From Pirellula staleyi DSM 6068 (GTDB lineage: Bacteria > Planctomycetota > Planctomycetia > Pirellulales > Pirellulaceae): a DNA stretch of 64,000 bases. Numbering within the stretch: the first letter of the stretch is position 1; each line of letters starts with the position of its first letter. This document shows, in pieces, positions 1-64,000 of the stretch. The stretch spans positions 1-64,000 of the forward strand of contig CAMDKL010000011.1 in assembly GCA_945900945.1 (NCBI GenBank), written 5' to 3'. Both the position numbers and the translations under genes were made by a program. The notes beneath the pieces were generated by a model. The model had not been told where the DNA came from and searched no databases. It saw only the letters and a list, made by a program, of their open reading frames with translations.

Positions 1-4
1 TCAG

Positions 5-66
5 AAAACAAGCCAGGGGCTGCTTCGGTAGCCCTTGACTTCTTTCGAGCATGTCGGCTTGTTTTT
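5..66 (+). terminator. Terminator-like nested stem-loop at the window edge
   Basis: Positions 5-14 and 56-65 are a perfect 10-bp inverted repeat, and the second arm runs into a T tract (62-67). The enclosed loop holds a second small hairpin, roughly 16-34, with a CTTCGG-like tip. This fits a rho-independent terminator, or the 3' end of a structured RNA, serving a transcript that enters from before base 1. No gene can be seen on that side, so the assignment is tentative. Confidence 0.35.
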
Positions 67-160
67 TGAGTAATGCGAAAAATCCAACGCGCTGACGCGG
101 AGCTATATCAAGCGTTTTTCACCCACAAATTCTGCGGAAGAGCCAAAAACAGGAGGGTAA

Positions 161-523
161 CTAGGGGAGGATGACTCCGCGTTTTTCGGCGAGCAAACGC
201 ATGGCGATCTCAAAGTACGGAAATGGGATTCTCGGTTTTCGTTTACGCGACCAAACGAAGACCACGTTGACCAACGATCGCGGCAATTCACCGCGATCGA
301 CTCGAGCTACAATATCGTCGATGAACGCTTGCTGTTCTGGCAAGAAAGTACGAAGACCAGAGTACAGTTGGTCTTTCAGCTCCACGGTATTGAAGGACAT
401 CATCCGTTCGGCTTCGTTGAAATCGAGTCCGTCCTGAGCGTAAACCGAGCCTGACGAAAAGGAGGTCCAAGCGGCGAAAAGACTGCTCAATGTGCAGATT
501 GCAATGCAAATTTTTTGTTTCAT
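161..523 (-). CDS. Small secreted protein of unknown function
   Basis: A 120-residue product. The start at 523 is chosen because it gives a clean signal peptide: a basic start (MKQKI), a hydrophobic stretch and a likely cleavage after VYAQ near residue 28. The frame stays open upstream to 667, but that part does not look like protein. The mature part is mixed-charge and probably helical, with no cysteines and no motif I recognise; its C-terminal half contains RSLVNVVFVWSRKRKPRIPF. It is transcribed divergently from ruvX, about 125 bp apart, so the two may share a promoter region. I cannot assign a function. An exported planctomycete-restricted protein is the best description. Confidence 0.6.
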   Translation of the reverse strand: MKQKICIAICTLSSLFAAWTSFSSGSVYAQDGLDFNEAERMMSFNTVELKDQLYSGLRTFLPEQQAFIDDIVARVDRGELPRSLVNVVFVWSRKRKPRIPFPYFEIAMRLLAEKRGVILP

Positions 524-648
524 GATTCTCCAATGCTTCCGAAAATAGCCTTCCATCGTGGCGCTGGCTCTGGTCAATCCTGGCCAGTCTGGCGACAATA
601 CATGTTTTACAATGCTGATTTCAAGGGGATTTTGGAAGGTTACGTGAT

Positions 649-1134
649 TTGGGCAACCCCGATTCAAGACAATTTTGTTGGCCGGAATTTGGTAGGCTTG
701 CTGGCGTCGATTACGGTACGGTTCGGATCGGGATTGCCATTTGCGATCCTAGCCGAACCTGGACTAGCCCTTTGGAGACGTATACTCGGCGGAATATTGC
801 GCTCGACCAAAAGCACTTTGGGGACTTGGCTCGCGAGAATCAAATCCTTGGTTGGGTAGTCGGATTGCCGATCCATTGCGATGGCCGTGAAAGTCAAAAA
901 TCCGAGGAAGCTCGCGATTTCGCTTCTTGGCTCTATCACACTACTGAACTGCCCGTTCGTTTTATCGACGAACGGTATACTACTGCACTTGCCAATCGAC
1001 TGCTTCGGGATGCTGACCTGACTCACAAGAAACGCAAGAAACAGGTGGACAAGATTGCGGCCCTATTGATCCTAGAATCGTACCTTGAGTCTGCCAAGCA
1101 TCCATCTTTCCAACCATTGCCGCTAGAGGATTAG
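649..1134 (+). CDS. ruvX: YqgF/RuvX family pre-16S rRNA nuclease or Holliday junction resolvase
   Basis: A 161-residue RNase H-fold nuclease of the YqgF family, which acts in maturation of the 16S rRNA 5' end and was first described as a resolvase. The family's acidic positions are visible: the first-strand motif VDYGTVRIGIA (about residues 20-30), the strand VGLPI near residue 70, DERYTT near 107, and KKQVDKIAALLILESYL near the end. The length is close to the family norm. No ATG precedes the first motif in frame; the likely start is the TTG at 649. The gene is followed by an exported methyltransferase after 7 bp and by truA, probably as one transcript. The fold assignment is firm; which activity dominates cannot be told from sequence. 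Confidence 0.88.
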   Translation: MGNPDSRQFCWPEFGRLAGVDYGTVRIGIAICDPSRTWTSPLETYTRRNIALDQKHFGDLARENQILGWVVGLPIHCDGRESQKSEEARDFASWLYHTTELPVRFIDERYTTALANRLLRDADLTHKKRKKQVDKIAALLILESYLESAKHPSFQPLPLED

Positions 1135-1141
1135 TCTCACC

Positions 1142-1924
1142 ATGAAAGCAACAACCATGCATTCTATAAAGAGAGGAACGCTCCAAATGACTACAGTGAT
1201 CCTCCTCAGTATCGTTGACGAATCCTCCGTTACCGTTCAATTGGCGTTTTGCCAAGAGCAACCCAAAGTCAACAGTTTGGCAAAGCTGGAAGAGCCAAAG
1301 GGTCTAACAAAATACTTAGGTCGACGTATCGCCCAGCCGATGGGTTATTCGCATAGGAATTGGCTAAGTCGTCCGGAACGAATCCAAGAGGAGAATCCGC
1401 AAGAGATGTTGGAACAACTGAATCTCAAGGATGGATTAGTAGTCTGCGATTTGGGGTCCGGCGACGGATACCATACTGTCCAGATGTCACCCAGGGTCGG
1501 CCCCACGGGCAAAGTGGTCGCGGTCGATATTCAACCGCAAATGTTGCAAGCGTTGTCGCGACGACTGGCGGAAATGAAACTTGAAAATGTGGATACGGTG
1601 CTAGGAGAACTATGGGATCCCAAGTTGCAGGAAAAATCGGTCGACTTGGTTTTAATGGTGGATGTTTACCATGAGTTTTCACACCCTGTTCAAATGCTCT
1701 CTGCGCTGCGTAAAGCCTTAAAGCCGAACGGTCTAATTGCACTTGTGGAGTTTCGGGCCGAAGACCCAACGGTGCTAATTCGAGCCGAGCACAAAATGAC
1801 CAAGGCACAAATACTTAAGGAATACACGGCGAATGGCTTCAAAGTGGCTAAGGAGTATGACCGACTGCCGTGGCAGCATCTCATGTTCATGCAGCGCGAT
1901 GAAAGCTGGGACGACCAGAAATAG
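1142..1924 (+). CDS. Class I SAM-dependent methyltransferase with an export signal
   Basis: A 260-residue protein. Residues from about 85 form a Rossmann methyltransferase domain: VVCDLGSGDGYHTVQM is motif I (SAM binding), KVVAVDIQPQML is motif II with the acidic ribose-binding residue, and LVLMVDVYHEF is the post-motif III strand. The N-terminus is unusual for this activity, because residues 1-38 are basic and then hydrophobic and end in AFCQEQ, like a signal peptide. Such apparently exported methyltransferases are a recognisable group, but how SAM would reach them is unclear. It begins 7 bp after ruvX and ends just before truA. The substrate is unknown. Confidence 0.82.
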   Translation: MKATTMHSIKRGTLQMTTVILLSIVDESSVTVQLAFCQEQPKVNSLAKLEEPKGLTKYLGRRIAQPMGYSHRNWLSRPERIQEENPQEMLEQLNLKDGLVVCDLGSGDGYHTVQMSPRVGPTGKVVAVDIQPQMLQALSRRLAEMKLENVDTVLGELWDPKLQEKSVDLVLMVDVYHEFSHPVQMLSALRKALKPNGLIALVEFRAEDPTVLIRAEHKMTKAQILKEYTANGFKVAKEYDRLPWQHLMFMQRDESWDDQK

Positions 1925-1928
1925 TAAC

Positions 1929-2693
1929 ATGCCCAGGAAATTTGCGATAACGATTGCGTACGATGGAACGGACTATGGCGGTTGGCAGTTGCAAATCAAC
2001 GCGATCACCATACAGCAGCGATTGATCGAAGCAATCGCCAAAGCGACGAGTGAAAAGACACATGTTCAAGGAAGTGGCCGGACGGATTCTGGCGTCCACG
2101 CATTGGGACAAGTCGGTGCGTTTGTATTGCAAAATTGGAGACATAGTTCCGACAAGCTGATTCTTGCGATCAATCGATACTTGCCGGACGATATTGTGGT
2201 TCGAGAATGCCGAGAAGTGTTACTTGCATTCGATCCGATTCGAGACGCGCGCAGCAAGCGATACCGATATACGATTCGCAATTCAAAAGTGGCAGATGTC
2301 ATGAACCATCGGTTTCATTGGTGGCTTCCAAAATTGCTAGATCATTCCGCCATGCGGGAGGCGGCAACTTTTCTCGTGGGCACTCACAATTTTAAGGGCT
2401 TCGAAACGCCTGGCTCCCCCCGGATTACAACAACTCGGACCGTATATGCGCTCGAGGTTTGTACGGTCCCAACCATGGATGGTATCGACGTGTGGATCGA
2501 TGTGGAAGCAGATGGTTTTTTGTACAACATGGTGCGCAACATCGTTGGCACCCTGCGGGACGTGGGGGCGGATCGTTTCGGGCCGCGATGGATGGAATCC
2601 GCACTTGAATCTAGGGAGCGAAATCAGACGGACCTAACAGCTCCAGCTCGAGGCTTATGCTTGATGCAGGTAAACTATCCAGTTGTGGCATAG
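1929..2693 (+). CDS. truA: tRNA pseudouridine(38-40) synthase TruA
   Basis: A 254-residue pseudouridine synthase that modifies the anticodon arm of tRNAs at positions 38-40. The frame is open upstream into the previous gene, but homology begins at the ATG at 1929 (MPRKFAITIAYDGTDYGGWQ). The catalytic aspartate lies in GSGRTDSGVHALGQV. RSKRYRYTI and FLYNMVRNIVGTL are further TruA signatures, and the whole family length is present. It starts 4 bp after the methyltransferase stop, so the two are probably co-transcribed. Its stop codon is inside the left arm of a 13-bp palindrome that separates it from the convergent scpA. Confidence 0.95.
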   Translation: MPRKFAITIAYDGTDYGGWQLQINAITIQQRLIEAIAKATSEKTHVQGSGRTDSGVHALGQVGAFVLQNWRHSSDKLILAINRYLPDDIVVRECREVLLAFDPIRDARSKRYRYTIRNSKVADVMNHRFHWWLPKLLDHSAMREAATFLVGTHNFKGFETPGSPRITTTRTVYALEVCTVPTMDGIDVWIDVEADGFLYNMVRNIVGTLRDVGADRFGPRWMESALESRERNQTDLTAPARGLCLMQVNYPVVA

Positions 2694-2712
2694 GCTTCCA
2701 GCCTATGCCACA
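2684..2712. repeat. Perfect 13-bp palindromic hairpin between convergent genes
   Basis: The arms 2684-2696 and 2700-2712 are exactly complementary, around a 3-nt loop (TCC). The truA stop codon lies inside the left arm, and scpA ends 12 bp beyond the right arm on the other strand, so the hairpin could end transcription from both sides, although there is no strong T tract. Eighteen bases of it (2686-2703) recur identically at 54434-54451 next to the group II intron, which marks it as an interspersed element rather than a local accident. Confidence 0.75.
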
Positions 2713-2723
2713 TGCCTATTTTT

Positions 2724-3542
2724 CTATCGGGGCACGACGGGCATATTGGAATTTGCCAAGGCACCGTTGCCCAGGTTTTCTACTTGTGCAACATCCAATT
2801 TGACGACAAAATCGGGGCCAGGTTGCAAATAGAGAGGGCCATCTGCGGATTCCTGGATTGCGTGTAGGCCATGATGCCTGGTGAGTTCGAGCGTTGCTAA
2901 AAACATGGCAACCAGGGCACTTTTGTGCATGCCTACGTCGAATAAATCCTGCAACTCAACTCGGTTCGATTCTTGAACCCGCTCGTGAATGCGATGCATA
3001 TAAACGTGAATCGGCGTATCGTCGAATTGGATGTTGTGAAGAGGTGGTTTTTGACGAGCCTTTAGAATTCTGCCAAAAGCACTAACTAAGTCCCATATTT
3101 CCACCTTCGCGATAGGAAGCTCGTTCGCATCGATCCTTCGCGGCGGCAGATCACTTGCTAGACGAGAGTAGCGGAGCTGCCAACGGCGACTCTGCTCGTC
3201 GAGCAAACAGGCGGCGTCTCGGAATCGTTTGTATTGCACGAGGCGCTCGACCAGCTGTGGCATAGAAGGTTCTAGGCCAAGGGTTCCAAGATCGTTGGCG
3301 GATTCCGTGTCAGGAACAGGTAATACCGTCTTGGCTTTAAGTTCGATCAATTGACTGGTGATATCGATGAACTCGCCGACATCGTCCAAGTCCAAGGTCT
3401 CCAACACCTCTAAGTACTCCATGTACTGATGCGTGATCTTGGCGAGCGACAGTTCCTCCAACGGCAATTCTTCGCGGCGAACCAAATAGAACAGTAGCTC
3501 TAGCGGCCCGTAATAACAAGGTAGATCGACTCCAAAGACCAT
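2724..3542 (-). CDS. scpA: Segregation and condensation protein A (ScpA)
   Basis: A 272-residue kleisin subunit that bridges the SMC heads in the bacterial condensin complex. The N-terminal motif after the ATG at 3542, VDLPCYYGPLELLFYLVRR, is the typical ScpA opening, followed by FIDITSQLIELKAKTVLP. The C-terminal winged helix is represented by VGMHKSALVAMFLATLELTR. A TTG 12 bp upstream could also start the frame, but the ATG places the conserved motif normally. It starts 14 bp after the Omp85 barrel gene and is probably in its operon. Neither scpB nor smc is nearby. Confidence 0.92.
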   Translation of the reverse strand: MVFGVDLPCYYGPLELLFYLVRREELPLEELSLAKITHQYMEYLEVLETLDLDDVGEFIDITSQLIELKAKTVLPVPDTESANDLGTLGLEPSMPQLVERLVQYKRFRDAACLLDEQSRRWQLRYSRLASDLPPRRIDANELPIAKVEIWDLVSAFGRILKARQKPPLHNIQFDDTPIHVYMHRIHERVQESNRVELQDLFDVGMHKSALVAMFLATLELTRHHGLHAIQESADGPLYLQPGPDFVVKLDVAQVENLGNGALANSNMPVVPR

Positions 3543-3556
3543 GCATGGATCCAACG

Positions 3557-5143
3557 TTATCGCGTTAGCCCCATGGTAAACGAGAAGATTTGCCGACTGT
3601 CGGTGTCCGCGTACGAAACAGGGAACGCGAAGTCGAATGCGAGAGGAGCTGGGCCGAGAGCTGGAACGGCAATACGAGCTCCAAAGCCTGGCGCCACTCG
3701 GAAGTTCTTTGCGTTCAGTTCGATATCTTGCTCGATGGTACCATAGTCGACGAAGGCAACCATTCGCAGCATATCATCGGCCGTGATTGGGAGCATGTAT
3801 TCAAAAGTTCCGAGCATTTGGAATCGACCTCCCACCTGCGCACCGTTCTGAACCGGACTTGCACCGCGGAAAGCAAAACCACGCATGGTTGAGAAACCGC
3901 CCGCAAAGAAGTTTTCGAATATCGGGGTATCTTCGCCGGAGAAGCCTAGCCGCATCGAACTGGTAAAGGTATGTTTCCCGCCGCCGTCGGCACGTTCTCG
4001 AACTAGAAAGTACCGACTGAAATTGACCTGACCTCGCGGGTAATCGAATTCACCGAATGTCTGGTCGTATATCAATTCGATTAAGTGCCCTTCGGTCGGT
4101 AGGAACGGACTATCCCTGGTATTGTGAGCCAAACGAACGCGGCCGGTATACAGATCGTTGCTTCCCTCGACGCGATTCAGCGCTGGAACACCAGCGACAG
4201 CGATATTAGAAATGTTGACGTCCTCACCTCGCAGTTCCGTTGTCAAAGACAAATCCTGTGTAACTTCGTAGCCTATAGCCACACGACCGCCGAGTCGCTG
4301 TTCCGTCCAATCTTTGTAAATGCGGGTAAAGTAAAATCCGCCGACCGACAAACTGAACGGTGAGTATCCAAACAAGTTTGGCTCGGTCCAATTAAGTGTG
4401 TAACGTTGCACTCGATTTCCAGGCACCAGTTCGATCCGAAAGTTCTGGCCCGCACCTCGAAAAGCACCGTTAACCATATCACCGGGCCGGCGAGGGAAAT
4501 TTCGAATGTCGAAGTTGCGTTCCTCTAGAATGAAATTACCTGCGACACCTAAATCGCTGTTCACCGAACCGCCGACGGAAAACCGTCCAGTTTGGCCTTC
4601 TTGAACATACACGTCCACTGGGATGTCACGTATTTTCGGATTGTAGCCATAGGGTGAATTGTCCAAAAATGCTGAACTGGATCCCAATTGCCACGGCTCT
4701 TCCAAGGAGGGTGCTGTTTGAATCAGTGCGCCGGGCGGGGGGACTGGTTGATTGTTGTATGTTGGTGGAGCAATGGTCTGTTGATTGTTGTTGATCGTAC
4801 TAGGTTGTCCAAACATGGGCTGGCCTACGGTCTGCTGTCCGTTGATGACGGGAGCGTTGCCATAGTAAGGAACCGACGGACTTGGAATGGATTGATTTGG
4901 AATTGGCCCGCCCGAATACGATTGTCCGGAGCCATACGGGGCACCATTCGCATATCCCGGGGCAGGGCCGTTGACTGGTGCCGCATTACCTTCATAGGTG
5001 TAGCCATAACCCGGTCCAACCACTTGTCCATAACCCGGGCCAACCACTTGTCCGTGAATCGTAGAGCAAGTAGCCGCCCAAATGCCAATGGATGCAAACA
5101 ACAATGCGACAATGCAAATCCTTTGACGATCGCTTTGCTTCAT
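3557..5143 (-). CDS. Omp85/BamA-type beta-barrel domain as a separate protein
   Basis: About 528 residues from the ATG at 5143; an in-frame ATG at 5176 would add 11. A signal peptide (to about THGQ, near residue 32) is followed by roughly 110 residues rich in Gly, Pro, Gln and Asn, then by an Omp85 barrel. The barrel segment opens with IPVDVYVQEGQTGRFSVGG, which matches the last strand of a final POTRA domain plus the first barrel strand of BamA. Later FAGGFSTMRGFAFRGA carries the loop-6 motif (MRGF in place of VRGF), and the protein ends in an aromatic-rich strand. There are no POTRA domains; they are in the gene just upstream (5262-6653). A 24-bp direct repeat (5004-5051) encodes the duplicated QVVGPGYG. 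It probably inserts outer-membrane proteins with its partner. Confidence 0.85.
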   Translation of the reverse strand: MKQSDRQRICIVALLFASIGIWAATCSTIHGQVVGPGYGQVVGPGYGYTYEGNAAPVNGPAPGYANGAPYGSGQSYSGGPIPNQSIPSPSVPYYGNAPVINGQQTVGQPMFGQPSTINNNQQTIAPPTYNNQPVPPPGALIQTAPSLEEPWQLGSSSAFLDNSPYGYNPKIRDIPVDVYVQEGQTGRFSVGGSVNSDLGVAGNFILEERNFDIRNFPRRPGDMVNGAFRGAGQNFRIELVPGNRVQRYTLNWTEPNLFGYSPFSLSVGGFYFTRIYKDWTEQRLGGRVAIGYEVTQDLSLTTELRGEDVNISNIAVAGVPALNRVEGSNDLYTGRVRLAHNTRDSPFLPTEGHLIELIYDQTFGEFDYPRGQVNFSRYFLVRERADGGGKHTFTSSMRLGFSGEDTPIFENFFAGGFSTMRGFAFRGASPVQNGAQVGGRFQMLGTFEYMLPITADDMLRMVAFVDYGTIEQDIELNAKNFRVAPGFGARIAVPALGPAPLAFDFAFPVSYADTDSRQIFSFTMGLTR

Positions 5144-5261
5144 GGCAGGTTTGTCTTGATTGATAGGGATTGGCATAATGGGATTAAAAACGACGGTTGG
5201 TTTCGTCCAGGAGGCTCACAATTGGAACGAGCTTTACAAGTAAGTCATGTTATTTAGCATG

Positions 5262-6653
5262 CTAACGATTGGAGCCAAATTCCTGATCTACGCCCGCCGG
5301 CGGCTCAATTCGAATGTTAGGGACGGTCCCTTGACTCGGGTCATTGTTGAAGATGTTGAGGTACTTAAGACGCCGTTCTGCGTTATCGATTTCAGGACCG
5401 TTTGCGATACTTCCAGGGCGGATCTTGCCAAGTGGCTGCATCACAACACGTTCCTTGGTATGGTCACCATCGATATGAACGCGGACTTCGCTCACCCGAT
5501 AAACGTCTCCTTCGCCGACGTTGTAGACGACATCCACTTCGCTGTTGGGTTGATAGACGAGCTCGCCGATGACCTCGCTGAAGATATGTCCTTGGGCGCC
5601 ATAGACGTCTCTCAAAAACTTTTCATCATGCAGTTTGTTGGGTTGCAAGAAGGAGTCGCCAGCCTTTAATTTCATGTATGGCAGTAGTTCGCTTGGCTGA
5701 TATCGCTTTGTACCCACGATAGAAACCGACTTGATCTTGTAGCGCTGTCCTTCCGACACGACGAATGTCAAATCAATGAAATCGCCGCTGGTGTTGTAGT
5801 CTTTTCGATACTCGACTCGAGCGTCAAAGTAACCTAAGGTTCGGTAGTATCCCATGAGTGCGTCCCGATCGGCTTCCATCTTGAGGTCAGAGGCTTTATT
5901 GAACATATACGACCTAATTCCACCCAAAGCATCTCGGCTACTAATTTTGGTCTTTAAGATATCTGTCGTGAACGCATGGTTACCGATAAATCGAATCTTG
6001 TTGAGTCTTTCGACAGGGCCCTCGTTTACAAGGAACTCGACTTCGCGTTGACCTGGCTTGAGTCCTTGAATGATCTGAATATCGATCTGATTCATGCCCT
6101 TGTCCTGGTACAGTTCGATCAATCGAGACTTGGCGGAATTGATTGAGATTGGGTCCAATGGGTCTCCTTTTTGGATGCCAGCATGTTTGCTTAGCTGACT
6201 GTCGTCGATGTGTTGGTTGCCTCTAAAGAAGACCGCCTTTATGATCGGTCGCTCGTCCACGATTAGGCGGATGTGAACTCCACCCTGGCTTTCCGTAAAG
6301 TAGGGTGTAATCTTTTTGAAGAGATTGGTTCGATAAAGCGTGCTGATATCCCGATTGAAAGTTTCCTTGTCGAACGTTCGGTCCTCTCGCGACTGCATGG
6401 TCGAGAGGATAAAGTTCTGAGAGATACTGCTGTTTCCCTCGATGTTCACCGACAAAATAATCGCGCCCTCCTTGGCCTCTCGACCCTGCGGTCCCCCGGC
6501 TTCGTAGAGTTTATCGCTAAACTTTGGATCCATGAACGCGGGAGCACCGCCGCCAGGTGCACCGCCGCCCATCTGCCCAAAAACCACCGAACCATTGAGG
6601 ACCATCGTTGCAGGAATGACGATCCGAATCATCATTGCTCTTTTTGAGATCAT
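5262..6653 (-). CDS. Periplasmic POTRA-domain protein, N-terminal half of a divided BamA
   Basis: A 463-residue exported protein. After a signal peptide and a short Gly/Pro/Ala stretch come five POTRA units, starting at IILSVNIEGNSSISQ (about residue 66), IIKAVFFRGNQHIDD, LNKIRFIGNHAFTTD, IKSVSIVGTKRYQPSELL and VSEVRVHIDGDHTKERV. In BamA, five POTRAs lead directly into the barrel. Here the chain stops after PNIRIEPPAGVDQEFGSNR, which is the penultimate strand of POTRA5. The missing last strand and the barrel are encoded by the next gene, 85 bp downstream with its own signal peptide. The two proteins would have to assemble by completing POTRA5 or through other contacts. Family membership is clear; that the pair acts as BamA is inference. 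Confidence 0.87.
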   Translation of the reverse strand: MISKRAMMIRIVIPATMVLNGSVVFGQMGGGAPGGGAPAFMDPKFSDKLYEAGGPQGREAKEGAIILSVNIEGNSSISQNFILSTMQSREDRTFDKETFNRDISTLYRTNLFKKITPYFTESQGGVHIRLIVDERPIIKAVFFRGNQHIDDSQLSKHAGIQKGDPLDPISINSAKSRLIELYQDKGMNQIDIQIIQGLKPGQREVEFLVNEGPVERLNKIRFIGNHAFTTDILKTKISSRDALGGIRSYMFNKASDLKMEADRDALMGYYRTLGYFDARVEYRKDYNTSGDFIDLTFVVSEGQRYKIKSVSIVGTKRYQPSELLPYMKLKAGDSFLQPNKLHDEKFLRDVYGAQGHIFSEVIGELVYQPNSEVDVVYNVGEGDVYRVSEVRVHIDGDHTKERVVMQPLGKIRPGSIANGPEIDNAERRLKYLNIFNNDPSQGTVPNIRIEPPAGVDQEFGSNR

Positions 6654-6857
6654 GCGTAGCCTATCAAAGGGTCGGGAATGGACAGTGACTCCCTCATTGA
6701 ATACACAAAAGAACTTTCACAGAGCAACCTCAGCCCTACAGGACTTTAGTTATTTAAGAGATTTTTGATTAGAATGCAGTATTCATTGTCGCACGAAGTA
6801 ACCTGCTTGCCCTTCCAAGCCCCCTTATCCCTCCCAAATTCAAGATTTGAGTCTGCC

Positions 6858-9800
6858 ATGAAAGCTCGCAAAGACTTGGTGCTTTGGTTTATTGTCCTCT
6901 CGACGGCACTATGCGTAAATTCTTTTTCAGCCGATCCGCTGCGTTCGGATCGCTTCACGCCAGCCGAGCCAAGCACATTGCAGGAGCTTTTCGGTCAGAC
7001 CATTCGAGCATCCTCACATAGAACTCCAGCAGAAGAGCTTGCTGGTTTGCACGTTCCGGAAGGCTTTCAGGTCGACTTGATCGCAGCGGAACCGACGATA
7101 GCAAAACCAATGAACATGGCTTTCGACGCCGCTGGGCGACTTTGGATTACCCAGTCGACCCAATATCCGTTTCCTGCCAAACTCGGCCAAAAAGGTTCGG
7201 ACGCAGTCGTGGTCCTCGAAGACAACGACCATGACGGAAGCTTCGAAACGCAGCGAGTCTTTGCCGACGGGCTGAATATACCGATCGGTTTGTTGCCCTA
7301 CGGCGATGGAGTTTTGTGCTTTTCGATTCCGAATATCCTCTATCTGCGAGATACCGATCAAGACGGCATTTGCGATACGCGTGAAGTATTACTTGGGCCA
7401 TTCGATACAACTCGCGACACGCATGGAATGATCAATTCTCTGCGGATGGGAACTGACGGTTGGGCCTATGCATGCCATGGTTTCAATAACCAATCGCAAA
7501 TTCAGGGTAAAGATGGACACGCAATCTCGATGACCTCGGGAAACGTATTCCGGTTCAGGCCCGATGGTTCAAGAGTAGAGCTATACACGCAAGGGCAAGT
7601 GAATCCATTCGGAATGGCACAAGACCGTTGGGGTTTTTGGTACGCCGCCGATTGTCATAGCAAACCGATCTCCCAGTTGATTCGAGGCGGTTGCTACCCG
7701 AGCTTTGGCCGACCAGATGACGGGCTCGGTTTCGTACCACCGATGATGGATCACTTGCATGGAAGCACTGCGATCTCTGGGTTGGCTCACACCAAGGACT
7801 CTCGATTCCCGCTAGCAATGGAAGATAACTTCCTCAGTGGCAACGTTATGACATGCCGCATCAATCGAAATCAATTGACTTACCAAGGAGCCACGGCCAA
7901 GGCAATCGCGATGCCGGATCTATTGACCAGCGACGATCCATGGTTCCGCCCAGTTGACTTGCAGTTTGGACCGGACGGCTGTTTGTATGTTGCCGATTTT
8001 TACAATAAAATCATTGGTCACTACGAAGTACCGCTCGATCATCCCGATCGCGACAGGACGAGTGGACGCATCTGGCGTATCCGATGGAAAGGGGCCGAGG
8101 CAACCATCGTTCCCTCCAAAGCTAACGAGTTGGCGGACAGGGTCTCGAAACTGCGAAGCTCTTTAAACGAACTGTCCGCTACCGATCCGAAAGTAGCGAG
8201 GATGGCCGAATCGCTCAATCTTGAAATCGTCGCCGAAGCAATGCTCGCAAAGAGCATCGTAGAGTTGATGGGGATCAGCGGCAACGAAAGTGAAGCAAAT
8301 TGGCTACTCAGCCAAACACGCCGCTCGGATATCAATAGGGATCCCGTGCTTTTTCAAATGTTGTTGATATCTTTCAGGGATATCGCGATTCGAATTCGGG
8401 ACACGGAGCCGGAGCAGTTTAGTCGATGGTTGTCACAGTTGTGCAACGCAGGTAGTTTAGCGAGGACGACTGGTCCAACTGCGATTGCATTTGATACAAT
8501 TGAAATGCAGGCACTAGCACGTGTATTGCTTGCTCTCAAAGATCCTCGTTCCGTTGCTGGCGTTCTTACTCTCTGCGAAAAACTCGCGTCCATTTCTGAT
8601 TCGACGGTTGTTCAACGTCGTATCATGGGCGAAACCATTCAGTCGATTGCGGACGTTGTTGACGACTCCAACATGGATCGTTTGATTTCACTTTTGGATT
8701 CGACCAGCAAGGATTCGGATGTTCAGGCAGACCAACTGCTTCGAATCGCTCAACGCCAAATGCAGCAACGCGGAAAAGTACTTGGCAGCTTGATTTTGCA
8801 GTGCCAAAATTCGGTCGGAGATCTTGCGGGCAGATGGCTGGCCGAGGCAGAGGCATTTTCGAACAGTGCGGGAAAAGACCAACTGATCAGTTGGTTCGGT
8901 AGATCGACGAAAGGCGACGATCGGAGGGACTGGTTGCCAGAAAAAAGGGAATTGACCCATGGCCAAAATGGCATTGTCAAGCGTGGCTTGTTTTTTAGTA
9001 GTTTTAAGTTGGGTGAGAGTTATTCCGGCACGTGGTCGTCGAGCCCATTCATTGCAAAGGGCAAACTTGATTTTTATGTCGTTGGCCACAATGGATTGCC
9101 CAGTAAAGAAGCCGTACGCAAGAACTATGTTTCCTTGGTCCGACTCGACGAGGCTGGCAATGTTGCTGAAGAACTCTTTCGTGTGTTTCCACCGCGAAGC
9201 GACATCGGCCAAACGGTTCATTGGGATTTGCAAAAGTTTGCGGATGCAACGATTCAGATCCGTGTCGTGGATGGTGACTCGGGCGCAAGTTACGCGTGGA
9301 TCGGCATTGGCGAAAGTTCCATGGCTGGCATGAATCCTGGCTCGCTTCGGGATCAGTGGGAGCGCATTGTATCGGTTGTGGCGTTATGTGGACTTCCCTC
9401 GCAACCGGAGAGTCTTGAAAAATTTTCGAAACTGTTGCGCTCGGAAAGTGTGGATTGGACAAGCCGATTTCGGCTGCACCGACTTCGCAACAAAAATGCG
9501 TTTACAGAGTGCATTGAGTTGACTGATTTCGCGGTTGAGCAGAACTGGACTGACCTATTAGTTTTGCTCGGTATTAGCGTAGGAACGACACCCGCTTGGG
9601 ACTGGGGTTCGATCGAGCCAGAAGGGCTCTTTAAGTTTGGTGATGCAATTTGCAAACGTTGTTCGCATCAAGAACAGGAACGATTGGTGGTGAGGCTTTC
9701 GAAGCATCGGTCAGCCATTAACATGATTGCTTCGCTATGCGAGCGAGGTTCCTTGTCTCGCGAATCGTTGCGGGTGTTGCCCAAGAGTTGGTGGGAAGGA

Positions 9801-10325
9801 TTGCCGCAAGATAGCGTAGCCAAGCTCGAAACGCTCCGTCCCGAACCAAGTGCGACGTCGAACCGACTGGCTGTTGTGGATAGCAAAGCGTCGGTGATCG
9901 AAAGTCTTGCTGTCGATATACAAGTAGGAGCTAAGCAGTTTGTAGATCGATGTGCATTGTGTCACAAACTCGGTGATCAAGGGAAAGTATTGGGCCCTCA
10001 ATTGGAAGGGGTTGGTGCCAGAGGCAATTCGAGGCTTTGTGAAGATATTCTATGGCCCGATCGGAATGTTGATGAGGCGTTTCGAATGACGATGTTGCTG
10101 CTCGATGGCGGAGAATCGGTAAACGGGCTGGTTAGTGACCGAAATTCGGAGTCCTTGTTATTAACCGATCCAACAGGAAAACAACGACGAATTTTGCTCA
10201 GCGACATTGAGTACGAGAAACAGAGCAAACTTTCGTTGATGCCTGGAAATTTTGATGAGTTGATGACCGATTCTGAATTGGCATCGTTGATCGGCTATTT
10301 GCGAAACGCAGCACAAACCAAATAG
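6858..10325 (+). CDS. PVC-type haem-binding membrane-bound dehydrogenase
   Basis: An 1155-residue exported protein from the ATG at 6858, which directly precedes the signal peptide (MKARKDLVLWFIVLSTALCV). The N-terminal half is a propeller-like dehydrogenase domain starting at LHVPEGFQVDLIAAEPTIAKP, with GRLWITQSTQYPF and FGPDGCLYVADFYNKIIGH, as in the planctomycete membrane-bound dehydrogenase family. The middle has helical repeats and then a beta-rich region (about residues 700-830). Near the C-terminus is a cytochrome c module with a CALCH haem site and a distal methionine region. The family occurs widely in planctomycetes as putative sugar or alcohol oxidases; the substrate is unknown. It stands alone, divergent from the POTRA gene. 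Confidence 0.88.
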   Translation: MKARKDLVLWFIVLSTALCVNSFSADPLRSDRFTPAEPSTLQELFGQTIRASSHRTPAEELAGLHVPEGFQVDLIAAEPTIAKPMNMAFDAAGRLWITQSTQYPFPAKLGQKGSDAVVVLEDNDHDGSFETQRVFADGLNIPIGLLPYGDGVLCFSIPNILYLRDTDQDGICDTREVLLGPFDTTRDTHGMINSLRMGTDGWAYACHGFNNQSQIQGKDGHAISMTSGNVFRFRPDGSRVELYTQGQVNPFGMAQDRWGFWYAADCHSKPISQLIRGGCYPSFGRPDDGLGFVPPMMDHLHGSTAISGLAHTKDSRFPLAMEDNFLSGNVMTCRINRNQLTYQGATAKAIAMPDLLTSDDPWFRPVDLQFGPDGCLYVADFYNKIIGHYEVPLDHPDRDRTSGRIWRIRWKGAEATIVPSKANELADRVSKLRSSLNELSATDPKVARMAESLNLEIVAEAMLAKSIVELMGISGNESEANWLLSQTRRSDINRDPVLFQMLLISFRDIAIRIRDTEPEQFSRWLSQLCNAGSLARTTGPTAIAFDTIEMQALARVLLALKDPRSVAGVLTLCEKLASISDSTVVQRRIMGETIQSIADVVDDSNMDRLISLLDSTSKDSDVQADQLLRIAQRQMQQRGKVLGSLILQCQNSVGDLAGRWLAEAEAFSNSAGKDQLISWFGRSTKGDDRRDWLPEKRELTHGQNGIVKRGLFFSSFKLGESYSGTWSSSPFIAKGKLDFYVVGHNGLPSKEAVRKNYVSLVRLDEAGNVAEELFRVFPPRSDIGQTVHWDLQKFADATIQIRVVDGDSGASYAWIGIGESSMAGMNPGSLRDQWERIVSVVALCGLPSQPESLEKFSKLLRSESVDWTSRFRLHRLRNKNAFTECIELTDFAVEQNWTDLLVLLGISVGTTPAWDWGSIEPEGLFKFGDAICKRCSHQEQERLVVRLSKHRSAINMIASLCERGSLSRESLRVLPKSWWEGLPQDSVAKLETLRPEPSATSNRLAVVDSKASVIESLAVDIQVGAKQFVDRCALCHKLGDQGKVLGPQLEGVGARGNSRLCEDILWPDRNVDEAFRMTMLLLDGGESVNGLVSDRNSESLLLTDPTGKQRRILLSDIEYEKQSKLSLMPGNFDELMTDSELASLIGYLRNAAQTK

Positions 10326-10473
10326 CATGATGCGCAATCTAGCGTTTCGTCTTGTTTGAATCCAATCGGTCGAAATATTTTCGTCAAGCTACATTTTAAG
10401 AGCGTTATACGTTACCATTGTTGCGCGATTCAACGCAATTTAATATTCCCAAACTACTAATTGGAGTCCACTG

Positions 10474-10695
10474 ATGAGTCGTTTTACTATGCTCGCTGCC
10501 CGCGGTGGTGGTATTAGTTCAATAATCGGCTGGTTTATTCGCATTGTCATATACGATATTTGCATTACGACGATTCAAGAAGTCCTAGGGGTATCTCGGT
10601 TTGTAGCGTTGTTCATTTTCCTTGGGATTCTCGGTGCCATCGCAATCGGCGGCTATTTCCTCAAGCAGCGTATTGCTCCAGGCGTTGACGACTAA
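10474..10695 (+). CDS. Small integral membrane protein
   Basis: A 73-residue protein with a GGAG Shine-Dalgarno sequence about 9 bases before the ATG. It has two probable membrane segments, around residues 15-35 (IIGWFIRIVIYDICITTI) and 43-63 (FVALFIFLGILGAIAIGGY), and a short acidic tail. No catalytic motif is visible. It is followed 42 bp later by an AIM24-family gene and then by an M48 peptidase gene in the same direction, so it is probably a small membrane component of that group. The function is unknown. Confidence 0.7.
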   Translation: MSRFTMLAARGGGISSIIGWFIRIVIYDICITTIQEVLGVSRFVALFIFLGILGAIAIGGYFLKQRIAPGVDD

Positions 10696-10737
10696 GTCTC
10701 CTCCGAGTCTCCTTCAATCCAAATCCCAGTTCGATTC

Positions 10738-11427
10738 ATGAGATATTCCGTCTTGCATGGTCCCGTTTTTTCCGTGCTCGAGATTCACATGAATCAGGGG
10801 GAGCGAGTGGTAGCGCAGCCCGATAGTATGCTGTCGATGACCTCGGGTCTACAACTCTCAGCATCCGTTGGTCGTCGCGGGAAAGGCAACGCTTGGCTTA
10901 GCGGTGCAAAAAATTTGTTGGGTGGTGAAAGCATGTTTACCGCCGAATTTTTGGCCAAACGCGACGCACAAGTGCTTACGCTAGCCCCATCCGTCCAGGG
11001 GGATATTCTTTGCCTAGAGTTATCTGACCCATCGGGTTTCTACATAACGCGCGGTGGTTATCTGGCCAACATTGGTGACTGCAATTTGCAGATCAAATAT
11101 GGAGGAATGAAAGGGGTGATGTCCAAGAAAGGGCTTTTTCTGTTGCATGCGAGCGGTAGTGGAACTGTCTTCTGCCAAACCTACGGTGCCATCATTGAAA
11201 GAGATTTGGCAGAGGGCGAAAAATTCTTCTTGGACAATCGGTTCGCGGTCGCCTTTTCGGACACCATTACCTACCAATTGGTCAAGGCAACCGATAGTGT
11301 TCGCGATTCGATCATGTCGGGGGAGGGACTCATCAATCGTTACACGGGTCCTGGCAAAGTCTATTACCAAACACGCGGTAAGGCATCTCTCAATTTCCTA
11401 AGTTATCTCTTCAGTTCGTATATCTAA
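10738..11427 (+). CDS. AIM24/TIGR00266 family protein
   Basis: A 229-residue protein of the AIM24 (TIGR00266) family, which is all-beta and of poorly known biochemical role. Recognisable features are VVAQPDSMLSMTSGLQLSA near the start, GGESMFTAEFLAK, GDILCLELSDPSGFYITRGG, and a C-terminal stretch with FLDNRFAVAFSDTITYQL. No signal peptide is seen, so it is probably cytoplasmic or at the inner face of the membrane. The M48 peptidase gene follows after 14 bp, so the two are likely translated from one message. Confidence 0.87.
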   Translation: MRYSVLHGPVFSVLEIHMNQGERVVAQPDSMLSMTSGLQLSASVGRRGKGNAWLSGAKNLLGGESMFTAEFLAKRDAQVLTLAPSVQGDILCLELSDPSGFYITRGGYLANIGDCNLQIKYGGMKGVMSKKGLFLLHASGSGTVFCQTYGAIIERDLAEGEKFFLDNRFAVAFSDTITYQLVKATDSVRDSIMSGEGLINRYTGPGKVYYQTRGKASLNFLSYLFSSYI

Positions 11428-11441
11428 GCGAAAGCATATAA

Positions 11442-12731
11442 ATGCGCATGGCGCTAGCCTCTTCTGTCCCGCGTCGCTCGGATCTAATCGACCAAATGAG
11501 TAGAGCGAATCGGTTCGCATGGCTTCTACTGCTTGTCGAAATTGCTTTGATCGGAATCGTTGCAATGGTTGTCGACTGGCAATGGGTCATGCGCGAGCCG
11601 ATCATCACAACGGTTGCAATTGGCGCGATGGTTTGCCCATTCGCGTCTTCAATAGCAATTCAGGCAGCTACCAAAAAGAAGCGAATTGAAGAGCTGAAGG
11701 AGAGCACTCGATTCGGGCAATATGATAAGTTTCACTTACAAAAGCTCTTTCGGGAAACGCTCGCAAGCCTCCGATTGCCGGAAGAAAATTTGCCTGTTTA
11801 CATTGTGGCCAGTCCAACTATGAATGCCGCCGCCATGCATGTCGGTTTCGGAAGCTTGTTTAAATCCCTCAATGGAATCTATTTAAATCGACAAGCCCTC
11901 CACAAATTGGAACCAGCCGAAATCCAGGACCTGATGGGGCATGAGTTGGGACACTACTACAAGTACTATCTGGTGATCGATCGATTTCGGATTGTGACGG
12001 TTGCCTTAGGTTCGTTGCTTGGGATCTTGGCCGTTCAGCGAATTGGTTGGGACGGTTACGCTGGATACCTTCTTTTGATGGGAGTGACAGGGGTCGCATG
12101 GTGGCTGTCCTCGCTACCGTATACTCGCAACGCTACCGCAATTGAATTCCTGTGCGACGATTTTGGGGCTCAAGTCGCAGGAGTATTTCCATCTATTCAC
12201 GGATTGTTAAAGCTGGGTTTATCTTCTGAAGTGGAATGTGTGGTGATGCAGAAAGCCATTTTGTCAAAGGTAGCGGGCAATTTCAGTCCATCCGAGCTTA
12301 TCGACACGATCACCTCCAGCATCCCGTACGGCCATGCTTCGCGAGAAGAGATCGAGGACCGAGTCAATCGCGAACTGCGCGAGCGAGCCGCCAGCCAATC
12401 GAAATCGATCGGGGGCCTACTAAGATACATGTGGAACAGCGACCTCGATGCCGACGCCGCGGAAGAACTGGAAGAAGAGGCCAGAAAACTGGGGAAACTA
12501 CAATCTGAACCGCGGCTCGACTGGGAGTGCTTGCTCCGTAATCCAAATAAAATACAATTCAACGAAGAGGGGATGCGTCAACTGATAGCGATGATCGAAA
12601 GCCGACCGAACGAACTTCTCTTTCGAGTTCCAGAGTCGCTCGGTGACGTTCACCCGCCCTTGCGAACTCGCATTCTCTACCTTTGGCATAATCGCAGTGC
12701 AATCGAGAGCGAAATCCGTTCGAGATTGTAA
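11442..12731 (+). CDS. M48-family membrane zinc metalloprotease
   Basis: A 429-residue protein. Two hydrophobic segments lie near residues 27-70, and the zinc site HELGH (about residues 167-171) is followed by more hydrophobic stretches (about 185-225), as in HtpX/Ste24-like peptidases. The third ligand is probably the Glu in ATAIEFLCDDFGAQVAG. The C-terminal 150 residues are acidic and helical and do not match a domain I know. The gene follows the AIM24 gene closely. By family it should cleave damaged or misfolded membrane proteins; its real substrates are not evident. Confidence 0.88.
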   Translation: MRMALASSVPRRSDLIDQMSRANRFAWLLLLVEIALIGIVAMVVDWQWVMREPIITTVAIGAMVCPFASSIAIQAATKKKRIEELKESTRFGQYDKFHLQKLFRETLASLRLPEENLPVYIVASPTMNAAAMHVGFGSLFKSLNGIYLNRQALHKLEPAEIQDLMGHELGHYYKYYLVIDRFRIVTVALGSLLGILAVQRIGWDGYAGYLLLMGVTGVAWWLSSLPYTRNATAIEFLCDDFGAQVAGVFPSIHGLLKLGLSSEVECVVMQKAILSKVAGNFSPSELIDTITSSIPYGHASREEIEDRVNRELRERAASQSKSIGGLLRYMWNSDLDADAAEELEEEARKLGKLQSEPRLDWECLLRNPNKIQFNEEGMRQLIAMIESRPNELLFRVPESLGDVHPPLRTRILYLWHNRSAIESEIRSRL

Positions 12732-12889
12732 TGTGACCAAATGGCATTTGCCGTTGCGACGCGGTGGATCATAATCATTCCATTCTGCTTTATCAGACAG
12801 CTGTGTAATGCGATGAGTCTAGAGACATGGCCAAAGTAGCAGAATTGCTTTATTACAATCCCAGTAGACTTTTTCCTCTCGAGATCTCT

Positions 12890-14230
12890 ATGGCCTGTTT
12901 TAGTTGGACCGTTGCGGCGCGAACACTTTTCGTATTCGTTGGGTTAGCGTTAATACTGTCCCCGCAGAACGCAGTTGCACAGGACACGCCTACGCTCAAC
13001 GCTGCGGATACGGCTTGGGTTCTAACATCGACTGCACTGGTGCTATTCATGACCATCCCTGGTTTGGCGCTATTCTACGCCGGCTTGGTGCGGAGTCGCA
13101 ATGTGCTTAGCTTGTTGATGCAGTGCTTAGCATTGACTGCCGTACTCAGTTTGATTTGGGTCGTTTGCGGATACAGTTTTGCATTTGATTCGACTGGCAT
13201 GGTCAAAGGGAGCGTGAATCGCAGTTCTTTTATTGGTGGATTCTCGCATATCGGGTTAATTTCGATGACTCCCGATTCATTAAAAGGCACAATTCCTGAA
13301 ATGCTGTTCGCGAGTTATCAAATGACGTTCGCCGTCATTACGCCCGCATTGATGATTGGCGCTTTTGCCGAACGCATGCGATTCTCGGCCGTGCTTTGGT
13401 TTTCATCGCTATGGCTTCTCGCCGTGTATGTTCCCATTTGTCATATGACCTGGGCTGGCGACGGAGGTTTGTTCACCGACTGGGGAGTCATGGATTTTGC
13501 GGGTGGAATTGTGGTTCACATTACGGCAGGTTGTTCAGCGCTTGTTGCATGCATTATGGTGGGTCCCCGATCTGGATATCCAACTTCGCGAGTGCCGCCA
13601 CACAACATGACGATGACTTTCACTGGGACCGCCATGCTTTGGGTAGGATGGTTTGGATTCAATGCAGGCAGTGCTCTTGCGGCCAACGGAACGGCAGCAT
13701 CGGCGCTGCTTGTCACACATATTTCCGCGTGTGTTGCAACCGTAGTGTGGATGGCAATTGAATGGATCAAACTCGGGAAACCGGGGGTACTCGGAGCAGC
13801 GACTGGTTCCATCGCAGGCTTAGCCGCAATTACTCCGGCGTCGGGTTATGTTGGCCCTCTCGGAGCCCTAGCAATCGGAGCTATCTCGGCGGTTGCCTGT
13901 TTTTACTTTTCCACAACGATTAAGAAGAGATTTGGGTACGACGATACGCTGGACGTCTTTGGGGTCCATGGCGTCGGAGGAATCGTGGGGACACTTTTGG
14001 TTGGAGTGTTTGCAGCGAACTCGTTAGGCGGTGTTAAAGTAAATCTTGACATCGGAAGGCAGTTGTCCGTTCAGTTCTTCGCTGTCGTAATTACGGCGGT
14101 CTATTCCATTCTCGTCACTATCATTCTTTTAAAGATTGCACAGTTCGCTGTCGGCCTAAGAGTGACTGGCAACGCAGAGCAGCGAGGACTCGATCTAACC
14201 GAACACGAGGAAAGTGGCTATTCCCATTAA
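12890..14230 (+). CDS. amt: Ammonium transporter (Amt/MEP/Rh family)
   Basis: About 446 residues from the ATG at 12890, chosen because a signal peptide follows (through AVAQDTP); an in-frame ATG at 12827 would add 21 residues. There are eleven or so transmembrane segments. Hallmarks are FYAGLVRSRNVLS, DFAGGIVVHITAG with the conserved Asp and first pore His, MLWVGWFGFNAGSALAANG, and FGVHGVGGIVGTLLVGVFA with the second pore His. No glnB/glnK gene is adjacent, which is unusual but not rare. It should conduct ammonium into the cytoplasm. Confidence 0.94.
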   Translation: MACFSWTVAARTLFVFVGLALILSPQNAVAQDTPTLNAADTAWVLTSTALVLFMTIPGLALFYAGLVRSRNVLSLLMQCLALTAVLSLIWVVCGYSFAFDSTGMVKGSVNRSSFIGGFSHIGLISMTPDSLKGTIPEMLFASYQMTFAVITPALMIGAFAERMRFSAVLWFSSLWLLAVYVPICHMTWAGDGGLFTDWGVMDFAGGIVVHITAGCSALVACIMVGPRSGYPTSRVPPHNMTMTFTGTAMLWVGWFGFNAGSALAANGTAASALLVTHISACVATVVWMAIEWIKLGKPGVLGAATGSIAGLAAITPASGYVGPLGALAIGAISAVACFYFSTTIKKRFGYDDTLDVFGVHGVGGIVGTLLVGVFAANSLGGVKVNLDIGRQLSVQFFAVVITAVYSILVTIILLKIAQFAVGLRVTGNAEQRGLDLTEHEESGYSH

Positions 14231-14374
14231 CCGATTCCAACACGCGTTTACTATTTCATTCACAATGTGATTCATCTGTTCGAGTTATGGCCATCGAGAT
14301 CTTGCGATCTTTTGTAGATGTGATAAACCATTCCAAACTTTGATTTCAGGACTTTTACGTTTGGGAGACATGGA

Positions 14375-15580
14375 ATGGACATGCATACTTTGACCCGTGA
14401 ACTGCAACTGAGCAACGCTAGCAAGATTGTCATGCTAGTTGCCGACGGGTTAGGTGGACTACCTAGGACTCCAGGCGGAAAAACAGAACTGGAAACGGCA
14501 AAAACTCCCAACCTAAGCGCTTTAGCTCAAATGGGTGTTCAGGGAGCAAGTATCCCTGTCAAACCTGGAATTGCACCCGGAAGCGGACCAGGTCATTTGG
14601 GTCTGTTCGGCTACAATCCGTTGCAATACAAAATTGGTCGCGGTGCATTGGAGGCCACCGGGATCGGATTCGAACTCAAGGATGGCGACGTTGCGATTCG
14701 TTGCAATTTTTGCACGATAGACAAAAACGGCAACATTTCAGACCGACGAGCGGGGCGGATTAGCAGTGCAGAGAGTGCACCACTCGCCATTTCGCTTCGC
14801 CAAGTAAAGATTCCTGGCATCGAAATTTTTGTGGAGCCCGTCAAGGAACATCGCTTCGTCGTAGTCTTTCGCGGTGAAGGCCTTGGAGGCAACGTGGCTG
14901 ACACGGATCCACAAATAACTGGCGTTCCGCCGCTCGATCCACGCGCGAATGATAAGGATAGCCACCGGACAGCGCAAGTGGCAACAGAGTTTCTGGCACA
15001 AGCGAAAAAAATTCTAGCCTCTCATCCGAAAGCAAATTTCCACACCATGCGAGGCTTCGCGAATAAGCCGACTTTACCGTCTTATAAGGAAGTTTATGGA
15101 CTCAAAGCCGCTGCCATTGCGGTGTACCCAATGTACAAGGGACTTGCTAGGCTCGTTGGTATGGACATTGTCGGATCTGCTCAAACGCTAGCTGAACAAA
15201 TGGATACTCTGGAGCTAGCGTGGGCGAAGTACGATTTTTTCTTTATCCATTTCAAGTACACGGACAGCACAGGCGAGGACGGCAATTTTTCCGAAAAAGT
15301 AAAACGCATCGAGGAACTAGATACAATCATCCCTCGAATTACTAAGCTGAATCCGACCGTGACCATCGTCACAGGTGATCACAGTACACCAAGTTATTTA
15401 AAGGGACACTCGTGGCATCCCGTCCCCACTTTGCTTGTATCGGATTGTTGCCGACCGGATCCACACACCACATTTAACGAGACCACATGCATTACCGGTG
15501 GGCTTGGTCATTTCGAAGCTCAATATCTCATGACCCTCGCGATGGCCAATGCCGGTAGGCTTGGGAAATTCGGGGCTTAG
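14375..15580 (+). CDS. apgM: 2,3-bisphosphoglycerate-independent phosphoglycerate mutase, archaeal type (ApgM)
   Basis: A 401-residue alkaline-phosphatase-superfamily mutase that interconverts 3- and 2-phosphoglycerate in glycolysis. GGGAG lies 8 bases upstream of the ATG. IVMLVADGLGGLP carries the first metal-binding Asp; the nucleophile Ser is in IAPGSGPGHLGLFGYNP; FFFIHFKYTDSTGEDG and TIVTGDHSTPS carry the remaining metal ligands, and the C-terminal HSWHPVPTLL is typical. The length matches the archaeal-type family rather than the longer GpmI. Confidence 0.93.
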   Translation: MDMHTLTRELQLSNASKIVMLVADGLGGLPRTPGGKTELETAKTPNLSALAQMGVQGASIPVKPGIAPGSGPGHLGLFGYNPLQYKIGRGALEATGIGFELKDGDVAIRCNFCTIDKNGNISDRRAGRISSAESAPLAISLRQVKIPGIEIFVEPVKEHRFVVVFRGEGLGGNVADTDPQITGVPPLDPRANDKDSHRTAQVATEFLAQAKKILASHPKANFHTMRGFANKPTLPSYKEVYGLKAAAIAVYPMYKGLARLVGMDIVGSAQTLAEQMDTLELAWAKYDFFFIHFKYTDSTGEDGNFSEKVKRIEELDTIIPRITKLNPTVTIVTGDHSTPSYLKGHSWHPVPTLLVSDCCRPDPHTTFNETTCITGGLGHFEAQYLMTLAMANAGRLGKFGA

Positions 15581-15677
15581 ACTTTTCGCTTTCGCAGACG
15601 GTAACAACTGGCTGATCCACCGATCGGACTTTTATCAATCCATTTCGCAAACGGAGGCATAGGACAAAGTCGTAAAG

Positions 15678-17093
15678 TTACTTCGCAAAGCTATACAGTG
15701 CTTCTTCGGTCCGGATAAATATCACACCGTTGGAAATAACGGGTGTAGCCATCATTCGTTCGCCGAAGTCGTGGGACGATAGGATTTTCCATTCTCTCCC
15801 CGCCTTGAAAATTGTCATCACGCCACTTTCACTCGTCATAAATACCTTGCCATCTCCGGCTACCAATGACGAATAGTAATTCCCTCGACCTTCGGCTCGC
15901 CCCTGGTGAAGTATCTGCCCGGTTGCGACATCGACAAGCGTAACGATGCCGCTGTCCTTGACCATCGTCATCACACCTTCGTGAACAACCGAGCTTGGTA
16001 CGGTCGGCAAGCCACGCGTCACTGTCCATTTTACGAATCGACTCGTTAGTTCACCGCTTGTTCCTGGCTCAATTGCAACCGCAACGTTTTGAGCCCTTTC
16101 GAAGACCGCCAAATGACGGTTCCATTCGTCTTCTTCGAGTTTTCCATTCTGGTTTAAGTCGATTCGAAAGAAACGATCCAACACGGGACCTCCCGTTGGC
16201 AGTTCTTCCTTTGAAATCATTTTATCTTCGTTTGTGTCATATTTCTCAAGTGCGCCGGAAAATGGCTCCATCGCAATGCGATCGCTAGAATCACCTCCAG
16301 GCGTCCACGAAGCAATATAGACCACTCCATCCTGAATGACAGGCGTTGAATCTAAGATTCGCGAAAGACCATTAAACCACCATCGTTTATTGCCAGTCGC
16401 GGGATCATATGCTGAAAGCTGAAGCGAGCCTGCCACCAGTATTTCTTTTTTACCATTGCGTTCCAGTACCACAGGCGTGGAATAGCTTCGAGTTGCGTCC
16501 TCCCGTGGCACTTTCCATATCGTCTCACCGGTCAGCGGATCGATCGCGATAATGAAACTGTCTAGGTCATGGTCTTCGTTCAAGATGACCTTATTGTCAA
16601 CCAAGATGGGCGAGCTACAAGCTCCAAACTCATCCTGAAAGGGGCCCATTCGTCGTTCCCAAAGCAGTTTTCCATCGAGATCGTAACATAGTAACCCATA
16701 ACTGCCGAAGAACGAGAACACTTGGCTTCCATTGCAGGCGGGAGTTGCGGTGGCCGGGCTTCCGGTGACATGAAATGCCTCTAAAGTTTTCGTGGGTACC
16801 GTTTGTTTCCATTTGATACGACCGGTCGCTCTATCGACCGCGACTGTGGCCAGTTCTTTTTCTTCAGCTTGAAAAGTGGTCAGAAAAATCGAGTCACCAC
16901 ATACACAAGGAGTGGAATGCCCTTTGTCCAGCGGTGTGCGCCACAATTGCTTCGCATCCTTTTCGAAGTCGTCCGGGAGCGAGTGGTTTCCCTTAGCTAC
17001 TCCGTGATCGTGTCGGAAGTAGGATACGTCTTGAGTGAGCCCTATCGAGCAGGTAACGACCACAACGAAAAGGCATTGAACCGTAAACTTCAT
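15678..17093 (-). CDS. Secreted PQQ-like beta-propeller protein with embedded EF-hands
   Basis: A 471-residue exported protein (signal peptide to about residue 20). PQQ-type propeller blades recur, for example GRIKWKQTVPTK, DGKLLWERRMG and TGNKRWWFNGLS. Between blades, around residues 286-320, are two calcium-binding EF-hand loops: DTNEDKMISKEEL and DLNQNGKLEEDEW. There are no obvious PQQ-dehydrogenase catalytic residues, so it is more likely a structural or binding propeller like the BamB-type proteins common in planctomycetes. A relative without EF-hands lies at 18986-20329. Confidence 0.85.
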   Translation of the reverse strand: MKFTVQCLFVVVVTCSIGLTQDVSYFRHDHGVAKGNHSLPDDFEKDAKQLWRTPLDKGHSTPCVCGDSIFLTTFQAEEKELATVAVDRATGRIKWKQTVPTKTLEAFHVTGSPATATPACNGSQVFSFFGSYGLLCYDLDGKLLWERRMGPFQDEFGACSSPILVDNKVILNEDHDLDSFIIAIDPLTGETIWKVPREDATRSYSTPVVLERNGKKEILVAGSLQLSAYDPATGNKRWWFNGLSRILDSTPVIQDGVVYIASWTPGGDSSDRIAMEPFSGALEKYDTNEDKMISKEELPTGGPVLDRFFRIDLNQNGKLEEDEWNRHLAVFERAQNVAVAIEPGTSGELTSRFVKWTVTRGLPTVPSSVVHEGVMTMVKDSGIVTLVDVATGQILHQGRAEGRGNYYSSLVAGDGKVFMTSESGVMTIFKAGREWKILSSHDFGERMMATPVISNGVIFIRTEEALYSFAK

Positions 17094-17360
17094 CCCTAAC
17101 TCCCTATATCACTTTGGAATCCACAATTTTTTGGCGACTCGTATTCTGCATGGCTCGAGCCAGTCTTGCAATCCAAATCACCACTAAGATCTCGGCCTGC
17201 ATCTACTTCGAGCATCAATACAAATCCAAACGTACCGCTCCAGGCATGACTTCTGCGTAACGCCCACGATACACAGATCTTGGGACATGGGTCCCTTGGC
17301 CACTGTAAGTTGTGTCGTCGTAGGATATGTTTGATCTGGTGAGGAATTCTGGCCTGGAGC

Positions 17361-18116
17361 TCAAGGGATCAAAAGAAACTTCACCTGTGCATCCGATAGT
17401 GCTTGTTTCCAGACCTTGACGTCGTCGATCATGCCATCCATGAATTCTCCAGTGCCCGTACTTCCGATCTGCATCGTTTGGCCTTGCCGCATTAGACGCG
17501 GCTCGCCGTTAAAGGGAATCGTCTTTTTGCGATCGGCATCGAGATAAAGCCGACATTCCTTACGCAAGTTATCGACAGCGAATATAATTAAATACCATCG
17601 CCCCGTTTCGAGGTCGCCACCCGTGCCGTCGCTGCCAACGTCGTCTTTATAAAAGTTAATGCGAGTGTCGATCCATCGGCTGCCATCGCCAATGTCACCG
17701 TGGACTTTGTCCGTATTGACTTTCATGTCGAAATTGAACTCGCCACCAGCTCGGGTGCCGAGGATTCCAGAGAAGGTAGGCTCCTTAGTTAGCCAAACCC
17801 AGGCCGATACGGTGAACGAACCTACCTCGAAATCGGACGAATGGGGAATGCTGACATGGTTCCCTTTGGCTCGATCGAAAAGCAGTGCGGCGCCGATCTT
17901 TCCCTCGCGTGAAACTGCGCCATGAATCACTCCGTGATGTTTCCCCACGCTGTCGCGCGCTTCGCTGCCCTGGTCATCGAGTTTCCAATGCGCAATGGGG
18001 GCAGGGAGGTCCTCGCCGAACGCAACGGCCCCGCCTGAGCAAAGCGACACTACGAACATTGGCAATGTGCAAACATTCCACACGGGTAAAATTCTTTGAA
18101 AAATGGCAGTGAACAT
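17361..18116 (-). CDS. Secreted LamG/concanavalin A-like protein
   Basis: A 251-residue exported protein. A signal peptide of about 33 residues is followed by one LamG-type jelly-roll domain: IAHWKLDDQGSEARDSVG, a core strand FTVSAWVWLTKEP, and the closing MDGMIDDVKVWKQALSDAQ. The family binds carbohydrates or proteins, and no catalytic residues are apparent. Its ATG shares one base with the trxA stop codon (TAATG), so it is probably translated by reinitiation from the thioredoxin message, an odd pairing of an exported and a cytoplasmic protein. Confidence 0.85.
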   Translation of the reverse strand: MFTAIFQRILPVWNVCTLPMFVVSLCSGGAVAFGEDLPAPIAHWKLDDQGSEARDSVGKHHGVIHGAVSREGKIGAALLFDRAKGNHVSIPHSSDFEVGSFTVSAWVWLTKEPTFSGILGTRAGGEFNFDMKVNTDKVHGDIGDGSRWIDTRINFYKDDVGSDGTGGDLETGRWYLIIFAVDNLRKECRLYLDADRKKTIPFNGEPRLMRQGQTMQIGSTGTGEFMDGMIDDVKVWKQALSDAQVKFLLIP

Positions 18117-18436
18117 TATGCTTTTGCAGAGTCGAGGGCTGCTTCTAGCTTGCTGCGAGGTGGAACACCTTGGAATCGCTCGACAACTTCACCGCCCTTA
18201 AAAAGCAATAAAGTCGGAATAGCATTAATTCCATATTTCTGCGCCAAGTCAGGTTGCTCTTCGACGTTGACCTTGCCAATCACGACGCTCCCTTGGTATT
18301 TAATTGCAAGTTCATCGATCACTGGAGCGATTTGTCGGCAAGGTCCGCACCAAGTTGCCCAAAAGTCCACGAGGACAGGTGTGTCAGCTCCCAACACATC
18401 GACATCGAAACTTTCGGTAGTAAATTCTGCGGCCAT
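18116..18436 (-). CDS. trxA: Thioredoxin
   Basis: A 106-residue classical cytoplasmic thioredoxin with the redox site WCGPC in VDFWATWCGPCRQIAP, the buried Asp in VLVDFWA, and the cis-proline motif AIPTLLLFKGGEVVERFQG. No signal peptide is present. Size and all key residues are standard. It lies directly upstream of, and overlaps by one base with, the LamG gene. Confidence 0.96.
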   Translation of the reverse strand: MAAEFTTESFDVDVLGADTPVLVDFWATWCGPCRQIAPVIDELAIKYQGSVVIGKVNVEEQPDLAQKYGINAIPTLLLFKGGEVVERFQGVPPRSKLEAALDSAKA

Positions 18437-18557
18437 ATTAAGTCCCTCTCTAATTGCGTTTGGTAATCTGTCAAAACTTCTTACTCGGTCAATCTATTAA
18501 TGTACAGCAGGTTGCATGCCAAGCCAAGTATTAATGCTCCCCAAGTTACGGGTTCGT

Positions 18558-18791
18558 TTATCGCAGTGTCCACGGAGTGTATGCATTTTGGTATCCAAAT
18601 TGATGGTGCCAATGCGGAGATGTCTTGGCCCCAAACCATCCGTAGGCGTATTGCTGAGTTGGTGTCGATTCGATTTTGCGTACAGGAGCAGCATACGTAT
18701 TCGGTTGGCTTTTGTTCGAATGGGGCCTGCCGTCTTGAGCGCATGCGCTGGATACGAAGCAGACAAAGACAAGAACGATCTTCGATTGCAT
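18558..18791 (-). CDS. Small secreted His/Trp/Tyr-rich protein
   Basis: A 77-residue product from the ATG at 18791 (an ATG 9 bp upstream is also possible). MQSKIVLVFVCFVSSACAQ is a signal peptide, and the cysteine before AQ could also be a lipid attachment site. The mature part is polar and then ends in an aromatic block, YAYGWFGAKTSPHWHHQFG, followed by YQNAYTPWTLR. Short secreted proteins ending in YGxFGA-type aromatic segments are a pattern I associate with planctomycetes, but I do not know a function. It is upstream of trxA on the same strand. Confidence 0.55.
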   Translation of the reverse strand: MQSKIVLVFVCFVSSACAQDGRPHSNKSQPNTYAAPVRKIESTPTQQYAYGWFGAKTSPHWHHQFGYQNAYTPWTLR

Positions 18792-18985
18792 AATCCGCAT
18801 AAGTCTTACCCTCAACTCGGGTACGAACAAATCGATGCCATCGAAAATCGTCGGCAACGCATCCCTGCGTGTTGTCCATCGACTGGGCAAGCAATCGAGA
18901 ACCTGTCCCCTTATCAAAAGCGTTGAAAATGGTGCCTGAAGAATTCTAAATCCTCCGACAAACGAAATAGTAGCAACTTTTCCTG

Positions 18986-20329
18986 TTACCGTAACGTTGT
19001 AGTGATACGAATGACGGATTCTTCGGTGCGGATGATCAAATCGTTGTCAACTACCGCTGGACTAGCCAAGATCGGACTTCCGAAATCGTTGGTGGAAACA
19101 ACGGTCATTTCTTCATCTGCTTTGACGACCGTGACAATCCCTTTCCGATCGGAAAAGTAGAGGTGCTGGCCTGCGAAGATCGGAGAGGCGGAAAAATTTC
19201 CCCCGATACGATTGCGCCCCCGCTCTTGGCCATTCGACGCATCATAGCGAGTTAGAATACCGGAATCGCTCATTGCGTACATATTACCATCGCGAGCCAC
19301 AGCACTTGGCATCGTTGGCGCACCCTTATTGGCGCGCCATGCAATGTGGGTTTTGGAAACATCACCTCGTCCGTCTGGCCGTATGGCTACAAATTCCGGT
19401 TTCATATAACCGGTGGACATGACGACAAAACCATTTTCAAAAACGGGCGTGGGTGTCGTTGAAAATCCATCGCCGCAGTCAACACGCCAAATCTCGTCGC
19501 CATTTTCGGGATTGTAAGCAACGGTCCATTGAGCTCCAGGGATGATCGCCATGAGTGTGCCATTGATCCGAATAATCAGCGGCGTGCAATATGCTTTTTT
19601 GAATTCTGGATTCTGTGCTCGTATTTCTGGACGATTCGTCTTCCATGCCAGTTTGCCGTCTAGAAGATTGACGGCCGCCACGTATTGCTGGTCGATTCCA
19701 TCGCAAACCAGGAGAACTTTTTCTCTAACCGCGATCGGTGAACTGCCTGGTCCAACGCTGTGATCCACCACTAGTTTTGTCGACCAAATCGTCTTGCCCG
19801 TCTTCGTGCTCAAGCACCACGTACCATAATTCCCAAAATGACAAATGACACGTTCCCCAACGATTGCAGGGGTCGGTGATGCATAGGAATTCAGCGGGTT
19901 GATCGGTTCTGGGTCGTCGACGATCGCAAGTGCAATGTCGTGTATCCATTTGCCGGTTGCTGCATCCAAACATATCGCATGAAATTCGACAGTCTTGGCC
20001 AGCGTCTTCATTGACGCGATTTTATCGCCAGCGAGCTTAGCTGCGATCTGTTCGGGAGTTGCATCCTTGGTAAGAGCAGATGTGAACCATACTTGGCCAT
20101 TGGATACGACTGGCGATGACCAACCGATGCCCTTCGTCTTTGTTGCCCACACATGATTTGCTTTGTTGGCTAAGTCAGTTGGCAGTGCGACATCTACAAG
20201 CCCTTCGCCAGAGGGTCCGCGAAATTGAGACCAATCCAAGTCGTCCGCTGAAACAAGGCTAGTGAAAATCAAGCAACCAAACAAATAAGCAGGAGAAGCC
20301 ATAGCTGTCCTGAATAGAAACGGATTCAT
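18986..20329 (-). CDS. Secreted PQQ-like beta-propeller protein
   Basis: A 447-residue exported protein: a signal peptide to about residue 28, then WSQFRGPSGEG, the usual start of the planctomycete BamB-like propeller proteins. Repeated blades include TGKTIWSTKLVV, DGKLAWKTNRPE and NGDEIWRVDCGDG. It lacks the EF-hand insertion of its relative at 15678-17093. Probably periplasmic, binding proteins or substrate; no catalytic site is identified. Confidence 0.86.
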   Translation of the reverse strand: MNPFLFRTAMASPAYLFGCLIFTSLVSADDLDWSQFRGPSGEGLVDVALPTDLANKANHVWATKTKGIGWSSPVVSNGQVWFTSALTKDATPEQIAAKLAGDKIASMKTLAKTVEFHAICLDAATGKWIHDIALAIVDDPEPINPLNSYASPTPAIVGERVICHFGNYGTWCLSTKTGKTIWSTKLVVDHSVGPGSSPIAVREKVLLVCDGIDQQYVAAVNLLDGKLAWKTNRPEIRAQNPEFKKAYCTPLIIRINGTLMAIIPGAQWTVAYNPENGDEIWRVDCGDGFSTTPTPVFENGFVVMSTGYMKPEFVAIRPDGRGDVSKTHIAWRANKGAPTMPSAVARDGNMYAMSDSGILTRYDASNGQERGRNRIGGNFSASPIFAGQHLYFSDRKGIVTVVKADEEMTVVSTNDFGSPILASPAVVDNDLIIRTEESVIRITTTLR

Positions 20330-20471
20330 CGAAGACTCGTTCTAAGGGTTTTAATTAAAAATACGCCCTGTGCAAATTGGTATCGATCCTGCAAGTGGGT
20401 TCGGCGGTTCCGATAGCTTCGCGGGGGGTGGCATGCAGCCTGGTTTTCCAGGCCTTCGACAGGCTGGACGC

Positions 20472-22079
20472 TCATCCTACTTGCAAGCTTGCCTCCAGGC
20501 TTTTCAACATATCACGAACAGCAACTTGGCCTCGTCGGCATCCGATGAGCTCATCCGTCTCGATCCAGCTTTCCACTTTCTTCTGTGCCGAAATGACTGT
20601 TGAATGCTGACGATTGCCGAAGTAGTCGCCTATTTCCGACAATGCGGTACGTGTGTATTTGCGGGCCAAAAACATTGCCAGCATGCGAGGTTGGCTTACA
20701 TTTTGACACTTGGTTTTTGCTCGAAGCGTCTTGCCTTCGAGACCAAACGCTTCGCAAACCACCTTCTCGATGTCGTTTATTCGCACGATCGGATGACTCG
20801 CACGAATCAAATCCAACGTGCATCGAGTGGCTTCGTCATCCGTCAAACTTCGACCGACTACCCGTTGCTGTGCGATCAAACGATGGGAAACACCCTGTAG
20901 CACTCTCGCATCGCCACAGCATTGGATTGCTAGAGTCTGGACACTTGCACTGGATAGGTCCACCTGCGACTTAGCGCACATGCGTTTGAGTACCTCCACG
21001 CGAGTCTTGGCATCGAGTGGATCGATTCCACACGCCATTCCACCAGATAACCTTGCATAAAGATCGGCACCGAAGCCAGAGAGCTCGTTAAGACCTCGGT
21101 CTGCGACAAGAACCACTTGCCGACGATCACGCAACAACATATCAATCGTATTGCGAAGCTCGACCAGTGTCCCGGATTTTCCTAAGCAGAATTGAATATC
21201 GTCTATCACAATCGCTTCGACATCCCGGTACTTGCGTCGAAAATTGGCAAAACCACCACCGCGAGCGCTCTCGGTGTACTCGATCGTGAATTGCTCAGCA
21301 GTTAAAACCAAAACGCGGCGCATCCGATAAGTCATTCGCAACTTGTGAGCTAAGCCGATCGCAAGGTGGCTCTTGCCCGTCCCATTTGGACCATGGATAA
21401 GCAAGGGGTTGATCTGGCCTGGGCGTTCCAACACCATCTCGGCTGCTGTGTAGGCCAATCGGTTATGGTCGCCAGCTACAAATTCGTCCCAGCGTCTTTC
21501 ATTTTCGCGTCGCAACTCAATCAAGCGTTCGACTTGGATGTCGACCGATGCTCGATGGGGATTGTCACCATCGCCGGAGCGGGCAGAGGCATCGCCACGA
21601 TTTGAATCTAAGTCGCTTCCATCACCATTGCGAATAACTCGCAGTTTCGTCTTTTGCTCTACGGCCGCGTGCGCACGTTTCTTCGCCACTTGACGGGCAA
21701 GTTCCGCATGCGGTGCTTTCGGAAATTTGGAGGGATTAGTAGCGAGCACAGTGACGTCTTGCGAGGTTTGGTTTGGCGGTTCGCCTTGAGTCAATGTCGC
21801 CTCCGACGGTGAAGCGACCAAGATTTGGAATCCGAAGTGAATCCCAGCTGCTTCCATTACTGCTGCTTGGAGATCGTCCCGAAACATCTTCGAAACACAA
21901 TCCGCAATAAATGAACTGGCGACCTCGATCCCGATCACATTATTGCCGATTTGACTCCATTTAGCATCACCTCCGAACCAAAGATCCATCCGATCTTTGC
22001 CAATCCTCTGGCGTAGCCTGGTTTCGACCGATTCGGCGATCAAACCATCGAACATAGCAACTTCGTGCGCTATTTTCAT
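20472..22079 (-). CDS. dnaA: Chromosomal replication initiator DnaA
   Basis: About 535 residues. The start at 22079 is preferred because AAGGAG (22086-22091) precedes it by 6 bases; another in-frame ATG at 22097 lacks such a site. Domain I is short, followed by a long low-complexity linker. Domain III has Walker A GPNGTGKSHLAIG and Walker B AIVIDDIQF. Domain IV is the DNA-binding region, NVSQPRMLAMFLARKYTR and then FGNRQHSTVISAQKK. In most bacteria the latter reads RDHSTV or RDHTTV with an Asp that contacts the DnaA box; here Gln replaces it. No cluster of DnaA boxes is visible around the gene, and dnaN or gyrB are not adjacent. Confidence 0.94.
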   Translation of the reverse strand: MKIAHEVAMFDGLIAESVETRLRQRIGKDRMDLWFGGDAKWSQIGNNVIGIEVASSFIADCVSKMFRDDLQAAVMEAAGIHFGFQILVASPSEATLTQGEPPNQTSQDVTVLATNPSKFPKAPHAELARQVAKKRAHAAVEQKTKLRVIRNGDGSDLDSNRGDASARSGDGDNPHRASVDIQVERLIELRRENERRWDEFVAGDHNRLAYTAAEMVLERPGQINPLLIHGPNGTGKSHLAIGLAHKLRMTYRMRRVLVLTAEQFTIEYTESARGGGFANFRRKYRDVEAIVIDDIQFCLGKSGTLVELRNTIDMLLRDRRQVVLVADRGLNELSGFGADLYARLSGGMACGIDPLDAKTRVEVLKRMCAKSQVDLSSASVQTLAIQCCGDARVLQGVSHRLIAQQRVVGRSLTDDEATRCTLDLIRASHPIVRINDIEKVVCEAFGLEGKTLRAKTKCQNVSQPRMLAMFLARKYTRTALSEIGDYFGNRQHSTVISAQKKVESWIETDELIGCRRGQVAVRDMLKSLEASLQVG

Positions 22080-22085
22080 CGCAAA

Positions 22086-22091
22086 CTCCTT
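22086..22091 (-). promoter_or_regulatory. Shine-Dalgarno sequence that decides the dnaA start
   Basis: AAGGAG on the minus strand lies 6 bases upstream of the ATG at 22079 and within the first codons of the longer alternative start at 22097. It favours the shorter DnaA beginning MKIAHEV. Confidence 0.65.
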
Positions 22092-22097
22092 GATCAT

Positions 22098-22849
22098 GCG
22101 AGTCTACGGATGAGAAATCATTCACCCGCAGTATCCTTTCCAAACAGGAACCATCCTATTTGATGCCTGAGACAGAGGGGCGAATAGTCGCACTAAATGC
22201 AAACTAGGTAATCGGTAAACGCTATACCTAGTCGACTTGCTAGCAAACCCCCGATGTCTCGACGGTAGAAGATTCTATGAACGCTAGCTTTTAAGTCAAT
22301 TTCGAAATCGATTTAGTGACTTAAGAAATTTTTTTCAGTGGATGAAGATGCAGTAAAGTCCGCCTGAAACCGACACGCAAGGCTTGCGTGGTAATCCGAA
22401 AGCAACGGCCACGGCACGGTGGAAAACCTGTCGGATGTAAATGCTCAGAGTTCCGACTGCCAAACGAACTGACTTGTCAGAATGCAAAAAGACAGCAGCG
22501 ATGGCGACGACAGCCGAAAAACCGGGAGCGACAAGCGCGTCTTTCCCGAATTCTATGGCAAAAAGAGAAGCTAGAACCCAAAGTTCCAAGTCTGGTTGTC
22601 TTAAATACATGCTCTTGCATCACCGACGCCGATGCATCCTGCCCCGTGTCGTCACGCTGCTCAAAACTTCCAGAAAATTTTTGCGATCGGCTAGGCTGTT
22701 ACGAACCCCTACGTGCCTCACAACGCAACTACGCAAAATTCGGCGGAAACGATTGTCGAAACGCAGTGCATCGTACGAAAGACCGCCAACGCAAGTCCAT
22801 CGCAAGGTCCAGGAAATACCGATTCCCTGTCTCGAATTCTGCCTCGTCA
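22098..22849. other. Gene-poor stretch upstream of dnaA
   Basis: About 750 bp with no convincing gene. It must hold the dnaA promoter. Positions 22291-22298 and 22317-22324 form an 8-bp inverted repeat followed by a run of seven Ts (22329-22335), terminator-like on the plus strand. I looked for DnaA-box clusters and see none here. Short open frames exist, but their translations do not resemble proteins I know. Confidence 0.5.
22291..22335 (+). terminator. Inverted repeat with T tract upstream of dnaA
   Basis: TTAAGTCA (22291-22298) and TGACTTAA (22317-22324) pair across an 18-nt loop, and a T run follows. The shape suits a weak rho-independent terminator on the plus strand, but no plus-strand gene precedes it; it could equally be an AT-rich regulatory palindrome for dnaA. 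Confidence 0.3.
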
Positions 22850-23250
22850 GCAGAATCTGTGGGTAGGTTTTTGGCTCTGGAAGATTCCCAAGCTGGTGAT
22901 AGCGCGCTGTAGTAATGGTTTCGTACTCCTTGAAACCATACGCTTTCCTCATGGTCAATTTCGCCTTGTTGTTGAAGCCCTCCACAACCCCTGAGGGATA
23001 ACCCCTGGGATTCGAACCCATTAAGCCGAAGGGGCTCAGGCTCGAGCAACTTGGCAGCCATCTTTTGCATCGGTTCGATTTGCGATTGGTTTGCTCGCAT
23101 GATCGATTCGTCCAAGATCCCAAAGAATCCCTGCAAGCTCGCTTCGATTCCGCTAAGGTCACGATGAACGATCCATTCAGTCGGTTTGCAAGACCACTTG
23201 GCTGGCGGTATTCTAGCGGAGCCGAATCTGGGCGATTTCAACAATGGTGA
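22850..23250 (-). pseudogene. ISL3-family transposase remnant, frameshifted
   Basis: Read on the minus strand, the first part encodes IMRANQSQIEPMQKMAAKLL and then PLRLNGFESQGLS; the second part, in another frame, encodes SGVVEGFNNKAKLTMRKAYG and then YHQLGNLPEPK. Joined, they match the C-terminal region of ISL3-type transposases (a WF-x-G-x-SSGVVEGxNNKAK core followed by the YGF and LPEP motifs). One extra base in the G run at about 22993-22996 accounts for the frame change. The N-terminal two thirds of the gene and any terminal repeats are not recognisable. It is a dead fragment. Confidence 0.72.
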
Positions 23251-23456
23251 ATGCTGCCTCCACAAAGAATAAACCCCGGAAAATTGGTTCGAGCTAGAGG
23301 CATCGCGAAACCCGGGGCCATTTTTATCGTGGTGGTGGAGACCAATCAGGTCCTCCTAGAATAGAATACACTCGCAAGACTCCTTTGACGACCAGTTTCG
23401 ATCTAAGATAGCTTGATTGATATCTTCCTATTGCAGCCATCACAAAGAAATTCGCA

Positions 23457-24323
23457 ATGCGTTCTCCGAATCTCCTATATTGTTTGATCGCCTTCAGCCT
23501 ATTGCTATCGATTCGCGCGTTAGGTCAAGAGGGCGTAGATCGAACAGCAATTAAAACCATCGCGATATCTGACCGAATAGTGGTTCTCACGTTTGACGAT
23601 TCGGCGAAGACACATTTCACAGCCGTGCGCCCAATTTTGCTCAAGTACGGATTCGGCGCAACATTTTTTATCACCGAGGGCTGGGACTTCGCGACCAACA
23701 AGAAGGACTATATGACCTGGGAAGAAATCTCACAACTTCATCGTGACGGTTTCGAAATCGGCAACCATACCCGAGATCACCTGGGCGTAACGGACAAAAA
23801 CAAGGATCGGCTCGAAGAGCAGTTGCAAGCCATTGATGATCATTGCAAAGAGCATGGAATCTCAAAGCCGATTTCCTTTGCTTGGCCCGGAAACTCTACG
23901 ACGATTGCGGCATTCGATATCCTGAGCAAGCATGGTATTCGTTTTGCTCGCCGCGGAGGTGCACCTGAGCACTCTTATGAATCCGGACGAGGATTTGCTT
24001 ATGAGCCAGGCAAAGATCACCCGCTCTTGTTACCTTCTTCAGGAGATGCCAAACCGAAATGGGAAATTGCCGACTTGATTGCAGCTGCCCAGCAAGCTCA
24101 AGCGGGTCGTGTCGCGATCCTTCAGTTTCACGGTGTTCCAGATACGGCTCACGATTGGGTGAGCACTGCATCGGATAAATTTGAGGCCTACATGCACTAT
24201 CTGGCTATAGAAAAATACCGCGTTGTTGCGTTGCGTGATCTGTTGGACATAATTCCGCATACGGATACACCAAGGGACCCAATGGCAATCATTCGAACCC
24301 GCCAGAGTTCGATGGAAAAATAA
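23457..24323 (+). CDS. Secreted polysaccharide deacetylase (NodB domain)
   Basis: A 288-residue exported protein (signal peptide to about residue 23, ALGQEG). The NodB fold shows its metal and catalytic motifs: VVLTFDDSAK with the paired Asp (about residues 42-51) and IGNHTRDHLG with HxxxH (about 100-104), then FAWPGNST. Carbohydrate esterase family 4 members remove acetyl groups from chitin, peptidoglycan or xylan; which one applies here is not evident. It lies ahead of the sulfatase fusion in the same direction, about 150 bp apart. Confidence 0.88.
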   Translation: MRSPNLLYCLIAFSLLLSIRALGQEGVDRTAIKTIAISDRIVVLTFDDSAKTHFTAVRPILLKYGFGATFFITEGWDFATNKKDYMTWEEISQLHRDGFEIGNHTRDHLGVTDKNKDRLEEQLQAIDDHCKEHGISKPISFAWPGNSTTIAAFDILSKHGIRFARRGGAPEHSYESGRGFAYEPGKDHPLLLPSSGDAKPKWEIADLIAAAQQAQAGRVAILQFHGVPDTAHDWVSTASDKFEAYMHYLAIEKYRVVALRDLLDIIPHTDTPRDPMAIIRTRQSSMEK

Positions 24324-24470
24324 ACTGTTACAATATGGCGAACAGCCCAACCGCACTCACTTTAATAAACCGCTGGCACGTGCTGCGTTTAAAAACCTTC
24401 CCTTATGCCATTCGACGAAAACTCGGTGGCATTTTAAGTCAATTGGTAATTGAATCCCAGAGTCTAAATT

Positions 24471-27065
24471 ATGCGACTTCGAAATATCGGACACGTATTT
24501 TGCGCTGCTTTTCTGTTCAGTGTTGCACTCCATTTGCAGACGATTTCTGCAGAACCTAGAGCGGAAGTTAGAAGTACAGCGAAACGTCCGAATATTTTGA
24601 TCATTTATTCTGATGATCAGTCGTACAAAACTCTTAGTTGCTATCCAGAGGCACCTTCGTGGGCGAAAACACCGAACATCGATAGGCTCGCCAAGAGTGG
24701 CATTCGCTTTGAGCGGGCGTATTTAGGTGCTTGGTGTATGCCATCCAGAGCGAGTTTGCTAACAGGTCGCTTTCAGCACGCCATTCAATCGATGACGATG
24801 GAGGGTACCTATCCGGGGAGTGCTTACGATCCCGCTCAATGTCCATTTGTGCCGAAACATTTTCGGCAAAGTGGCTATCAGACGGCGCAGATCGGAAAAT
24901 GGCACACGGGTGCCGATTCGGGCTACGGTCGAGACTGGGATTATCAAGTCGTTTGGAATCGACCTGCGCATCCCGAAAATGCCGGCAACTACTATTACGA
25001 CCAGACGCTGTCTGTTAATGGCAAAGAAGAAAAATTCGCAGAATATTCCACGGACCATTACACGCAACTAGCAGCCGACTTTATTCAAGGTAAGCATCGC
25101 AATGCGGATCAACCTTGGTTTCTATGGGTATGCTATGGCGCTATTCATGGTCCTACCACTCCGGCCAAGCGGCATATCAATTCGCTCAAAGGAAATAAGG
25201 CACCATTGCCAGCGGACATTCTCGGGCCATGGCCAGACAAGCCGGCGTATTTGAACGCGACTTCGGCATGGACCGATGGCCCCAACGGTCGTCCCGCTAT
25301 GAAGAAGCGAAATGCAGGTGAATCTAGTTTTGATGTCAACCAGTCAGGAAAAGAGTTGGACGCATGGGTTCAACAAGTGAACGAATGCAATTTAGCGGTA
25401 GACGAAGGCGTTGGCAAAATGCTAGAAGCTCTCCAAGAATCGGGACAGCTTTCAAACACGTTGGTAATCTATACGGCAGACCAGGGGTATGCACTCGGTG
25501 AACATGGATTCAATCAAAAAGTTGCTCCCTACGATGCTTGCGTTGCATCGCCCCTAATCATCAGCCAACCTGGCACAATATTGCAAGCAAAAGTATGTAA
25601 GCATCCTGTGACAGCACCGGATCTTATCGGACTTTGTTGTCAAACAGCTATGGTCGAGATTCCATGGGTGATGCACGGTCGAGACATTCGTCCATTGCTT
25701 TCAGATCCAGAGTCCCAGAGTTGGGCCAAGCCGATGATCATGACTCATACTGGGCGAAGCTATGGTTCAGATACCGATACGATACCGACCGATGCTAAGC
25801 TAACGGATACGTCTAATGTGCCATGGTATGTCCTACTTCGCGACGGCAAATACAAATACATTCGAACATTCGTCGAAAATGAAGTCGAGGAAATCTACGA
25901 TTTGGAATCGGACCCGGAGGAGTTGATAAACATAGCTACCAAAGCGACTAACCGTTCGTTGCTGGAGAAGCTACGAGCCAAAGCGATCGAGGAATTGCGA
26001 AAGACCGATGCAAGATTCGTAGATCGATTGCCGAAGACGCGATCCGAGCGAGATTCCGCTTCGATTCAGAAACCCAAGAGTTACGTTAGCCACCCCGTCG
26101 AATCGAGAGGTCCAAGCATTTATTGGATCGATGTCGAAGGGGGCGCAGCGACGTTGATTGTTTCGCCGGAAGGGGAGTCGGTCCTGATCGACTCAGGAAA
26201 CCCGGGCTACCGCGATGCGGATCGCATTGCCAGAGTGGCGACCAAAGAAGCTGGTTTAAAGCGAATCGATCACTTGATCACAACGCACTATCATCGAGAC
26301 CATTTTGGTGGCGCGTCCACGCTCGCCAAAATCTTGCCTATAGGGACGGTATGGGACAATGGAGTTTTCGAGGGGCAACGTGAGAAGGCCGATCTGGAAT
26401 ACTACGAATTCGAAGCCGCAGCTCGAAGAACTATTTCCGCAGGCGATTTTATCGAACTCAAGAATTCACCAGGCATGCCAACACTCTCCCTGCGATGTTT
26501 GGGGGCCCGCCAAAAATTCGTTTCAATCGTCGATGCGACCGCATCTGAGGACGCTAGTTGCCAAGGCAATCAACAGCGTCCGGTGGATCTCTCGGACAAT
26601 GCCAACAGCATCGTCATGCTGTTTCGTTTCGGCGATTTCGATTTTCTTGATACGGGCGATTTGACATGGAACTGCGAGTTCGATCTCGTTTGCCCCAAGA
26701 ATCGAGTCGGCAAGGTTGACTTATTTCAGTCGAGTCATCATGGCCTCGATCAAAGCAATAACCCGGTCTTGATCAAGTCGATTGAGCCGCGAGTTGCGAT
26801 CATCAATAACGGTACTAAGAAAGGCTGCATGCCGATGATGTTCTCAACGCTTAAGGAGACGACTAGCATCCAAGCGATCTATCAAATGCATAAGAATCTT
26901 CGAGACGACGGTTCGGTCAACAACGTTGCCGACGAGTTTATTGCCAATCAACTAGTCGAATGCAAAGGAGAGCATATTCGAGTGGTTGTATCGGCAGATG
27001 GCAAGACATACCAAGTCTCGGTTCCGTCAACGTCTCACGACAGGCGTTACGACTGTGTGCCATAG
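24471..27065 (+). CDS. Secreted sulfatase fused to a metallo-beta-lactamase-fold domain
   Basis: An 864-residue single frame with a signal peptide (to about ISAEPR). Residues 37-530 form an arylsulfatase-type domain: PNILIIYSDDQSYKT carries metal-binding Asp residues, GAWCMPSRASLLTGR is the CxPSR formylglycine site, and VIYTADQGYALGEHG carries the C-terminal metal ligands. After a linker, a second domain starts near residue 550 (IYWIDVEGGAATLIVSPEG), with the metallo-beta-lactamase motif TTHYHRDHFGG and later LDTGDLTW and SSHHGLDQSNN. Both domains keep their metal ligands, so both could be active. Each normally occurs as a separate protein. The sulfatase needs a maturation enzyme, which is not in this window. 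Confidence 0.9.
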   Translation: MRLRNIGHVFCAAFLFSVALHLQTISAEPRAEVRSTAKRPNILIIYSDDQSYKTLSCYPEAPSWAKTPNIDRLAKSGIRFERAYLGAWCMPSRASLLTGRFQHAIQSMTMEGTYPGSAYDPAQCPFVPKHFRQSGYQTAQIGKWHTGADSGYGRDWDYQVVWNRPAHPENAGNYYYDQTLSVNGKEEKFAEYSTDHYTQLAADFIQGKHRNADQPWFLWVCYGAIHGPTTPAKRHINSLKGNKAPLPADILGPWPDKPAYLNATSAWTDGPNGRPAMKKRNAGESSFDVNQSGKELDAWVQQVNECNLAVDEGVGKMLEALQESGQLSNTLVIYTADQGYALGEHGFNQKVAPYDACVASPLIISQPGTILQAKVCKHPVTAPDLIGLCCQTAMVEIPWVMHGRDIRPLLSDPESQSWAKPMIMTHTGRSYGSDTDTIPTDAKLTDTSNVPWYVLLRDGKYKYIRTFVENEVEEIYDLESDPEELINIATKATNRSLLEKLRAKAIEELRKTDARFVDRLPKTRSERDSASIQKPKSYVSHPVESRGPSIYWIDVEGGAATLIVSPEGESVLIDSGNPGYRDADRIARVATKEAGLKRIDHLITTHYHRDHFGGASTLAKILPIGTVWDNGVFEGQREKADLEYYEFEAAARRTISAGDFIELKNSPGMPTLSLRCLGARQKFVSIVDATASEDASCQGNQQRPVDLSDNANSIVMLFRFGDFDFLDTGDLTWNCEFDLVCPKNRVGKVDLFQSSHHGLDQSNNPVLIKSIEPRVAIINNGTKKGCMPMMFSTLKETTSIQAIYQMHKNLRDDGSVNNVADEFIANQLVECKGEHIRVVVSADGKTYQVSVPSTSHDRRYDCVP

Positions 27066-27103
27066 GCTATTGATAGATTACAGGCCATTGTGGCACGGCG
27101 GTC

Positions 27104-27130
27104 GTCAGCGGACGGAGCCGCTGCCCCACA
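27104..27130. repeat. Interspersed GC-rich palindromic repeat, copy 1
   Basis: A 27-bp unit with arms GTCAGCGG and CCGCTGCC around CGGAG. It matches 28652-28678 at 25 of 27 positions. Both copies sit between plus-strand genes and resemble REP-type intergenic elements. Confidence 0.7.
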
Positions 27131-27161
27131 CTTACCAACCGATTGAAATTGAGGACATGCC

Positions 27162-28601
27162 ATGTTGCGAGCCATTTTTGCGATGCCGGTTATTTTTCTT
27201 AGCTTTTGGCCATGTCAAGCCGCCACCGGGCAATCGGACAATTCCGCGTTGCGGGCAGGAGCTGCGACAAGCAATATCACGCCCGAACTGGGTATGGAGA
27301 TCGTCGGTGGATTTGTGCCTTATCCTGCCACTCACACCCATGATGAATTGCATGCGCGTTGCCTTGTTTTGAACGATGGAAAAACCACGATTGCGCTCGT
27401 TGTCTGTGACCTGCTCGGCATGCACCGAAGTGTCAGTGTCGAAGCGAGGCGATTGATCCAAGAGGCGATTGGAATATCGCCCAACAATGTCTTGATCAGT
27501 TGCACACATACGCATTCGGCAGGTACCGCTTTGGGCGAACGAGGCTATTCCTCCGATCAAGTGCTGACTGAATATCAACGCTTTGTCGCGCGCCGTATCG
27601 CCGACGGTGTACGCAGGGCGAACAATTTGTTGCGACCCGCTGAAATAGCTTTTGGGACCGTTGATATCCCAGAACACTTGTTCAATCGACGATGGTTGAT
27701 GAAGGAGGGAACTGTTCCTGTCAATCCTTTCGGAAAGATAGACAAAGTCAAAATGAATCCTGCGTCGGGCAGTTCCGATCTTATCGAACCAGTCGGTCCG
27801 ATCGATCCCACCGTGTCGATGATTGCCCTTCGCGAACCCTTGGGGCGAATGATCTCCGTGTTTTCAGCGTACTCGCTTCACTATGTGGGTGGCGTTGGAG
27901 ATGGCCATTTATCGGCTGACTACTTTGGCATGTACTGCGAAGCGCTTAAGAGATTGCAAGGTAAAGTTAGCGATGATCCGCCTTTCGTTGCAATAATGGC
28001 AAATGGAACCAGTGGCGATATCAATAACATCAACTTCCGACAGGCGAGACCAAGACAAGCGCCTTATGAGCAGATGCGAACAGTTGCAGAGGATATCGCC
28101 GCGAAGGTCAATGAAGCATTTGGCAGGTTGAATTGGAGCAATCATGCTGAGTTAGGGGCTAGTTACCGAGAACTTCCCTTGGAATGGCGAAAAGTTGACG
28201 AATCGCTCATGGCCTGGGTTCAGAGTACAGAAGCTAAAGGCGTTGATGTGAACAAGAAGTCCGACACGGCTCCCATTTATGCTGCCAGAATTAGGCGGCT
28301 TGCCATGGCAAGTCCAGAGACCAAGGCTCCTGTTCAAGTGCTGCGAATTGGAAACATTGGTATTGGCACCAGTCCATGCGAGACCTTCGCAGAAACGGGA
28401 CTTGAATTCAAGAAACGAAGTCCATTCAAGAACTCGTTCGTGGTAGAACTCGCCCATGGGTACTATGGCTATCTTCCCACGCCTCGCCATTTTGAACTCG
28501 GCGGCTACGAAACATGGCCAGGTACGAATTATCTGGAGCCAACGGCTTCCGACAAGATATTGGCCGCCCTTCTCGAAATGAGCCATCAACTCGCTCAGTG
28601 A
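27162..28601 (+). CDS. Secreted neutral/alkaline ceramidase-like protein
   Basis: A 479-residue exported protein with GAGG upstream of the ATG and a signal peptide to about ATGQS. It matches the N-terminal domain of neutral/alkaline non-lysosomal ceramidases: RAGAATSNITPELGMEIVGG, ARCLVLNDGKTTIALVVCDL, and the zinc-site region SCTHTHSAG, followed by ANGTSGDINNINF. The C-terminal domain of true ceramidases is absent, as in many planctomycete homologues. Ceramide hydrolysis is therefore not assured; another ester or amide may be the substrate. Confidence 0.87.
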   Translation: MLRAIFAMPVIFLSFWPCQAATGQSDNSALRAGAATSNITPELGMEIVGGFVPYPATHTHDELHARCLVLNDGKTTIALVVCDLLGMHRSVSVEARRLIQEAIGISPNNVLISCTHTHSAGTALGERGYSSDQVLTEYQRFVARRIADGVRRANNLLRPAEIAFGTVDIPEHLFNRRWLMKEGTVPVNPFGKIDKVKMNPASGSSDLIEPVGPIDPTVSMIALREPLGRMISVFSAYSLHYVGGVGDGHLSADYFGMYCEALKRLQGKVSDDPPFVAIMANGTSGDINNINFRQARPRQAPYEQMRTVAEDIAAKVNEAFGRLNWSNHAELGASYRELPLEWRKVDESLMAWVQSTEAKGVDVNKKSDTAPIYAARIRRLAMASPETKAPVQVLRIGNIGIGTSPCETFAETGLEFKKRSPFKNSFVVELAHGYYGYLPTPRHFELGGYETWPGTNYLEPTASDKILAALLEMSHQLAQ

Positions 28602-28651
28602 GTCGACAGTAACGAAAGGGATTGCAAGTTAGCCTGCGAGGAGTTGTTCCT

Positions 28652-28678
28652 GTCAGCGGGCGGAGCCGCTGACCCACA
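28652..28678. repeat. Interspersed GC-rich palindromic repeat, copy 2
   Basis: Arms GTCAGCGG (28652-28659) and CCGCTGAC are fully complementary over 8 bp around a short GC-rich loop. It is the near-identical partner of 27104-27130 and lies between the ceramidase-like and DUF1080 genes. Confidence 0.7.
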
Positions 28679-28766
28679 TTTTAGGGTAGTGCGTTCCCAT
28701 GCGGCTCGCACTTGGACTAGAATGAAGGGAGTTCCGACAACAGTTCCTCCTGCCCTACCCCGCTCT

Positions 28767-29534
28767 ATGTTCAAAACAATTCGATGTGCTGTATTCGTTA
28801 CTGCTGTTTGCATTGCCGCTTCTTCTGCGAACTGCTTTGCCGAGGATCCACCGATCAAGGTCGTCGATGTCAAGCAGGGAATGGCTCCTTCGGACGCGAT
28901 TGTACTCTTCGATGGAGGAGCCACGGATGCTTTCGTGGGTGTCGATGGCAATCCTTGCAAATGGCAGGTCAAGGACGGGGTAATGACCGTGGGGACCGGT
29001 TTTATTGTATCTAAATTGCACTTCCGTGACGCTCAAATTCATGCTGAGTTTTCGGTGCCCGGGAATGGGCATGGAAACAGCGGTTTGTACGTTCATGGCC
29101 AATACGAAATGCAGATCTCTAACACGGCCGGCTCGACTGAACCCAGCAAGGAAGTTATTGGATCGCTCTATCGATACGAACTGCCGCTGGTCAACGCGGG
29201 CAGGCCAGCTAATGAATGGCAATCGTACGACCTTATATACCGTGCCCCGAGATACAAAGACGGCAAGATCGCTGAGCCAGGTTCGATCACTTCTATTCTA
29301 AACGGTGTGCTGGTTCAAAACCACGTAACTTTTACTGAGCCGCGTTCTCCATATACTCCTTATGTTTACCAAGCGACCCCTTACACTGGCAAAATACTGG
29401 AGAGTCTCAAGCGAACAGATGCCGGACCGTTGTATCTTCAAGATCACCAGAGCCCGGTTCGTTATCGTAAAGTCTGGATCCGCCCACTGGACGATCAGTT
29501 TAAGCTGTTTCAGATGGCGAATGCAGCGGAGTAA
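28767..29534 (+). CDS. Secreted DUF1080 (3-keto-disaccharide hydrolase-type) protein
   Basis: A 255-residue exported protein. The ATG at 28767 is chosen since it opens a signal peptide (MFKTIRCAVFVTAVCIAASS); the frame is open further upstream through a palindromic repeat. The DUF1080 jelly-roll is shown by IVLFDGGATDAFVGVDGNP, DAQIHAEFSVPGNGHGNSGL, GQYEMQIS and the C-terminal GPLYLQDHQSPVRYRKVWI. Members bind or hydrolyse carbohydrates, with 3-keto-glycoside cleavage known for some. It is the last plus-strand gene of the sulfatase/ceramidase group. Confidence 0.9.
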   Translation: MFKTIRCAVFVTAVCIAASSANCFAEDPPIKVVDVKQGMAPSDAIVLFDGGATDAFVGVDGNPCKWQVKDGVMTVGTGFIVSKLHFRDAQIHAEFSVPGNGHGNSGLYVHGQYEMQISNTAGSTEPSKEVIGSLYRYELPLVNAGRPANEWQSYDLIYRAPRYKDGKIAEPGSITSILNGVLVQNHVTFTEPRSPYTPYVYQATPYTGKILESLKRTDAGPLYLQDHQSPVRYRKVWIRPLDDQFKLFQMANAAE

Positions 29535-29567
29535 ACAGTCCGCGTTTGCGACACATCGTTGCCGCGA

Positions 29568-31340
29568 CTACTCGCGGACGTTGAGCTCCAACTTCCAGCT
29601 TTGATCGCTTCGGGTGCACTTACACCACAGCTCGAAGACACCCAACTCGGTTATCCGACTTTGAAATCGGACTGGGACGACCTGTCCCCCTTCGTTAGCA
29701 GACAATTCCACCTCCAGCGGCGAAGTCTCCTCGAGCTCGTTGTCATCCCAATCTCTCAAGTACGTACCGGCCGTATCTTGTTTTCGCATCGTGCTCGAGA
29801 AAAATCGAAATCGACCACGCTGCCCAACCTTGAGTCCTACCTCGCGACTCTTGACATCGGTTTGCGTCCCTTCCTCCATGCCTTGCGGCACGACACATAG
29901 AGCTTGCAAGGGCCTCGCCATGCCGGGAATTGCAGGCCCTGAGGTTTCGATGCCGACATAGTAGCTACGTGCCGTACCACCTCGAATCCGTATACCGCCA
30001 TGCTGCTTTGTCCAAGCATAGTACGCTGCCCCGCACGCAACCGCTTGGTCGAGATCCTCAACGCCACCTAAAACAACCGGTGCCATTTCCGACTCATCCC
30101 ACGACGCAAGCGTTTGGAGCATTCGCTGACGGAACGAATCGGAGTTGAACACACCACCGTTGAACAGCAAATGCGTTAGCTTCATCGGCGTTTGCTCGTT
30201 TGCTCGTAAATGGTCCGCTAGAAAAGCCCCAACATGTTTGGTAATCGCAGTATCGGGTTCGAACGGCAAACCAATCTCTTGGAACCCACTCTCGCCATCG
30301 CGAAGTGGTCGCTCGTCGCGACCGACCAATGGAAAGAAACCATCAACCAGCGTCTGCTCAACGGTGGACCGATCCAACTCGATTGAAACCGTACCCCCGA
30401 TCAGCTTGCTGCCACGCCCCAACACATTCAGCGGATACGAATTCGGAGCAAATTCCCCTTGAAGTAACGACTCTTTCGCTAGTCGACAAGAATGCCAAAG
30501 GGACATCGACTGCCATGCGTTTAGCTTGGTCCCCTTATCCGCAAATTGCGATGAGGCGACGTGAGCCAATGTCAAATCCATATTGTCGCCACCGATCAAC
30601 AGGTGATTGCCGACCGCTAATCGACTCATATTGAGCTCGCCATTCTCGGCTTGCATTTGGACCAAAGTCAAATCCGTCGTTCCTCCGCCGACATCGCAAA
30701 CCAACAGCACGTCCTGTTCACGTAACGACTTTCTCCATTGTAGTCCGTGCGAAAAAATCCAATTGTACAACGCAGCCTGTGGCTCTTCCAAGAAAAGAAA
30801 GTCCTCTGGGAATCCAGCAGCCAGGGCAGCCTGCTTGGTCAACTCACGCGATACTAAGTCAAACGAAGCCGGGACAGTCAATACGATTCGCTGCTCTGCA
30901 AATATCGCATCCGGAAACGACGCATGCCAAGCGTCCACGAGATGATTTAAAAACGCCGTCGTAGCGGCAATCGGGGAAACCAACGCTGCGTCAGACTCCC
31001 AAGGCAGAATCGGAGATTGTCGATCTACTCGCTTATTACACAACCAGCTCTTCGCCGCAGCGACCACATGATCAGGCTGGTCGCTTGCGATGCGTCTCGC
31101 GTACTCTCCAACAATTCCATGACCGTTTCGAATGCCAGGCACTTGCAAGGAGGGATCGTCGAGCGACTGGGCTAAGTAGAGAAAGGACGGAAGCGAAGGA
31201 CGTCGTTCGATTGCTCCCGGCGCCACCAATTGCGGAATCGGAAGGACCGCGACTAAGGCCTCGGGTTCGTCTAGCGGTGCAAACGCAAGTACCGAATTTG
31301 TCGTTCCGAGATCGATTCCAATACAATACTGTGCAGGCAT
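29568..31340 (-). CDS. Hsp70 family (DnaK-like) protein
   Basis: A 590-residue protein with an actin-like ATPase domain: IGIDLGTTNSVLAF (phosphate 1), LTVPASFDLVSRELTKQAA, CDVGGGTTDLTLV (phosphate 2) and LLFNGGVFNSDSFRQRM (adenosine motif region). After residue 430 comes a beta-rich region in place of the usual peptide-binding domain, and there is no EEVD-type tail. It belongs to the non-canonical Hsp70-like proteins, shorter than the roughly 900-residue proteobacterial relatives. No dnaJ or grpE is nearby. DUF447 lies 54 bp upstream. Confidence 0.88.
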   Translation of the reverse strand: MPAQYCIGIDLGTTNSVLAFAPLDEPEALVAVLPIPQLVAPGAIERRPSLPSFLYLAQSLDDPSLQVPGIRNGHGIVGEYARRIASDQPDHVVAAAKSWLCNKRVDRQSPILPWESDAALVSPIAATTAFLNHLVDAWHASFPDAIFAEQRIVLTVPASFDLVSRELTKQAALAAGFPEDFLFLEEPQAALYNWIFSHGLQWRKSLREQDVLLVCDVGGGTTDLTLVQMQAENGELNMSRLAVGNHLLIGGDNMDLTLAHVASSQFADKGTKLNAWQSMSLWHSCRLAKESLLQGEFAPNSYPLNVLGRGSKLIGGTVSIELDRSTVEQTLVDGFFPLVGRDERPLRDGESGFQEIGLPFEPDTAITKHVGAFLADHLRANEQTPMKLTHLLFNGGVFNSDSFRQRMLQTLASWDESEMAPVVLGGVEDLDQAVACGAAYYAWTKQHGGIRIRGGTARSYYVGIETSGPAIPGMARPLQALCVVPQGMEEGTQTDVKSREVGLKVGQRGRFRFFSSTMRKQDTAGTYLRDWDDNELEETSPLEVELSANEGGQVVPVRFQSRITELGVFELWCKCTRSDQSWKLELNVRE

Positions 31341-31394
31341 TTCGGCAAGACTTTGAAAGAGATAATGAACTGCACCGAGCGATGCACCCGCCGA

Positions 31395-32000
31395 TTATTG
31401 CGACAAATGCCTGTTGAGCAACTCCCAAGCAACTATCTCCCGAGGCCCAGCCGTCTTTTCTATGATGATTTGATGACGATTCCGCTCTGCGTCGATCACT
31501 TGTCGATCTAGCATAGGAAGTCGACTAGAAAGAATTGCTAGCTCCAGAAGACTATGCCGTGCTCGGTTCCACCCCCAAAACGGACGTTGTTCTTTCTGCT
31601 CACTCTGCAAACACACCGCAACTGCACGAGGGGTCGATACATCCCATTGCTCTACGGTTAAAGCGTGCCAACGGCAACTCAAATCAAGTACCCAACCAAA
31701 TTCCGGATAAAACTCTGCTGTTACCAGTTCGGCGATTTGGTCCGCATCCAAGATATCCGCCATACCAGTCGAGTCTACTGTTCGATTGCATAACCCAATA
31801 ACCGCAGCGGCCATCAAGAGAGGGTCGTCGACAATATGAAAAATTGCACGCGAAGTTGCCTGCAAATTTGCAAACGTCTTTGACGATTGAAATGGCTTTA
31901 GTATCCAGGAACTCAATTCAGGATTCACATGCGGACCAATTGGCGACACATGCATCGTCCCATCCTCATTCTCCGTCGTCAATATCCCCTCGGTCACCAT
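31395..32000 (-). CDS. DUF447 family protein
   Basis: A 201-residue protein starting MVTEGILTTENEDGTMHVSPIG, which matches the DUF447 family (flavin-reductase-like split barrel). FAN, AIFHIVDDP and VVAWELLNRHLS-like segments follow the family pattern. In methylotrophs and planctomycetes DUF447 genes often accompany tetrahydromethanopterin-linked C1 genes, but none of those is seen in this window, so the role is open. The Hsp70-like gene follows on the same strand. Confidence 0.8.
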   Translation of the reverse strand: MVTEGILTTENEDGTMHVSPIGPHVNPELSSWILKPFQSSKTFANLQATSRAIFHIVDDPLLMAAAVIGLCNRTVDSTGMADILDADQIAELVTAEFYPEFGWVLDLSCRWHALTVEQWDVSTPRAVAVCLQSEQKEQRPFWGWNRARHSLLELAILSSRLPMLDRQVIDAERNRHQIIIEKTAGPREIVAWELLNRHLSQ

Positions 32001-32056
32001 CGACTTGCCCCGTGTCTTGTAAGCGGAAGGGAGTCAGAATCGTAGCAATCCCTGAA

Positions 32057-32078
32057 CCCTGCCCCTGCCCCTGCCCCT
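32057..32078. repeat. CCCTGC hexamer microsatellite
   Basis: Three exact CCCTGC units (32057-32074) plus a partial fourth. It abuts the heptamer array at 32078 with no spacer, so two different short tandem repeats lie back to back just past the end of the DUF4254 gene. Confidence 0.9.
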
Positions 32079-32126
32079 AAACTCTAAACTCTAAACTCTA
32101 AACTCTAAACTCTAAACTCTAAACTC
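32078..32126. repeat. TAAACTC heptamer microsatellite, seven exact copies
   Basis: Seven perfect TAAACTC units (GAGTTTA on the minus strand) over 49 bp. The repeat codes for the last residues (roughly SLEFRV) and the stop codon of the DUF4254 gene on the minus strand. Since the unit length is not a multiple of three, copy-number changes by slippage would alter the reading frame of this tail. Confidence 0.95.
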
Positions 32127-32740
32127 TTGCTTTTACCCTTGTTGTACAAATAGGGATTCAAAGTCGGATCGTTGTACATCTTCATTTGGCGATAGGTTCG
32201 GTGCCGCTTTGTTTTGGAGTAGATATCGATCAGCAATTCTTTGAGCGATTGCTCAAGATCCTGTTGTTGCAGTCTACAAATGGTCAACCGCATATTGACT
32301 TTTTCCCTGTGCTGCTGATCGATGTCCAGTCGAGTCAACTGCTCATCGAGATGGTAAATTCGGAGCGCCATGATCGATAGCCTATCCATTGCACTGCCGG
32401 GTGTCTCCGTGTTTAGTCTGGCGTCCGCAAGACTTTGGATTCTCTTTTCTTGCAAATCGGTAGTGATCCAATCATCGATTTTTTCGATCCAATCATTTCT
32501 TGCTTGATTGAATCGATCTATATTGCGTTTTACTTCTACAATCTTGGCATCCGACACGTCGGGGCTTCTTGCGATGTCTTCTTCGTGCCAGAGCAAATAA
32601 TTGAACTGATGCTGTTGGCAAACCGTCGCAAGTAGCGAATGGACCATACCATCGTTAGCAAATGGATTGTCGATTGGCTCTTGATGCCAGCGGGCGACAC
32701 AGTCGACTTGCATCTCAACAATTAGTTCAAAACTATGCAT
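32105..32740 (-). CDS. DUF4254 domain-containing protein
   Basis: About 211 residues from the ATG at 32740 (MHSFELIVEMQ); a GTG at 32818 in frame is less likely. It is mostly helical. Characteristic parts are HQFNYLLWHEEDIARSPDVSD, NDWIEKIDDWI and RLSIMALRIYHLDEQ, which match the DUF4254 family. In other bacteria this gene often sits by LPS glycosyltransferases; none is adjacent here. The last several codons fall in the GAGTTTA heptamer array, so the C-terminus is repeat-derived. Confidence 0.82.
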   Translation of the reverse strand: MHSFELIVEMQVDCVARWHQEPIDNPFANDGMVHSLLATVCQQHQFNYLLWHEEDIARSPDVSDAKIVEVKRNIDRFNQARNDWIEKIDDWITTDLQEKRIQSLADARLNTETPGSAMDRLSIMALRIYHLDEQLTRLDIDQQHREKVNMRLTICRLQQQDLEQSLKELLIDIYSKTKRHRTYRQMKMYNDPTLNPYLYNKGKSKSLEFRV

Positions 32741-32866
32741 GGAGAGTGTCTCAGGAAAGAAGTGAAAGCCGCTCAGATAAGAAGTATTTCCCTTGCTTTC
32801 TCTGCGGGCTTGTGCCACAAGTGCAACTTGAAAACTTGTGTGTCGTGCTATAGATTCATCGGTAAG

Positions 32867-35800
32867 TTACGCGGCTTTAACGGTGCGGCAGTTCTGTGCC
32901 CAGTGAATCCAGTCGGATACCTCTTGTTGGTTCGGAGCGTTGGATCCTCGGAGTATTCGAACCCCCTGCTTGCTGCTCGCCAATCGAATCACTCTAGTAT
33001 ATAGTTCAGCGGATTCACTGGCGGCAAGTTCTTCGGCAGAGGTTATACCGCAACCGACAATCAATTGAGCGTCATGGCCTCGCAAATTGGGTACGCGGCA
33101 GACAAGCATTGCTTGGTGTTGCCATTGCTGAACTATTTCGGGGGAAATGGCTCGATCCGCAAGTTGGTTCGCGAAATCTTCGGCACTAACAGACAGTAGA
33201 TCCCCCACCGTCGACAGATTGTAGGGAGCAAGTCGTTCGGCCATTCTAGTTCCAATACTCGGTGCATCTAAAATGGGACTATTAAAATCCAGGTAGAATT
33301 TCCCTTTAATGGCCGATTCCACTTTGGTCGCTTTAGACGTCGAATGCTGACGCGACGAATGGGTTCGTTGACTTCTGGAAGCAGTAGCTGATCCTGAAGC
33401 GATATTTAATGGAGCCGTCTGGCTCCCCTCATCGCTCAGTTTGTTGGATCGAACGATCCGCGCTCGGGCTTCGTAATTTGAGTCATTACGCACCCGACGA
33501 GATTGATCGGATCGAATGGGCACTACTTCTTCCCGAGACTGACTTCCATTGGAACGTCGCATATCTGCGATCCAGTTGCGGATTTTTTCCACCTCAAACG
33601 ATGTCGCGCTCCGCACTAGGTCTCGTCCAGCATCCCCGGAAAGATACACCTCTACGCGATGCACCAATTCCGCAGTTGGCAAACTGCGTAAAGCATCTGA
33701 TCTGGTGATGCCACATCCGACCAAAACTTGAGCGTCAAAGGCTCGAAGCATGGGCGTACCGCACATGAGTTCGGCAACTCGTTGAATTTGCTCCAACATT
33801 GCAGAGTCGGCCCGTATGATCGGTCCCAGTTTGGATGAAGGTGTCCGCAACAGTTCCCCCACTCGACTTATTCCTACGGCGTTCAACCGACGTATCAATT
33901 CAGGATCTACGCCTGGCGCGTCTTGGATTAAACTGTCCATTTGCAGATAAAATTGCTTCCGGCCACTAGTTCGGTCGTCGGACCCGTCAACCTGTTTTGG
34001 TTGAGATGGCCTGCTAGCACCGTTGGCGATCCACCATGAATGTGTCGCTTGCTCATTGGCTAAACCGCTCAGTTGTCGATTCAGTTCTTGAATCTCAGTA
34101 TCGGTAGAATTGGCATTTAATATTCGGAAGGATTTTGAATCGTGGTACGGCGAGCGAACCGAAGCCTGCTCTAAAGCAGGATGGATGCCAGGGTCGTTTT
34201 TCTCATCAAGGAAATAACTAGGTCTTGCGTACTGAATGAATTCCAACATCCGGGAAATAGTACCGCCGTGTGCTGCAACCCTGCGTGCAATGTATTCATC
34301 ATTGGTCGAGAGTATCAGCTGCCGGCCGTCCCGTGAAAAAGTAGAAAGGACGTGTAGGATCTGTTCCAGCGATTCGCTTCGAAAACCGCCAAGCGAGTCG
34401 TCTAATAGCATTGGTATTCGGCCAATCCGCGGCACAGCCGTTTGAGCGATCGCCAGCCTAATTGCAAGGTCAACTAGTTTTCGCTGACGGGTATTCTCAA
34501 TTGGCCAGCATGGTTTCTCAATTGGCAAGTGAGAGTCAGTATTCTCATTGCGATAGCCTGATTCACCCTGTTTCTCAACAAGACTAACGCGGCACGCTTC
34601 TTGATTCAAATAGGACGCATCGATTGCCCATCGTGGCAATAGGCGTGTTGCACCCAAAGTTAATTCGCGAAGGTAGCTCTCGGCGATAGGAATGAGCGAT
34701 CCTTCTTTGGTTTGACGGAACGGCGATCGAGTCCGCAAATGGGATTGAACCTCAGCCAATCGTCGATGCGTCTGAGCTCGCCGATCCCAACGACCTAGCA
34801 TTTCCACGGCGTGGGCAACCTGTTGTCTAAGATGGGTGTCATCCTCATGCGTGGCTGAATGACCGGGATGAACCGAAGCCGTATTTCGAAGCTCCACCTC
34901 CCTGCTTGTTTGCTCGGCTATCAGTTGCTCAATCCTGTTTTGCAGTCGTTGCCGTTCAGAGGCGTATTCGACTCGGCCAGAGGCCGACTTGGTCTTTCCG
35001 AATGCGGCGTTGTGAAGGGAAACGTTGTTAAAGAGCGTTGAACTTGAGTTGGCCTTGAGACCGTCCGTTCGGTGTTCGTTGAACTGAGAGTTGGCCTCAT
35101 TGACGAGCGATTCTTGCTGGAGGGAATGAAGTCGCGAGATTTCAGCTTGAATGGAAGCGACTCTATCATTTCCTGCCGGCGAACACGGTTGACAGCTACG
35201 CGCAGCCTTGTCGGACGCATGTTGATTCTTTTCTTGTACCTGAGCGAGTTCAGCCGAGATTCGATCGCGTTCGATAGACCACCAAGCTCTATCGTGGTCA
35301 ACGCTTTCCGAGTTGCGAAGCCGTTCCAGAAGTTCTTGCTCCTCCGCTTTGAGTCGTTGATACCCCTCGTCCGGCTCGCTTTTCGATGCGGAGTGAACGC
35401 CGAGTCGACTAGCAGCCCACCAAAGCTTCTCTGGCGAGACAGTTCCGAGCGGGCTACAGAAAACCATTCCAAGTATGTCGCCGCGGAGGTCGTCCCACTG
35501 ACCATCGCGCTCTTCCCCCTCCCAAAAAATATTTCCTAACCCGAGAAACTGGTCTCGATCATCAGAATGGATGGGTCGCTCCGAAGGGTGCAAAGGAGAA
35601 TGAACAAATCGGGAAGGCAGGAGTGGTGAGCCGCCGGAATAGGACATTAAGCGGACATGGCCAGATGCATCGACCCATTGCAATGAACCATCGATCGCTT
35701 CCGCTTCTCCGTCGTAGTTCAGCTCATTCGAACAATGGCCGCGAAAAAGCAGTCCTTTGATAAACCTGGTCATGACAGAACTACCCGACGGGGTAGTGGC

Positions 35801-35890
35801 ATAGATAGCATTCAAACCGCAGCCGAGAGTGCCGACCTGCAAGTGCTCTGCGGAATTTTTCCGGTCAATGTCCATTCGAATGATGTGCAT
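32867..35890 (-). CDS. Large SMC/YhaN-like ATPase-fold protein with two DUF4332 domains and a damaged Walker A
   Basis: A 1007-residue protein. The N-terminus (LQVGTLGCGLNAIYATTPSG to FIKGLLFRG) aligns by eye with the start of YhaN/SbcC-type ATPases, but where GxxGxGKS is expected it reads PSGSSV (residues 34-39), without the Lys. Residues about 180-420 are Glu/Gln/Arg-rich and probably coiled coil. Near 465-510 are a signature-like NTRQRKLVDLAIRLAIAQ and a Walker B, PMLLDDSLGG, followed by ILSTND. The C-terminal half has two DUF4332 (helix-hairpin-helix-like) units, starting near residues 647 and 865, each with VGCGIT. Probably DNA- or chromatin-related; true ATPase activity is doubtful. Confidence 0.78.
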   Translation of the reverse strand: MHIIRMDIDRKNSAEHLQVGTLGCGLNAIYATTPSGSSVMTRFIKGLLFRGHCSNELNYDGEAEAIDGSLQWVDASGHVRLMSYSGGSPLLPSRFVHSPLHPSERPIHSDDRDQFLGLGNIFWEGEERDGQWDDLRGDILGMVFCSPLGTVSPEKLWWAASRLGVHSASKSEPDEGYQRLKAEEQELLERLRNSESVDHDRAWWSIERDRISAELAQVQEKNQHASDKAARSCQPCSPAGNDRVASIQAEISRLHSLQQESLVNEANSQFNEHRTDGLKANSSSTLFNNVSLHNAAFGKTKSASGRVEYASERQRLQNRIEQLIAEQTSREVELRNTASVHPGHSATHEDDTHLRQQVAHAVEMLGRWDRRAQTHRRLAEVQSHLRTRSPFRQTKEGSLIPIAESYLRELTLGATRLLPRWAIDASYLNQEACRVSLVEKQGESGYRNENTDSHLPIEKPCWPIENTRQRKLVDLAIRLAIAQTAVPRIGRIPMLLDDSLGGFRSESLEQILHVLSTFSRDGRQLILSTNDEYIARRVAAHGGTISRMLEFIQYARPSYFLDEKNDPGIHPALEQASVRSPYHDSKSFRILNANSTDTEIQELNRQLSGLANEQATHSWWIANGASRPSQPKQVDGSDDRTSGRKQFYLQMDSLIQDAPGVDPELIRRLNAVGISRVGELLRTPSSKLGPIIRADSAMLEQIQRVAELMCGTPMLRAFDAQVLVGCGITRSDALRSLPTAELVHRVEVYLSGDAGRDLVRSATSFEVEKIRNWIADMRRSNGSQSREEVVPIRSDQSRRVRNDSNYEARARIVRSNKLSDEGSQTAPLNIASGSATASRSQRTHSSRQHSTSKATKVESAIKGKFYLDFNSPILDAPSIGTRMAERLAPYNLSTVGDLLSVSAEDFANQLADRAISPEIVQQWQHQAMLVCRVPNLRGHDAQLIVGCGITSAEELAASESAELYTRVIRLASSKQGVRILRGSNAPNQQEVSDWIHWAQNCRTVKAA

Positions 35891-35958
35891 ATTAGGGCTC
35901 CTCCCTCACCAAAAATCCATTTACAAGGCGACCTTTCCATTAGGAACGCCGTGGGTCA

Positions 35959-36369
35959 ATGAGGAGCCTAGCACAACGGCGCAGTATAGGTAAAGGTCAG
36001 TTGATGTTGCTCGTCGCACCAACTAATATGGCGAATGTCAGCCTTAAAGAGAGCCCAGAAATCGTGAGAAAGTGCAATAGGAAATTTTGGTCATTGGAAC
36101 GTCTCAGTCGCGTGATAAAGTCCAATCGCACTCGGGATGTGGCCGCTGATGGATTCATAGACGTACCTTGCCCGACCTGTGGACGAAAGTGTCGCGTAAA
36201 GTCCTTTGGACGCGAATCGCCCAATTGCGATTCAATACGACTATTTCGAGGTCAACTCGAAATTGGCCTGATTGACTGCCCCAGATTTGACTTCAAATTT
36301 CTGAGGGGCACGGCTAAATTTATCGGGGATTCGCGATTTTGGTGTGCTGCCGAAACCGCCTGCGTCTGA
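35959..36369 (+). CDS. Possible small protein with one zinc-ribbon knuckle
   Basis: An open frame of up to 136 residues. Its middle, IDVPCPTCGRKCRVKSFG, looks like a zinc knuckle, and a start at MANVSLKES is possible. Against it, the last 130 bases overlap the lipoprotein gene antisense, and the second CxxC half is weak (PNC only). It could be a real small gene in the 350-bp space between two minus-strand genes, or chance. Confidence 0.22.
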   Translation: MRSLAQRRSIGKGQLMLLVAPTNMANVSLKESPEIVRKCNRKFWSLERLSRVIKSNRTRDVAADGFIDVPCPTCGRKCRVKSFGRESPNCDSIRLFRGQLEIGLIDCPRFDFKFLRGTAKFIGDSRFWCAAETACV

Positions 36370-36678
36370 ATCCTTAGGATCTTCGCTGAGCTTGTCCGCC
36401 AGTATTACGGTGTGGTTACCAACAACTGCACCTTCACTTTGAGAATCCGATAACCTCAAAGCAAATTTCCCACTGGAGTCAGTTAGCCCGAACGATCCGA
36501 TTCCATTCGATTCCGCGCCTTGACTGATTGGCTGGAAAAGAACACGGATATCAGAGAGTGGCTTGCCATCGAGAGTGACCACCCCTTCAACCTTGGCAGT
36601 AGCAACTCCACTACCGCAGCCAGCAAATGGTATCGTAATAAGTATTGCAAACAGTATTCCATTCGAGCAACGTTGCAT
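36241..36678 (-). CDS. Lipoprotein with carboxypeptidase-regulatory-like domain
   Basis: A 145-residue lipoprotein: signal sequence with lipobox PFAGC (Cys near residue 21), then a transthyretin-like fold, VEGVVTLDGKPLSDIRVLFQ, GLTDSSGKFALRL, and VGNHTVILADK. This kind of lipoprotein regularly follows DUF1559 genes in planctomycetes, as it does here (DUF1559 at 36790-37752, same strand, 111 bp upstream). Function unknown; probably envelope-associated partner of the DUF1559 protein. Confidence 0.85.
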   Translation of the reverse strand: MQRCSNGILFAILITIPFAGCGSGVATAKVEGVVTLDGKPLSDIRVLFQPISQGAESNGIGSFGLTDSSGKFALRLSDSQSEGAVVGNHTVILADKLSEDPKDSDAGGFGSTPKSRIPDKFSRAPQKFEVKSGAVNQANFELTSK

Positions 36679-36789
36679 GAACTATGGCCTTTCAAGATCC
36701 TTGAACAAACAAATTTCACCAATTAGCAACAAAGAGATACCAGCTAATTGTGGCATCTCCATCGTCTCAATCAATAAATGATTTCCGGT

Positions 36790-37752
36790 TTATTGATCCG
36801 ATGCGACTTCACCACCGGCTATAGTCGAAAGTGCTCGGTAAACGTTCATGTCCAGCGACGTCGAGATGGGATTTACGGAACCATCCGCTTTTACAAACTG
36901 AATGAGTCCGGTATGCATGGAAGCGAATGCTCTTTTGCAAGGATTCGAGTCTCCTTGAGAGGCACATTTGACGTAGTCCGGGATCAGCGTCCGAGATTCG
37001 GGTGTCGCGCAGGACAATGCAAACGAAGTATACGAGAAGGCCCAAAAAGTCGTTCTCCTCGGCTCCGTTTTCGTAGTGTACTCTCCGACCATCAGCGTGT
37101 TACTAGTGCCATCGGTAATTGTGCTAAAGGTTTCAGCATTGTATTGATTCGACTGACCATTCACTCTTCCTGTCCAGTGAAATATTCCCTTCAGACTCGG
37201 CAATGCTCGTGCGTTGAGTATATCAGACGAGTCCCATTGCCGTCGGTAGATGTACTCTCCTGCTAAGCCCCAACCCACACCGCCCATTCCTCGATATGAA
37301 CTTGTCATTGATGTCGAATTGTTGTGAGGCCCCGAGGCCGGTATCAGCAACTGGCCAGCTGTCGGATCCGAGGGACAATTGTAACTTGGCATCCTCTGCT
37401 GTCGCAGGAATGAGTTGGTGGCATGCTCCATTGGCAGGTTTGGATCATAGCGAGCGTTCAGATTCGCTTGCTCGAGGTACGGGAGTAGCGCAACCGACCA
37501 AACAGTATGGCTCGGTACGCTGCAACAGTCGCCATCGGTAATGTTGCCTGGTGGAAAGCGTTTAAAAGTGTCGGCGTAATTGTGTGCAGCCAACCCTATC
37601 TGTTTGAGATTGTTTCCGCACTGCATTCGCCGTGCGGCTTCACGTGCGGCCTGCACCGCAGGCAACAAGAGCCCGACCAATATTCCAATGATTGCAATAA
37701 CAACCAATAGTTCGACTAGCGTAAATCCTCGTTTTGCGGGGCTGTAACGCAT
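36790..37752 (-). CDS. DUF1559 protein with type IV pilin-like N-terminus
   Basis: A 320-residue protein. [20 protein letters not shown] is a prepilin cleavage/methylation motif (cleavage before the Phe, Glu at +5), followed by [17 protein letters not shown] and [13 protein letters not shown], the hallmark of planctomycete DUF1559 proteins. The C-terminus has the family's DGSV motif near the end ([11 protein letters not shown]). Planctomycetes carry many paralogues, thought to be pseudopilin-like. It precedes its lipoprotein partner. Confidence 0.95.
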
Positions 37753-37989
37753 GGCAAATCTCCTTTAAAGCTAACCTAGGCATAAAGAAACAACCTAGAC
37801 CGTAACTCAGCGGCGCGCGCGCGTCAATGTAGTAAGGAAAAAGTATTTTGGTTATTGTTTGATAAGCTAGGCAATATTGGAGTATTAGGTACCCAATTCA
37901 CTAGCCGGGGAGACAAATCGCATGGACGCGAAAGAAATTCAGATGAAAAAAAACTGGAATTGAATTTGTACGAAGCTGCAACGCTCTCT

Positions 37990-38196
37990 TCAGCCATACA
38001 ACCTGCACAACAGCTTGGGTGGGTTCAACCGCCGGATGGCATCATGCAATCGGCTTGTTAGAACCACATTACTAAAGGAATCCCGTTCAGCCGCAGGTTC
38101 ACCCGGCGCAAGTTGCGGTCCATGCCGAAAAGCATAGCCCAGCTCGCCGAACCAAGTCAGCATGGCATCTTCGACGACGGATTCGTTGGGCGGCAT
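37990..38196 (-). pseudogene. hsdR: N-terminal fragment of a type I restriction endonuclease (HsdR)
   Basis: A 68-residue frame reading NESVVEDAMLTWFGELGYAF, then HGPQLAPGEPAAERDSFSNV and LTSRLHDAIRRLNP, which matches the first 60 or so residues of HsdR subunits (about 1000 residues in full). After RLNP the reading changes and stops; the nuclease and helicase domains are absent. It begins 28 bp after the DUF1828-type gene on the same strand, the position expected for hsdR downstream of hsdS. Confidence 0.75.
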
Positions 38197-38224
38197 TCGG
38201 TTATGCGATTAAAGAAGTAACGTA

Positions 38225-38995
38225 TTATGAAGCCAACGTTTGGAGAAACGCATCAGGTTGTGACCACTGCGCAACAACCGACAAATCCTGGAGTAAGTTG
38301 AAGTCTTCCGTGCTCCACACATCCATCGTGTCGTCAAACAACGATATAAACTGCAGACTCTCGGGGCCAACGCGAAGATTATTTAAATCGTACCATGATG
38401 TTACTGCATGCTCGACGACGCTTCGAGCTGCGGCTCGGCTCCCAGTGCTCAAAACGTACACCAATGAACTTCTGTTTGGCATTCGGATGTGAAAATCAGG
38501 ACGCCACGTTTTCCCAGATCTTCCGATTAGTGGTTGGCTTCGCTGGAATGGGAAATCCCTTTCTCCGAGAAACAATTCGACTTCGTCTGTAACGCTCTCG
38601 ACTGATCGAGTGCGCATAGTGAACCAAATGTCTGCGACTCGTAAGGCGCCTTGGGCAACCCTCATAGCGATTGACGCAAGATTGTCGTCTGATTTCACGC
38701 GAGCAAGTAACATGCCTTTATAAAACTCCAAACCATGATTGAGGCACACATCTTCGATTAGCTTTGTTTGCTTTGGAGTTCGACGCGGAGCAATGCTTTG
38801 TGAACGCAGCCATCTTAGCGTTTCTCCTAAGTCGGTAATGGTCATCGCTCCGTTTAGATTTTGAACGAAGAGGTCAATAACATCTCCATCTGGATATAGA
38901 AAAGGCGTGCGTATGCGAGTGAAGCCGTTGACGTCAACGCATGAAAATAACGCGCCCAGAGTTTTCGATAGCGTTTCGCGGAGTGCGTGGCTCAT
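38225..38995 (-). CDS. DUF1828/DUF1829 domain protein
   Basis: A 256-residue protein. The N-terminal half (TPFLYPDGDVIDLFVQNLNG, AMTITDLGETLRWL) is DUF1828, and the C-terminal half (RPDFHIRMPNRSSLVYVLST and on) fits DUF1829. Such proteins occur in mobile and defence-related loci; the biochemical activity is not established to my knowledge. Its ATG overlaps the stop of a 61-residue gene by the ATGA tetranucleotide, so the two are translationally coupled. It lies between fragments of hsdS and hsdR and, unlike them, is intact. Confidence 0.82.
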   Translation of the reverse strand: MSHALRETLSKTLGALFSCVDVNGFTRIRTPFLYPDGDVIDLFVQNLNGAMTITDLGETLRWLRSQSIAPRRTPKQTKLIEDVCLNHGLEFYKGMLLARVKSDDNLASIAMRVAQGALRVADIWFTMRTRSVESVTDEVELFLGERDFPFQRSQPLIGRSGKTWRPDFHIRMPNRSSLVYVLSTGSRAAARSVVEHAVTSWYDLNNLRVGPESLQFISLFDDTMDVWSTEDFNLLQDLSVVAQWSQPDAFLQTLAS

Positions 38996-39177
38996 AGGAT
39001 TTCCATTTGGGCATGTGGAGGACTGTGCATTGTGCCATTGTGTTGAATTCTTGCTTCAATACAAAATTGTTTCCAAACCGCTACGGGATCAGTTACGAGG
39101 GCTGTAATGTCGTCAGACAAATACGCTTCTTTGTCACGAACGGTTTCGTTCCATCGATGCTTGTGTTTCTCCCCCAC
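38992..39177 (-). CDS. Small 61-residue partner of the DUF1828 protein
   Basis: Starts with GTG at 39177 and ends in an ATGA overlap with the DUF1828-type gene. The protein is polar and charged (MGEKHKHRWNETVRDKEAYL, later VWKQFCIEARIQHNG), with no signal peptide or membrane segment. The tight coupling is the main reason to believe it. An antitoxin-like or regulatory partner would fit the layout, but that is a guess. Confidence 0.6.
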   Translation of the reverse strand: MGEKHKHRWNETVRDKEAYLSDDITALVTDPVAVWKQFCIEARIQHNGTMHSPPHAQMEIL

Positions 39178-39390
39178 GTTCGTGCTATTAGGGTTGTGGT
39201 GATCCTTTCGAAATCGGATTGGTTCATTGCTTCAACACTCTTGTCGTTCGATCACTTGTATCGTTCCGGGAAGTTTTCTAAGTCATGTCAAGGTCTTCCC
39301 GATCCTAATGATAGCATCTTGACGATCTTTCGTCCGGTTCCGAACTTGAGCGAGCATTCTAAAAAATCGATGATTTATTGTATTACGGGC

Positions 39391-39471
39391 ACGCTTAACT
39401 CCCCCGCTCAGCAGTTTTGGTAGCAGCGTGTCACGCAGGGTGGCGATAGTGCGGGATTGGCTTTGAATCAT
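39391..39471 (-). pseudogene. hsdS: C-terminal fragment of a type I specificity subunit (HsdS)
   Basis: Twenty-seven codons read IQSQSRTIATLRDTLLPKLL and then SGGVKRA, the typical end of HsdS (a conserved helix followed by LLPKLxSGE). The target-recognition domains are missing upstream. It lies on the same strand as the DUF1828 cassette and the hsdR fragment, in the canonical order S then R. Confidence 0.7.
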
Positions 39472-39656
39472 GAGTAATCCGCCTGTCCCAAATAATCACC
39501 CGCAATTGCAGACTCGATCTGAGCTGAAAGATCACTCAAAAATCCGTTTTTCAGGTCGTCGGCTAGTCCCCGAAGTGTATTGACTCCCCAAGCAAGTTGA
39601 TTTGCCGCATTTAATCCTTGGAAGGTAACAATTGCGTTTCGGTGGATGCTGTTCAA
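39468..39656 (-). pseudogene. Probable N-terminal fragment of a restriction-locus accessory protein
   Basis: A 62-residue frame, including LRGLADDLKNGFLSDLSAQI and GDYLGQADYS, then stop. It recalls proteins of type I restriction loci in which a segment like DYLxxADxLL precedes a conserved GYKDAAAV helix; the chain stops just where that would begin. It directly abuts the hsdS fragment, suggesting a deletion joined the two. Confidence 0.35.
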
Positions 39657-40047
39657 TGGATGATCATGAACTTGGTCGAAACGACGTAGTCGCTGGAATC
39701 CGACGTGATGGAAACGTTCTTCGCGATGTCGCCAAGTGTGAGTTGAAGATCCGCGAATCCATCAAACGTGCCAAAGACCTATCGAACGCTGCCTACCATC
39801 TTCGGAGGTCAAAATTAGCCGGCTTGATTAAGGAGATCGGCCACCACGGCGGCTGGGTTGTTGCCCAGCGGGTGTGGACAATTGTTCCTACCGGATCCCA
39901 ATGAAAAAGACTTGTGGGAAAATTGGCCCAGATGTTAGGTCGATACTACAAAACTACAGGGATAATCGCGTATTAAAAAAGAGGTTGGTTGCGAAAGGCA
40001 CCGCACGCATGTTGTACTGGCGAGTTGTTGAACTGTCGGTATCAAAT
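39657..40047. other. Stretch without a recognisable gene
   Basis: About 390 bp between the restriction-locus remnants and the end of the DUF3472 gene. Open frames exist on both strands, including one on the plus strand with many charged residues, but none matches a family I know. Probably decayed sequence from the restriction island. Confidence 0.4.
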
Positions 40048-41328
40048 TTACTCCGGCAAAATCAAATCCGATGGCGGCTGGCCTGCGGTCGGGCGCGTAA
40101 ACATTTCACCGTACTTAGAAAATCCGTCAACGAAGCCTCCGTGGCTCAAAAAAAACTCGCCGTTCTCCACCCCGATGTACCTATCAAATCGATCCGTTTT
40201 TCCAGTTGGGTCATGGCTGAATTTTGCTGTCATTAACTCTATCCATTTGTTATCCGAGGTACGTATCCACTGATTGCCGTACCGTGCCTTGCGAAGCATG
40301 TGTCCATTGTTGCCGCCAAAGTTTTCGCTAAAGCTATGCACGCCACGCATCCAGCCCCCTTCTTTTGGTGCCTTCCACGACGAAATCAACATCCACTTCT
40401 GCTGCCCTCCTTGAAACCAATAACCGGAAAAAATCGTCGCCTTGTCGATTGGTTTTGCAGTAACAATAAACCGCTGCTTCTCACCCGTTTTCCACATCGT
40501 CTTGAGATGGCTGTGCCCTCCTGTTCCTTCGTTACCAAAGTCGCCTGTGAAAACCCCTTCGCCTTTCCCCATCAGTTTCACTCGGTTTTCATCGCCCACT
40601 TTTTTTCTGTCCTCTGCTTCATTTCCACTATCCCAAACGCTGAAGATGATTCTACGCTCGGTCGGACTGTTGACTTGCATTCCGAAATAACCTCGATGCC
40701 ATCCGCAGGCCATGTAAAATGTTGCCGTTGGATCTTCAATGGCAGTAACTTCACAATAAAACGCCTCTACATCCGCTCCGCCGTCAGGAATAGGGTACAT
40801 CAAGTGAACGGAGGCTGCGTTGCGTCGTTCCTTGAGGTTGAAATGAGCTTTCTCCAACGCAGCCCCATCCAACAGCAGAGCCTTGATTTCTGCGATCGGT
40901 GCCTTGGCCTCATTCATCGATTCCAGTTGCAATCTTTGGTGACCGGGTGTCGCGATCATGAATACTCCAAAGTCGGCAGTCACAGGCTTGTCGGCCCCTT
41001 GGCCTGTTACTGTCGTTTCCCTTGCTTCGTTTCTCACTCCGCCTACTGTGAACTTGAATCGCGACTGAACCCCTTCCGCCAAGACCATTTCGGCTTTTAC
41101 TTTTAGCTCGCCGGTCGTTTCAAATTTACCGTACCAATTGATCGACTGAGATGGATCGTTCCAACGCGTAACGCCCTTCTGTTCTGAAAAACGAGCGCTC
41201 TCCGGATTCGGGAGCATATAAGCCGTAAAAGCAGGAATTCGCAACTCGTCTGCGATGCATTGGTTTGCTGCCGAACAATCGATTACCAATGAAAGAAGGG
41301 CATATAGGAAATTTTTGGAGAATCGCAT
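40048..41328 (-). CDS. Secreted DUF5077/DUF3472 protein
   Basis: About 426 residues from the ATG at 41328 (MRFSKNFLYALLSLVIDC; five more if the upstream ATG at 41343 is used). After the signal peptide, IPAFTAYMLPNPESARFSEQ and WYGKFETTGELKVKAEM fit the DUF5077 jelly-roll; the second half, MACGWHRGYFGMQVNSPTER and IIFSVWDSG, then SGYWFQGGQQKWMLISSWKAP, is DUF3472. The fold is probably carbohydrate-binding. No catalytic residues are known. The DinB gene lies 22 bp upstream on the same strand. Confidence 0.85.
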   Translation of the reverse strand: MRFSKNFLYALLSLVIDCSAANQCIADELRIPAFTAYMLPNPESARFSEQKGVTRWNDPSQSINWYGKFETTGELKVKAEMVLAEGVQSRFKFTVGGVRNEARETTVTGQGADKPVTADFGVFMIATPGHQRLQLESMNEAKAPIAEIKALLLDGAALEKAHFNLKERRNAASVHLMYPIPDGGADVEAFYCEVTAIEDPTATFYMACGWHRGYFGMQVNSPTERRIIFSVWDSGNEAEDRKKVGDENRVKLMGKGEGVFTGDFGNEGTGGHSHLKTMWKTGEKQRFIVTAKPIDKATIFSGYWFQGGQQKWMLISSWKAPKEGGWMRGVHSFSENFGGNNGHMLRKARYGNQWIRTSDNKWIELMTAKFSHDPTGKTDRFDRYIGVENGEFFLSHGGFVDGFSKYGEMFTRPTAGQPPSDLILPE

Positions 41329-41350
41329 TGGGTAGTCTTTCATGTGAAAC

Positions 41351-41842
41351 TCAACTTATTCCATGAGCTGCCTTATAGAGATTCCAAGTAAGGTGAATTT
41401 GCCCCTGATGATGTGCTTCGTGCCAGGCTAAAAGTATGGCGGATTCAGCCGTGGTCCTTTGAACGGAGTTTGGGAAATCGGTTATTTTCGCGAGGTCCGC
41501 AGAATTCAGAAACGCCTTGAACGCCTCAAAATTCAGATCGAGTTTTTCGCGAATCGTTGAGATCGCGGGTACATTTGCATCGGAGGGAGTCGATCCACCG
41601 GCGAAGGATTCGCACAGGGACGGGTCCTTTGGCTCGCCACCTAGGATTCGCACGTTGACGTATTTGTCGTGCGTTGCGGCGCAGTGCATCGCCTGCCAAG
41701 CGATATGAGCTCGTCCGACACCTGGCCGCCAGCCGAGGACTTGTTGCACATCTTGCCCGGACTTCACAATGCCGTCTAGCGAGCCGACTAGGCGATCACG
41801 AGTAAAATCAAGAAGGGATAAAATCGTTTTGAGATCAGACAT
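41351..41842 (-). CDS. DinB family protein
   Basis: A 163-residue four-helix-bundle protein. Metal-binding histidines are visible in GRAHIAWQAMHCAATHDKYV and in the C-terminal LLAWHEAHHQGQIHLTW. DinB-like proteins include thiol-dependent metalloenzymes and many of unknown role. No signal peptide. Probably co-transcribed with the downstream DUF3472 gene. Confidence 0.87.
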   Translation of the reverse strand: MSDLKTILSLLDFTRDRLVGSLDGIVKSGQDVQQVLGWRPGVGRAHIAWQAMHCAATHDKYVNVRILGGEPKDPSLCESFAGGSTPSDANVPAISTIREKLDLNFEAFKAFLNSADLAKITDFPNSVQRTTAESAILLAWHEAHHQGQIHLTWNLYKAAHGIS

Positions 41843-41987
41843 GGTAACTCTTGGTCATGCGGACTGGGGGGCACATTAGGCAATGAAAAAACGTGCCGGT
41901 CAACGCACTAATATGCCTCGCAATTCATTCTTGATCAAGGGGTCAATTCGGCTTCACACTGCGGATACTGACCCTCTACTATGACAT

Positions 41988-42725
41988 TTAAACTCCGAGT
42001 CGGATCGGCGTTGGAAATTCCAGTACAAACTTCGTACCGCGTCCAACTTCGCTTTGAACGGCGATGCGGCCACCGTGGGCTTCTATAATTTTGCGAGCGG
42101 TCGGTAGCCCAAGCCCTGAGCCGCCATGCTTGGTGGAATAGAACGGTTCGAACATTCGCATGGCAGTTATTTCGTCCATACCACAACCTGTATCGATCAT
42201 ATCCATTGCTATGCCCCCGGGTACGGTATACGTTCGGACCAACAACTCACCACCGTCTGGCATGGCCTCAAGTGCATTCTTGACAAGGTTGAGCAGAGCG
42301 GCTTGTAGTGAGTCGCTATGCAATTTGATGTTGGGAAGGTTCGGATCGAGGTATTTTTGAAGCCGAATAAGAGAGCGATCCGCTTGCGCTTGGTACAGCA
42401 GCAATACCGATTCAATCTGATCGTTTAGCGAACCGGGCGTCATCTCCAAATCGCGCATTCGTGCGAATCGTAAGAAGTCTCGAAGAAGGTTATCCAATCG
42501 ATTGCATTGCTGCCGAATCATGTCGACTTTAGCGATGGCACGTCGCTGTCCAGGCCACTGGCTTTCCTCAAGCTCTTCGCAGAGCAAGTCCGCGTTCATA
42601 TGGATCACAGACAGTGGATTTTTGATTTCATGGGCCAACGAGCCAGCGAGCTCGGCCAGCTCGTTGTATTGTCGACGCAGTTCGTCAATCGTCGCTTCTG
42701 CATCATTGGTTCGAAACTCGCCCAT
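41988..42725 (-). CDS. Soluble orphan sensor histidine kinase
   Basis: A 245-residue protein with only the catalytic core. After about 20 residues comes the dimerisation/phosphoacceptor helix, LAGSLAHEIKNPLSVIHMNA (His near residue 36), then the ATPase domain with N box NLVKNALEAMPDGG, G1 DTGCGMDE, and G2 GGSGLGLPTARKIIEAHGG. There is no membrane segment and no PAS, GAF or other sensor domain. No response regulator is adjacent. It resembles NtrB-type kinases at the core; signal and partner are unknown. Confidence 0.9.
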   Translation of the reverse strand: MGEFRTNDAEATIDELRRQYNELAELAGSLAHEIKNPLSVIHMNADLLCEELEESQWPGQRRAIAKVDMIRQQCNRLDNLLRDFLRFARMRDLEMTPGSLNDQIESVLLLYQAQADRSLIRLQKYLDPNLPNIKLHSDSLQAALLNLVKNALEAMPDGGELLVRTYTVPGGIAMDMIDTGCGMDEITAMRMFEPFYSTKHGGSGLGLPTARKIIEAHGGRIAVQSEVGRGTKFVLEFPTPIRLGV

Positions 42726-43034
42726 GGTGCCATGTAGGTCTGGTGGAAGTTTTCAGCCGGGGAGGGCGTAGTGGTTTTCGGAGGGCCGAATTATACATGC
42801 GATCGTCAAATGCAAAACACCTTGTTTTTCGACACTTCTCGGTGAACACCATCGAAAGTAGATTATTTGAGCCTCGTTTTCAAATCGGAGCTTGGGAACG
42901 AGTGGAAACTAGCGGCGTTCACCTAGAAGTGTCACTTTTTTTGGCTTTAACGAACATACGGATTGATCGCAAATTACAATTCGAACTATCCTCTGGAATT
43001 TAGTGCTCGATTATTGCGTGAAGAATCTCACAAA
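42726..43034. other. Divergent intergenic region
   Basis: 309 bp between the histidine kinase and the plus-strand amidohydrolase. It should hold both promoters. I see no clear -35/-10 pair, palindrome or conserved RNA. Confidence 0.4.
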
Positions 43035-46000
43035 ATGACAAACTCAATTTATCGGAACTTGGCTTTTACGCTAGGTATCTTGGTTTTCTCAAGCTTTTCT
43101 TTTGGTCAGCAGGCTGCGGGGACCAAACCCGAAGTTGGAATTCAGGATCATAAAAGCGATGTCATTGCAATCCAGAATGCAACCGTTGTCCCCGAACCAG
43201 GCAAGATTCTTGAAAGGGCGACGATCGTCGTTCGAGATGGAAAAGTGGTTGAGATCGGTATCGATGTTTTGCCCCCTCCCGAGGCCCAAATTATCGATAT
43301 GGTGGGCAAGACAATTTACGCAGGCTTTATCGACGCGGGAATCGAACTCGATGCTCCACCGTCGGATGCGACCAAGGGGACGCCTCATTGGAATTCCGAG
43401 ATCACTCCCGATCGTTCCATGGCGGATGTGATTACTGCTAACGAAGCCACTATGGGCAAGCTGCGGAAAGCGGGCATCACAGCTGCATTGATCGCTCCTC
43501 GAGATGGCATTATTAAAGGAACGAGCGCAGTTCTTCTTACCAATAATCAGTCTGCCATCGACTCGCTATTAAAAAGCGATGTCGCCATGCACGTCCTACT
43601 GTCTGTCACTCGAAGAGGAAGAAATTCCTATCCCAACAGCCCGATGGGCGCCACCGCACTTGCCCGGCAAACATTTCTGGATGCACAGTGGCACACGCAA
43701 GCTTGGCAAACCTATCATTCGCAAATTGGCATAGAAAAACCAGAGACCAATTCGGCACTCGAAGCTTTGAGCCAACATATGTCAGCGGGCAAACTCGTCA
43801 TGTTCGATGCCGGGAACGAACAGTTTGCATTGCGAGCCGACTCCTTTGGTAGAGAGTTCGGTCTCAATGTCATTCTTAAGGGCTCAGGCCAGGAATACCA
43901 ATTGCTAGATAAGATTTCCAAACTCAATCGCACAATAGTCGTACCCGTTAACTTCCCAAAACCACCCAACGTTGCGACTGCGGACGCGGCGCTCGACACC
44001 GAGTTAGAGGAATTGACTCACTGGGAACTGGCACCTGAGAATCCAGGGCGGCTTGTCAAGGCAGGTGTGAAGATTGTTCTGACTTCGAGCGGGCTGAGCG
44101 ACCCGAGCGAACTGCTACCGCAAATCCGCAAAGCGATCGCTAGAGGACTCGACAAGACTGCGGCCATACAGGCGATTACCACGTTGCCAGCGATACTGCT
44201 CGGTATCGATCACGAATGCGGCTCGATCAAGCCAGGTGCATGGGCGAACTTGGTCGTAACCAATGGCGAACTCTGGGACGAGAAAACGAAGATTGAGGAG
44301 GTATGGGTTCGAGGCGAACGCCCACTCGCGGCATTCAAAGTCGAAACCAGCATTGATGACAGGTGGCAGGTTACCCTAAGTTCCGGCGCGACGACCTTGG
44401 ACAGTCGGCCTACGAAACTTTTCTTAAATCTTGCCGATTCGACTAAAAAGATTTCGGGCAGTTTTTCATTGCCAGACGTGAGAGCGAAAGAAGAGAAAGC
44501 CGAAAAGCCAATCGATAAGTCCGAACCAGTTGCAGAAACCAAGAAAAGCGCCGACAAGAAAAAGGACGAGCAAAAAGGGATCGCAAAACTTAAGAACCCA
44601 CGCTGGGAAGATCGAACATTGACCGCAACCTTTCCTGCGAGCTCACTGATCGAAGGGCAATCTGGTGTCGGATTCCTAACTCTCGCGCTACTGCCGCAAT
44701 CGGTCGCTGGATCAAATGAAATGTTGGTCGGAACCATTCAGTGGCAGGACGGTCAGCAGCAGCTTGTCTCCGCCGTTCGCAATCCGGTTGAAAGAGACGA
44801 AAATCCAGCTGATAAAAAAGAGGAGCCTAAGGACGCTTTGGATGAAAAGGAAGTAGCCAAGGTCAAAGAAAAAAGAGACGAAAAGAAATCGTCCAAACCG
44901 ATTTATTCGACGGTACAGTATCCGCCCGGAGTACAAGGTCGAAACGGCTTACCGGAACAGTCTAACTGCGTCGTGTTCCAAAACACGACCCTGTGGACTA
45001 GTGGCCCGGACGGAATTCTTAAAGACGCCGACTTGATCGTTCAACGAGGATTGATCTATAAGATAGGAAAAGATCTTGCCGTGCCTGAAGGCGCAACGGT
45101 GTTCGATGCTTCGAATTGGCAACTGAGTCCCGGCCTCATCGACTGCCATTCGCATATGGCGACCGACGGTGGAATAAACGAATCATCGCAAGCTGTCACG
45201 GCTGAAGTGCGTATCGGGGACTTCATCGATGCGGGAGACATTACAATCTATCGCCAATTGGCTGGCGGACTCACTTCGGCCAACGTGCTGCATGGTTCCG
45301 CCAATCCAATCGGAGGCCAAAACCAGGTGATTAAACTGCGTTGGGGCGGGACTTACGACGATTTGAAGTTTGTTGACGCGCCAGCTGGAATTAAATTCGC
45401 CCTCGGTGAAAACGTAAAGCAGAGCAATATGGAAGGGCCTAGAACTCGGTATCCTCAAAGCCGAATGGGAGTGGAGCAATTGTTTCGCGATCGATTCAAT
45501 TCGGCCAGAGAATACGATGCACTTTGGAAGCGATGGAACAAAGAACGAACCGGATTGCCTCCACGACGCGACCTCGAACTCGATGCGATCGCGGAAATAA
45601 TTCGCGGTGAGCGTTGGATCCATTGCCATAGCTACCGACAAGATGAAATTCTAGGTCTGCTGCAGGTTCTCGATGAATACAAAATCAAGATCGGATCGCT
45701 GCAGCACATCCTCGAAGGATACAAAGTCGCTGATGCCATCGCCAAGCACGGCGGGACCGCTTCGACGTTTTCCGATTGGTGGGCGTTCAAGCTCGAGGTC
45801 TACGACGCAATTCCTTACAACGGTGCGTTGTTGCACAGCCAGGGAGTAAACGTCTCCTTCAATTCGGATGATGCAGAGTTAGGCCGACACATGAACCACG
45901 AAGCGGCGAAAGCGATCAAGTACGGGGGAGTTGAACCGGCGGAAGCACTGAAATTCGTCACCCTCAACCCAGCCAAACAATTGCGAATCGACGCTCAAGT

Positions 46001-46310
46001 CGGGTCACTCGAAGTCGGGAAGCATGCAGATATCGCAATATGGAATGGCTCGCCTCTCTCAACGCTAGCCCGCTGCGAGCAAACTTGGATCGATGGCCGA
46101 AAGTATTTTGACCGTCAGTTGGATGCAGAAACGCGAAAACGAGACTTTGCGCTCCATCAGTCGCTGGTTCAAAAAATCCTGGACAGCGGCGAATCTCCAG
46201 GCGAAAAAAGTTCGCTCGCAAACGACCCATCTCGCTTGTGGCCTCACCACGACGAATTCTGCCATCATGGTCATCATGACGACGAAACAGACCTGTCGGA
46301 ACACGACTAA
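43035..46310 (+). CDS. Secreted tandem amidohydrolase; first domain lacks the metal-binding HxH
   Basis: About 1091 residues from the ATG at 43035, which opens the signal peptide (to FGQQ); an ATG 72 bp upstream is in frame but unlikely. Two amidohydrolase-fold domains are joined by a Lys/Glu-rich linker region (about residues 480-650). In the first, the strand that should carry HxH reads GFIDAGIELD, so no metal site. The second is complete: LIDCHSHMATDGG near residue 700, WIHCHSYRQ, GSLQHILEGY and the Asp in FNSDDAELGRHMNHEA. The protein ends in a His-rich tail (HHGHHDDE). Probably an exported peptidase or cyclic-amide hydrolase of the imidazolonepropionase/dipeptidase type. Another amidohydrolase-like gene follows. 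Confidence 0.87.
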   Translation: MTNSIYRNLAFTLGILVFSSFSFGQQAAGTKPEVGIQDHKSDVIAIQNATVVPEPGKILERATIVVRDGKVVEIGIDVLPPPEAQIIDMVGKTIYAGFIDAGIELDAPPSDATKGTPHWNSEITPDRSMADVITANEATMGKLRKAGITAALIAPRDGIIKGTSAVLLTNNQSAIDSLLKSDVAMHVLLSVTRRGRNSYPNSPMGATALARQTFLDAQWHTQAWQTYHSQIGIEKPETNSALEALSQHMSAGKLVMFDAGNEQFALRADSFGREFGLNVILKGSGQEYQLLDKISKLNRTIVVPVNFPKPPNVATADAALDTELEELTHWELAPENPGRLVKAGVKIVLTSSGLSDPSELLPQIRKAIARGLDKTAAIQAITTLPAILLGIDHECGSIKPGAWANLVVTNGELWDEKTKIEEVWVRGERPLAAFKVETSIDDRWQVTLSSGATTLDSRPTKLFLNLADSTKKISGSFSLPDVRAKEEKAEKPIDKSEPVAETKKSADKKKDEQKGIAKLKNPRWEDRTLTATFPASSLIEGQSGVGFLTLALLPQSVAGSNEMLVGTIQWQDGQQQLVSAVRNPVERDENPADKKEEPKDALDEKEVAKVKEKRDEKKSSKPIYSTVQYPPGVQGRNGLPEQSNCVVFQNTTLWTSGPDGILKDADLIVQRGLIYKIGKDLAVPEGATVFDASNWQLSPGLIDCHSHMATDGGINESSQAVTAEVRIGDFIDAGDITIYRQLAGGLTSANVLHGSANPIGGQNQVIKLRWGGTYDDLKFVDAPAGIKFALGENVKQSNMEGPRTRYPQSRMGVEQLFRDRFNSAREYDALWKRWNKERTGLPPRRDLELDAIAEIIRGERWIHCHSYRQDEILGLLQVLDEYKIKIGSLQHILEGYKVADAIAKHGGTASTFSDWWAFKLEVYDAIPYNGALLHSQGVNVSFNSDDAELGRHMNHEAAKAIKYGGVEPAEALKFVTLNPAKQLRIDAQVGSLEVGKHADIAIWNGSPLSTLARCEQTWIDGRKYFDRQLDAETRKRDFALHQSLVQKILDSGESPGEKSSLANDPSRLWPHHDEFCHHGHHDDETDLSEHD

Positions 46311-46388
46311 GATTGTGGCCGATCAATCTGCGATCGTAGCCTCAATATTGAACAACCCAACAACCCAAAATCAACGACCGAAGCAAGG

Positions 46389-46397
46389 TTATCCACA
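46389..46397 (+). promoter_or_regulatory. Isolated perfect DnaA-box sequence
   Basis: TTATCCACA matches the bacterial DnaA-box consensus exactly. It stands alone in the 111-bp gap between two amidohydrolase genes, with no second box nearby, so a role as a regulatory or titration site is possible, but chance is a real alternative. Confidence 0.25.
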
Positions 46398-46421
46398 ATA
46401 GATCATCAGGCACCAACACAT

Positions 46422-47717
46422 ATGAAAGCGATCAACGCACTATCAACATGGTTTCTGCTAGCCACTGGCCTAATAGCCTCGGACCAGATTCCTGGTGGCC
46501 CCCAAAAGCGTCCCATCATTCTTCGCAACGCTACGGTTCACACGATTTCAGGAGAGACCATCCAAAATGGTTGTGTCCTTTTTAATGATGGAAAAATCAC
46601 TGAGATCGGTGTTAGCCTATCCTTTCCAGCTGACGCAGAAGCCATCGATGCCAAAGGCCAACATGTCTACCCAGGTTTGATGGAATCGTATTCCAGTATC
46701 GGACTCATCGAAATCGATTCGATCCGCGCCTCAATCGACACCACCGAGATTGGCAGCCTCAATCCAAATGTCCGTGCGGCTGTAGCCTTTAATCCAGACA
46801 GCGAAGCCATCCCGGTCGCTCGTGCCAACGGGGTACTCACGGCCGTCACAGCCCCCAGTGGCGGACTTATTTCGGGACGAGCTGCCGTGATGGCTCTCGA
46901 CGGGTGGACTTGGGAGGGAATGACACTTTTGCCAGATGCCGCTATGGTTGCCAATTGGCCTCGTTTTGCAGTCGCAGCGCGTAGGCGGCGCGGTGAGGCC
47001 GAATCCGCTCCCGCAATCGACAACGATCGACTAGGTCCTTTGCATGATTTGATACGAGAGGTAAAAGCCTATTCGTTAGCCAGAACAAAAGCACCCAAAA
47101 ACCAACAAGTTGATCTTCGACTCGATTCCATGGTTCCCGTTGTAGAAGGCAAAATGCCTATACTCGTCCAAGCGAACACGACGAAGCAGATCCAGACTGC
47201 GATCGCTTTTTCTAAGCAATACAGCCTAAAATTGATCTTGATGGGCGGTGCGGATGCAATGCAGTGTGCCAACTTGATCAAAGAGGCCAAGGTGCCGGTC
47301 GTCGTTTCTGGTGTGTATCGACTTCCAAGCCGACATGATGCTGCCTACGATGCAGCGTACACGTTACCGGCTCAACTCCAAGAAGCTGGGATTTCGTTTT
47401 CGATTGCGAGCGACGGCAAATTTGGAGCATCGAGCCTGCGTAATTTACCCTACCACGCTGCAACCGCTGCCGCCTTCGGTCTGACTGAGGACCAAGCGGT
47501 ACGATCTATCACTTTGTCACCCGCTGAGATCTTTGGCGTATCCGATCGTATTGGATCGTTGTCCGTTGGCAAAGATGCAACTTTGATACTTACGGACGGC
47601 AATATTTTAGAAACCCCTACGCAAGTTTTGAAAGCTTACATTAAGGGCCGCCAAGTCGACTTGTCGAGCAAGCATACGCAGTTGAATGAAAAGTATAAAG
47701 CGAAGTACAAGCAGTAA
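46422..47717 (+). CDS. Secreted amidohydrolase-fold protein without the HxH metal site
   Basis: A 431-residue exported protein (signal peptide to about LIASDQ). The composite fold is clear: IILRNATVHTISGETIQNGC and IDAKGQHVYPGLMESYSSIG at the N-terminus, and SPAEIFGVSDRIGSLSVGKD at the C-terminus. Where active members have HxH after the PG motif it has ESYSS. The barrel Asp is kept (IASDGKFG), but the metal-binding histidines are not. It is the companion of the tandem amidohydrolase just upstream and resembles that protein's first domain. A non-catalytic partner or subunit is the likely role. Confidence 0.85.
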   Translation: MKAINALSTWFLLATGLIASDQIPGGPQKRPIILRNATVHTISGETIQNGCVLFNDGKITEIGVSLSFPADAEAIDAKGQHVYPGLMESYSSIGLIEIDSIRASIDTTEIGSLNPNVRAAVAFNPDSEAIPVARANGVLTAVTAPSGGLISGRAAVMALDGWTWEGMTLLPDAAMVANWPRFAVAARRRRGEAESAPAIDNDRLGPLHDLIREVKAYSLARTKAPKNQQVDLRLDSMVPVVEGKMPILVQANTTKQIQTAIAFSKQYSLKLILMGGADAMQCANLIKEAKVPVVVSGVYRLPSRHDAAYDAAYTLPAQLQEAGISFSIASDGKFGASSLRNLPYHAATAAAFGLTEDQAVRSITLSPAEIFGVSDRIGSLSVGKDATLILTDGNILETPTQVLKAYIKGRQVDLSSKHTQLNEKYKAKYKQ

Positions 47718-47994
47718 TCCAACAGTTGGTCAAGCATATATCCGTATGCTTCAACGTTCTATTTGTTGCGATGGAGCATTCGCCAGCTGGCAGCCATCTT
47801 TCTGTCAATAATTTTCCTGTCGAGGGCAATGCGCACGACTGTAGCCTCGATCTCAATGCTAGCAAACGGGAGACTTCGGTGTTGTCGCATATCGGATTAT
47901 TATGCTAATGTAGATCTCAGAGATGCTCTTGCGAGTTCCAATACGAACAGCGTTGGACATTGATGATTCGAAACTCAATCAGCCAGGGACGGCG

Positions 47995-49134
47995 ATGAAC
48001 ATGCGATTACCAGCCCGTCGAAACGGTGCTAGCGCGACCGCAAAGCGAAAGCGACTTTCACGCGGCGCAGAAATACTTCAACAAGCGGCTCAATCCATTC
48101 ATTCCCTTGCAGAATCTCTCGACGAAGATTTTCTGGTAGCCGTGGATAAGCTTTTGGTGATGCGAGGAAGTCTTATTGTTTGTGGGATTGGCAAAGCGGG
48201 GCTTATCGGCAAGAAATTGGCGGCCACGTTCGCTTCGACCGGAACGCGTGCGCATTTTCTCCATCCGTCAGAAGCGGTCCACGGTGACCTAGGCCGACTT
48301 GGCCCGACGGATGTCGTTTTGATGCTCTCCAACAGCGGAGCGACCGAAGAAATTGTTCGAATTCTGCCCTTCATTGTTCGTCGAGCGGCTGGTCTCATCG
48401 CGATTACGAGCGGGGCGAATAGTCCACTGTCTCGAGCCGCCGATATCGCGTTGATACTCCCCCCGTGCCGTGAGGCATGCCAGCACAACCTAGCCCCCAG
48501 CACGAGTACCACAACCATGTTGGCGCTCGGCGATGCGTTGGCACTGGTCGTAAGCGAAGCGAGAAATTTTCGCGCCCAGGACTTTGCGGAGTTGCATCCG
48601 GGCGGATCACTTGGCCGAAAATTGGCGATCGTGGACGACGTGATGCGGCCCGTCCTCGAATGTCGGCTGGCCTCAACTCGAACCACCATTCGAAAGATGT
48701 TGGTCGAGGTATCTCGCCCAGGTCGCCGTACCGGAGCGGTAATGCTTGTCAACGCAGAGGGAAAACTAGGAGGGATCTTCACGGATAGCGATTTGGCGCG
48801 TTTGCTAGAACAGCGCCGAGACGGCGATTTAGACAAAGTGATTGCAGATTTGATGTCGCTATCTTTTTGTGCCATCCAATCCGGAGCGAAATTTACCGAT
48901 GCCGTCGACATCATGGTACAGCACAAGATCAGCGAATTGCCTGTGGTTGATACCGAGGACAAACCGTTAGGGATGATCGACATCACGGACGTACTCGGAC
49001 TCGAGCATGCAGCGGCGAATGATTTGCAAAGGCATCCAACCGAGGCAACTTCGGAAATAATCGACGAAGATAGAGCAGAAAACGATTGGCAGCGTGGACC
49101 AACGACCCTGCGATTGTTTGGTCCTGAAGCTTAA
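47995..49134 (+). CDS. kdsD: D-arabinose 5-phosphate isomerase (KpsF/GutQ/KdsD family)
   Basis: About 379 residues from the ATG at 47995 (an ATG 72 bp earlier is also in frame). The SIS domain carries VCGIGKAGLIGKKLAATFAS, SEAVHGDLGRLG and PCREACQHNLAPSTSTT, with LHPGGSLGRKL at its end; two CBS domains follow (about residues 210-350). It converts ribulose 5-phosphate into arabinose 5-phosphate, the first step of Kdo synthesis. The C-terminal extension of about 35 residues after CBS is unusual. kdsC follows 15 bp later. Confidence 0.93.
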   Translation: MNMRLPARRNGASATAKRKRLSRGAEILQQAAQSIHSLAESLDEDFLVAVDKLLVMRGSLIVCGIGKAGLIGKKLAATFASTGTRAHFLHPSEAVHGDLGRLGPTDVVLMLSNSGATEEIVRILPFIVRRAAGLIAITSGANSPLSRAADIALILPPCREACQHNLAPSTSTTTMLALGDALALVVSEARNFRAQDFAELHPGGSLGRKLAIVDDVMRPVLECRLASTRTTIRKMLVEVSRPGRRTGAVMLVNAEGKLGGIFTDSDLARLLEQRRDGDLDKVIADLMSLSFCAIQSGAKFTDAVDIMVQHKISELPVVDTEDKPLGMIDITDVLGLEHAAANDLQRHPTEATSEIIDEDRAENDWQRGPTTLRLFGPEA

Positions 49135-49149
49135 TTTGGAGCAACTTAC

Positions 49150-49677
49150 ATGGCGCCTCGCGATACTGAAATTGCAAAAACAATCAAACTGATTCTGTCC
49201 GACGTAGACGGTGTTTTGACCGATGGTTTAATCACTATCGATAATGCGGGAGTCGAAAGTAAATCGTTTCATGTCCGTGACGGACATGCAATCAAGATCT
49301 GGCGAAAGGCCGGTTTTCAATTTGGATTGTTGACCGCTCGCAATTCGCAAATCGTTAAACTTCGCGCCGCCGAATTGGGTATCACCTTGGTGAGGCAAGG
49401 GTTTGCTGAGAAACTGCATGCGGCTAGGGAAATGATCCAGCAAGCAGGCTTTGTGATGAATGAAGTCTGCTATATAGGAGACGATTTACCCGACCTCTCG
49501 GTGATGTACGAGGTCGGGCTCAGCGCGACGGTATCCGACGGAGCAGCGGAAGTCAAACAGGCAGCTCGTTGGACGATGAACGCTTCGGGTGGGAAAGGTG
49601 CAGTTCGAGAGTTGATCGAACGGCTATTGAAAGCTAAAGGTCGCTGGGAGGATTTCGTTCCTAATCGACTCACATGA
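49150..49677 (+). CDS. kdsC: 3-deoxy-manno-octulosonate 8-phosphate phosphatase (KdsC)
   Basis: A 175-residue HAD phosphatase of the KdsC type, without a cap domain. GGAG lies 8 bases before the ATG. The catalytic motif is LILSDVDGVLTDG; KSFHVRDGHAIKIWRKAG, LLTARNS and CYIGDDLPDLSVM are family signatures. It releases phosphate from Kdo 8-phosphate. Its stop overlaps the ATG of the next gene (ATGA), which couples the LptC/LptA-like gene to it. Confidence 0.93.
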   Translation: MAPRDTEIAKTIKLILSDVDGVLTDGLITIDNAGVESKSFHVRDGHAIKIWRKAGFQFGLLTARNSQIVKLRAAELGITLVRQGFAEKLHAAREMIQQAGFVMNEVCYIGDDLPDLSVMYEVGLSATVSDGAAEVKQAARWTMNASGGKGAVRELIERLLKAKGRWEDFVPNRLT

Positions 49678-52600
49678 TCTTTTTACGCGATTACCTTCGA
49701 AACCTGATTCCTCTCTGTGTGACGTTTGCCGCGTACCACGCAATTGCCGTTCCCCTGTTGGAACCTAAGTCAGTGAAGCAAGATCGCCCATGGGTCGCGC
49801 CAGCCATTCCTCTTCGCAACGATTGGTGGGAAGAATTTTTCGTTGAGGGGGATTGGCAACTTGACAAGAAAAACCCACCGCGTGTCGTCAAGACAGAAAC
49901 GGCGATTTTGCTCTTTCAAACTCGCGACCAAATCTCGGATACGCAATGGCTCGTCAAGCCGATTACGATCTTGCTCCCACAACGCCAGACAGGACCGTCA
50001 AAAAGAGCGGTGCTCATCAATAACAATGACGGTGCAAAAATCGAATTCAAGTCAGCTGTCGATTGGACTCGTGAATTGCCCCCTATCGTAGGCGGCCAGC
50101 TACTTGGTGAAATTACAATCTATTCCCCCCCCGATGATTCTACGAAGAACAATGGAATGCTTATCAATGCGAGGGATGTACGTATCAACAATCGCGTCAT
50201 TTGGACGAATCAACAGATAAAGATCCAAATGGGAAACTCCGTTGTCGACGGGAGAGATCTTGTGATTCATCTGGACAAGGATCTACTGACTGCAGAAGAG
50301 CCAGGTGCCAGCAACCATTCTCCTTTCAATGGTCTCGATAGACTGGAGCTGACCTACGTTGACCGTGTCCATATTGGACTTAATCCTGGCGGTTTGTGGC
50401 CACGCAAGGATATTCCAGACATTGCAAATCGAACCGCGCATGCCACTCTAAAATGCGGAGGTTCGTTTGTGTTCAGTTTCCAAGAGTCGGAAGCGACTTT
50501 GAAAAAGGGAGTGCATATGGAGCATATCGTCCAAGGGCTACCAATAGATACTTTTGACTGCGATGAAATGCAATTGCAGGTGGGTTGGCAAGGAAAGCCA
50601 ACGGTCGCATCGGCAACGCCCGATGGATCTTCCGGTTCGAATTGGAAAATAGACCGTTTGGAAGCGTTTGGGGCTTTAGGCAAAGACAATAGGGATCATT
50701 CTGGATGGCTAAAACTCAATGCGCCAGGTATGCAGGTAGAAGCTCATGGGCAACATTTAGTCATGGACTTGATCAACGGTATTATCACACTTAGCAATCG
50801 AAGGTCCCTTACTGTCCCTAGAGAAATGACGCCCGTATATCTAAAACGAGAATCGGTTCATATCAGGTCGCCGGAAGTACAGTATCAGACTGCTGAAGCA
50901 ATCGCAAACTCAACAGATAGTAGAGGTAAGTCCTTCGGGACACTTAACAAAAATCGCATCGGCGCTCTCCAAGCTTCGGGGCCGGGTAGCGCGCAAATGG
51001 ATAATAATGGAGAACCATGGAAACTTTCGTGGGGCGAACGACTACTTGTTCGCCCCGACTCCGAGGATGTCGCCAAAGACCTTGTCGACATCAAGGGTAG
51101 TGCTAACGTTAGCAGCCCAACTCATGGACGATTCATCGCCGAACACCTGTATCTATGGTTGACGCCAATGACCCCCGAACTCGCCAGAGAGCTCGCACCG
51201 CAATATCCGGATGGAAAAGTGCCGCAGGTGTTGCCGGATCGAATGATGGCCGATGGAAAGGTAGATGTCGATTCGCCACAGTTGCGAGCGACCGTAGAAA
51301 AAATGCAGGTATGGTTCGGTTACCAATGGCCCGTTGCTACAACGAATCCCCTGCCTCGACAACCAAAAACAGTTGCAGCGTCTCAGGCAAACTCTAGGGT
51401 TACCCTTCCTGAAGAAATTACACTGCAATCGGGCCAAGCCTCCTTTGCAAACGACAAGCCAAGCCCACAAGACCTCCTTCTCCTGCCATCGACTGGCACG
51501 CCGGCAGCTCTATTGAAACAACCAAATTCGCCAAATAATCGAAATGGTAATAGTGGGATGTTAACAGCGAACCTAACCTCACCGCTCAGGGTCACTGCGA
51601 GAACCATGCGAGCCAAGGTGCTGAGGAGCGGCAATCAGACACGAGTTGAGGATCTAGTGCTCGATGGGAATTTTGCTCTTACAAAGGACCAAGTTTCCGA
51701 CGAATCTCCCTGGCCGTTCACTGCGACAGGTGAGCGACTTCGGTTGAGTCAAGGACAAAATGACACTAGCGATATTACAATCTCTGGTCAGCCCGCCAAG
51801 GTTGCAGTGGGCAGCGGGTGGGTACAAGCACCCGAACTAAACCTTAAACAAAACGAGAATCAATTTTGGATCGACCACCCAGGCGAGTTGTTGATTCCAG
51901 CGGAATCACTGCAAAAAAAACCCGCGAGCGCCGACAACAACGCGAGCGGGAGTAGCATTCGTTGGCATGAACCACCTCGGTTACAATGGGGAGAACGCAT
52001 GACATTTGATGGCCGCACAGCACGATTTGGCGGCGGCGTAACTCTTAACTGCCGAATGGAGACCGATCCTCAAACACTGTGGCATATTGAGACGCGTTCC
52101 AATCGGATGGCAGTCGAAATGGATCAGCCTGTTTCATTGCGAAGCAGTCCAAATCCCAATCAGCCACGCCAATCACAGATTTCAATGATTCGCTTGGAGG
52201 ACAACGTCGACCTTCGAGCCGTTCAAACCGACCTGAAAATGAGACGGCGATCGATTGAGCAAATGAAAGTACCGCAACTCGATATTATGCTACCAACTCA
52301 AACGTGGCTCGGTCATGGCCCCGGAGAGATTTGGAGTCGACGACTTGGGAATGACAATCCGATCAACGGTGCTTTCCAAAACTCCCCACACCCCAGTTCA
52401 TCCACTGCAGACCGATTCACTGAGAACGCATTCCAATGCATCCATTTAAGCTTCTTAGGAAGAATGGAAGGGAATATGACACAGCGACGGGCAACGTTTT
52501 ACGACCGAATCGAAGCGTTGATTGGACCGATTGCTTCTTGGGACGATGCTCTCAACGTTCTTGCTGTGGATCGACTCGGACGCAATCAAAGCCTGCTGTA

Positions 52601-53060
52601 TTCGGACCAACTCAATATCTTTGACGCATCCGGATTGAGTTGGAATCAATCACCCAATGGCAATCGCGGAGCAGCCAACAACGCAGCCTGGGAACTCGAA
52701 GCACTCAGCCGAGTCCAAATGCAATCGAACACCGAATCTGGCGAACTATCTATCCAATCGGAACGCTTATCCTACGCGGCCATCAGCGATACCATTAAGG
52801 TTGACGGATCTCCACGACAGCCCGCACATTTGAGCAAAGTGCAAGGCAATTCCCCACAATTAGACCTCTATGTTAAATCCGTTGCCCTTCGACTAAAAAC
52901 GGGGGAGATCGATATGGAGATAAGCAAATTCGAAGGGTCGCTGCCACCCAACATGCAACCTGCAAACGCTCCAAATGGCCCACCTCCAACTCAACCTGCA
53001 GGACAAACGCCCGGCAAGATTCTCCCATCGCCACGGGGCAATGTATTCAAGCCATTCTAG
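49674..53060 (+). CDS. Very large LptC/OstA-like envelope protein
   Basis: An 1128-residue protein. Residues 8-30 form a membrane anchor or signal (LIPLCVTFAAYHAIAVPLL). The remainder is beta-rich without cysteines and has repeated OstA-like phrases, such as LTANLTSPLRVTARTMRAKV, VEDLVLDGNFALTK and DITISGQPAKVAVGSGWVQA. A Pro/Gln/Asn-rich tail ends the protein. It overlaps kdsC by ATGA. In Proteobacteria kdsD-kdsC is followed by lptC, lptA and lptB, so position and repeats suggest a role in LPS transport across the periplasm. lptC is about 190 residues there, so this would be a fused or expanded version. Sequence similarity is weak by eye; the role is inference. Confidence 0.6.
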   Translation: MIFLRDYLRNLIPLCVTFAAYHAIAVPLLEPKSVKQDRPWVAPAIPLRNDWWEEFFVEGDWQLDKKNPPRVVKTETAILLFQTRDQISDTQWLVKPITILLPQRQTGPSKRAVLINNNDGAKIEFKSAVDWTRELPPIVGGQLLGEITIYSPPDDSTKNNGMLINARDVRINNRVIWTNQQIKIQMGNSVVDGRDLVIHLDKDLLTAEEPGASNHSPFNGLDRLELTYVDRVHIGLNPGGLWPRKDIPDIANRTAHATLKCGGSFVFSFQESEATLKKGVHMEHIVQGLPIDTFDCDEMQLQVGWQGKPTVASATPDGSSGSNWKIDRLEAFGALGKDNRDHSGWLKLNAPGMQVEAHGQHLVMDLINGIITLSNRRSLTVPREMTPVYLKRESVHIRSPEVQYQTAEAIANSTDSRGKSFGTLNKNRIGALQASGPGSAQMDNNGEPWKLSWGERLLVRPDSEDVAKDLVDIKGSANVSSPTHGRFIAEHLYLWLTPMTPELARELAPQYPDGKVPQVLPDRMMADGKVDVDSPQLRATVEKMQVWFGYQWPVATTNPLPRQPKTVAASQANSRVTLPEEITLQSGQASFANDKPSPQDLLLLPSTGTPAALLKQPNSPNNRNGNSGMLTANLTSPLRVTARTMRAKVLRSGNQTRVEDLVLDGNFALTKDQVSDESPWPFTATGERLRLSQGQNDTSDITISGQPAKVAVGSGWVQAPELNLKQNENQFWIDHPGELLIPAESLQKKPASADNNASGSSIRWHEPPRLQWGERMTFDGRTARFGGGVTLNCRMETDPQTLWHIETRSNRMAVEMDQPVSLRSSPNPNQPRQSQISMIRLEDNVDLRAVQTDLKMRRRSIEQMKVPQLDIMLPTQTWLGHGPGEIWSRRLGNDNPINGAFQNSPHPSSSTADRFTENAFQCIHLSFLGRMEGNMTQRRATFYDRIEALIGPIASWDDALNVLAVDRLGRNQSLLYSDQLNIFDASGLSWNQSPNGNRGAANNAAWELEALSRVQMQSNTESGELSIQSERLSYAAISDTIKVDGSPRQPAHLSKVQGNSPQLDLYVKSVALRLKTGEIDMEISKFEGSLPPNMQPANAPNGPPPTQPAGQTPGKILPSPRGNVFKPF

Positions 53061-53068
53061 TGCAGCAT

Positions 53069-53086
53069 GTTGCTGCGATCAGCAAC
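53069..53086. terminator. Hairpin after the LptC-like gene
   Basis: GTTGCT (53069-53074) and AGCAAC (53081-53086) form a 6-bp stem with a 6-nt loop, 8 bases past the stop codon. It has no T tract. It is also in the 3' exon of the adjacent group II intron. Confidence 0.35.
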
Positions 53087-53137
53087 GCCGACGATAGGGG
53101 TAGGAAAGCCGCATTGGTTTGCGGCTCCCCTCCCTCC

Positions 53138-53170
53138 GAACCGTACGGGCGGTTTTCCCGCATACGGCTC
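53138..53170 (-). ncRNA. Group II intron domain V
   Basis: The conserved catalytic hairpin: the arms GAGCCGTAT and the matching GTACGGTTC close a lower stem, and GCGG/CCGC form an upper stem capped by GAAA. The bulge position is as in active introns. Confidence 0.85.
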
Positions 53171-53175
53171 TCCAG

Positions 53176-53889
53176 TTAGTAGGTTCCAATGGATTGTGCG
53201 AAACGGTGCTGGGCTTCACTCAGGCTGTATAGCCCCAGTTCCGTAAAATAAGAATTTGGCCAACGTTTGGTTCTGCATAATCGCTTCGGATTCTTTCGAT
53301 TCCGCTTCAGGAGCATGCGGCGAAGACGCCGCCGGACCATCGCATCGAAATCCTCAAAGATATTCCAGAAACAGTGACGAAAGTAATTAAACCATCCTCG
53401 AAGCGTACTGTTAATCCTCGATACGATACAAGCCATGGAATCTCCCGATTTGCGAGGCGTTAGCTCGCGGATTCGGGCGACGATTTTCTCATGACTCTTC
53501 GCTCGGGGAAATCGAAATCGCCCTCGAAAGGAATAGCCAAGAAATCCAAAACTCTTCTCACGAGAATCTACTATGTGCGTCTTGTCTGGATGCAAGCTCA
53601 GTCCGGCTGACTCAACCCAAGTTCGGATTTCCGCCAGGGCGGCCTCGGCCTCTTCGTGTGTGCGACACAACATGACAAAGTCATCCGCATAACGCACCAT
53701 TTGAAAGCCTTTGGCTGACATGAGGTGATCCATTGGGTTGAGGTAAATACTGGACAACAAAGGAGATAGAACCGCCCCTTGGGGCACTCCTGTCCCCGTC
53801 GTCCACGTCGACAGCTCAAACGTGATTTCTTGGTCAAGGTACTTCTTAACCAAAGCCAACACCGCACTATCCGAAACTTTCTGCTTCAC
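53176..53889 (-). pseudogene. ltrA: Truncated group II intron reverse transcriptase/maturase
   Basis: The frame covers 237 residues, compared with about 420 for the family. GVPQGAVLSPLLSSIYL, the catalytic YADDFVML (about residues 67-74) and FGFLGYSFRGRF are RT motifs; the GIIM maturase region follows (LRGWFNYFRHC, then RRLRRMLLKRN and PNSYFTELGLYSL). The N-terminal part with RT0-RT2 and the first catalytic Asp is missing: the frame starts at KQKVSDSAVL, with a stop codon shortly upstream. No polymerase activity is expected. Confidence 0.85.
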
Positions 53890-54433
53890 TAATCGCTTTG
53901 TAATTTCCGCGTTGGGTCATAGTTGCATCTAACTTCCTTTCCGCCCTTGGCTCCACCAAGTTATGTTGTCTTGGCTTCATAGCTACTGTGGCGTTTCTGA
54001 CTACTGTTTATGGATTAGCCTGCCATTGCTTGGTAACGTACCAAACGGCAGTTTCCTGGCCATTAACAGTTCTCCCTTCTTATCTCGCCTGAATTTTTAA
54101 CCATTCCGCCTCCAACCAGCGCATTTCCATTTCGCAACGACGGCATCTGCGCGTTACTGCACCCTACGTTGCTCGACCGGGTCTATCCCTCAGGCCGATC
54201 GATACAAAGGATCAAGGGATGGCCGTCGCTCGGTCAAAGGTTCGACGCTTGTCAGCTATCTCCCCGACAGGATTGGCCGAATCGAGTTCGCTTTCGCTAC
54301 GGACTGGTTATTCTCATCAGTTTGCTCTCCACCCTTCCTCACGGAAACGCAGTTACCTCTTTTGGATTCAGAGCGGTACCGTTACCCTGGGAGGGACTTG
54401 CACCCTTCTGTTCAAACGCCTTCAAAGGCGCAC

Positions 54434-54451
54434 TGGCATAGGCTTCCAGCC
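54434..54451. repeat. 18-nt copy of the palindromic element at the intron 5' junction
   Basis: Identical to 2686-2703. On the minus strand the intron begins directly after this sequence, so the element forms the 5' exon. The outer arm of the hairpin is not retained here. Confidence 0.7.
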
Positions 54452-54496
54452 ACTTTTATTCCGCACGATGTTTAGATATGTCTCTTAGCATTGAAT

Positions 54497-55453
54497 CTAG
54501 TTTTCCGGATCTGTGTTCGCTGACGCGGAATTTTTCACTTTTGAGACAAAGCTCTTTAGGCCTTTCTCCTGGACGGGTACTGGAACTGGACTGCTTACCG
54601 GGCTCGGTGCTAGCGATGCCTTGGGATGCGGAGTAGCAATCTTGGCGGTTGGGAGCGGTTGCGTGGCGGGAGTTGGCCACCTGTTCGCGACCAACCGTGT
54701 CGCTGCAGAGGGTGCGACAGTTCTCTCAAATTTGCCACCTGACGGCAGAGACGAAACAACCGATTCATTGGATTGCAAAAAATCGCTCGCTGTCGAAAAT
54801 GTAGATTTCCTGCGTTGCTGGACTACTTCGCGAAGCGGCTCAAAGATGGCATTGTTTGGAGCTGATGTCTGAGACATTGACTCGGGGCGAGCCAAGGTTT
54901 GAGCGATAGAAATCGGAGTAGGTGTACCAGTACTATCTTTCTTTATTTCAGGAGTGGATGGAAGACTCGAAACCACAGTTTGTGTGCGTCGTTCGCTATT
55001 GCTCCGATCCTTTTTCTTCTTTTTTCCAACTTTTTTTGGTTCTGAATCGCGACGATTCGCAGAGGCGGTAACATCCAAATTTTCGCTCGAAGATGTGTTT
55101 CTAGCCTTATTCGCCGCCGATTTTGTATGGACCAAGTTTTTCGACGAGGATCTTTTTTCCGGCGGGATCATTTGTCGACGCAGGTACCATACGATACCTG
55201 CCCCAACGACCGAAATCGGGAGCAGCCACCAAAAACCATAGCCAACTGAATTGGCACTTGGCTGACTGTTCGAGAGAGGGTTGGAATTCAGTCCGGTTTG
55301 GGCAATAATCATTTGGTAAAATTCAAAATATTTTTCGGGTTGACTCGGACGCATATTGTGACTCGCCATCTGCCAATCGGTCAAGCAGAATTGCCCGCAT
55401 TCGATCAATAAGGATTTTCGGCATTTAGCCTTCACTTTCATTTTACTGATCAA
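54497..55453 (-). CDS. Single-pass membrane protein with long disordered tail
   Basis: Up to 318 residues; starts at 55369 or 55354 (MASHNMRPSQPEKYFEFYQ) are equally plausible and more protein-like. One membrane segment is evident (YGFWWLLPISVVGAGIVWYL, about residues 72-91), followed by RRQM as a positive-inside flank. The rest is rich in Ser, Pro, Lys and Thr, including KKVGKKKKKDR, and is likely disordered. No family recognised. It is convergent with the LptC-like gene, with the intron between them. Confidence 0.6.
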   Translation of the reverse strand: MISKMKVKAKCRKSLLIECGQFCLTDWQMASHNMRPSQPEKYFEFYQMIIAQTGLNSNPLSNSQPSANSVGYGFWWLLPISVVGAGIVWYLRRQMIPPEKRSSSKNLVHTKSAANKARNTSSSENLDVTASANRRDSEPKKVGKKKKKDRSNSERRTQTVVSSLPSTPEIKKDSTGTPTPISIAQTLARPESMSQTSAPNNAIFEPLREVVQQRRKSTFSTASDFLQSNESVVSSLPSGGKFERTVAPSAATRLVANRWPTPATQPLPTAKIATPHPKASLAPSPVSSPVPVPVQEKGLKSFVSKVKNSASANTDPEN

Positions 55454-55542
55454 CGAGATTTTCGCAGCCTCTTAGGCTAAAATAATTTTTGGTTGCTCTG
55501 CGCATTCCTCCAAAATCCCACCAGCAGCAAACATGCTACCGA

Positions 55543-58521
55543 ATGCAACCTCGCGTCATCAGAGATTATTTTCCTTCCATTCGATCTACACGTATCTTGA
55601 ATAAATGCTTTTGTTCGTTCATGGTATTATTGATTGCAAATGAGTCGTTGTTTGCTCAAGACCCATTCACATCGAAAATCCAACCGTTCCTGAAAACCTA
55701 TTGCATTGATTGCCATGGCGGTGCAGAACCGGAAGGAAAATTGGATCTCGGCTCGCTCCAATCTCGGCAATCCATCTCCGATCGGTTCAACGTATGGAAA
55801 GAAATCGAACGCCGTGTCGCAAGCGGCAACATGCCCCCCAAAGAGGCTGCTGCGTTTCCTTCCGAGAATGACAGGAAGAACGTTGCGGAACTCATTCAAA
55901 AAACGCGTCGCGAGGAGACAATTCGATTTGCGGGTGATCCGGGTGTTGTTTCCGTTCGAAGGCTGAGCAACGCAGAATACAACAACACACTGCGCGACCT
56001 GACCGGAACTGACATTCGGCCCGCTCGTGAGTTCCCCGTCGATCCTGCCAATACAGCGGGCTTCGATAACTCCGGCGAATCACTGACTATGTCTCCGGCT
56101 CTGCTAAACAAATACTTGGCCGCAGCTCGTGAAGTGTCAAACCACTTGGTCCTGACCCCTACCGGTATTGCCTTCGCACCACACCCTGCCGTGACCGATA
56201 CCGATCGCGACAAATATTGCGTCCAACGCATTGTTGACTTCTACAACAAACAACCGATTGATATTGCCGATTATCTATATGCCGCATGGAAGGCTCGTAC
56301 CGCCAACAACGCCAGTCGAAATGCCTCTCTAGCTAGGCTTGCAAAGGAGCACCAACTCAGTCCGCGATACTTGAGTACGATTGTAAACCTACTCAACGCG
56401 GGCATCGAACCATCGCAACTCGGGCCACTCGCAGCAGTTCGCAAGCGTTGGCTTGCGCTGCCGACACAGAATGAAAAGGCTGTCCGACAGGAATGCGAAT
56501 CGTTGAAGGATTTCATACTCGAAGTTCGAAGCCAGCTTGAGCCGTCCTTCAACATGCGTCTCAAAGGAATTCACGACGGTGCTCAAGCGTTCGTGCTCTG
56601 GAAGAATCGTCAGTCTGCATCACATCGGCAATCTTTTCTCCCAGAGACTCTCAAGTTGATTGTCTTTGAGAAACTGCCGTCGGAAATCGCCCAAGTCTTA
56701 ACGACTCCCGTCGATACCGATTTGCAAACTATCTTTCACCGTGACTTGGAACTTTTTTGCAAGAGTTTTCCGGATACATTTTTCGTCTCGGAACGCGGTC
56801 GAGATTATTTAGGTGTTGCCAAGGAGAAGCAAGAAAAAGGACGACTTCTGAGCGCAGGATTTCATAGCATGATGGGGTACTTTCGGGACGATCAACCCTT
56901 GTGCGAACTGGTGCTGGACGACAACGATCTCGAAGAACTGGACCAACTGTGGCAAGAACTGGACTTCGTCACATCCTCTCCAATGAGGCAATACCAAGGC
57001 TTCCTTTGGTTCGAACGAACGGATCACAAATTCCTACGCGATGAAGAATTTGATTTTGCAAGACCTGAAAACAAAGATGCATTGTCGGCGGAATTGGTAC
57101 ACCAACTTTCGGAGATGTACCTTGCAAAAGCAAAAGGAATGGATGCCTCAATTGAGCAGCTCCAAGCGATCGAAGATTTCTTTACGAATATCGATAATCA
57201 AATCCGTTGGGTCGAACAGTCGCGACTCAGCTCCGAAAAAACCCACCTCGATGCTCTGGAACAATTCGCCGAACGTGCTTTTCGCGGTTCGCTCACAACG
57301 AGTCAGCGAAATGACATGCGGCAATATTACACCTCGTTAAGGCAAAACGACAGTCTGTCGCATGACGAGGCTATTCAAGATCTATTGGTATCTGTCCTGA
57401 TGTCGCCCGAGTTCTGCTACCGAGTTGACTTGGGTTTGCAATCAGCTGCCCAGCGGCCACTCAGTGAACTCGAACTCGCTAATCGTCTTAGTTATTTCCT
57501 GTGGTCGAGCATGCCCGACGAACGGTTACTCGAACGCTCTCGCGCGGGCCGTTTGACGAATCCAGAGGATTTGATCATCGAGGTGGATCGTATGCTCCGC
57601 GACGATCGTGTGCGCGGGTTGGCTATCGAGTTTGGTTCGCAATGGCTCGATTTTCGAAGATTCCAGGAACACAACAGCGTCGACCGTATTCGGTTCCCTC
57701 AGTTCACCGATTCGTTGCGGGAAGCCATGTACCACGAGCCAATTCGCTTTCTCGTAGACTTGATCCAGCAGAATCGCTCGGTACTCAGTTGCATCGATGG
57801 CAAGCATACTTTCGTCAATACGGAGCTCGCAAACCACTATGGTTTCGCGAGAGACGAAAATGAAGCGAAGTCGGATTGGTGGCGGATTTCCGACTTGGCC
57901 AATTCGCAGCGAGGTGGCTTGTTACCGATGGCTGTGTTTATGACACAGAATGCTCCCGGTTTGCGAACGAGTCCGGTTAAGCGTGGCTATTGGGTAGTGC
58001 GTCGCCTGTTGGGCGAGGAGATACCGCCGCCGCCACCGAACGTTCCTGAATTACCCGTCGATGAGTTGCAATTGGGTGAATTGAGTTTGCGACAGACATT
58101 GGAAAAACATCGACAGCTCGAAAGCTGTGCTGTTTGTCATGATCGGTTTGATTCGATCGGTCTCGTTTTCGAAGGCTATGGTCCTGTGGGTGAACATCGA
58201 ACTCGGGATCTCGGCGAAAAGCAGATCGACGACTCAGCGGTTTTCCCTAATGGACAATCTGGAAGCGGTGTCGATGCCCTTCGCGATTACATAATAAAGA
58301 ATCGCCAATCCGATTTCATTGATAACCTTTGCCGGAAACTATTGGCTTTTGCTCTTGGCCGCAGCCTACGACTGGCCGATGATCTACTGATTGAGAAGAT
58401 GCAAATCGACTTGGTTTCGGAGGATTATCGGTTTGGCACATTGATCAAGACGATAGTTTCCAGCCCCCAATTTTTGCAAAAACGCGGAACCGACGACAAG
58501 GGAATAAACAATGTCCAGTAG
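55543..58521 (+). CDS. Exported DUF1587/DUF1592/DUF1588/DUF1585 cytochrome-like protein
   Basis: About 992 residues from the ATG at 55543; an ATG at 55621 would leave a shorter signal peptide. Export signal to FAQDP, then a haem site CIDCHGG in the planctomycete cytochrome c-like domain (GKLDLGSL, GNMPPKEAAAFP). DUF1587 follows (VRRLSNAEYNNTLRDLTG), then DUF1592 (LSELELANRLSYFLWSSMPD), DUF1588 (GGLLPMAVFMTQNAPGLRTS to CAVCHDRFDSIG) and DUF1585 (LCRKLLAFALGRSL). A stretch of about 250 residues between DUF1587 and DUF1592 is longer than usual. Its stop overlaps the DUF1552 start by 11 bp, the standard planctomycete pair. Confidence 0.92.
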   Translation: MQPRVIRDYFPSIRSTRILNKCFCSFMVLLIANESLFAQDPFTSKIQPFLKTYCIDCHGGAEPEGKLDLGSLQSRQSISDRFNVWKEIERRVASGNMPPKEAAAFPSENDRKNVAELIQKTRREETIRFAGDPGVVSVRRLSNAEYNNTLRDLTGTDIRPAREFPVDPANTAGFDNSGESLTMSPALLNKYLAAAREVSNHLVLTPTGIAFAPHPAVTDTDRDKYCVQRIVDFYNKQPIDIADYLYAAWKARTANNASRNASLARLAKEHQLSPRYLSTIVNLLNAGIEPSQLGPLAAVRKRWLALPTQNEKAVRQECESLKDFILEVRSQLEPSFNMRLKGIHDGAQAFVLWKNRQSASHRQSFLPETLKLIVFEKLPSEIAQVLTTPVDTDLQTIFHRDLELFCKSFPDTFFVSERGRDYLGVAKEKQEKGRLLSAGFHSMMGYFRDDQPLCELVLDDNDLEELDQLWQELDFVTSSPMRQYQGFLWFERTDHKFLRDEEFDFARPENKDALSAELVHQLSEMYLAKAKGMDASIEQLQAIEDFFTNIDNQIRWVEQSRLSSEKTHLDALEQFAERAFRGSLTTSQRNDMRQYYTSLRQNDSLSHDEAIQDLLVSVLMSPEFCYRVDLGLQSAAQRPLSELELANRLSYFLWSSMPDERLLERSRAGRLTNPEDLIIEVDRMLRDDRVRGLAIEFGSQWLDFRRFQEHNSVDRIRFPQFTDSLREAMYHEPIRFLVDLIQQNRSVLSCIDGKHTFVNTELANHYGFARDENEAKSDWWRISDLANSQRGGLLPMAVFMTQNAPGLRTSPVKRGYWVVRRLLGEEIPPPPPNVPELPVDELQLGELSLRQTLEKHRQLESCAVCHDRFDSIGLVFEGYGPVGEHRTRDLGEKQIDDSAVFPNGQSGSGVDALRDYIIKNRQSDFIDNLCRKLLAFALGRSLRLADDLLIEKMQIDLVSEDYRFGTLIKTIVSSPQFLQKRGTDDKGINNVQ

Positions 58522-59869
58522 CAATCGAGTATCAAGGCGAATTCTGTTGCAAGGAGCCGGCGTATCGATGACTTTGCCTTGGTTGCAGTCGCTGCGAGTT
58601 TGGGGTGAAGATTCCATCGCAAGTTCCGATGCACCAGTGTTCCCAAAACGGTTCGGTGTGCTCTTTATGGCCTGTGGCGTCAATCCAGATCATTGGTGGG
58701 CGAAAGCAAGCGGTCAAACGCCAAACGAGCCAGGGCCGAACGAACATGCAATGGAGCTAGGCAAATCGCTCGCCCCGCTCGAGCCAATCAAGGGAAAGCT
58801 GAATGTCATCAATGGCTTGTTCAATAAGAACGCAACCGGAGTAGGTATTCACCCTGGACAGACAGGAAATATTCTTTCTGGTGCTTCCTTGAAAAAAGGA
58901 GCTGAGCTAAGCGGTGGTACGAGTGTTGATCAGTTGCTTGCGAACCGGATTGGTAGCGACACGATTCAATCGAGCTTGGTGCTCGGTTGCGAGCAGCCGG
59001 TTACAGGTTACCACGAGACTAATTTTTCGATGGCATACAGCTCTCACATTTCCTGGCAAAACGCGACGTCGCCCGTTCCGATGGAAGTTTACCCGGCATT
59101 GGCGTTTGACAGCCTATTTGAAAACCGTGGCGCACGTCGTAACCAGAGCGTTCTGGATCGCGTTGGCGAACATGCAACTGATTTACGTCGACAAGCCAGT
59201 TTGGATGACCGTCGAAAATTGGATGAGTTTCTATCCAGTGTGCGGGAGGTCGAACACGGGATCGAACAACAACGCAAAGCACAGGAAAAAGCAAAGGCTC
59301 GCTTGGATGGCAATCCTCAAACACTCGCGAGCATGCCGCGCCCTGACAATGGACTGCCAGAAGACATTCGCGATCATATGCGACTGATGTGCGATATTGT
59401 GGCATTGGCGTTTCAAACCGACAAGACGCGGATCGCGACCTTGTTGTTGTGTCGCGATATTTCTGGCCTTTTTTATCCGTTTTTGGATGCGAGGAACGCG
59501 CACCATTCGGCATCGCATAACGACCGCTCGGATGAATTCGAACGTATCTCGACTTACTACTGCAGCCAGTTCGCTTATCTGGCTAGCAAGCTTGACGCGA
59601 TGCAAGAAGGAGACGGCACGGTACTCGATCACTCCTGCATCCTGTTCATCAACAACATGTGGTCGGGAAGCTCTCACAATTCTCAAAAGGTGCCATTGCT
59701 AACGGCTGGCGGATTGAATGGTGAGCTTAAGACGGGTCGCGTTTTGGATTACGAACATCGGCCGGACGGCGAGCGCAAGCTTTGTAGCATGTACCTGTCG
59801 CTCATGCATCGCATGGGGGTCGCGGCGGATAAGTTCGGTGACGCGGACTCGCCCCTATTGGATTTGTAG
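58511..59869 (+). CDS. DUF1552 protein with Tat-like signal
   Basis: A 452-residue protein. SRRILLQGAGVSMTLPWLQS is a twin-arginine-type signal. FGVLFMACGVNPDHWWAKAS opens the DUF1552 domain, related to the alkaline-phosphatase-like DUF1501 group; later motifs are NVINGLFNKNATGVGIHPGQ and HHSASHNDR, with likely metal-binding His. It is coupled to the DUF1592 gene by overlap and should work with it in the periplasm. The reaction is unknown. Confidence 0.92.
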   Translation: MSSSNRVSRRILLQGAGVSMTLPWLQSLRVWGEDSIASSDAPVFPKRFGVLFMACGVNPDHWWAKASGQTPNEPGPNEHAMELGKSLAPLEPIKGKLNVINGLFNKNATGVGIHPGQTGNILSGASLKKGAELSGGTSVDQLLANRIGSDTIQSSLVLGCEQPVTGYHETNFSMAYSSHISWQNATSPVPMEVYPALAFDSLFENRGARRNQSVLDRVGEHATDLRRQASLDDRRKLDEFLSSVREVEHGIEQQRKAQEKAKARLDGNPQTLASMPRPDNGLPEDIRDHMRLMCDIVALAFQTDKTRIATLLLCRDISGLFYPFLDARNAHHSASHNDRSDEFERISTYYCSQFAYLASKLDAMQEGDGTVLDHSCILFINNMWSGSSHNSQKVPLLTAGGLNGELKTGRVLDYEHRPDGERKLCSMYLSLMHRMGVAADKFGDADSPLLDL

Positions 59870-60207
59870 CGCAAAAATCCCCCTCGAGTTCATCTCGCAT
59901 GGCTTTCGCTCTAGAGAACTTCCGCATCACGATGACGCTCGACTAGTGGCTAAAGTCAGCCGCATTGGGCGCAAGCCTGGGGTGTTAAAAAACTGGTAGT
60001 GTATCGTGCCTAGGAAGTGACGCTTTTGTTCCGTTCGATTGGAAGTAGTAGGGCAACTCGGGGAGTTAGATCATAAACCGCTCCGCAATTTGGATTGCGA
60101 TTGCATAGAGTCGTAGTTTGGAACAAAAACGGCGCAATCCAAAATTGCTGCAACCCCGAAATTTTAACAGCCCAGGCTAGCCCCATCACCTAATTTCACC
60201 GGAAATT
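59870..60207. other. Intergenic region with interleaved inverted repeats
   Basis: About 338 bp between convergent genes. TTTTGTTCC (60024-60032) is complementary to GGAACAAAA (60120-60128), and the segment 60085-60099 is complementary, with one bulge, to 60133-60148. The order is A-B-A'-B', as in a pseudoknot. No coding sequence is recognised. Confidence 0.45.
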
Positions 60208-61023
60208 CTACTTGCTACTTCGCAAAAAATGACTGAGGCCTTTGAGATCGTCGGTGTTGATCAAATCGACGCCGGCATCTTTCAACACGGCCCAAACGTT
60301 TGCGTTGTCGGGTGTCCCCCAAAATCGAATACGTCTCTTCTTGCTGTGAGCCCGCTCGATGATCGCTGTCAACTTGTCACGCTCGCTGGCAGGGATCTCG
60401 CCAACTCCCCGCCAACGAAAATGCAAAGTCCAATTATCACTGATCAACGGTAGTAGATGGTCCGGTGACTCGCTGTCCAAGTCGGACAATCGCCCGTCGA
60501 TACCAACGTACCGAAGGGAATCGGCGGAGATCAAATCGGTCGCTCGGTTGCCGCTGACAATTGCTGTCACTGCGCCAGAGTGTTCGGTGAGAGCGTCTAC
60601 ACAAGAGATTATGTCTCGGTACTCTGACAAAAGCGTATGAAGAGCGCGATAAGTGGATTTGCCCTCCGATTTGATGTCGATCAACAAGGTAAACGTGCCA
60701 CCGTCGGTATGTACCTTGCCAGAGTGTTTTCGGATTCGCGTTCTCAAAGGGTCTAAATAGAGCGATCGAAGTGTTCGATCTGGTGACAGCTCTCCCCGAG
60801 TATGCCCTACAAGTAGTTTGCCATCCACTAAATAGATATCCGCTTCGACGCTACAAAAGCCGCAATCGAGTGCATCGAGTAGTGGATGTTCATGGAGGTA
60901 GTCGTTGTGCGCATGTGCCTGGCGACAGGGTGTAGCGTCTTGGGCACACAGGCTTCCACCAAATAAAACAGCTAAGGCAACAAAGTAGGGAAGGATGAGG
61001 TTCGGATCTTTTGAATAAATCAT
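60208..61023 (-). CDS. Secreted glycerophosphodiester/PI-PLC-like phosphodiesterase
   Basis: A 271-residue exported protein (signal peptide to about LCAQDA). HAHNDYLHEHPLLDALDCGF, VEADIYLVDGKLLVGHTRG and TLLIDIKSEG carry the His, Glu, Asp and second His of the PLC-like phosphodiesterase TIM barrel. The C-terminal motif RRIRFWGTPDNANVWAVLKD and then DLINTDDL is also family-typical. Members with HAHNDY motifs are often annotated as phosphatidylinositol-specific phospholipase C-like; the substrate is probably a phosphodiester from lipids or teichoic-type polymers. Confidence 0.85.
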   Translation of the reverse strand: MIYSKDPNLILPYFVALAVLFGGSLCAQDATPCRQAHAHNDYLHEHPLLDALDCGFCSVEADIYLVDGKLLVGHTRGELSPDRTLRSLYLDPLRTRIRKHSGKVHTDGGTFTLLIDIKSEGKSTYRALHTLLSEYRDIISCVDALTEHSGAVTAIVSGNRATDLISADSLRYVGIDGRLSDLDSESPDHLLPLISDNWTLHFRWRGVGEIPASERDKLTAIIERAHSKKRRIRFWGTPDNANVWAVLKDAGVDLINTDDLKGLSHFLRSSK

Positions 61024-61160
61024 AGCAAAGGCCTTAAGTTTAAGAAATCGAGGGGTGTGTTCGTTTCTGGCTTGTTTCCAAGCCCGTTTCTATGCTAGTA
61101 AAAAAGGCTTCCAAGCTGATTTTGAAAATTCGATTTGCCTAACAGGATGGAAGAGGCGTT

Positions 61161-62462
61161 ATGAATCGCGGTTCTTTAACGAACGGATCTCCACGCTCTC
61201 GCGAAAAACCCCAGGATGCGAATCAGCGAGAACCGAAGCGTTTTTATCTGGACTCGCTGCGGGGCATCGCCGCAACCATCGTCGTCGCCACTCACTTCTT
61301 GCAAGCATTCTATCCGTATGCCGTTTTTGGCGGTAGCTATCGCCAGCAAGCATCTTTAGAATCCGTATTCCACAGACCTCCTTTTTCCTTGGCCATTGCG
61401 GGCAACTTTGCCGTATGTTTGTTCTTCGTACTCAGCGGATTTGTTTTAACGACTGGGCACATGCAATTCCAGTCGGGGTCACGAAGTCGTTTGATCAAAG
61501 CCATGATCAAGCGTCCCATTCGACTGGGAGGAATGGTCGCTTTCAGTGTTCTGCTAAGCTATGCATTGCTAGTGTGCGGTTGCTATTTTAATGAGCGGGT
61601 TTCATGGCTGACAGGCTCACAGCCGTGGTTCAGCAGTTTTTGGACAAATTCGATTTCGATGAAAGCGTTTGCATGCGATTTGATTTTCGGACTGTTTTCG
61701 ACCAGCGAGGTTTACAACCCGCCGATGTGGACTATCTACAAGGAACTCAAAGGCTCGTACATCGTCTTTCTGTATCTTGTCTTTCGAGTCCATTTAAAGG
61801 CGTCTCAACGCGCAATTGTATTGGTTGTCCTTTTCCTGCTCCTGTACAAGAGCCTTTACGTCGGTTTTGTGATAGGACTTGTATTTGCCGAATTGGACCG
61901 GCTTCCGTTCATGAACAAAATGAGGGCGTCGCGTGTTGTTGCCCCGCTGACGTTGTGCCTCGGTTTGCTTTTGGGAATGCAACCTTACTATATCGAGTCA
62001 GTAGAATCGTCTTTGACAGGGCTATTGGCTACTGCGAGTAGGTTTGGCACTGGCAGCTATTCCATGTTTGGTGCGATTCTGGTTTTCGCCAGCGTGTTGT
62101 CATCGGTTTCGATTCAGCGAGCGCTAGACCATCGCGTGCTCCGATATCTGGGTTCCGTCTCGTACGCAATGTATGCTTTGCACTTCTTATTGCTCGGTTC
62201 GTTAGCGAGCTGGCTCTACTTAAATCTGTGCGGGAGTCTCGGGCATTTCTTTGCAACTGTTGTTGCGGTGTCGGTTACGATGCCTGTTCTGGCCATTCTT
62301 TCCCATATTGTTACCAAAGCAGTCGATCGACCGAGCAACGAATTGAGCAACTGGTTAGCGAACCGTTTGGCTCACTCCGGAAATTGGATCCACATCACGT
62401 CGACATTCTCAATAGCGAGACTGCGAGGGAGGGTTTATCGAGTTGGTCGGCGATGGAGCTGA
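61161..62462 (+). CDS. Membrane acyltransferase (acyltransferase 3/OafA type)
   Basis: A 433-residue integral membrane protein with about ten hydrophobic segments. GAGG lies just ahead of the ATG. The motif RFYLDSLRGIAATIVVATHF carries the conserved Arg and His of the acyltransferase-3 family; LFFVLSGFVLTTG and YAMYALHFLLLGSL are further signatures. Such enzymes O-acylate surface sugars. Its last 54 bp overlap the 3' end of the convergent TPR gene. Confidence 0.9.
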   Translation: MNRGSLTNGSPRSREKPQDANQREPKRFYLDSLRGIAATIVVATHFLQAFYPYAVFGGSYRQQASLESVFHRPPFSLAIAGNFAVCLFFVLSGFVLTTGHMQFQSGSRSRLIKAMIKRPIRLGGMVAFSVLLSYALLVCGCYFNERVSWLTGSQPWFSSFWTNSISMKAFACDLIFGLFSTSEVYNPPMWTIYKELKGSYIVFLYLVFRVHLKASQRAIVLVVLFLLLYKSLYVGFVIGLVFAELDRLPFMNKMRASRVVAPLTLCLGLLLGMQPYYIESVESSLTGLLATASRFGTGSYSMFGAILVFASVLSSVSIQRALDHRVLRYLGSVSYAMYALHFLLLGSLASWLYLNLCGSLGHFFATVVAVSVTMPVLAILSHIVTKAVDRPSNELSNWLANRLAHSGNWIHITSTFSIARLRGRVYRVGRRWS

Positions 62463-63230
62463 TGCGTTCAAGGTCGGTGGTGTCGGCGAGCCAGTCTTGG
62501 GAGCAGGATTGCCCGGCGCACCCGGTGCCCCTGCGATGCTTGTTCCCGTTGTCGATAGAACATTTTGTGTTAGTCGAACATTGAGGGCTCCGATTCGCTG
62601 GTAAAGATCAGGTTGTAATGAATTGATCGCAATGCTTTGCTGGTAGTTTTGGACCGCTTGCATCAACTCACCAGAATTTTCTCGCAACCGTCCTCGTTCG
62701 GCCCAAGCTCTCGCGTTGTTTGGATCCATTGCCAAGGCTTCGTCGAGATATTGCTCGGCGATCTTGGTTTGGTTGAACTCTTGATGGAGCTTGGCCAACT
62801 CTACGCGTGCGTCCGAGACGTTGGGACTGGTCTGAGCCCATCTTTTGAGTAAAGTAAACCCTTTGTCCGATCGACCTGTTTCGACCAGGAGAACTGCCAA
62901 AGCTCGATGGCATTCCACGTGATCTGGCGATAGCTCTAAAGCTTGATTGTAAATCGATTCGGCGTTATCAAGCATTTTTTGATCTTTAGCGCTGGTCCCC
63001 AAACGATGGTACGTTGAGGCGAGATTGTAGTATGTATCTGGATTGGTCGGATCGGACTGCTTGGCTTGTTCGAAGGTTTGAAGAGCTTCGGCGTAACGCC
63101 CCTGCTGGTAAAGAGCGACCCCGGTCCCGTTTTGGGCCATTTGCGTACAACCGCTCGATCCATACCAAAACAGGGTGACAAGAAGCGTCCAAGTCGCAAA
63201 AAAGGATCGGTTTTGGGTAAATGGTTTCAT
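62409..63230 (-). CDS. TPR-repeat lipoprotein
   Basis: About 273 residues from the ATG at 63230 (MKPFTQNRSFFATWTLLVT); the frame is open upstream, but this start gives a lipoprotein signal with Cys in GSSGCTQ. Four to five TPR units follow, for example GVALYQQGRYAEALQTFEQA, NPDTYYNLASTYHRLG, and YLDEALAMDPNNARAWAERG. A Pro/Gly/Asn-rich tail ends the protein. Likely an outer-membrane-anchored scaffold. Confidence 0.87.
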   Translation of the reverse strand: MKPFTQNRSFFATWTLLVTLFWYGSSGCTQMAQNGTGVALYQQGRYAEALQTFEQAKQSDPTNPDTYYNLASTYHRLGTSAKDQKMLDNAESIYNQALELSPDHVECHRALAVLLVETGRSDKGFTLLKRWAQTSPNVSDARVELAKLHQEFNQTKIAEQYLDEALAMDPNNARAWAERGRLRENSGELMQAVQNYQQSIAINSLQPDLYQRIGALNVRLTQNVLSTTGTSIAGAPGAPGNPAPKTGSPTPPTLNASAPSPTNSINPPSQSRY

Positions 63231-63386
63231 GCGTATTGCTCTCTTTCTGACTCCACGATTGCCCCTCCAATAGATGTCATGGAAATCCAATACCAGGAAT
63301 CGTCTACCTAATACAAGAGGAAATAGGCCCCAGAGTTGCCAAAATGCCATTTTGGAAAAGCGGTTTCACTTTTAGAATCGCGACCC

Positions 63387-64000
63387 ATGCAAATCAAACA
63401 TAAGCAATCGATGCGGGCAGCCGACGGCTACCTGGGACACATCCAAGCCCTTGAGGCTAAGATTCTAGAACGAACCAGCCTAATGCGTCGCCTCGTTGGA
63501 GTTCGGCTGGCGCTCGCGTTGCCTGGCTTGGCACTCATTTTCTTTGGCCTAACGCTGAAAGAAGCGAGCGGTTGGAGCTGGAAAATTGGCACCTTACTTA
63601 TCGTGGGCTTCCTTGCTGCTGCAACTTGGCACGAGACAAACCTTTGGCTCACTTCACAGCTCCGCCAGAGGTTATATGGCTATCGACGATTGCTAGCTCG
63701 CTGCAATCGGGATTGGGCTGAGCTGACTCCACTGCCGACGGAAGTGTGTTGCACGGAATATTATTCCGAGTTGAGCCGAGATCTGGATTTGTTCGGTGAC
63801 CGAAGTCTTTATCGCTGGTGTTCGCTAGCTATGACCCAAACCGGTGCCAAGACTCTATGCGATTGGTTAACCAACTGGGTTCCTCGCGAATGCGTCGAAG
63901 AGCGTCAAGCAGCGGTTCAAGAGCTCGCAACCGATCGGGCTTGGCGCGAGTCTTTTTTTGAAACGACATGCGACTATCGAAACCAGCAATCCAGCCCGGA
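63387..64000 (+). CDS. MutS-like protein with membrane segments (partial)
   Basis: The first 204 codons are in the window; the gene runs off the end. Residues about 35-80 form two hydrophobic segments (LALALPGLALIFFGLTL and GTLLIVGFLAAATW). From residue 130, SRDLDLFGDRSLYRWCSLAM and TQTGAKTLCDWLTNWVPREC, then ERQAAVQEL, match the core domain of MutS-family ATPases. Membrane-anchored MutS homologues lack the mismatch-recognition domain, so this is probably not a classical repair MutS. The ATPase domain would be beyond base 64000. Confidence 0.8.
   Translation, partial: MQIKHKQSMRAADGYLGHIQALEAKILERTSLMRRLVGVRLALALPGLALIFFGLTLKEASGWSWKIGTLLIVGFLAAATWHETNLWLTSQLRQRLYGYRRLLARCNRDWAELTPLPTEVCCTEYYSELSRDLDLFGDRSLYRWCSLAMTQTGAKTLCDWLTNWVPRECVEERQAAVQELATDRAWRESFFETTCDYRNQQSSP

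Follow-up and report, generated by a model that had tools for sequence, protein, structure and literature searches.

Two adjacent genes share the domains of one BamA

The window, that is the whole 64,000-nucleotide stretch of DNA analysed, carries two neighboring open reading frames on its minus strand, with the gene for a POTRA protein upstream of the gene for a barrel protein. Pfam recognises four POTRA domains (PF07244) in the former and an Omp85 domain (PF01103, matched over 2 to 324 of 325 positions) in the latter. The NCBIfam BamA profile TIGR03303 (741 positions) is divided likewise: positions 2 to 372 are matched by the POTRA protein and 387 to 738 by the barrel protein, with 214.0 and 134.9 bits, respectively, when each is scored singly (the single-chain cut-off is 297). 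POTRAs and barrel thus belong to two open reading frames 85 bp apart, which does not meet the criterion that BamA be one polypeptide. Because these lie in different reading frames, the pair is a two-chain variant and not an ordinary BamA. The features of the locus are as follows.

5262 to 6653, minus strand: POTRA half of the split BamA, 463 aa (open reading frame list, Pfam, TIGR03303, AlphaFold2 model, superposition)
6576 to 6653, minus strand: signal peptide of the POTRA half, MISKRAMMIRIVIPATMVLNGSVVFG (read from the sequence)
6252 to 6461, minus strand: POTRA1, residues 65-134 (AlphaFold2, three strands and two helices; PF07244)
6024 to 6236, minus strand: POTRA2, residues 140-210 (Pfam, AlphaFold2 model)
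5754 to 6008, minus strand: POTRA3, residues 216-300 (Pfam, AlphaFold2 model)
5514 to 5738, minus strand: POTRA4, residues 306-380 (Pfam, AlphaFold2 model)
5304 to 5501, minus strand: incomplete POTRA5, residues 385-450, with strands 1 and 2 and two helices but no strand 3 (AlphaFold2 model, superposition)
5177 to 5261, no strand: intergenic gap of 85 bp (frame change and further stops inside)
3557 to 5176, minus strand: barrel half of the split BamA, 539 aa (open reading frame list, Pfam, TIGR03303)
5048 to 5176, minus strand: second signal peptide, residues 1-43 (hydrophobicity 2.75, basic n-region; a start at M12 is possible)
4637 to 5047, minus strand: linker of ~140 residues rich in Gly, Pro, Gln and Asn (from its sequence; equivalent of the disordered insertion in single-chain relatives)
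4592 to 4624, minus strand: POTRA5 strand 3, I185-Q195, IPVDVYVQEGQ (TIGR03303 from position 387, alternating hydrophobics, covariation with POTRA5)
3560 to 4585, minus strand: Omp85 barrel, residues 198-539 (PF01103, E 2.5e-43)
3875 to 3886, minus strand: MRGF loop-6 motif (from its sequence)

The barrel protein has a poor lipobox, and its signal looks like an ordinary signal peptide. The features expected of a 16-stranded Omp85 barrel with an RGF loop-6 motif are met, as judged from the PF01103 match, the MRGF motif and the fold match of a single-chain relative (Z 28).

The initial annotation, made from sequence alone, had placed two open reading frames at these coordinates and given the downstream one its own signal peptide, the final strand of POTRA5 and an MRGF barrel; all of this held, and the profile assignment it had proposed as a check shares the BamA profile and the Pfam domains out between the two proteins. 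Of the five POTRA units that it had assigned to the upstream gene, four are complete and POTRA5 is without strand 3. Its estimate of about 110 residues for the linker failed. The scpA gene that it had noted 14 bp further on was confirmed (PF02616, window 2724 to 3554, minus strand), with an in-frame ATG at 3542, 14 bp downstream of the barrel gene. By tblastn, scpA was not recognised next to bamA in the loci of named relatives, and no conserved neighborhood was detectable there. On the other side lies a divergently transcribed DUF7133 gene (PF23500, window 6765 to 10325, plus strand) with a cytochrome c match at its C-terminus.

The cut falls in the POTRA5 strand 2 to strand 3 hairpin

AlphaFold2 was run on the POTRA protein by itself (463 aa), giving a mean pLDDT of 87.7. 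POTRA1 to POTRA4 each comprise three strands and two helices. In POTRA5 the two helices are accompanied only by strand 1 (385-394) and strand 2 (446-450); there is no third strand, and only 13 residues follow strand 2. When the model is superposed on E. coli BamA, the match stops at BamA residue 409-410.

A natural single-chain relative, Bythopirellula polymerisocia BamA, indicates where the missing strand is to be sought. In its AlphaFold2 model, POTRA5 strand 2 lies at 395-399, most of residues 405-613 is low-confidence disorder (a loop of ~200 residues), and strand 3, predicted with pLDDT over 90, occupies 634-643 immediately ahead of the barrel. In the superposition with E. coli BamA, this barrel is matched from residue 423 onward. 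By the offset from that superposition, POTRA5 strand 3 corresponds to approximately residues 411-420 of E. coli BamA, and its equivalent in the window is IPVDVYVQEG of the barrel protein. Since the POTRA model ends at 409-410 and the barrel-side strand takes up at ~411, the cut corresponds to the hairpin between POTRA5 strands 2 and 3. The criterion of five POTRAs is thereby met with four complete domains and a fifth divided between the two chains, this sharing being predicted without a model of the complex.

POTRA5 covaries with the strand on the barrel chain

The barrel-side strand is ungapped in all 70 split barrels of our first set and carries hydrophobic residues at the alternate positions 5, 7, 9 and 11 in 84-100% of them. 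Couplings between the two proteins were computed as mutual information (~81 effective sequences). H393 in POTRA5 strand 1 and Y190 in the barrel-side strand rank first among 146,472 inter-protein pairs in the 70 split pairs, 18th in 44 further pairs less than 90% identical to the first set, and first of 146,472 in all 137 split pairs. On a tree from which POTRA5 and the strand had been left out, about 12 independent changes were found at these two positions, about 7 of them going the same way and none the opposite way (p ~0.016), the pair having been picked after its ranking was known.

The couplings run parallel to POTRA5 strand 1 (391-188, 393-190, 395-192) and antiparallel to POTRA5 strand 2 (442-193, 446-190, 449-185), and the identical rule holds in cis between strands 1 and 3 and strands 2 and 3 of POTRA1 to POTRA4 of the same proteins. 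The trans z-score is 10-11, whereas POTRA5 strand 1 reaches no more than 4.8 with any other stretch of the barrel. The signal is weaker in 80 single-chain pairs alone (H393 and Y190, rank 890; 391-188, rank 44). The covariation itself is shown, and it is the pattern expected if POTRA5 is assembled from two chains; no complex was modelled and there are no experimental data.

The pair is the only recognisable BamA of the genome

We performed profile searches of the genome, which is 99.96% complete. The window barrel gene is its single Omp85 match and POTRA repeats are confined to the window POTRA gene, so the pair is the cell's only recognisable BamA. TamB gave no match in the genome, although control searches did match. 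TamA, defined by three POTRAs and a TamB partner, is thus not what the pair encodes, with its five POTRAs and no TamB. A search with TIGR03302 for BamD gave just weak TPR matches in the genome. The ShlB/FhaC search gave no matches, but its positive controls gave none either.

Weak second Omp85-like matches (25-43 bits) occur in some Pirellulaceae (G178:C76, G153:C1:5046488, G164:C155, G159:C11, G166:C330); none is present in the window genome.

The split is conserved throughout the family

The family of the window is Pirellulaceae, as judged from identical or near-identical loci of Rhodopirellula sp. NAT69, Blastopirellula sp. NORP48 and Pirellulaceae bacterium KatS3mg111. An Omp85 match above the curated cut-off was found in 113 of its 119 genomes. 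Among family matches that, like the window barrel, score above 100 bits, the frames do not exceed 718 aa, whereas Omp85 frames in the rest of the phylum are mostly 780-1500 aa. The split, in each case with the POTRA gene immediately preceding the barrel gene in the same orientation, was observed at all 107 readable Pirellulaceae-type loci (40 including the window, plus 67; only loci with enough flanking sequence were counted, one per genome). It is found in a closed genome of the window's genus (L089), in four further families of the order (f57, f58, f59, f63), and in one genome of family f2 (L154), with which two split loci from named MAGs group (L182 and L187). The spacing of the two genes ranges from a 4-bp overlap to ~160 bp. 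A signal segment with hydrophobicity above 1.8 is present in 63 of 70 split barrel proteins, many of which end this segment in a lipobox, compared with 2 of 83 single-chain insertions. The f2 locus was considered as a possible frameshift, its first start codon being without a signal peptide; this was rejected, as a scan found a signal with a WTGC lipobox.

These results bear on the remaining claims of the initial annotation. Its view that both genes are intact held, the same arrangement being found in a closed genome and in 107/107 family loci; the Pirellulaceae survey that it had suggested thus found the split, and found it more widely than could then be known. The cut inside POTRA5, with the upstream protein ending at the penultimate strand, also held, by AlphaFold2 and by superposition on E. 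coli BamA. Neither observation that it had named as a refutation was made: there is no full-length single-chain BamA elsewhere in the 99.96% complete genome, and POTRA5 is not complete without the barrel protein, its strand 3 being absent from the predicted POTRA protein. The proposed completion of the POTRA fold in trans is supported by the covariation and the single-chain model, the complex itself remaining unmodelled.

A disordered insertion occupies the same hairpin in single-chain relatives

In single-chain BamA proteins of the same class (Lacipirellulaceae, Gimesia, Thermoguttaceae and others), the same POTRA5 hairpin is interrupted by an insertion spanning 52-452 residues (median 233); this hairpin is tight (~10-17 residues) in the outgroup classes of the phylum. 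The insertion starts with RGQSP or RGQN in 75 of 83 single-chain sequences, and RGQSP is kept in the C-terminal tail of 42 of 70 split POTRA proteins. The break is therefore placed inside the old insertion. A strand-like stretch follows RGQSP in most single-chain insertions and in 17 of 70 split POTRA tails (for example LDIDVYVDP and VIDLVLEGEL), and in none of the tails of the window protein and its same-genus relatives. In the one single-chain model, this stretch is not predicted as a strand.

The longer motif RGQSP[DE] is conserved in the insertions L129-L167 and in split tails such as L102, L118 and L093, and is absent from the window's genus; Gimesia-type genomes have RGQN repeats in its place. 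The stretch behind it resembles the last strand of POTRA5 and could possibly be a duplicated strand 3. In seven genomes, counts of RGQSPD in other proteins barely exceed a reversed control, so there is no sign of wider use of the motif.

In a gene tree of 83 sequences, the split Pirellulaceae form one clade (SH-aLRT 99) and single-chain and split forms interchange five times, at least four of these on well-supported branches. A larger FastTree tree also gives five changes, at least three well supported. We infer that fission occurred more than once and, from the tree, that insertion preceded fission; these are gene trees only and transfer is possible. Refusion as the origin of the single chains was considered and rejected, the insertions being without a convincing signal-peptide remnant; their hydrophobic stretches are mostly strand-like and located after RGQSP.

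A two-chain BamA and the alternatives

We consider it likely (probability of about 0.85) that the two genes encode BamA as two chains, with POTRA5 completed in trans. The split gene structure, its single copy and its conservation are shown, as are the insertion site and the predicted absence of strand 3 from the POTRA protein; physical association of the chains, strand insertion in trans and BamA function are inferred, and the capacity to insert barrel proteins in the outer membrane is deduced from the family the proteins belong to. In the proposed mechanism, the POTRA protein would be exported as a soluble periplasmic array with a fifth domain short of its last strand, and the barrel protein would be exported by its own signal and insert as an Omp85 barrel. 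The barrel chain would then offer the missing strand directly before barrel strand 1, to pack between POTRA5 strands 1 and 2, and the domain thus completed would hold the array noncovalently at the barrel's periplasmic rim. As to origin, this class of Planctomycetota may first have gained a long disordered loop in the POTRA5 strand 2 to strand 3 hairpin. Repeated breaks of the gene inside the loop may have followed, with every barrel half acquiring a signal peptide, mostly of the lipoprotein type.

The closest alternative is that BamA is formed but the POTRA protein closes POTRA5 in cis, leaving the barrel-side strand as a docking element or a leftover. The strand-like stretch after RGQSP in some split tails and most single-chain insertions speaks for it. 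We regard it as unlikely, since the POTRA proteins of the window and its same-genus relatives are without such a stretch, the AlphaFold2 model shows no third strand, and covariation in the split set aligns strands 1 and 2 of POTRA5 in register with the strand of the barrel chain. The two halves might instead act apart, with the barrel working as a POTRA-less Omp85 and the POTRA protein paired to something else; Omp85 proteins lacking N-terminal domains are indeed known (the noNterm subfamily, PMC4104836). Against this stand the invariable adjacency and order of the genes, the lack of a second Omp85 in the genome, the preservation of the POTRA5 strand on the barrel and the inter-protein covariation, which together make it very improbable.

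That the locus is merely a broken bamA, through a frameshift, pseudogene formation or an assembly error, is all but excluded. Nothing specific favors it, except that the window contig comes from a draft genome, and it is opposed by the different frames and the second signal peptide. Chance and assembly error are ruled out because the arrangement recurs in closed genomes and at every readable family locus.

A bolder extension of the two-chain reading is that BamA underwent several fissions in one order of Planctomycetota, enabled by the disordered POTRA5 loop, making the POTRA array an exchangeable subunit that docks by strand complementation on an often lipid-anchored barrel. Taken jointly, these propositions remain tentative, and we would not yet favor them.

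Comparison with known systems

The E. coli and Neisseria BamA (YaeT/Omp85, TIGR03303) resemble the window pair in having five POTRAs in order, an RGF loop-6 barrel and POTRA5 strand 3 directly before barrel strand 1, and in being the sole Omp85 of the cell. The window differs in its two polypeptides, two signal peptides, open POTRA5 hairpin and barrel-chain linker. The single-chain BamA proteins of Lacipirellulaceae, Gimesia and Thermoguttaceae (L173, L190, L236, L185) have the same domains and the disordered insertion at the same hairpin, but remain one chain without a second signal peptide. The noNterm Omp85 proteins (Heinz and Lithgow 2014, PMC4104836), like the window barrel, lack complete POTRA domains. 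However, they are defined by having no N-terminal domain and no POTRA, which the window barrel does not satisfy, as it bears POTRA5 strand 3 and is preceded by a POTRA partner gene of its own. Many split barrel chains of the family share a lipoprotein-type signal with the Bacteroidetes Omp85 lipoproteins (TamL/Lipo subfamily), but in TamL it is the chain with the POTRAs that is lipidated, whereas in the split pairs it would be the barrel chain. In chaperone-usher pili, donor-strand complementation finishes an incomplete fold with a strand from another chain. Split BamA would differ in having a permanent partner and a homologous native strand, and fold and function are unrelated.

A 2012 survey (PMC3422733) listed BamA, on the basis of BLAST hits, in Pirellula, Blastopirellula and Rhodopirellula; its relevant passages do not mention a two-gene BamA, and the words POTRA and split are absent. 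The Omp85 classification paper (PMC4104836) defines a class of POTRA-less barrels without mentioning Planctomycetes. No report of a split BamA or Omp85, or of BamA with Pirellulaceae, was found in the open-access literature searched, which leaves out subscription journals and preprints. Within that scope, BamA itself is known and its two-chain form is apparently a new variant. Because surveys such as PMC3422733 list BamA without noting its two pieces, correct gene annotation is needed.

BamA is essential in diderm bacteria, where it builds the barrel proteins of the outer membrane, and it is treated as one chain whose POTRA array and barrel move together. If the inferred two-chain complex exists, a whole family has kept a natural BamA in which the covalent POTRA-barrel linkage is dispensable, and the machine is open to study as two detachable parts. 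One could then ask what purpose the coupling of POTRA5 to the barrel serves and whether the array is able to come off. Such a BamA would also illustrate a route by which a disordered hairpin insertion lets a domain be completed in trans, such completion being inferred here.

Two loci depart from the simple gene pair. Genome G284 carries two complete split POTRA/barrel pairs (L139 and L140). In genome G245, two barrel genes stand in tandem behind a single POTRA gene (L116; L116_2, L116_3, L116_4), and in the second barrel TPTQR replaces the otherwise invariant TG behind the POTRA5 strand. Because a single POTRA gene there precedes two different barrel genes, one array might serve two barrels.
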